From IMG/VR virus record IMGVR_UViG_3300022227_000042, positions 1 to 20,865 of that record: DNA of 20,865 bases; one strand, 5' to 3'. Shown piece by piece: positions 1 through 20,865 of this stretch. The position numbers and the translations under genes were made by a program. This stretch comes from a virus. Position 1 is the stretch's first letter. Each line of letters opens with the position of its first letter. The notes beneath the pieces are model-generated. The model ran no database searches, had not been told where the DNA came from, and saw only the letters and a list, made by a program, of their open reading frames with translations.

Positions 1-1
1 T

Positions 2-703
2 TCCACTCAGAATGATGGTGGCCCTCTAACAGCGGTGCCCCGTCAAAAATTTCAATTTGTAATTGAATTTAAGTCAACAGTAACAACTCTTCAAGATCAA
101 TTAGATAAATTAAAATTAGTAATACGAACGGCCGAACTACCAAGTTTTCAATTTGATACGCAAGTATTAAATCAATATAACAGAAAACGAGTTATTCAAA
201 CAAGGGCAAATTTTCAACCTGTTACTATCACATTTATGGATACAAGAGATAATAAATGGCAGAATGTTTTTAAAGAATATCTTAATTATTATTATAAAGA
301 TGGCCGAACATTTGGACATAATTTTGAAACATCTGATACAGTACAAGAATATGCAACAACAGATAACTTTGGTTTAAAATCACCAAAAGAAACTAGTTCA
401 GGATCGTTTGAACGATACTTTTTTAGTCAAATAAGAATGCATCGAGAATATGGCGGTGTTGGTGCTCCAACACAAGAATCTGTTACACTTTTTAATCCTG
501 TTATAACTACATGTAGTCACGATACTCTTGATTATTCTGATTCAAGTCCGGTTACCTGGAATGTCCAATTTGCATATGAAGGTATTACATATGATGATGG
601 TTGGGGTGAACGAAACATGTCAAATTTGGGTAGTGATATTTCCTCATTCGTAAAAAATGCAGGATCTGCATTAAGTTCTTTAGGTGGTAGATTGGGATTC
701 TAA
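2..703 (+). CDS. Tail-tube-fold structural protein, 5' end missing
   Basis: The reading frame is open to the left edge of the window, so the gene is probably cut at its 5' end. The first possible internal start (GTG at 35) has no ribosome binding site, and sense codons precede it. The visible part is about 234 residues. It carries the pattern QVLNQYNRKRVIQT followed by VTITFMDTRDNKW, typical of tail-tube-like proteins of marine T4-like phages (the gp19/gp54 tube fold). A beta-rich end (SPVTWNVQFAYEGITYDDGW) precedes a Ser/Gly-rich tail. The expected role is a structural subunit of the tail tube or of the tube-baseplate junction. Which T4 gene it matches is uncertain: T4 gp19 is shorter (about 163 residues) and gp54 longer. 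The next gene starts 1 nt after its stop. Confidence 0.6.
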   Translation, partial: STQNDGGPLTAVPRQKFQFVIEFKSTVTTLQDQLDKLKLVIRTAELPSFQFDTQVLNQYNRKRVIQTRANFQPVTITFMDTRDNKWQNVFKEYLNYYYKDGRTFGHNFETSDTVQEYATTDNFGLKSPKETSSGSFERYFFSQIRMHREYGGVGAPTQESVTLFNPVITTCSHDTLDYSDSSPVTWNVQFAYEGITYDDGWGERNMSNLGSDISSFVKNAGSALSSLGGRLGF

Positions 704-704
704 T

Positions 705-1121
705 ATGGCATATAAATCTGAAACAGCATCAACGATATCAGCAAATACCGGATTAAGTAGAGCCCAAGAAATTAGAGCAACTTTAGGCGATGATTCAGTA
801 GAATTTGATAGTAGATTAATTGGTGATTTAACATCTGCAACATTTGATTTTTTACCAACAGAACATGATATTGTAGTTGGTGAATTGCAAGGTGCGGGTA
901 TTTCTAAATTAGCAAGTAAAACATTGGCCTTTGAAATATTAGCATTGGCAAAATATTATAATAAAAAATACGACGAGTTTTTACCACTCATCGATGTAAA
1001 TGGTCTTGATCTTACCGATGATATTATTACAACATTAAATACTACTAGAGCTTCAAATAACCAATTAGGAAGGCAAAACGTATCAATAAATGAATATGTT
1101 TCTAGACAAGTAGTAGATTAA
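705..1121 (+). CDS. Hypothetical protein, probably virion-related
   Basis: A protein of 138 residues that I do not recognise. A GTG at 684 would add seven residues but lies inside the preceding gene. The ATG at 705 just after that stop, with a weak GGGA upstream, is the better start. The N-terminus is Ser/Thr-rich and the middle predicted helical (ASKTLAFEILALAKYYNKKY). There is no cysteine cluster, signal peptide or membrane segment. It lies between a tail-tube-like gene and gp4, and its stop overlaps the gp4 start as TAATG, so translational coupling is likely. By position it could be a small tail- or head-completion component, but no family signature is visible. Confidence 0.7.
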   Translation: MAYKSETASTISANTGLSRAQEIRATLGDDSVEFDSRLIGDLTSATFDFLPTEHDIVVGELQGAGISKLASKTLAFEILALAKYYNKKYDEFLPLIDVNGLDLTDDIITTLNTTRASNNQLGRQNVSINEYVSRQVVD

Positions 1122-1567
1122 TGGCAACAAAATATCAACAAGGACATTTTAGTCCCCAAAATCCAGATAAGTATATCGGAAAACATGAACCTATATATAG
1201 ATCAGGATGGGAATTAGCATTTATGCGGATGTGCGATAATCATCCGAATATATCTAAATGGGCATCAGAAGCACAACAAATAGAATATATGAATCCCTTT
1301 ACGGGCAAACGATCTAGATATATACCTGACTTTTTTATTGTTTACACTGATAAAGAAGGAAAAAACCATGCAGAAATTATAGAAATAAAACCATATAAAC
1401 AAGCAGAGATAAAAGAAGCAAGATCAAAATCAGATAAAGCAAAAGTTGTATTAAATATGGCTAAGTGGGAAGCCGCCAAACAATGGGCAAATAAAGCAGG
1501 TATACGATTTAGGGTTGTTACTGAACATGAAATATTTCATAAAATGAAAAAGAAAAAACAAAAATGA
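1121..1567 (+). CDS. 4: Head completion protein gp4 (nuclease fold)
   Basis: A protein of 148 residues that resembles T4 gp4 throughout, including the start (T4: YRSLWELRFMKWCD; here YRSGWELAFMRMCD). T4 gp4 is needed to finish the filled head before tail joining. The sequence shows a PD-(D/E)xK-like nuclease core: E31, PD at 69-70, then EIK at 88-90 in a short beta strand. The C-terminal part (KWEAAKQWANKAGIRFRVVTE) matches the end of the fold, and the last residues are lysine-rich. It starts in a TAATG overlap with the upstream gene, and its stop overlaps the gp16 ATG. Assignment to gp4 is secure from motif order and size; nuclease activity is inferred from the fold. Confidence 0.85.
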   Translation: MATKYQQGHFSPQNPDKYIGKHEPIYRSGWELAFMRMCDNHPNISKWASEAQQIEYMNPFTGKRSRYIPDFFIVYTDKEGKNHAEIIEIKPYKQAEIKEARSKSDKAKVVLNMAKWEAAKQWANKAGIRFRVVTEHEIFHKMKKKKQK

Positions 1568-2082
1568 CTAAAAAACTTGAAGAAACATTTAATCTTCCTA
1601 GCATTTCTGAAATAAGTCAGAATGACATTAAAGATATGCAAAATAATAATTTTGCAGACGGTGTATTACCATATCCTGTTTTTGATAAAGAAAAAGAAGC
1701 GTTATCACTTGCAGATAAGATAGATAAAGCATTACCTGCCGTTAAAGATATAAACACAAGCGACGAAGATATGGATAGGTATGCTGATAAGGCAGAAAAA
1801 GCATTTGAAGATTTAATGGATTTAGGTTTTAATGTAGAGGATAGAAATGCTGGACATATATTTGCATCGGCCCAAACCATGTTAAAAAATGCTATAGAAG
1901 CAAAAAATTCAAAATCAGATAGAAAATTAAGGGCAATAGAGCTACAACTTAAGAAACTTAGATTGGATCAAAATGAATCCAAAAATGCAAGTTATGAACA
2001 CGTAATTGATGCAGATCATATCGTAAGTGACCGTAATTCTCTCATTAATGAGCTTACAAAAAAACTAATAGATGATAAATAA
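1564..2082 (+). CDS. 16: Terminase small subunit gp16-like
   Basis: A 172-residue protein, close in size to T4 gp16 (164). It is nearly all helical and charged: an acidic N-terminal third, then long amphipathic helices at roughly residues 65-135 and a final segment ending LINELTKKLIDDK. This fits the central coiled-coil oligomerisation core of gp16-type small terminases, which form rings that regulate the packaging motor gp17. Sequence identity is low, as is usual for this family; size, helical architecture and the position two steps after gp4 and upstream of gp17 carry the call. Its ATG overlaps the gp4 stop (ATGA). Its own stop codon overlaps a late promoter box that serves the next gene. 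Confidence 0.65.
   Translation: MTKKLEETFNLPSISEISQNDIKDMQNNNFADGVLPYPVFDKEKEALSLADKIDKALPAVKDINTSDEDMDRYADKAEKAFEDLMDLGFNVEDRNAGHIFASAQTMLKNAIEAKNSKSDRKLRAIELQLKKLRLDQNESKNASYEHVIDADHIVSDRNSLINELTKKLIDDK
2074..2081 (+). promoter_or_regulatory. Late promoter box GATAAATA upstream of 2110 gene
   Basis: GATAAATA matches the T4-type late promoter (TATAAATA) at 7 of 8 positions and overlaps the gp16 stop codon. With T4 late spacing, transcription would start near 2087. That gives a 23-nt leader with AAGGA eight bases before the ATG at 2110. Late promoters are read by RNA polymerase carrying gp55 and gp33, coupled to the gp45 clamp; those genes are not in this window. Confidence 0.6.
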
Positions 2083-2109
2083 TTAAAACACATTTCAAGG
2101 ATTTAGATT

Positions 2110-2310
2110 ATGACATATCAAAACTCAGCTCAAATGCTTCGTAAGTATTCGGATATAATTAAAGAAATGCAACTAGCACAAGAACAGGCTGTTGTTGAAT
2201 CAGATGAAGACGACGAATCAAAAGAAGAAGTAGACGAAGCAAAAGAAGATAAAAAAGAAGAAGTCGACGAAGCTAAAGAAGAAGACACTGACGACGACGA
2301 CAAGGAATAA
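2110..2310 (+). CDS. Small acidic protein, prohead-core-like
   Basis: A 66-residue protein. Residues 1-27 are helix-forming. The rest is almost entirely Asp, Glu and Lys, containing the repeated unit KEEVDEAKE. This resembles the acidic tail of the small T4 prohead core protein gp67, but homology cannot be claimed from composition. Residues 9-19 read MLRKYSDIIKE. This aligns with the capsid-targeting peptide of T4 internal proteins, which ends at the (I/L)xE site cut by the prohead protease gp21. Nearly the same peptide (QMRKYADIISE) occurs at the C-terminus of the product of the gene at 4877. It has a late promoter upstream and an AAGGA ribosome binding site. A prohead or internal-head role is inference. 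Confidence 0.65.
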   Translation: MTYQNSAQMLRKYSDIIKEMQLAQEQAVVESDEDDESKEEVDEAKEDKKEEVDEAKEEDTDDDDKE

Positions 2311-2313
2311 TAC

Positions 2314-2901
2314 ATGAAATCTTTTAGCCAGTACTTAACCGAAGCAGAAAAAGAATATGCTTTTAGGGTTAAAGTTGCAGGAGACCTGAAAGACGAGCAG
2401 TTAGATAGAATGGAAGAAGCCTTAAAGAAATACGAGGCATTTTCAATATCTAAACCCAAGAAGACAATATTGCAATCTTCTGCTCCAGATTTTGATGACT
2501 TAGGTCCTGCAGAAATAAACATTATAGATTTAAAAACTCGGCAACCTGTTGCTCCACATATCTTATTAAATGATATTGTAGAAGCATTAGATGTACCAGA
2601 ATCTATAGTTAGAGTTAAAAACCCTGCAATGGAAGAAGAAGAACTGGCAGCAGATGAGAAAAAAGAGTTACTTTCAACAGATTCAGAACACCCAAAAGAT
2701 GAACATGGCGAACTAGGTTCTAAATTTTATGGTGACGAATTTAATTCTTTGTTTCTTAAAGAACTTGCTAAAGATAGGGCAACACCCAAAACTGAATTTG
2801 CTAAAAAACCTGAAAAAGTTGAAGTAATGAAAAATGAATCACCAGGTAAAGATAGTCCATTATCTAAACCTCACAATCCAGATCCAAGGGGGAAAAAATA
2901 A
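2314..2901 (+). CDS. Putative internal head/prohead protein with targeting peptide
   Basis: A 195-residue protein with no family I can name. The N-terminus MKSFSQYLTEA lines up position by position with the capsid-targeting sequence of T4 internal protein III (MKTYQEFIAEA). In T4, gp21 cuts after the glutamate; the equivalent here is after E10. Residues 16-95 look like a small alpha/beta domain (YAFRVKVAG ... INIIDLKTRQ). The remainder is acidic and then low-complexity, rich in Lys, Pro and Asp. AAGGA sits upstream of the ATG, and the stop overlaps the next start by 1 nt. I infer a protein packaged into the prohead, either as scaffold core or as an internal protein. Confidence 0.65.
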   Translation: MKSFSQYLTEAEKEYAFRVKVAGDLKDEQLDRMEEALKKYEAFSISKPKKTILQSSAPDFDDLGPAEINIIDLKTRQPVAPHILLNDIVEALDVPESIVRVKNPAMEEEELAADEKKELLSTDSEHPKDEHGELGSKFYGDEFNSLFLKELAKDRATPKTEFAKKPEKVEVMKNESPGKDSPLSKPHNPDPRGKK

Positions 2902-3260
2902 TGAATTTAGCTGATATTTTAAAACTAGCCGGACTAGCACAACAAGACCCAATGAGCTCGTTGAGTTCACCAGGATCTAGTTGTAACCAACACATGAATC
3001 CAGATGATATGCGTACATTAGTTATTAAAATAGAACAACCCCAACTTCAGCCAGAACAAGAAATGGTTGCGACAGAGGAAGCCGAAGGTAGTTATGCAAA
3101 TGCTCCTGAAGAAAAAGAAGTAGGCGATACACACAACGACTTTTCATTTAAAGGTTTTGGAAAACGTAAAAGACACACACGCGATGCCTTAGGTAACTAT
3201 GGTGATAATCCACTAGAAGAATCTAAAATGTTTGAAATGTATAAAAACTTTCAAAGCTAG
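2901..3260 (+). CDS. Hypothetical protein in the packaging cluster
   Basis: A 119-residue protein of unknown function. It begins with a short hydrophobic helix (MNLADILKLAGLAQQ), followed by a Ser/Pro-rich linker, one beta-like segment (RTLVIKIEQPQLQPEQE) and a largely disordered charged half. The part with the most motif character lies at about residues 70-106 (SYANAPEEKEVGD, then GDNPLEE). A GGGGG-type ribosome binding site lies within the end of the upstream gene, so the two are probably co-translated. Its place between a prohead-like protein and the large terminase suggests a head-assembly or virion role. The sequence alone does not prove this. Confidence 0.65.
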   Translation: MNLADILKLAGLAQQDPMSSLSSPGSSCNQHMNPDDMRTLVIKIEQPQLQPEQEMVATEEAEGSYANAPEEKEVGDTHNDFSFKGFGKRKRHTRDALGNYGDNPLEESKMFEMYKNFQS

Positions 3261-3296
3261 CCGCTGCCGGACAATAAACATAAAAATATTTGATAA

Positions 3297-4850
3297 ATGA
3301 GCAATTTTGATACTACTCTCGTAAAACGACCCCACCAACAAGAGAAGTATACTGATGAACAAATCCAAGAACTAGCCAAATGTATTAATGATCCTGTACA
3401 CTTTATGAGTCATCATTGTTATATTCAACATCCTGTAAAAGGTCGTGTAAAATTTGATTTATATGATTTTCAAAAACGACTGGTTAAGATATACAATGAT
3501 AATAGATATGCAATAGCACTTCTTCCACGACAAACAGGCAAATCAACTGCCGCTTCTGCATACCTATTATGGTATGCAATGTTTAAATCAGATAGTACAA
3601 TATTAATTGCCGCACACAAATACGCAGGTGCATTTGAAATAATGACTCGTTTGCGTTTTATATATGAAACTTTGCCCAATTATATAAGAGCAGGTTGTAC
3701 AAGTTATAATCGAGGATCTATGGAATTTGAAAATGGATCACGTATTGTATCCCAAGCAACAACAGAAACAACTGGTCGAGGTATGAGTTTAACGTTAATT
3801 TACTTAGACGAGTTTGCATATGTTCAACCACGTATAGCACAAGAATTTTGGACTTCACTTTCTCCCACACTTGCAACTGGTGGTAAATGTATTATTACTA
3901 GCACACCAAATCAAGATAACGACCAATTTGCACAAATATGGAAGTCTGCTATAGATACTTCGGATGATTATGGTAATGAACAAAAATTTGGTAAGAATGG
4001 ATTTAAATCATTTACTTGTCATTGGAGCGAACATCCTGAAAGAGATGAAAAATGGGCAAACGAAGAACGAGCTAAAATTGGGGAAGATCGATTTAGAAGA
4101 GAACACGAATGTGAATTTATAACCGCCGATGAAACATTAATTGCTCCTTTAAAATTAGTGTTATTAGAAAGTATTCAACCTGTACGTACTGAAGGACAAG
4201 TACGTTGGTATAAGGAGTTAAATAAAAATTCTACATATATAATTGGATTAGATCCGAGTATGGGTACAGGTTCTGATTATTCTGCTATACAAGTTTTTTG
4301 TTTACCAGGATTTCAACAAGTTGCTGAATGGAAACATAATAAAACTGATGTGCGTAATCAAATGCTTATATTACAATCAATACTCAAAACAATATATAAT
4401 GTAACTAAAGATGAAGAAGCTATTTACTATACTATAGAAAATAATGGAATAGGTAGAACATCGATACAAGCATTAGACGAATTAGGAACGTCTAACTTTT
4501 ATGGAAGTTTAATGAATGAACCTAAAACAAAAGGACAAACATTTCATAGAGGTCTTACAACTACTTTAAAAACTAAATTAGAAGGTTGTGCTAAACTAAA
4601 ATATTTTGTAGAAAATGGAAAAATAAAAATTAATAGCAAAAATTTAATTCAAGAATTAAAAACATTTGTTGCTCGAGGCAGGGCATTTGAAGCAAAAGAC
4701 GGTGAACATGATGATTTAGTAATGGCGGCTCTATTATGTGTACGAATTGTTCATCAATTAACAAAACATGACGAAGACACTTTCAACGAATTAATGGATC
4801 CGATGGATACAGACCCTGTTGATTTACCTATGCCAATTGGCGTTATTTAA
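3297..4850 (+). CDS. 17: Terminase large subunit gp17 (packaging motor)
   Basis: ATPase and nuclease that cuts concatemeric DNA and pumps it into the prohead. The 517 residues are shorter than T4 gp17 (610), mainly by loss of N-terminal sequence. ATPase domain: Walker A RQTGKST at 78-84, Walker B LIYLDEF with D171-E172, and coupling motif TSTP at 201-204. Nuclease domain (RNase H fold): D319 in IIGLDPSMGTGSDY, E381 in YTIENNGIG, and D472-D473 in EHDDLVMA, corresponding to the T4 catalytic Asp/Glu/Asp. All key residues are present. No Shine-Dalgarno sequence precedes the ATG. A degenerate late-like TAAAAATA at 3281-3288 would start transcription only a few bases upstream. Confidence 0.97.
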   Translation: MSNFDTTLVKRPHQQEKYTDEQIQELAKCINDPVHFMSHHCYIQHPVKGRVKFDLYDFQKRLVKIYNDNRYAIALLPRQTGKSTAASAYLLWYAMFKSDSTILIAAHKYAGAFEIMTRLRFIYETLPNYIRAGCTSYNRGSMEFENGSRIVSQATTETTGRGMSLTLIYLDEFAYVQPRIAQEFWTSLSPTLATGGKCIITSTPNQDNDQFAQIWKSAIDTSDDYGNEQKFGKNGFKSFTCHWSEHPERDEKWANEERAKIGEDRFRREHECEFITADETLIAPLKLVLLESIQPVRTEGQVRWYKELNKNSTYIIGLDPSMGTGSDYSAIQVFCLPGFQQVAEWKHNKTDVRNQMLILQSILKTIYNVTKDEEAIYYTIENNGIGRTSIQALDELGTSNFYGSLMNEPKTKGQTFHRGLTTTLKTKLEGCAKLKYFVENGKIKINSKNLIQELKTFVARGRAFEAKDGEHDDLVMAALLCVRIVHQLTKHDEDTFNELMDPMDTDPVDLPMPIGVI

Positions 4851-4873
4851 TAAATATATAAAACAGGTGTAGC
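4849..4873 (+). promoter_or_regulatory. Late promoter AATAAATA plus leader CAGGTGTAGC
   Basis: AATAAATA at 4849-4856 overlaps the gp17 stop codon. The predicted start near 4862 gives a 15-nt leader. The leader contains CAGGTGTAGC at 4864-4873, and its AGGTG probably acts as the ribosome binding site. The same 10-mer follows the late box at 16169-16176. Confidence 0.6.
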
Positions 4874-4876
4874 CAT

Positions 4877-7057
4877 ATGGTAGATTATGATTCGGTTGCG
4901 ACTAATATTTTTAAAACAATGTTGGCGCACAATTTAAACAGATTACAATTATTTGACAGTGAAGGGAAACGAACTGTCGAACCAGAACAGGCTAGACGAT
5001 TTTGGTCAGATGATTTAAAATTAATGGTGCATCTAGATGATAAACCATCGCCTGGAGAAATTAAAGTAAATGTAAGTGCAAACAACGAAAGCAGTCAAAT
5101 AGGTCTTAAAAAATTATTTGATTCAATTAGAGGTATTTCTAAGAAAAGTTTATTGCAATATACATTAAAAACATTCGGAAAAGAATTAAGTCCAAAAGAC
5201 TTTGCTTATCAAACAGTAGGAAGTGATAACATGGAAAATATTAAAGAATCAAGTTTGAGCAGAGCGTACGGTAGTACCAAATCTAGTTTTCAAAACTTAG
5301 ATTCTGCAAAACTTATTATTCGACATACAAAACCCATAGATGAAGGATCTAGGGGATCAAGAGCACGGAATATTTCTGCACTATTTGTAGAAAATTCTGA
5401 AGGGGAACGATTTAGATACCCATACAATCATCTAGCAGGTGCTAGAGCAATGACGCGGCATGTTGCGGAAGGCGGAACACCATACGATAATGTCGGTAGT
5501 TATGTTACTAAATTATCAGAAGAAACGTTTGAATTAAGTAAATTTAACCGTTATGCTAGAAGTAATAATTTAGTAAACGAAGATACTGGGCCTATTATAG
5601 AAAATGTACGTAATAGAATTCGTTCTCTCAAAGAAACCCTTAAACGAATGTCTTCGCATAGAGGTTACGCCACACAAGTACAAACACTAGGCGAAACTAA
5701 AACAGAATTAGACGAAGAACTAGTAAATAATCTTAAAGATAAATTCACAGTTGTTCACTTTGATGAATCCATTGAATCAGTACTTCCTTATGTTGCAAAT
5801 ATAGTTTCCGAAATGACAAGCAAAGCACGAATCAAAGAAGACTTTGATTCTTTTATGAATGCAGTAAATGAAGCAGAAGAAATTCAGGTAAGTTTAGTTG
5901 AAGATGATGATCCAGAACATCCATCTAATTTAACTTTTGAAAATGTTACTAAAAAGAATCAACATATTATACGATACATGTCGGAACATATTTTAGATAA
6001 AAATATTTCAAGTCTTGCAAACCAAGTAGCATCGGATTATTCACAATACGACACGTCAATGAAAAACCAAGCATTACGTGCAGTTAAAGGTATAATGAGC
6101 GAAAAAATTCAACCAGAACCAGTAGAAGATTCTGTTGGATTGCCAGATCTTCTTGTTAATAGTATAGATGATTCATTATCAAAATATGCTACAGATGATG
6201 TCTTTTTTGAAAAAGATACATCATCGGAGGACGAAGAGCAAGTAGAAGAAGGCAAATTGCCTCCAGGGTTACAGGCACATATTGATGCTAAAAAAGATAA
6301 AGAAGATGACGAAGAATTATCTGAAGATAATTTAAAAGATGTATCGGATTTACCTAAAGAAAAAGAAGAAGCTGATGTAACAAAAACCAGTCCTGTTGCA
6401 ACATGTAAATTAAAAGAAAACGAAATTAAAAGAAAACGATATGATACAACGAATGCAATATCTAGCAGGGGTAAACGCATGAAAATTACAGAATTAGACG
6501 AATCTTTTTGGCCAGGAGACCACAAAAAGAATCAAGAAGGAACAGGAAAAGGAAAATATCGCGATCGCAAGTCAGCCAATATTAATAAAAAAATCAGTCA
6601 AAAAACAGTGCCGTCAGCAAACGATTTCACAAGATCGCTGCCAGAAAATACTAATGCAACTTTAGATGATATTGTAGAAAGATATCCAACCGAACTTGAA
6701 TCAATAATAATAGGGAATTCTTTCTTAACGGATCATGATAAGTTTTATAATGAGTTATATGAATATTTTGTTACTGGTGCAGGTAGAGGCGAAATGCCAT
6801 ATGATGTTGCTAAAGCTCGAGACGGAGATCCAGACCAGTGGATTACTGAATATTTGGAACAGGAATATGGTCACGAATTTAGTCATAGTGATCCTGAATC
6901 AATGGATGGAGATTTTGACTCTGGTATGGCTTCAGCAGGACATGGTACAGACGAAGATTATGGCTATTATGGCGAAACTGCTGGAAATCAAATGCGTAAA
7001 TATGCAGACATAATTTCTGAATCTAATAAAATAATAAAAAGAAAAAAACGTAGTTAA
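4877..7057 (+). CDS. Large virion/head-associated protein, unknown function
   Basis: A 726-residue protein whose general type occurs in marine T4-like phages, but I cannot assign a T4 counterpart. Residues 1-350 look globular, with charged helices (IENVRNRIRSLKETLKRMSS). Residues about 410-515 are acidic and low-complexity, including EEGKLPPGLQAHIDAKKDK. A basic segment (about 515-585) is followed by an acidic, Gly/Tyr-rich end. The last 22 residues contain QMRKYADIISE, almost the same as residues 8-19 of the 66-residue protein at 2110. This resembles a prohead-protease capsid-targeting peptide, here at the C-terminus. A late promoter with a short AGGTG leader precedes the gene. Packaging into the head is inferred. 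Confidence 0.8.
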   Translation: MVDYDSVATNIFKTMLAHNLNRLQLFDSEGKRTVEPEQARRFWSDDLKLMVHLDDKPSPGEIKVNVSANNESSQIGLKKLFDSIRGISKKSLLQYTLKTFGKELSPKDFAYQTVGSDNMENIKESSLSRAYGSTKSSFQNLDSAKLIIRHTKPIDEGSRGSRARNISALFVENSEGERFRYPYNHLAGARAMTRHVAEGGTPYDNVGSYVTKLSEETFELSKFNRYARSNNLVNEDTGPIIENVRNRIRSLKETLKRMSSHRGYATQVQTLGETKTELDEELVNNLKDKFTVVHFDESIESVLPYVANIVSEMTSKARIKEDFDSFMNAVNEAEEIQVSLVEDDDPEHPSNLTFENVTKKNQHIIRYMSEHILDKNISSLANQVASDYSQYDTSMKNQALRAVKGIMSEKIQPEPVEDSVGLPDLLVNSIDDSLSKYATDDVFFEKDTSSEDEEQVEEGKLPPGLQAHIDAKKDKEDDEELSEDNLKDVSDLPKEKEEADVTKTSPVATCKLKENEIKRKRYDTTNAISSRGKRMKITELDESFWPGDHKKNQEGTGKGKYRDRKSANINKKISQKTVPSANDFTRSLPENTNATLDDIVERYPTELESIIIGNSFLTDHDKFYNELYEYFVTGAGRGEMPYDVAKARDGDPDQWITEYLEQEYGHEFSHSDPESMDGDFDSGMASAGHGTDEDYGYYGETAGNQMRKYADIISESNKIIKRKKRS

Positions 7058-7070
7058 TTCAATAAAACAC

Positions 7071-7099
7071 TTGACTTTTGATAAATAGTACTGTATAAT
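7071..7099 (+). promoter_or_regulatory. Sigma70-type promoter of gene 32
   Basis: TTGACT (7071-7076), a 17-bp spacer and a perfect TATAAT (7094-7099). It is the strongest promoter-like sequence in the first half of the window. It closely matches the promoter at 10201-10229 (same TTGACTTT start, spacer length and -10). Transcription would start near 7106, giving a leader of about 75 nt for gp32. Confidence 0.85.
7080..7087 (+). promoter_or_regulatory. Late promoter box inside the gene 32 sigma70 spacer
   Basis: GATAAATA lies in the spacer between the -35 and -10 of the sigma70-type promoter. Gene 32 may therefore be transcribed both early and late from nearly the same site. T4 gene 32 likewise has early/middle and late transcription. 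The two polymerase forms could not bind at once. Confidence 0.45.
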
Positions 7100-7100
7100 A

Positions 7101-7120
7101 GATTACATGAATGTGTAATC
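7101..7120 (+). promoter_or_regulatory. Inverted repeat at the gene 32 transcription start
   Basis: GATTACA, six bases, TGTAATC: a perfect 7-bp inverted repeat covering about -5 to +15 of the predicted start. It could be an operator or a 5'-end hairpin that protects the mRNA. No protein partner is known from the sequence. Confidence 0.4.
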
Positions 7121-7122
7121 GC

Positions 7123-7174
7123 TAGGCTAATAAAAGAATAGTAATTTAGGCACAAACATAGGCTAATAAAGGAG
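7123..7174 (+). repeat. Direct repeat TAGGCTAATAAA in gene 32 leader
   Basis: TAGGCTAATAAA occurs at 7123-7134 and again at 7159-7170. The second copy runs into the ribosome binding site (AAAGGAG). In T4, gp32 represses its own translation through an A/U-rich unstructured leader next to a pseudoknot. This repeat pair is a candidate equivalent, by position and inference only. Confidence 0.5.
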
Positions 7175-7181
7175 AAATAAT

Positions 7182-8171
7182 ATGGCTACACTAGCAGAAA
7201 TACGAGCAAAACTCTTAGAACAAGAGACCCGCAAATCATCCGGATTTGTTTCCGATAACGCAATTTATGCATTTTGGAATATCCCGGAAGGAACAACCTC
7301 AACATTAAGATTTTTACCCGACGGCGACGAAGAAAATACATTCTTCTGGAAAGAACGACAAATGATTCGTTTAGCATTCCCGGGTGTTAAAGGGCAAGAC
7401 GAAGGGCGTAATGTTACTGTCCAAGTTCCTTGCGTAGAGATGTGGGGTGATGCATGTCCAGTTCATGCAGAAATTCGACCTTGGTTTAAAGATCCAAATT
7501 TGGAAAACGAAGGTAGAAAGTACTGGAAAAAACGTTCATATATTTTTCAGGGATTTGTAGTAGATGGATCGCTACCAGAGGATAGTATTCCTGAAAATCC
7601 AATTCGCAGATTTATAATTAATCCATCTATTTTTAAAATTATATCTGCGGCATTAATGGATCCGGACTTTCCGGAAATTCCAACCGATTATGAAAGAGGA
7701 ACAGACTTCAAACTTACTAAAACACAAAAAGGTCAATATGCTGACTATTCAACTTCGAATTGGTCACGTAAGGAACGAGCATTAGATCAAGTAGAACGTG
7801 ATGCTATTGATGCAAACGGGCTATTTACTTTAAATGATTTTATGCCAAAACGTCCTGGTAATGACGAAATAAATGTTATTTTTGAGATGTTTGAAGCATC
7901 AGTTGCAGGCGAACTTTATGATCCTGACAGATGGGGAGCATTTTATACACCTCCAGGAATGTCAAGAACAGACGGTAGTACACAAACGGCAGTGACTCCT
8001 ACTCCGTCGGTTGTTACAAAACCTACTGTAGTTTCAGATAAACCTGCTGATGCTGAAGTTCCGAAAGAAGAAGCAACCACTGAAGATGAAGACGCTGACG
8101 AAAAAAGCGACACAAAACCTTCGGCGGCACAAATTCTTAAATTAATTCGTGATCGAAAAGCCCAGGCTTAA
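7182..8171 (+). CDS. 32: Single-stranded DNA-binding protein gp32
   Basis: Coats single-stranded DNA in replication and recombination and works with UvsX, UvsY, gp61 and gp41, all encoded in this window. The 329 residues show the gp32 layout: a short basic N-terminus for cooperative binding, an OB-fold core starting at STLRFLPDGDE (40-50), and an acidic C-terminal tail (about 285-315) used for partner proteins, ending in a basic helix. T4 gp32 carries a His-Cys3 zinc site. Here only C84, C92 and H95 are seen (VPCVEMWGDACPVHAE), so the site is altered or incomplete. It has a strong GGAG ribosome binding site, dual promoters upstream and a hairpin downstream, consistent with high, separately controlled expression. 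Confidence 0.9.
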   Translation: MATLAEIRAKLLEQETRKSSGFVSDNAIYAFWNIPEGTTSTLRFLPDGDEENTFFWKERQMIRLAFPGVKGQDEGRNVTVQVPCVEMWGDACPVHAEIRPWFKDPNLENEGRKYWKKRSYIFQGFVVDGSLPEDSIPENPIRRFIINPSIFKIISAALMDPDFPEIPTDYERGTDFKLTKTQKGQYADYSTSNWSRKERALDQVERDAIDANGLFTLNDFMPKRPGNDEINVIFEMFEASVAGELYDPDRWGAFYTPPGMSRTDGSTQTAVTPTPSVVTKPTVVSDKPADAEVPKEEATTEDEDADEKSDTKPSAAQILKLIRDRKAQA

Positions 8172-8186
8172 TTTTTAAAATTAAAA

Positions 8187-8206
8187 GGGGGAATAACTAT
8201 TCCCCC
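8187..8206 (+). terminator. GC hairpin between gene 32 and uvsX
   Basis: GGGGGAATA-AC-TATTCCCCC is a perfect inverted repeat in an otherwise A+T-rich gap, preceded by A-rich sequence. The following ATTTCT is a poor U-tract. It is therefore more likely a partial terminator or 3' mRNA stabiliser that lets gp32 exceed UvsX than a full stop. Confidence 0.55.
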
Positions 8207-8223
8207 ATTTCTATGGAATAATT

Positions 8224-9342
8224 ATGACTAGACCATTTGATGTATCAAAATTTAGAAAATCAATCACAAAAGCCGTGCCAGGAATGGCAGTTGGTTTTAG
8301 TGATACGGTAGATTGGATTAGTACAGGAAATTATGCTCTAAATTTTCTTATTTCGGGTGATTTTCACAAAGGTGTACCTTTAGGAAGAGTTACATGCCTT
8401 GCTGGTGAAAGCGGTAGTGGTAAAAGTTACATTGCCAGCGGCAACTTAGTGCGTCATGCCCAACAGCAAGGCATCCTTCCTATTATACTTGACTCTGAAA
8501 ATGCACTCGATTCTGATTGGTTATCGGCATTAGGCGTAGACATTTCAGAAGATAAACTTATGCGATTTGGCGTATCTATGGTAGATGAAGTTGCTAAATT
8601 TATAAGTGAGTTTATGAAAGGTTACAAGGAACAATTTGCAGATGAACCTTATGAAGAACGACAAAAAATATTGTTTGTTGTTGATTCGTTAGGTATGTTA
8701 CTTACACCGACCGATAAAGATCAATTTGAAAAAGGAGATATGAAGGGTGACATGGGTCGTAAACCCAAGGCACTTACCTCATTAGTACGAAATTCAGTTA
8801 ACCTAATTGCAGGCAATCCTGTAGGAATTGTTGCTTGTAATCATACATATGCTTCACAGGACATGTTTGATCCTGATGATAAAATTAGTGGAGGACAAGG
8901 ATTTATATATGCTTCCTCGATTGTAGTTGCGATGCGAAAACTTAAACTTAAAGAAGATGAAGCAGGTAACAAAATAACAGATGTTCGTGGAATACGAGCG
9001 GCATGTAAAGTAATGAAAACCCGTTTTGCAAAACCATTTGAAAGTGTACAAATTAAAATACCATACGACACCGGAATGAATCCATATAGTGGTTTACTTG
9101 ATTTATTTGAAAAAGCAGGTGCTGTTGTTAAAGATGGCAATAAATTATCGTACAGTAAACCAGGCAAGGAGCCTATTAAGGAATTTCGTAAAAATTGGAC
9201 AGATGAAAAATTAGAAATTATTATGAAAGATTTTTCCTCCTGGACAGATAAAAGTGAATCGGAAGAACTAAATAACTCAGTTTCAACATTAACGGAGGAT
9301 ACTAATGAAAATGACAGAAGAGGAAATTCATCTGATACATGA
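8224..9342 (+). CDS. uvsX: RecA-like recombinase UvsX
   Basis: Strand-exchange ATPase that forms filaments on gp32-coated DNA with UvsY's help and drives recombination-dependent replication. At 372 residues it is close to T4 UvsX (about 390). The Walker A is GESGSGKS at 61-68, more RecA-like than T4's GPSKSFKS. Walker B is ILFVVDSLGML with D154. The family motif NHTYASQDMF (206-215) corresponds to T4 NHTYETQEMF, and NPYSGLLDLFEKAG to T4 DPYSGLLDMALELG. The ribosome binding site is weak (GGA). The 3' end overlaps the next small gene by 38 nt. It is probably co-transcribed from the gene 32 promoter through the 8187 hairpin. Confidence 0.95.
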   Translation: MTRPFDVSKFRKSITKAVPGMAVGFSDTVDWISTGNYALNFLISGDFHKGVPLGRVTCLAGESGSGKSYIASGNLVRHAQQQGILPIILDSENALDSDWLSALGVDISEDKLMRFGVSMVDEVAKFISEFMKGYKEQFADEPYEERQKILFVVDSLGMLLTPTDKDQFEKGDMKGDMGRKPKALTSLVRNSVNLIAGNPVGIVACNHTYASQDMFDPDDKISGGQGFIYASSIVVAMRKLKLKEDEAGNKITDVRGIRAACKVMKTRFAKPFESVQIKIPYDTGMNPYSGLLDLFEKAGAVVKDGNKLSYSKPGKEPIKEFRKNWTDEKLEIIMKDFSSWTDKSESEELNNSVSTLTEDTNENDRRGNSSDT

Positions 9343-9553
9343 AGTATGGGAGGTTGTATTATCTTATATTTCCACTAAAGAAGCAGAACTGGTTTGTGAA
9401 GAACTTTTAGAAAAATTTGAAACTGCTGGTTTTGTAATTGAGGATAATATAAAAGAATTAAAAGGAACCGATAAAGTAATAGATGATGTTATAGATAACA
9501 TGTATTATATCGAAGAAGAAGAAGTAGAAGAACCCGAAGTATACGATTATTAA
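9305..9553 (+). CDS. Small acidic protein between uvsX and uvsY
   Basis: An 82-residue protein I cannot place in a family. It is helical and strongly acidic, ending in a Glu-rich stretch (EEEEVEEPEVYDY). A good GGAGG ribosome binding site lies six bases before the ATG at 9305 and inside uvsX, supporting real translation; ATG 9311 is an alternative. Two cysteines are too far apart to form an obvious metal site. Sandwiched between uvsX and uvsY, it may be a recombination accessory or an acidic modulator of one of them, but nothing in the sequence tests that. Confidence 0.65.
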   Translation: MKMTEEEIHLIHEVWEVVLSYISTKEAELVCEELLEKFETAGFVIEDNIKELKGTDKVIDDVIDNMYYIEEEEVEEPEVYDY

Positions 9554-9554
9554 T

Positions 9555-10013
9555 ATGAGTTCATGGTACAATAAAATAAAAAACAATATATCTGAATTAA
9601 TAAATTGTATTACTTTTTTCGAGTTAGAACTTGATAAAGCAAGACTCGATTGTGGTATGAAAGGTAATTTGGAAAGATTATCTAGAGAAATGCCAGGTAT
9701 TGTAGAATATAGATTTAATCAACTACAAGAAATTGAAGCCATTTTAGAACATCTTAATATTGAATTAAGAAAACTTCGTTCAGCAGTATTTCGTAAATTT
9801 ACCGAACATTATAATAAAGCATTAAGTTCGCGAGATGCTGAGAAATATGTAGATGGCGAAGATGAAGTAGTTGACTTTAATCATTTAATAAATGAATTTG
9901 CATTGTTAAGAAATAAATTTCATGGGCTTGTTAAAGCTCTTGATGCAAAACAATTTCAAATTAATAATATAGTCAAACTGCGAGTAGCAGGATTAGAAGA
10001 TGTAGGATTATGA
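9555..10013 (+). CDS. uvsY: Recombination mediator UvsY
   Basis: UvsY loads UvsX onto gp32-covered single-stranded DNA. This 152-residue all-helical protein matches the T4 protein (137 residues) in size and in the pattern of its C-terminal half: a basic stretch (LRKLRSAVFRKFTEHYNKAL), a charged turn, then a long helix ending HGLVKALDAKQFQINNIVKLR, where T4 has ALDAIKSRGFAIKHIQDMR. Direct linkage to uvsX agrees. The ATG at 9555 follows the previous stop by one base and has no clear ribosome binding site, so translational coupling is likely. The next ORF starts immediately after its TGA. Confidence 0.85.
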   Translation: MSSWYNKIKNNISELINCITFFELELDKARLDCGMKGNLERLSREMPGIVEYRFNQLQEIEAILEHLNIELRKLRSAVFRKFTEHYNKALSSRDAEKYVDGEDEVVDFNHLINEFALLRNKFHGLVKALDAKQFQINNIVKLRVAGLEDVGL

Positions 10014-10172
10014 ATGTCGAGCACCGCTGATTGGTGGTATAAAGAACGGTTACCTGAGTTGCAAGAAGAAGAACGTAAACAAAAAAATGCAAAAACTTTA
10101 CTTGAGGGTGTAGAAGAGTTCAGAAATAAAGCAAAACAGGTTTTATCTGAAAAAAAACCAACAAAAAAGTAA
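10014..10172 (+). CDS. Small basic ORF, 52 codons, after uvsY
   Basis: An ATG directly abutting the uvsY stop (TGAATG) opens a 52-codon frame: MSSTADWWYKERLPELQEEE, then a charged helix and a lysine-rich end (SEKKPTKK). It has a coherent amphipathic helix pattern and the tight spacing typical of phage operons, so it is probably real though very short. It is the last gene of the unit before an A-rich tract and the promoter at 10201. The function is unknown. I see no close resemblance to a named T4 protein. Confidence 0.55.
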   Translation: MSSTADWWYKERLPELQEEERKQKNAKTLLEGVEEFRNKAKQVLSEKKPTKK

Positions 10173-10200
10173 AAAAAGTTAAAAAAGTTGCCAAAAAAGG

Positions 10201-10229
10201 TTGACTTTCTTGTGGCTAGAGCGTATAAT
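10201..10229 (+). promoter_or_regulatory. Sigma70-type promoter of the AAA+ ATPase gene
   Basis: TTGACT (10201-10206), a 17-bp spacer and TATAAT (10224-10229), preceded by an A-rich tract (10150-10199) that could act as an UP element. It is nearly a twin of the gene 32 promoter. The predicted start near 10236 coincides with an in-frame ATG. Confidence 0.85.
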
Positions 10230-10280
10230 ATATACATGCTAAAGAAAAGAGTTAATTTAAACATTAAACGAGGAAGCAAT

Positions 10281-11324
10281 ATGCAAGTCCAAGCAAGAGT
10301 ACACAACGGAGAATACGGCGGTAAAGCAGTTAATGATTTAATTTTTCCGTTGGTAAAAGGATTTAATGTTGGTAAGAACGGTGGATTTATTACAGTAGAC
10401 GGAGCCCATGTTCCGGGTTTTCCAGACCGTGAAATCCGCATTAAACTTATTAGCAAACATGATTACGAAGTTATTAACTCATTTCAAACCCAAGTACAAG
10501 AGAATTCAAAAGAAGAAACAGTTGAAGTTCCGGTAGCAGTTAAACCAGAAAAGACCGACGAAGAACGTATTGCAGAAATTGCAGAACGTTTTAATATTTT
10601 AGATGAAATGACACAAGGTTCCATTGATGGTGTTGTACGTGGGATGATAGTAACAGGACCTCCGGGGATTGGTAAAAGTTTTGGTGTTGAACAAGTTATT
10701 GAAAAGAACAGCCTGTTTGATAAACTTGCTGATAAGCCAGTACGTTACGGAACTGAAAAAGGTGCCGCAAGTGCAATTGGGTTGTACCAGTTACTTTACA
10801 GGTACGCTGATCCAGGAAGCGTGTTGGTACTTGATGACTGTGATAGCATTCTTTGGGATGAAGTTAGTTTGAACTTGCTAAAGGCGGCACTTGATTCCAG
10901 TGCAAAACGGATGATTAGTTGGAATACAGAAAGTGCGGCACTCCGCAGAGAAGGTGTTCCAGAGAAATTTGAATTTTGCGGATCAGTTATTTTTATTACA
11001 AACTTAAAGTTTGATAATGTTAAGAAAGGTAAACTTAAAGATCACTTAGAAGCAATCCTTTCAAGATGTCATTACTTGGACTTGACACTTGATACAATGC
11101 ATGATAAGTTGCTTCGTGTAAAGCAGATTGTTAAAGACGGGATGCTTAAGAAGTATAATTTTACTAATGACGAAGAGCACGGACTTATTATGTACATGGA
11201 AGAGAATAAAAATAAATTGCGTGAGATGAGCTTGAGGATGGTAAACAAGATTGCAGACCTTAAAAAGATGGCTCCAGAACGCTGGGAACGATTAGCTGAA
11301 TCGACCTGCATGAAACGCAATTAA
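10281..11324 (+). CDS. AAA+ ATPase, marine T4-like phage type
   Basis: A 347-residue protein with an unrecognised N-terminal domain (1-90) and an AAA+ module. The module has Walker A GPPGIGKS at 126-133, Walker B VLVLDDCDSI at 181-190, a sensor-1 asparagine in IFITN (N241) and a candidate arginine finger in LSRCH (R262). It differs from gp44 (clamp loader) and gp41. The role is unknown; a remodelling or DNA-associated ATPase is likely. Start: GAGGAAGC before ATG 10281 decides it. An upstream in-frame ATG (10236) at the predicted transcription start would add 15 basic residues and be leaderless. With its own strong promoter and terminator it forms a single-gene unit. Confidence 0.85.
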   Translation: MQVQARVHNGEYGGKAVNDLIFPLVKGFNVGKNGGFITVDGAHVPGFPDREIRIKLISKHDYEVINSFQTQVQENSKEETVEVPVAVKPEKTDEERIAEIAERFNILDEMTQGSIDGVVRGMIVTGPPGIGKSFGVEQVIEKNSLFDKLADKPVRYGTEKGAASAIGLYQLLYRYADPGSVLVLDDCDSILWDEVSLNLLKAALDSSAKRMISWNTESAALRREGVPEKFEFCGSVIFITNLKFDNVKKGKLKDHLEAILSRCHYLDLTLDTMHDKLLRVKQIVKDGMLKKYNFTNDEEHGLIMYMEENKNKLREMSLRMVNKIADLKKMAPERWERLAESTCMKRN

Positions 11325-11343
11325 GTATTACTAACACTTTAAC

Positions 11344-11372
11344 AAAAAAGGAGTTCTTTGAACTCCTTTTTT
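11344..11372 (+). terminator. Rho-independent terminator after the AAA+ gene
   Basis: AAAAAAGGAGTT, loop CTTTG, AACTCCTTTTTT, followed by another T: a clear intrinsic terminator ending the AAA+ transcript. The symmetric A/T flanks could also stop transcription from the other strand. The next gene, uvsW, begins 9 bases later and so needs its own promoter or read-through. Confidence 0.85.
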
Positions 11373-11381
11373 TATGACCTT

Positions 11382-12833
11382 ATGTCTGACTGTACAATAG
11401 AAATTAAAGACGAAGTTAATGTTAAAATACATGATCTTGATTTACCTACAAGGCGACAATTAGAAAAAAAATTTAAATATTTTTTACCACATGCATACCA
11501 CGTACCTGCATATAAATTAGGGCGTTGGGATGGCTGTGTCTCTTTCTTTAGTATGGGAGGTGTAACTTACTTAAATTTCTTAGACGAAATTATACCCATA
11601 TTAAGCGAACATTATATCGTTAATGTCAAAGATAAACGCAAGAAACAAACATTCGATTTTATAGAAGTTACAAATACAATTCATGAGAAGTTAGTCTGGC
11701 CAAAAGGACATACGCATGAAGGGCAAAACATAATACTTAGAGACTATCAAGTTAATGTTATAAATCAGTTTTTATCAGAACCACAATGCCTACAGGAGAT
11801 TGCTACAGGGGCTGGTAAAACGTTAATTACGGCTACTTTAAGTTACTCTGTAGAGCCATATGGGCGTACTATAGTCATAGTACCCAACAAAGATCTTGTT
11901 ACGCAAACAGAAGATGATTATAAGAATTTAGGACTCGATGCCGGGGTATATTTTGGAGATAGAAAGGAATTTGGTAAAATCCATACAATATGCACCTGGC
12001 AGAGTCTTAATTTAATGGATAAACGATACAAGGATGGCGAAATTGATATAGGACTTAAAACATTCGCCAAAGACGTAGTATGTGTTATAGTCGATGAAGT
12101 ACACATGGCTAAAGCAGATGTGCTTCGTAAATTGCTTACAGGACCATTTGCTTCAATACCTATACGTTGGGGACTTACTGGTACTATACCAAAAGAAGAA
12201 TGGCAATTTGCTAGTTTAAAAGCATCATTAGGTAATGTAATAAACAGATTAAGTGCCGCAGATTTGCAAGAACAAGAAGTTTTAGCTAATTGCGAAATAA
12301 ATATTATACAGACACAAGATATAGTTGCATATCTAAACTATCAATCGGAACTCACTTACTTAACAACCAACGAAAATAGAATAGATTATCTTGCAGGGTT
12401 ATTTAAAGATATTGCTAAAGATGGAAACACACTTATTTTAGTTGATCGAATTAAAGCAGGAAAAATGATTCAAGAAAGGCTAGGCGATGAGAGCGTATTT
12501 ATATCTGGATCCATTAAATCAGCAGACAGGCGAAAACAATACAACGAAGTACAAGATTCTGACAACAAAATCATTATTGCTACTTATGGGGTTGCAAGTA
12601 TTGGCATCAATATTCCTAGGATATTTAATTTGGTCCTCGTTGAACCCGGAAAAAGTTTTATTAGAGTCATTCAATCAATCGGCAGAGGCATTAGAAAGGC
12701 CCAAGACAAAGACTTTGTAAGTGTCTGGGATATAACTTCCTCTGCAAAATTTAGTAAACGTCACTTAACCAAGCGTAAAAAGTTTTACGCAGAAGCAAAG
12801 TATCCTTATTCAGTGCAAAAAATTACAATATGA
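11382..12833 (+). CDS. uvsW: RNA-DNA / branch-migration helicase UvsW
   Basis: SF2 helicase that unwinds R-loops and branched DNA, helping switch from origin- to recombination-driven replication. It has 483 residues from ATG 11382. A TTG at 11358 is in frame but lies in the terminator loop, so I rejected it. The N-terminal domain has YKLGRWDGCVSFF (T4: FRYGNWDGRIRLL). Helicase motifs: DYQ (121-123), Walker A ATGAGKT (141-147), DEVH (238-241), GLTGT (264-268), and C-terminal ATYGVASIGINIP and QSIGRGIRK (motifs V and VI). All catalytic motifs are intact. No ribosome binding site is visible. The stop overlaps the next start as ATGA. Confidence 0.93.
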   Translation: MSDCTIEIKDEVNVKIHDLDLPTRRQLEKKFKYFLPHAYHVPAYKLGRWDGCVSFFSMGGVTYLNFLDEIIPILSEHYIVNVKDKRKKQTFDFIEVTNTIHEKLVWPKGHTHEGQNIILRDYQVNVINQFLSEPQCLQEIATGAGKTLITATLSYSVEPYGRTIVIVPNKDLVTQTEDDYKNLGLDAGVYFGDRKEFGKIHTICTWQSLNLMDKRYKDGEIDIGLKTFAKDVVCVIVDEVHMAKADVLRKLLTGPFASIPIRWGLTGTIPKEEWQFASLKASLGNVINRLSAADLQEQEVLANCEINIIQTQDIVAYLNYQSELTYLTTNENRIDYLAGLFKDIAKDGNTLILVDRIKAGKMIQERLGDESVFISGSIKSADRRKQYNEVQDSDNKIIIATYGVASIGINIPRIFNLVLVEPGKSFIRVIQSIGRGIRKAQDKDFVSVWDITSSAKFSKRHLTKRKKFYAEAKYPYSVQKITI

Positions 12834-13333
12834 AAATTCTTACATTAGATGATACAAGTTATGATTTAGATACTATACCAGAGGAAATAGATGACATTAG
12901 ATATTGTGTTGTTGATTATTCTGATTCCGAAAATGTAGATTACATTTATGTACCTTTAGTATTTTTAGAATCGTTTAATGCTCCGGCCGCAGTCATTGAA
13001 GTAGGCGGACATACTATTCAAATGCCGTTAGATTGGAGTATTGTTATAGGTGAAAAAGACATAGGTGATTTAGAAGTTTTACCTATAATGAACTTTAATG
13101 ATCGACATTTTAATGCATTTGTGTACAATCCTACAAAGAGCATAATGGCAGAGTTCCTTCCAATAAAAATAGTTAATATCTATTCAGAAATGAAATGGTA
13201 TTTTCCTAAATTAAAATATGGTCATATATTATCTGTTCCATTAACAGATACTGAAAAACCAAATTGTATTTTTATTGTTAAAGACATAAACAAAATACCT
13301 GAGGTATTAGATATTACACAATTATGGTTATAA
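12830..13333 (+). CDS. Conserved-looking hypothetical protein after uvsW
   Basis: A 167-residue protein with mixed alpha/beta character, translationally coupled to uvsW (ATGA). It reads as a compact globular protein: YCVVDYSDSENVDYIYVPLV, then AAVIEVGGHTIQMPLDWSIV, then EMKWYFPKLKYGHILSVPLT. There are no metal-binding, nucleotide-binding or membrane motifs, and I do not recognise a function. Operon position suggests a role in replication or recombination, though unrelated genes also sit in this region. The last 6 nt overlap the end of the convergent minus-strand gene, with no terminator visible between them. Confidence 0.75.
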   Translation: MKILTLDDTSYDLDTIPEEIDDIRYCVVDYSDSENVDYIYVPLVFLESFNAPAAVIEVGGHTIQMPLDWSIVIGEKDIGDLEVLPIMNFNDRHFNAFVYNPTKSIMAEFLPIKIVNIYSEMKWYFPKLKYGHILSVPLTDTEKPNCIFIVKDINKIPEVLDITQLWL

Positions 13334-14071
13334 ACTTACTGTTTTGTTACGGACAACAATGTGTCTACCTTTAAAAGCAGTAACATAATCCCATATAGGT
13401 CCAGGTTTTACAGTAATATCGGGAGAAGTTTTAAAACCTGAGCCACCGGAAATAATTTCTACTTCTCGTAGATATCCATTTTCTAATTTTGTTTTTGTTT
13501 CTACATTTCCGTGTGAAAATGATAATATCGGATCACAATATTTTATGCCTGGTCGTTCAACTTTAATTTTATCTATTTTAAATAAGGTATTAACTGTTAT
13601 GTTACCACTACCAATCTTTGTTGTTGGTATTATATTTTGTGTAGGAGGTAAAATACTATAATTTCCTGAACTAACAACATCAAATTCAGGAATATTATTT
13701 TTAATATTTGTAATCTTAAAGGAAGCAGGAAACATAAATGCACCACCAGGAATTGTGTATAGAAAACCAGGAAAAAGTGTATGATAAGTAGAACTTACAA
13801 ATTCTACATGTTCTAATGACATTATTGCTCGAACAGAGCCTCCTGCACCTACTGTTGTATATGGCATAGGAGCAAAAATTGAGAATTGATTTTGTTCAAG
13901 ATCAGTAGATTGGACTAAAGTACAAACAGCCGTATTATTATCAATATCAGTAACAATAGCAGTCTTTAAACTTTTTACTTTATAATCTTTTACAGAGTTT
14001 GCACCTTTTATGTTGCATTTACAAGGTAAATGTGCTAAAATATACTTTTTAAGAAGGTCGGCGTTTTGCAT
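13328..14071 (-). CDS. Putative virion structural protein, minus strand
   Basis: A 247-residue protein on the strand opposite to the replication genes. It is beta-rich and Gly/Ser/Pro-rich, with IISGGSGFKTSPDITVKPG near the C-terminus, a GGSGF...P repeat unit often seen in phage tail and fibre proteins. One Cys pair (LPCKCN, 16-20) lies near the N-terminus. A late promoter box AATAAATA lies exactly 5 nt before the ATG and no ribosome binding site is present, so the mRNA is predicted to be leaderless. Late control and composition support a virion role; the exact structure is unknown. It converges on the gene at 12830, and its transcript could continue antisense into uvsW. Confidence 0.7.
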   Translation of the reverse strand: MQNADLLKKYILAHLPCKCNIKGANSVKDYKVKSLKTAIVTDIDNNTAVCTLVQSTDLEQNQFSIFAPMPYTTVGAGGSVRAIMSLEHVEFVSSTYHTLFPGFLYTIPGGAFMFPASFKITNIKNNIPEFDVVSSGNYSILPPTQNIIPTTKIGSGNITVNTLFKIDKIKVERPGIKYCDPILSFSHGNVETKTKLENGYLREVEIISGGSGFKTSPDITVKPGPIWDYVTAFKGRHIVVRNKTVSL

Positions 14072-14076
14072 ACAAG

Positions 14077-14084
14077 TATTTATT
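14077..14084 (-). promoter_or_regulatory. Late promoter box for the 13328-14071 gene
   Basis: The minus strand reads AATAAATA, then five bases (CTTGT), then ATG. With T4 late spacing the +1 falls on the A of the start codon, predicting a leaderless message. The gap to the divergent gp62 gene is only 21 bases. Confidence 0.6.
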
Positions 14085-14092
14085 GGTATTTT

Positions 14093-14545
14093 ATGGAATT
14101 AAGAAAAGCACTAAACGGTATAGACAGAAAGAATAAAAAATTATATAGTACGTTAACTGAAAAGGAAAAGAAAAATTTTAGTTCTTGGCTGTTAATGCGG
14201 TATATATCTAATATAAAAGAAGGACCTTGGAGACTGTTTTATCATCATTTAGTCATGACAAACGAGTTTGTTAATGTTCATTTTAGTGATTTACGAAAGC
14301 ATAAAGAACTCCAATGGTTACTGCTTCAACTTGTAGGCACTGGTAAGAATTTTTTTCATGAATTTATTAGTCCAGGAAAAAAAAGTAAAAAGAATAAAAT
14401 TAAATTATGGTTAATGGAAGTATTACCAACAACAAAAGAACGTGATATAGACACGTTAATAGAATTAAATACGAATACGAGTATTAAAGATTATGCAAAG
14501 CAACACGGTATCAGTGATAAGCAAATCAAAAAAATCTTTAGTTGA
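14093..14545 (+). CDS. 62: Clamp-loader small subunit gp62-like
   Basis: gp62 joins gp44 to load the gp45 sliding clamp. This 150-residue helical, basic protein is shorter than T4 gp62 (187). It shows the pattern I associate with marine gp62 proteins: NFSSWLLMRYISNI, LLLQLVGTGKNFFHEFI, a lysine-rich turn (GKKSKKNKIKLWLMEV) and a final helix-turn-helix-like end (SIKDYAKQHGISDKQIKKI). An upstream ATG (14066) adds nine residues, but it lies inside the divergent gene and overlaps that gene's late promoter region, so ATG 14093 is preferred. No ribosome binding site is visible. Neither gp44 nor gp45 is in the window. A different small replication protein cannot be excluded. Confidence 0.65.
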   Translation: MELRKALNGIDRKNKKLYSTLTEKEKKNFSSWLLMRYISNIKEGPWRLFYHHLVMTNEFVNVHFSDLRKHKELQWLLLQLVGTGKNFFHEFISPGKKSKKNKIKLWLMEVLPTTKERDIDTLIELNTNTSIKDYAKQHGISDKQIKKIFS

Positions 14546-15218
14546 TTCTTTTATATGCAAATATTGCGGTAAAAGTTTTAAAAAAGAAAGCACTCTTGCA
14601 GTTCATTTATGCGAACAAAAACGCAGAGCAAGAATGTCTAAAGAGCAACACGTTAAATTGGGATTTTTTATATACTTAAATTTTTACCAATTTACAATGC
14701 CCCAGCAAAAAACACAAAAAGATTATACTGATTTTGCTCAATCCAGATATTTTATGGATTTTATTAAGTTTGGTAGACATGTTTTAGATTTACAATTAAC
14801 TTCTGATTTACAGAAGGAATTTATAAATTATGTTGTTACAGAATCTATAAAATTAAAAGATTGGACAAAAGGAGAAACATTTGATAAATTTCTTAAAAAA
14901 TATTTAAGTTATGAATCGGCCTTTAGAGCAGTTGAGCGGGCAATATTAACAGCAGAAGAATGGGAGTTAAAAGAAAATGAACATTGGACAATATTTTTTG
15001 ACAAAGTTTCAACATTTAATGCAGTACATTTTATATGCACCGGACGTATTAGTCCTTGGGTTATTCTTGGTACTAATAGCGGTAATAGGCTTCTTCGAAG
15101 GTTAAATGAAGAACAATTAGCATTAGTAGAGAAATTTATAGATATATCATTTTGGGAAAGAAAAATAAAAGAACCCGACGAAGGTTTAAAAATTATAGAC
15201 GAATATTTTCATGACTGA
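14493..15218 (+). CDS. Zinc-finger protein of unknown function
   Basis: A 241-residue protein with one N-terminal finger: C22-x2-C25-x12-H38-x-C40, within FICKYCGKSFKKESTLAVHL. This resembles a C2H2 finger, but the last ligand pair is unusually close (H-x-C). A basic patch (EQKRRARMSKEQHVKLG) follows. The remaining ~180 residues are helical with no motif I recognise. Start uncertain: ATG 14493 overlaps gp62 by 53 nt and has no clear ribosome binding site; GTG 14511 is in frame and also lies before the finger. It is encoded between gp62 and the DnaE-like gene, with an 8-nt overlap of the latter. A nucleic-acid-binding accessory role is inferred. Confidence 0.75.
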   Translation: MQSNTVSVISKSKKSLVDSFICKYCGKSFKKESTLAVHLCEQKRRARMSKEQHVKLGFFIYLNFYQFTMPQQKTQKDYTDFAQSRYFMDFIKFGRHVLDLQLTSDLQKEFINYVVTESIKLKDWTKGETFDKFLKKYLSYESAFRAVERAILTAEEWELKENEHWTIFFDKVSTFNAVHFICTGRISPWVILGTNSGNRLLRRLNEEQLALVEKFIDISFWERKIKEPDEGLKIIDEYFHD

Positions 15219-15786
15219 CATTGATATTGATTTTAAAGATCGTACTGATATACTTAATAAGTTACATCACATTCCAGCATCTATTATTAAAGATAATAAT
15301 GTTGCTCGACATAACACTGGTATATATTTTCATGAAATCCCAGTTGATCCGTTTACAGGCAATGCTACATTAGATTATAAAAAAGCAGAAGAATTGGGAT
15401 ATTTTAAAATTGATTGCCTTAATGTAAACATGTATAAAGATGTAGAAAGTGAGGAGCATTTATTACGATTAATAGATACTGAGCCTGATTGGGAACTATT
15501 TCAGCATAGTGAAATAGTAGAACAATTATTTCATATACATGATCATTTTAATATAGTTTCACAAATGAAACCGCAATCTGTAGAACAACTTGCTATGGTG
15601 CTTGCAATCATAAGACCAGCAAAGCGATCACTACTGGGAGAATCGTGGCAATCGATACAAAAACAAGTATGGCTAAAACCAATCGATAATTCATATTATT
15701 TTAAAAAATCTCATGCTATGAGTTATGCCCTAGCAATTGTAGTACAATTAAATCTACTTGTTGATTCAATCAACTTTTCTAACTAA
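15211..15786 (+). CDS. Miniature DNA polymerase III alpha (DnaE)-like protein
   Basis: A 191-residue protein that preserves, in order, the motif path of the bacterial replicative polymerase palm. TDIDIDF (2-8) matches PDFDVDF, placing D5 and D7 on the E. coli catalytic pair D401/D403. RHNTGI (33-38) matches KHAGGV. LGYFKIDCLNV (62-72) matches GLVKFDFLGL, with D68 at D555. MKPQSVEQLAMVLAIIRPAK (119-138) matches the [20 protein letters not shown] region. FKKSHAMSYAL (164-174) matches FNKSHSAAYAL. PHP, finger, beta-binding and tau-binding regions are absent (E. coli alpha has 1160 residues). It may be an active mini-polymerase or nucleotidyltransferase, or a dead structural relative. Coupled to the upstream gene by an 8-nt overlap. 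Confidence 0.75.
   Translation: MTDIDIDFKDRTDILNKLHHIPASIIKDNNVARHNTGIYFHEIPVDPFTGNATLDYKKAEELGYFKIDCLNVNMYKDVESEEHLLRLIDTEPDWELFQHSEIVEQLFHIHDHFNIVSQMKPQSVEQLAMVLAIIRPAKRSLLGESWQSIQKQVWLKPIDNSYYFKKSHAMSYALAIVVQLNLLVDSINFSN
15760..15774. terminator. Possible bidirectional terminator at convergent gene ends
   Basis: GTTGATT-C-AATCAAC is a perfect 7-bp inverted repeat with a one-base centre, followed by TTTTCT on the plus strand. It lies where the DnaE-like gene and the minus-strand gene overlap tail to tail. The stem has few G-C pairs and sits in coding sequence, so termination is uncertain. Confidence 0.3.
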
Positions 15787-16146
15787 TTGTATTTGGCGTC
15801 GTTTAATTCTTTTTTTCAAAATATTTGCTAAACTAATAGAAGGTCCATATAAAACTTCAAAATCTTTAGCATTAAATGTCATAAGACAGTATTGAAATTT
15901 TTCAAATCTAGACTTAAGAACTATATTAATTGGTATCATCCTATTTGACTCAACCCACCATTCTTCGCCTAATTCTAAAAAGTCTTCTTTTTCTGTTGTA
16001 TCATTTAATTTAGAATAAACGTAAACTGAACACACGGTGTTACATTGATTTTGTATGATTCCGACATATTCCCCCCCACCGTGTTTACATAAACTTAAAA
16101 ATGGGAATCTATCTAGTAATTCTTTATGTTCGTCTGTAACTTCCAT
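15766..16146 (-). CDS. Hypothetical late protein, minus strand
   Basis: A 126-residue protein of unknown function. It is globular-looking, with two cysteine-containing beta segments (LCKHGGGEYVGIIQNQ and NTVCSVYVYSK), an acidic middle (EKEDFLELGEEWWVE) and a strongly basic C-terminus (KKRIKRRQIQLVRK). A late promoter (CATAAATA) and an AGAGG ribosome binding site precede the ATG, so it is expected to be made late with virion proteins. Its 3' end overlaps the DnaE-like gene by 21 nt, tail to tail. It has no signal peptide or membrane helix. The basic tail could contact DNA or another protein, but that is a guess. Confidence 0.7.
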   Translation of the reverse strand: MEVTDEHKELLDRFPFLSLCKHGGGEYVGIIQNQCNTVCSVYVYSKLNDTTEKEDFLELGEEWWVESNRMIPINIVLKSRFEKFQYCLMTFNAKDFEVLYGPSISLANILKKRIKRRQIQLVRKVD

Positions 16147-16161
16147 TTTACCTCTTCAACG

Positions 16162-16169
16162 TATTTATG
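16162..16169 (-). promoter_or_regulatory. Late promoter box for the 15766-16146 gene
   Basis: The minus strand reads CATAAATA, with a predicted start six bases downstream. The resulting short leader carries AGAGG before the ATG. It shares its first base pair with the plus-strand box at 16169-16176, together forming a perfect palindrome. Confidence 0.65.
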
Positions 16170-16176
16170 ATAAATA
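16169..16176 (+). promoter_or_regulatory. Late promoter box for the 16195 gene
   Basis: GATAAATA, predicted start near 16182, leader AGCAGGTGTAGCA before the ATG, with AGGTG as ribosome binding site. CAGGTGTAGC (16184-16193) is identical to the leader at 4864-4873. It diverges from the overlapping minus-strand box. Confidence 0.65.
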
Positions 16177-16194
16177 ATTACAGCAGGTGTAGCA

Positions 16195-17007
16195 ATGGCA
16201 CAATCATTGACATTATATGATTACATCCATACTCAACATTTACTGTTGATTAGCGGACCCTCAAAAACGAGAAATGCGCCAATGAACAACAGAATATTAA
16301 AAGTTTACAAGGGTGTGGACAATACAATTAACTTTGATGTTAAAAACGAGGACCGAAAACCCGTTAAATTAACTAGTCAAATTATACAAGCTAATTTAGT
16401 TAATCATCAAAACAAACAACTTATATTTTCTAGAACTTGTAAAGTAGAAGATGATCATGCAGGTAAAGTTCAACTTACTATTTTAGATTCTGATGTAGCC
16501 GGCATCGATGAAGGATTATACGATATAGCATTCACTTATACTAACAACGAAGGGTCTACCAAACCATTATTCACAGATCATAATGACAAACAAACAGCAA
16601 CAATCCAAATATTAGATGGTTCGTTGCCTAAACTGTCATCTACAGTTATTGTCAATTCGTTTGCTATTGATCCACAAAATAATGGCAAAACTAATGAAGA
16701 TCAAATGTATAGTAGCGGTTATGCTGGGGATGCACAGAGTAACGATAGTAATGGATTGCATACCTTTGCGGCATATACTACAGCATTTACTGGTAAATTA
16801 TATGTCGACGGAACATTAGATGCGTATGCTGATTCAAGTGCAGGATGGTTTCCAATACGAATAGGTTCTGTTACTGACTATGTTACATTTTCTGCTCATA
16901 CCGGAATAACTCCGTTTAACTTTTCTTCTAACATAATGTGGGTACGATTTTCATTTCTTGCTGATTCTGGAACATCTGGGGTTGACAAAATTCTCTATAG
17001 AACGTAA
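16195..17007 (+). CDS. Putative baseplate/tail fibre protein, BppU-like N-terminus
   Basis: A 270-residue protein. Residues about 36-145 look like an immunoglobulin-like beta domain of the BppU type found at the N-terminus of phage baseplate upper proteins: INFDVKNEDRKPVKLTSQII, then IFSRTCKVEDDHAGKVQLTI, then GIDEGLYDIAFTY. The C-terminal part (150-270) is rich in Ser, Thr, Gly and aromatic residues, as in fibre or receptor-facing domains, and ends in a beta-like segment (IMWVRFSFLADSG). A late promoter with the CAGGTGTAGC leader precedes it. It is a late structural gene set between replication genes. Tail or fibre function is inferred from domain type and late control. The downstream primase promoter lies in its last codons. 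Confidence 0.65.
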   Translation: MAQSLTLYDYIHTQHLLLISGPSKTRNAPMNNRILKVYKGVDNTINFDVKNEDRKPVKLTSQIIQANLVNHQNKQLIFSRTCKVEDDHAGKVQLTILDSDVAGIDEGLYDIAFTYTNNEGSTKPLFTDHNDKQTATIQILDGSLPKLSSTVIVNSFAIDPQNNGKTNEDQMYSSGYAGDAQSNDSNGLHTFAAYTTAFTGKLYVDGTLDAYADSSAGWFPIRIGSVTDYVTFSAHTGITPFNFSSNIMWVRFSFLADSGTSGVDKILYRT

Positions 17008-17010
17008 AAT
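16982..17010 (+). promoter_or_regulatory. Sigma70-type promoter for the gp61-gp41 unit
   Basis: A perfect TTGACA (16982-16987), a 17-bp spacer and TAAAAT (17005-17010). The -10 overlaps the stop codon of the tail-like gene. Predicted +1 is 17017, the A of the primase ATG. This gives the primase-helicase pair an early promoter although a late gene lies upstream. Confidence 0.6.
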
Positions 17011-17016
17011 AAGTAT

Positions 17017-18015
17017 ATGAATATTGTACAAGATTTAGTATTATCTTACTTGCCTCTTGGCTCTAAAAGGAGTCCATCTGGTTGGACAACTTTAAATTGT
17101 CCTATGTGTACTCAATTTGGTCAGCCTAGGCCCGATACACGGAAACGTGGCGGGTTTATGTTTGCTGATGAATCTATAGTGTATCATTGTTTTAACTGTG
17201 GATTTAAAGTAGGATGGAAACCTCCCCAAAGATTTACTGATAGGTTTAAAAAATTACTTAAAGGATTAGGAGTACCACGAGAAAAAATACAGAGAGTAAC
17301 ATTAGAAGTTTTACGGATGGCAGATGAAACCGATACTACAACATTTTCAAAAAAGAAAGAACAAAGTATTACTCCAGATTGGCCTGAAATAACATTACCT
17401 CCTAATTCCAAACCTATTTTTAAATGTGAACCAACACAAGAATTTATTAATGCTGTAGAATATGTTGCTAATAGGGGGTTGTTAGATTTAACAGAATGGT
17501 ATTATAGTCCATCTGATTTTGGGCAGATGAAAAATAGAATAATATTACCTTACAAATATAAAAATAAAATTGTAGGATATACCGCTCGTTGGATAGGTGA
17601 AAAACAATATAAATATCCTAAGTACTACCAACAACAAAGCAAAGATTTTGTTTTCAATTTAGATGCACAGACAAAAGAAAGAAAATATGTTATAGTTGTA
17701 GAAGGGCCTTTTGATGCAGTTGCTATTGATGGTGTTGCTATAGGTGGTAATAAAATTAATTATAGACAGGCAACTATAATTAATCAATTGAATAAGGAAG
17801 TTATTTTTGTACCAGACCAAGACAAACCAGGAATGGAGATGGTTAGACAAGTTGTTGATTTAGGTTGGTCTGTTAGTTTCCCTCCATGGGATGAAGCAAA
17901 AGATTGTGCTGAAGCAGTTTTAGCATACGGTAGATTATTTACATTAACAAGTATTTTAGAATTTATTGAATATAACACAACAAAGATTCAAGTTAAGGCA
18001 AAACAATGGAAGTAA
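17017..18015 (+). CDS. 61: DNA primase gp61
   Basis: Makes RNA primers for lagging-strand synthesis as part of the gp41-gp61 primosome. The 332 residues match T4 gp61 (342) in domain order: an N-terminal zinc ribbon with C28-x2-C31 (NCPMCTQ) and C58-x2-C61 (HCFNCGF), then a TOPRIM catalytic core with E229 in VVEGPFDAVAI, a glycine turn AIGGN, and D267/D269 in VFVPDQDKPG. T4 has VLEGPIDSLFI and the equivalent glycine turn. All metal-binding residues are present. No ribosome binding site precedes the ATG, and the predicted transcription start coincides with it, so initial translation may be leaderless. It overlaps gp41 by 10 nt. Confidence 0.95.
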   Translation: MNIVQDLVLSYLPLGSKRSPSGWTTLNCPMCTQFGQPRPDTRKRGGFMFADESIVYHCFNCGFKVGWKPPQRFTDRFKKLLKGLGVPREKIQRVTLEVLRMADETDTTTFSKKKEQSITPDWPEITLPPNSKPIFKCEPTQEFINAVEYVANRGLLDLTEWYYSPSDFGQMKNRIILPYKYKNKIVGYTARWIGEKQYKYPKYYQQQSKDFVFNLDAQTKERKYVIVVEGPFDAVAIDGVAIGGNKINYRQATIINQLNKEVIFVPDQDKPGMEMVRQVVDLGWSVSFPPWDEAKDCAEAVLAYGRLFTLTSILEFIEYNTTKIQVKAKQWK

Positions 18016-19388
18016 CTGAAAAAGAATATACTGAAGATATGCAAAAACTTTACATTGAGTTTTTGTTGTCTGATCCAGAATTGTATGCAAGGTGTCAGGC
18101 GATTATAGATGCAGAATATTTTGATCGAAAATTAAGAAAAAGTGTTAAGTTTATACAGGAACATGTAAACGGATATTCAGTTGTACCAACTCCCGAACAA
18201 CTTAAAGCACAAACCGGTGTAGAATTTACACTTGTTAAAGATATAGATGCACGACATGACGAATGGTTTTTAGATGACTTTGAACAATTTTGTAAACACA
18301 AAGCACTTGCAAATGCAATTCTTAATTCTACAGATTTATTAGAAGAAAATCAATTTGGTGCAGTTGAAAAAATGATCAAGGATGCAGTACAAGTTAGTTT
18401 AGCAAAAAATTTAGGTACAGATTATTATACCGAACCTGCAGAAAGATTACGTAATTTAAAAACACTAAACGGGGGCACAAGCACCGGTTGGCAAACCATG
18501 GATTCGAAACTGTTTGGGGGGTTTAATAAAGGCGAACTTAATATATTTGCAGGAGGTAGTGGAGCAGGCAAGAGTATATTCCTGCAAAATCTTGCATTAA
18601 ACTGGTCACTAATGAGATTAAATGTTATATATGTAAGTTTAGAACTAAGTGAAAACTTAACTGCAATGCGTATGGATGCAATGAACACTGGATATTCAAC
18701 AAAAGATTTATATAAAAATTTAGATGATGTTGATTTACGTATTAAAATGCAAAAGAAAAAAGCAGGATCAATACAAATAGTACAATTAACTAGTGGTTGT
18801 ACAATAAATGATATACGGGCATACTTAAAAGAATATACAGTACAAACAGGCATACGACCTGATTGTATATTAATTGATTATTTAGATTTAATGATGCCAG
18901 CACAAAAGAAAGTACCACCGAGTGATCTGTTTATTAAAGATAAATTTGTTAGTGAAGAACTTAGGAATTTAGCAGTAGAATTAGATATATTATTTGCAAC
19001 AGCATCACAATTAAACAGAGGTGCAGTAGATGAAATTGAATTCGATCATAGTCATATTGCAGGCGGACTTAGTAAAATACAAACAGCAGATAATGTTATT
19101 GGTATATTCAGTTCACGAGCAATGCGAGAACGTGGACGAATACAAATACAGTTTATGAAAACTAGGTCCAGTAGTGGTGTCGGACAAAAAGTTGATTTAG
19201 AGTTCGATATTAATACATTGCGGTTGCGAGATTTATCAGAAGAAGATCAGGAAGAACAAACGTCTGGTTCAATATTTGAAAGTATTAAAAAGAAATCAAC
19301 TATGAATAAAATACACGAAAATCAAATAGTTGAAGAATCCGTAGATCATGCTGACAAATTAAAATCATTATTGAAAACTATAAACTAA
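18006..19388 (+). CDS. 41: Replicative DNA helicase gp41 (DnaB family)
   Basis: Hexameric 5'-3' helicase that opens the replication fork and recruits the primase encoded just upstream. The 460 residues are close to T4 gp41 (475). A helical N-terminal domain (1-130) matches T4 (KFIQEHVNGYSVVPTPEQL). The RecA-like motor has Walker A GGSGAGKS at 183-190, the catalytic glutamate in SLELSE (E213), Walker B LIDYLDLMM with D291, and a loop with TASQLNRGAVDE that matches the DnaB H3 region. The C-terminus is charged, as in partner-binding tails. The 10-nt overlap with gp61 supports coupled synthesis. The last 21 nt overlap the convergent minus-strand gene. Confidence 0.95.
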   Translation: MEVTEKEYTEDMQKLYIEFLLSDPELYARCQAIIDAEYFDRKLRKSVKFIQEHVNGYSVVPTPEQLKAQTGVEFTLVKDIDARHDEWFLDDFEQFCKHKALANAILNSTDLLEENQFGAVEKMIKDAVQVSLAKNLGTDYYTEPAERLRNLKTLNGGTSTGWQTMDSKLFGGFNKGELNIFAGGSGAGKSIFLQNLALNWSLMRLNVIYVSLELSENLTAMRMDAMNTGYSTKDLYKNLDDVDLRIKMQKKKAGSIQIVQLTSGCTINDIRAYLKEYTVQTGIRPDCILIDYLDLMMPAQKKVPPSDLFIKDKFVSEELRNLAVELDILFATASQLNRGAVDEIEFDHSHIAGGLSKIQTADNVIGIFSSRAMRERGRIQIQFMKTRSSSGVGQKVDLEFDINTLRLRDLSEEDQEEQTSGSIFESIKKKSTMNKIHENQIVEESVDHADKLKSLLKTIN

Positions 19389-19658
19389 AATTTTTAATAA
19401 TGAATCTCTCCCCTCGTTAGTGAGAGGTCTGTTTTGCCATATACTTGTTACTGCTTGTGAGGCATTACTTTTAATTTCTTCACCTATATTTGCATTATCG
19501 GGATGTAAGGCTAAAGCAGGAATAGCCTCAATAGCCATAGTAATCGGAGTTATGTCTTCAACTGGGGCCAAGGCTTGATGAAATTGTTCCAGTTCATCGT
19601 CAGTATAGCCCCCTAATCTATAAGGACTGGGGTTTCTTTCTAATAGATACGCTCGCAT
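19368..19658 (-). CDS. Small late protein, minus strand, unknown function
   Basis: A 96-residue protein I do not recognise. It begins MRAYLLERNPSPYRLGGYTD and continues with helices (DELEQFHQAL; ITPITMAIEAIPALAL). There are no cysteines or membrane segments. The sequence TATAAATACTAATATG on the minus strand puts a perfect T4 late box five bases before the ATG, with no ribosome binding site, so a leaderless late mRNA is predicted. It ends tail to tail with gp41, overlapping it by 21 nt. Its own perfect late promoter supports it as a real gene. The function cannot be inferred. Confidence 0.65.
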   Translation of the reverse strand: MRAYLLERNPSPYRLGGYTDDELEQFHQALAPVEDITPITMAIEAIPALALHPDNANIGEEIKSNASQAVTSIWQNRPLTNEGRDSLLKILVYSFQ

Positions 19659-19663
19659 ATTAG

Positions 19664-19671
19664 TATTTATA
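19664..19671 (-). promoter_or_regulatory. Perfect late promoter TATAAATA for the 19368-19658 gene
   Basis: The minus strand reads TATAAATA, identical to the T4 late consensus, five bases before the ATG. It abuts a plus-strand GCTAAATA, forming a divergent pair. Confidence 0.7.
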
Positions 19672-19679
19672 GCTAAATA
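19672..19679 (+). promoter_or_regulatory. Late-like box GCTAAATA for the 19699 gene
   Basis: GCTAAATA differs from the late consensus at two positions. Predicted +1 near 19685 yields a 14-nt leader with AGAGG, much like the other late leaders here. It is weaker evidence than the other boxes. Confidence 0.4.
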
Positions 19680-19698
19680 TACAAAAGAGGTTAAGGCT

Positions 19699-19959
19699 TT
19701 GGAAAAACAAACTAGAAGTATCTTAGAAGAAATAAATTCAATTGTTCCTAAAAAAGATAAAAATATGATCGTTGAATCTAGAGCTGATCATGTTATTACA
19801 AGTGTTATTAATTTAGTTCATCTTATTAAAGAATCCTACTCTGAAGAAGATGCACAAGATTTAACAAAAAGATTGTTTAACTCCATTAAGACTGAGGATC
19901 CTCGAAAGTTTAACCGCGGTATGAATAGAGTTAAAAATGAAAATAAAAGATATACTTAA
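19699..19959 (+). CDS. Small conserved-looking protein, TTG start
   Basis: An 86-residue protein. The TTG start is chosen because GAGG (19687-19690) lies eight bases upstream. The first in-frame ATG comes 22 codons later and would remove a plausible helix. The sequence is one helical domain: RADHVITSVINLVHLIKESY, then EDAQDLTKRLFNSIKTEDPR and a basic end (KFNRGMNRVKNENKRYT). I do not know the family. It is probably controlled by the divergent late promoter pair and overlaps the next gene by 23 nt, so the two may form a late operon. Confidence 0.65.
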   Translation: MEKQTRSILEEINSIVPKKDKNMIVESRADHVITSVINLVHLIKESYSEEDAQDLTKRLFNSIKTEDPRKFNRGMNRVKNENKRYT

Positions 19960-20865
19960 TAATTTTAAACCTTTCAAACGTAGAAAATACAAAGGCCCTG
20001 GACGACTAAATCGTCGTGTTGGTAAAGAATTTCATCGAAAAAAATCCCCAATAAAAGCAATTTGTGAAACAGTAAGTGTAATTTATGAAGGCGGCAATGT
20101 CTTTGGTGGTAATACTGAACGAATTGACCGCGAAAACATACAACCTACTTTACAAAGATATTTTTTAGAATTAAAACAAGTATTTCCAAACGCCAATATC
20201 AATCCTAAAGATTTTATACCTGTTGGCTCTGTTGGAAAAACACCAACAAGTGGCGACATTGATCTAGCAATAGATGCAACTGTAATGTTTCCGAAAGGTA
20301 TTGAAGATTCATACCAAGATTGGAATATAACTCCTCCGCAATTTACAGAACGATTTGATTTACTTAAAAAACGAGCCAGAGCTTCATCAGACGAACAAGT
20401 TGCTGTAAAAGCAATATTACAATTAATTAGTGAATATGTAAATGAACATGCACCTAATATACACATGAACCCTAAAAAAGTTCAACCGGGCCAGGCATTT
20501 GGAATGTTCCCCCAATTTGATACCAAAGGCAAAAACTTAAATATAGGTATACAAATTGATTGGATGGTAGGACATTTACCTTGGCTTGAATTTTCATATG
20601 GTTCAGTAACACCTCCTACAGAAGGACAATCACAAAATGTAAAAGGAATGCATCGAACACAATTAATGTTAGCAATGTTTAATGCTCAAGGGTATTCTTT
20701 TAGACATGTGTATGGTGTAATGAATATGGAAACAAAAGAAATAGAAGCAGACACACCTGACGAAGCCCTTAATTTACTTAACAGCCTTTATGATATGAAT
20801 ATAAGTGTCGAAGAATTAAGTAGTTATCATGAATTACATAATGCTATTAAAGATCATCCAATGTA
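19937..20865 (+). CDS. Nucleotidyltransferase-fold protein, 3' end missing
   Basis: An open frame from ATG 19937 to the right edge (309 codons seen, no stop). After a basic N-terminus (KPFKRRKYKGPGRLNRRVGK) comes a polymerase-beta-type nucleotidyltransferase signature: VGSVG at 96-100 and GDIDLAID at 106-113 give the GS and D-x-D metal ligands (D107, D109). A third acidic residue is likely D208 in IQIDWM. The GGNVFGGNTERIDRENIQPT segment (52-71) precedes it. The enzyme would transfer a nucleotide to an unknown acceptor (RNA, protein or antibiotic-like molecule). Which subfamily is not evident. The start lies inside the preceding gene and has no strong ribosome binding site; translational coupling is likely. 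Confidence 0.75.
   Translation, partial: MKIKDILNNFKPFKRRKYKGPGRLNRRVGKEFHRKKSPIKAICETVSVIYEGGNVFGGNTERIDRENIQPTLQRYFLELKQVFPNANINPKDFIPVGSVGKTPTSGDIDLAIDATVMFPKGIEDSYQDWNITPPQFTERFDLLKKRARASSDEQVAVKAILQLISEYVNEHAPNIHMNPKKVQPGQAFGMFPQFDTKGKNLNIGIQIDWMVGHLPWLEFSYGSVTPPTEGQSQNVKGMHRTQLMLAMFNAQGYSFRHVYGVMNMETKEIEADTPDEALNLLNSLYDMNISVEELSSYHELHNAIKDHPM

Follow-up and report, generated by a model that had tools for sequence, protein, structure and literature searches.

Capsid-targeting-like peptides near the ends of three proteins encoded by a fragment of a T4-superfamily jumbo phage

Results

The window, by which we mean the whole 20,865-nucleotide (20.9-kb) stretch analysed, contains 26 genes and is a fragment of a RaK2/PA5oct-like jumbo phage of the T4 superfamily. 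The phage is marine. All features described here lie on the + strand. Head closure protein gp4 (1121..1567; phrog_218, 1.3e-41) and the terminase large subunit gp17 (3297..4850; phrog_36964, 8.4e-121) give the genomic context, and neck and tail tube genes are also found near the tagged genes. The 20.9-kb fragment lacks genes for a portal, a prohead protease, a scaffold and a capsid protein, so we infer the head-assembly machinery of this phage from its relatives.

The gene at 2314..2901 encodes a 195-aa member of a virion protein family (phrog_14802, 2.3e-16), in which a low-confidence model suggests a tag, a small alpha/beta domain and a disordered tail. The tag, MKSFSQYLTEA (residues 1-11; 2314..2346), resembles the peptide MKTYQEFIAEA of T4 IPII and IPIII (NC_000866). 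Positions 4 and 7 are the targeting determinants of T4 IPIII, and positions 8 and 10 the processing determinants (PMC9026906). The 2314 tag agrees with IPIII at all of these positions (F4, Y7, L8 and E10) and occupies residues 1-10 exactly, as the definition of a T4-type N-terminal capsid-targeting sequence (CTS) requires. E10 is retained in every close relative of 2314, and CBB and GAP32 also keep it (MNKLQKILTE). Four homologs have lost it from their tags, those of RaK2 (Asp), PA5oct (Ala), Phosso and XaC1, and positions 4 and 7 are still hydrophobic there. In the AlphaFold model (mean pLDDT 52) residues 4-13 are helical and the overall pattern is alpha/beta; a fold search was dropped because the pLDDT was too low. 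Homologs have been detected in virions, namely PA5oct gp282 (ESI-MS/MS) and CBB_210 (MS, 13 peptides, 60.5%), and by homology to them the 2314 product is probably a virion protein as well.

Immediately upstream, a 66-aa acidic protein (2110..2310), D/E-rich from residue 32, bears the tag MLRKYSDIIKE at residues 9-19 (2134..2166), an offset of 9 residues from the N-terminus. With a position-specific matrix (PSSM) this tag scores 28.7 bits, against 16.6 for the best control. The tag is kept at the start of 2110 orthologs despite divergence of the remaining sequence, and the syntenic ortholog in three relatives (L013, G007 and G008) has two tag copies with acidic repeats between them. T4 gp67, a small acidic prohead core protein, is similar in that 2110 is likewise small with a strongly acidic C-terminal half. 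However, gp67 is encoded between the portal gene gp20 and gp68/gp21, whereas 2110 lies between gp4 and 2314, and orthology with gp67 was rejected on this position. In the relative G008 the gp67 position is taken by another gene, of 86 aa.

The third tag, QMRKYADIISE, followed by the basic tail SNKIIKRKKRS, occupies residues 705-715 of a 726-aa open reading frame (tag, 6989..7021; frame, 4877-7057). This frame consists of two genes fused in frame. A perfect 16-bp tandem duplication (AAATTAAAAGAAAACG twice; 6407..6438), also present in L011 and single-copy in L010, shifts the frame and joins an upstream part (4877..6478; virion protein family phrog_13484, 5.7e-34) to a second gene starting MKITELD at an ATG at 6479 (6479..7057), which is separate in L010 and G005. 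An out-of-frame remnant reading RMQYLAGVNA-stop (6450..6482) corresponds to the C-terminal LAG-type tag of the upstream gene, which is in frame in L010 and G005 as RMQYLAGMSA-stop. The upstream part has homologs in virions (PA5oct gp278 by ESI-MS/MS; CBB_276, 8 peptides, 21.7%). Because the duplication fuses frames that relatives keep apart, the third peptide belongs to the end of the small product of the second gene. The comparison with L010 and G005 thus replaces the idea that the MS-supported 4877 protein itself has a C-terminal tag. The RKYxDII tag is still C-terminal in the window even though the adjacent 81-aa domain of L010 and G005 is missing.

A scan of the 26 window genes with [KR]x[YF]xx[YFI][IL]xE returned exactly three matches, all near a protein end. 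They are the three peptides named in the preliminary description, placed as it claimed apart from the reassignment of the third to the second gene, and the replication genes of the window had no match. Shuffling the same proteins gave a mean of 0.12 matches, and 0.04% of the shuffled sets reached at least three (P 0.0004); within 15 residues of an end the mean was 0.015, and 0 of 5000 shuffles gave two. The three peptides are not due to chance. All three copies have the T4 processing determinants, with position 8 occupied by I or L and position 10 by E. The (I/L)xE triplet by itself was rejected as stand-alone evidence because it is equally frequent in replication genes (17.7 per 1000 aa, versus 15.6 in head-side genes).

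The same tags occur well beyond the window. In a collection scan, whose patterns contained no start codon, R-x-Y-I-[DN]-I-I-N-E was found on 25 unrelated cargo clusters (24 N-terminal), and K-S-F-x-x-F-L-x-E-A stood near the start of 98 of 112 reading frames, representing about 23 cargo clusters. The unconstrained position 6 of the latter set is mostly Q, E or D, and T4 has E6. Targeting positions are hydrophobic or aromatic throughout: F4/Y7 in 2314, Y4/I7 in the RKY type, and F or L at 4 with Y or I at 7 in homologs. The cleavage Glu is conserved less than these docking positions, and in the C-terminal tags of the SKAQQRF family it is usually missing. In the PSSM scan, which covered 12 genomes or parts of genomes, no control exceeded 16.6 bits and every match above 17 bits lay within 35 residues of an end; PA5oct had no RKY-type tag above control level. 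Searches by tblastn with the isolated C-terminal peptide, or with a short N-terminal tag against named phages, used queries too short to be informative.

Among contigs longer than 100 kb tagged with RxYI[DN]IINE, 7 of 8 matched Peptidase_S77 and 8 of 8 matched Gp23; G001, a tagged 415-kb contig, had no Peptidase_S77 match. A gp21-type prohead protease is present in G008, PA5oct, Phosso, Atu_ph07 and GAP32, and tagged genes adjoin the protease gene in Phosso (LRKFMNILNE) and Atu_ph07 (MSIRKFLNIINE). The major capsid proteins of all seven relatives read have L-x-E just before the mature start, the expected maturation site.

Tagged carriers include an NMNAT, an Acb1-like 2H phosphoesterase, a sigma-70 region-4 protein, a metallopeptidase and a polynucleotide-kinase-like protein. 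The NMNAT of cyanophage S-SCSM1, which leads the K-S-F-x-x-F-L-x-E-A set with MKSFLQFLKEA, is in the virion by MS, and a cyanophage virion protein detected by MS has the C-terminal end KKRTFKEFLEYIE. S-SCSM1 has three credible terminal tags, and MS detected the carriers of two of them; this enrichment has the right direction and does not reach significance (Fisher P 0.13). An ADP-ribosyltransferase-like assignment made by eye for two cargos (L334, L030) had no Pfam support. A dockerin-like segment behind one tag pointed to cyanophages, and the matches there were without the RKY tag.

A second kind of tag is found at the same locus. The protein starting at 2901 (MNLADILKLAGL) has ILKLAGL at its N-terminus (2916..2936), and the same N-terminal tag occurs in PA5oct gp281 (MFNINDILRLAGV, ESI-MS/MS) and in G007 and G008. 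LAG tags at most 8 residues from a C-terminus were observed 15 times, versus 1.0 expected. The gp22 scaffold ends in LAG(I/L) in 9 of 10 relatives, with LSGM in GAP32, and LAG(I/L) also ends other large proteins. The sharing of LAG(I/L) between gp22 and other large proteins probably serves co-assembly with the scaffold.

Discussion

The peptides are likely (probability about 0.75) to be address tags of the T4 capsid-targeting type, by which proteins dock, are enclosed in the head and in many cases lose the tag to a protease. We infer docking, cleavage and ejection. During prohead assembly, a short helix at either terminus, (K/R)-x-(Y/F)-x-(E/D/Q)-(F/Y/I)-(I/L), would dock the protein bearing it onto the scaffold core as the core grows, and the carrier would thereby be enclosed in the head. 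In the many carriers whose tag ends in (I/L)-x-E, a gp21-type protease would cut there and free the cargo; in others the Glu has been lost and docking alone would be left. In the window, 2314 would be the clearest internal head protein, 2110 an acidic core protein bearing the same tag type, and the 6479-7057 protein a carrier with the same tag close to its C-terminus.

Prohead targeting is well supported for 2314, which combines an exact N-terminal T4-type tag with homologs found in virions by MS. It is reasonably supported for the RKYxDII tags, which share the same 10-residue register and occur on two dozen unrelated proteins in phages with gp21 and gp23. The preliminary description, which is partly supported, had all three proteins both packed and trimmed in the prohead. 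Targeting stands at these strengths. Trimming at the tags is plausible: the capsid proteins of the seven relatives have L-x-E at their maturation site, but Glu10 is lost in four 2314 homologs and from most C-terminal tags of the SKAQQRF family. Its term "virion genes" fits 2314 and the N-terminal part of 4877, through their MS-detected homologs, and is too strong for 2110 and 6479-7057.

The tags have the register x-(K/R)-x-(Y/F)-x-(E/D/Q)-(F/Y/I)-(I/L)-x-E in common with the CTS of T4 IPI, IPII and IPIII. As in T4, 2314 and dozens of unrelated cargos have the tag at the N-terminus, and it has an (I/L)xE ending. They differ from T4 in that one copy lies 9 residues in, one lies near a C-terminus and two occur in the 2110 ortholog of L013; the RKY type also has Ile rather than an aromatic residue at position 7, and the Glu is not always retained. 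Since the copy at 6989-7021 is C-terminal and the T4-type class is N-terminal, it is classed only as working like a T4-type CTS. A C-terminal tag had been expected to be a departure from T4, but it has precedents. T4 gp21 trims Alt at both ends, with 63 C-terminal residues lost at LTE-619 (PMC5694885), so that Alt is already a case of an ejected head protein with a C-terminal propeptide; the corresponding loss here would be about 11 basic residues. The MS-detected cyanophage virion protein ending in KKRTFKEFLEYIE is another. In phage P1, an N-terminal peptide of DarB is sufficient for loading a protein into the head (PMC9024508), but P1 appears to have no separate scaffold. Head-interior proteins of phiKZ/SPN3US-type giant phages also have N-terminal propeptides cut after Glu (PMC5694885), but these mostly exceed 100 residues and are cleaved at (A/S)xE, whereas the tags here are short and T4-like.

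Docking without trimming, in which uncut peptides hold carriers on the prohead core and (I/L)xE is partly incidental, is a serious but less probable alternative, and fits the C-terminal copies best. It would account for the loss of Glu10 in PA5oct, Phosso, XaC1 and RaK2 with positions 4 and 7 staying hydrophobic, and for the SKAQQRF-family tags, mostly without Glu; in T4, Asp10 stops processing and not targeting (PMC9026906). However, E10 is present in all window copies and all close 2314 relatives, and L-x-E is conserved at the capsid protein maturation site. The converse, that the peptides are only prohead protease sites in proteins that reach the head in another way, for example through folded domains that bind the scaffold, is improbable. 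Every peptide does end in (I/L)xE, the specificity of gp21 (PMC9026906), but this triplet is equally common in replication genes, and the conserved part lies upstream of it, stays terminal and in the same register in dozens of unrelated proteins, and persists after Glu is lost.

We give similarly low odds to docking outside the head interior, for example on the portal or neck, a tail component, DNA or a host protein. Some neighbouring genes encode neck and tail tube proteins, and the basic tail after the C-terminal copy could bind DNA. Against this, the register is that of T4's experimentally defined capsid tag, the tagged cyanophage NMNAT found in virions is not a tail protein, and tagged genes adjoin the prohead protease gene in Phosso and Atu_ph07. 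An origin by chance, or from amphipathic helices of a generic kind at protein termini, is scarcely credible. The motif is indeed short, and degenerate in part, but the window P value, the collection-wide positional enrichment on unrelated cargos and the PSSM controls all argue against it.

Packaged and ejected phage proteins are the first to act in infection. They are hard to find because they have no common domain and evolve fast. The occurrence of one address tag on dozens of unrelated proteins makes it a usable search handle for head-carried and maybe injected proteins, and a tag readable in raw sequence turns finding them into a search problem. C-terminal tags would also broaden the known rules of head loading.

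More tentatively, and with the balance somewhat against it, T4-superfamily phages of open water may rely on a general addressing system for the head interior that does not depend on the protein end and has two codes: CTS-like core docking at either end, and LAG(I/L) copying the scaffold C-terminus. If so, tags alone would list the packaged, probably injected proteins of a phage, and the five carriers named above would be among the candidates for roles in counter-defence or early take-over. For the NMNAT and the Acb1-like 2H phosphoesterase early roles are plausible, in NAD metabolism and possibly as an anti-CBASS protein, respectively. The LAG tag, found on gp22 and cargo alike, offers a testable route of co-assembly.

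Putative targeting peptides in the window

The 20,865-base virus record comes from a T4-superfamily jumbo phage that is kin to PA5oct, RaK2, CBB, Phosso and Atu_ph07. Its genes run tail tube, a protein without assignment, gp4 head closure, another protein without assignment, 2110, 2314, 2901, terminase and 4877 (the numbers are start coordinates), followed by an ssDNA-binding protein, a UvsX-like recombinase, and then chiefly replication and helicase genes. The core of this order is found again in PA5oct, Phosso and Atu_ph07. A virion structural protein (16195-17007; phrog_14467, 1.3e-19) lies amid the replication genes. Between gp4 and the 1564 homolog, the related sequences L013 and G008 have a 290-aa ORF (L013:8128-9000) that the window does not; by eye, its product may be SGNH-hydrolase-like.

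Three peptides resembling the T4 capsid-targeting sequence are present as first described: MKSFSQYLTEA at the start of the 2314 protein, MLRKYSDIIKE at residues 9-19 of the 2110 protein, and QMRKYADIISE at 6989-7021. The pattern proposed for them, [KR]x[YF]xx[YFI][IL]xE, has exactly three matches in the 26 window genes, each near a protein end and none in a replication gene. Shuffles of the same 26 proteins (n=5000) gave a mean of 0.12 matches and three or more in 0.04%; none of the 5000 had two or more near a protein end. The (I/L)xE cleavage triplet of prohead protease gp21 is by itself not informative, at 15.6 per 1000 aa in head-side genes vs 17.7 in replication genes.

Gene model and virion residence

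The third peptide had been assigned to the 4877 protein (4877-7057, 726 aa), but it belongs to another gene, which is separate in relatives L010 and G005. There, two genes stand in place of the 726-aa ORF; the first closes with RMQYLAGMSA, and its stop overlaps the ATG of the second, which begins MKITELD. In the window they are fused through a frameshift: 16 bp that occur once in both relatives are perfectly duplicated in tandem at 6407-6438. The former end of the first gene, RMQYLAGVNA-stop, is still legible in the other frame. L011, identical across the ORF, has the same duplication, and in L002 the two genes are likewise fused, through a different indel. The window and L011 may share a source population, so the duplication may be an assembly artefact. 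Given the two-gene structure in relatives, the C-terminal tag closes a protein of about 192-320 aa. L010 and G005 carry an 81-aa domain directly before this tag; the window lacks the domain and retains the tag. In L026:399-1259, the domain adjoining the tag (residues 189-268, HSCATHVEH...) also occurs in cyanophage cytidyltransferase proteins and is absent from the window copy. A VEEG(K/T)LPPGLQAHIDAK segment is common to the window 4877 protein and the L013 ortholog of 2110 (L013:9539-9997), and these proteins seem to exchange short linear modules.

PA5oct gp282, the 2314 homolog, and gp278, homologous to the N-terminal part of 4877, both carry an 'ESI-MS/MS' note. Their CBB counterparts are CBB_210 (13 peptides, 60.5% coverage) and CBB_276 (8 peptides, 21.7%), respectively (PMC5259590). 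Of the three genes described as virion genes, homologs support the claim for 2314 and for the N-terminal part of 4877 only.

Proposed docking and trimming

T4 IPII and IPIII begin MKTYQEFIAEA, and IPI begins MKTFKEFTSTT. The first ten residues of IPIII are enough for packaging; targeting depends on positions 4 and 7, processing on positions 8 and 10, and an Asp at position 10 stops only the latter (PMC9026906). The 2314 peptide is like the T4 tag at F4, Y7, L8 and E10, and the RKY type falls in the same register, x-R-K-Y-x-D-I-I-x-E. The 2314 homologs have F or L at position 4 and Y or I at position 7. At position 10 the window shares E with L013, Atu_ph07, GAP32/CBB, 121Q and Vibrio 2.275.O; the residue there is S in Phosso, A in PA5oct and XaC1, and D in RaK2. 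On this pattern, docking appears to predate trimming and to vary less.

In the major capsid proteins of seven relatives, L-x-E (LME, LVE, LME, LSE, LKE, LAE, LAE) directly precedes the conserved mature start, where the T4 capsid protein has LTE. The prohead protease of the lineage has therefore probably retained the T4 preference. Trimming at all three tags, as predicted earlier, is likely rather than certain: the L-x-E at the capsid maturation site speaks for it, and the loss of E10 from the 2314 homologs of four phages lowers its certainty.

Spread of the tag and its cargos

The observation of the preliminary description stands, and its core reading, capsid targeting, has support reaching well past the window; its gene model for the third protein, its certainty about trimming and its view of a C-terminal tag as a departure from T4 needed correction. 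Viral contigs were scanned for DNA encoding R-x-Y-I-[DN]-I-I-N-E, with the start codon left out of the pattern. The tag occurs in 25 cargo clusters, mutually unrelated beyond it, near the start codon in 24 and at residue 66 in one exonuclease-like family. K-S-F-x-x-F-L-x-E-A occurs in at least 112 reading frames (at least 98 near the start) and at least about 23 cargo clusters; the unconstrained position 6 is Q, E or D in ~19/26 clusters among the matches listed. Contigs >100 kb with the R-x-Y-I-[DN]-I-I-N-E tag have Gp23 matches in 8/8 cases and Peptidase_S77 in 7/8. The exception is G001, the 415-kb contig of L023, which has RKY-type tags and partial Gp23 matches and no Peptidase_S77 match; its prohead protease may have diverged or lie outside the contig. 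Shorter tagged contigs gave no Peptidase_S77 or Gp23 matches, as fragments may. With a PSSM run on 12 genomes or genome parts, the best control reached at most 16.6 bits, and real matches >17 bits, many of them themselves training sequences, never lay more than 35 residues from a protein end. A tagged gene adjoins the prohead protease in two isolates, Phosso (MSGPDLRKFMNILNESF) and the cultured phage Atu_ph07 (MSIRKFLNIINESY at its start; L130:2822-3412, directly downstream). A search limited to open-access literature found no paper describing RKYxDII or LAG(I/L) tags.

The largest KSF cluster among the matches listed is the cytidylyltransferase/NMNAT family (phrog_395, 2.5e-99). The S-SCSM1 NMNAT begins MKSFLQFLKEA, and this protein was among those detected in CsCl-purified virions (PMC9602691). 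Another cargo is 2'-5' RNA ligase/Acb1-like (PF13563, 3.6e-12; PF23474, 3.8e-6). This 2H phosphoesterase with a T4-type tag, at L294:847-1464 (-), is on its Acb1-like PF23474 match a candidate for an anti-CBASS protein carried inside the head. A sigma-70 region 4 cargo (2.2e-11) at L152:889-1398 (-), with an N-terminal RTYIDIINE tag and relatives in L159, L177, L179 and L191, may likewise be packaged. Further cargos are a glucosaminidase (1.9e-16), CHAP (1.7e-10), a polynucleotide-kinase-like protein (8.9e-8), DUF6267 (5.8e-102) and an M78-like metallopeptidase barely short of the cut-off (2.9e-4). Tagged proteins at L334:4776-5486 (+) and L030:5873-6547 (+) are by eye ADP-ribosyltransferase-like (LYRGE...SWTASP; LYHFTP...), resembling T4 Alt; Pfam comparison gave no support for that assignment. 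The tagged protein L198:1768-2388 (G004) has repeated YGAEEDFEALAG units downstream of its tag.

C-terminal tags and a second tag

A C-terminal tag is not peculiar to the window phage. The MS-labelled 69-aa virion protein of S-SCSM1 ends in KKRTFKEFLEYIE, and 11 of 50 distinct relatives carry such a tag no more than 14 residues from the end (0.2% in shuffles). T4 Alt is likewise processed at its C-terminus (PMC5694885). These cases make it likely that the tag works independently of protein end.

In 9/10 genomes the gp22-type scaffold terminates in LAG(I/L), preceded by a hydrophobic residue and two intervening residues and followed by no more than two others: NLRKLAGI (G008), ELRRLAGIK (PA5oct), ELRRLAGIEK (Phosso), DLKRLAGIKK (Atu_ph07), VIRLAGIK (G003), and IKRLAGL, LKRLAGL or IRRLAGL (G012-G015). 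The GAP32 scaffold ends in a variant, IAKLSGMDKKR. In other phages the C-terminus of the scaffold is known to bind the shell, and by analogy the LAG tag would do so in the window lineage. The LAG ending also closes the Phosso 4877 homolog, a 598-aa G007 protein adjoining terminase, large proteins in G001 and G003, and the first split gene in L010 and G005; the 2901 protein carries the tag at its start. Within eight residues of the C-terminus, 15 LAG tags were observed vs 1.0 expected.
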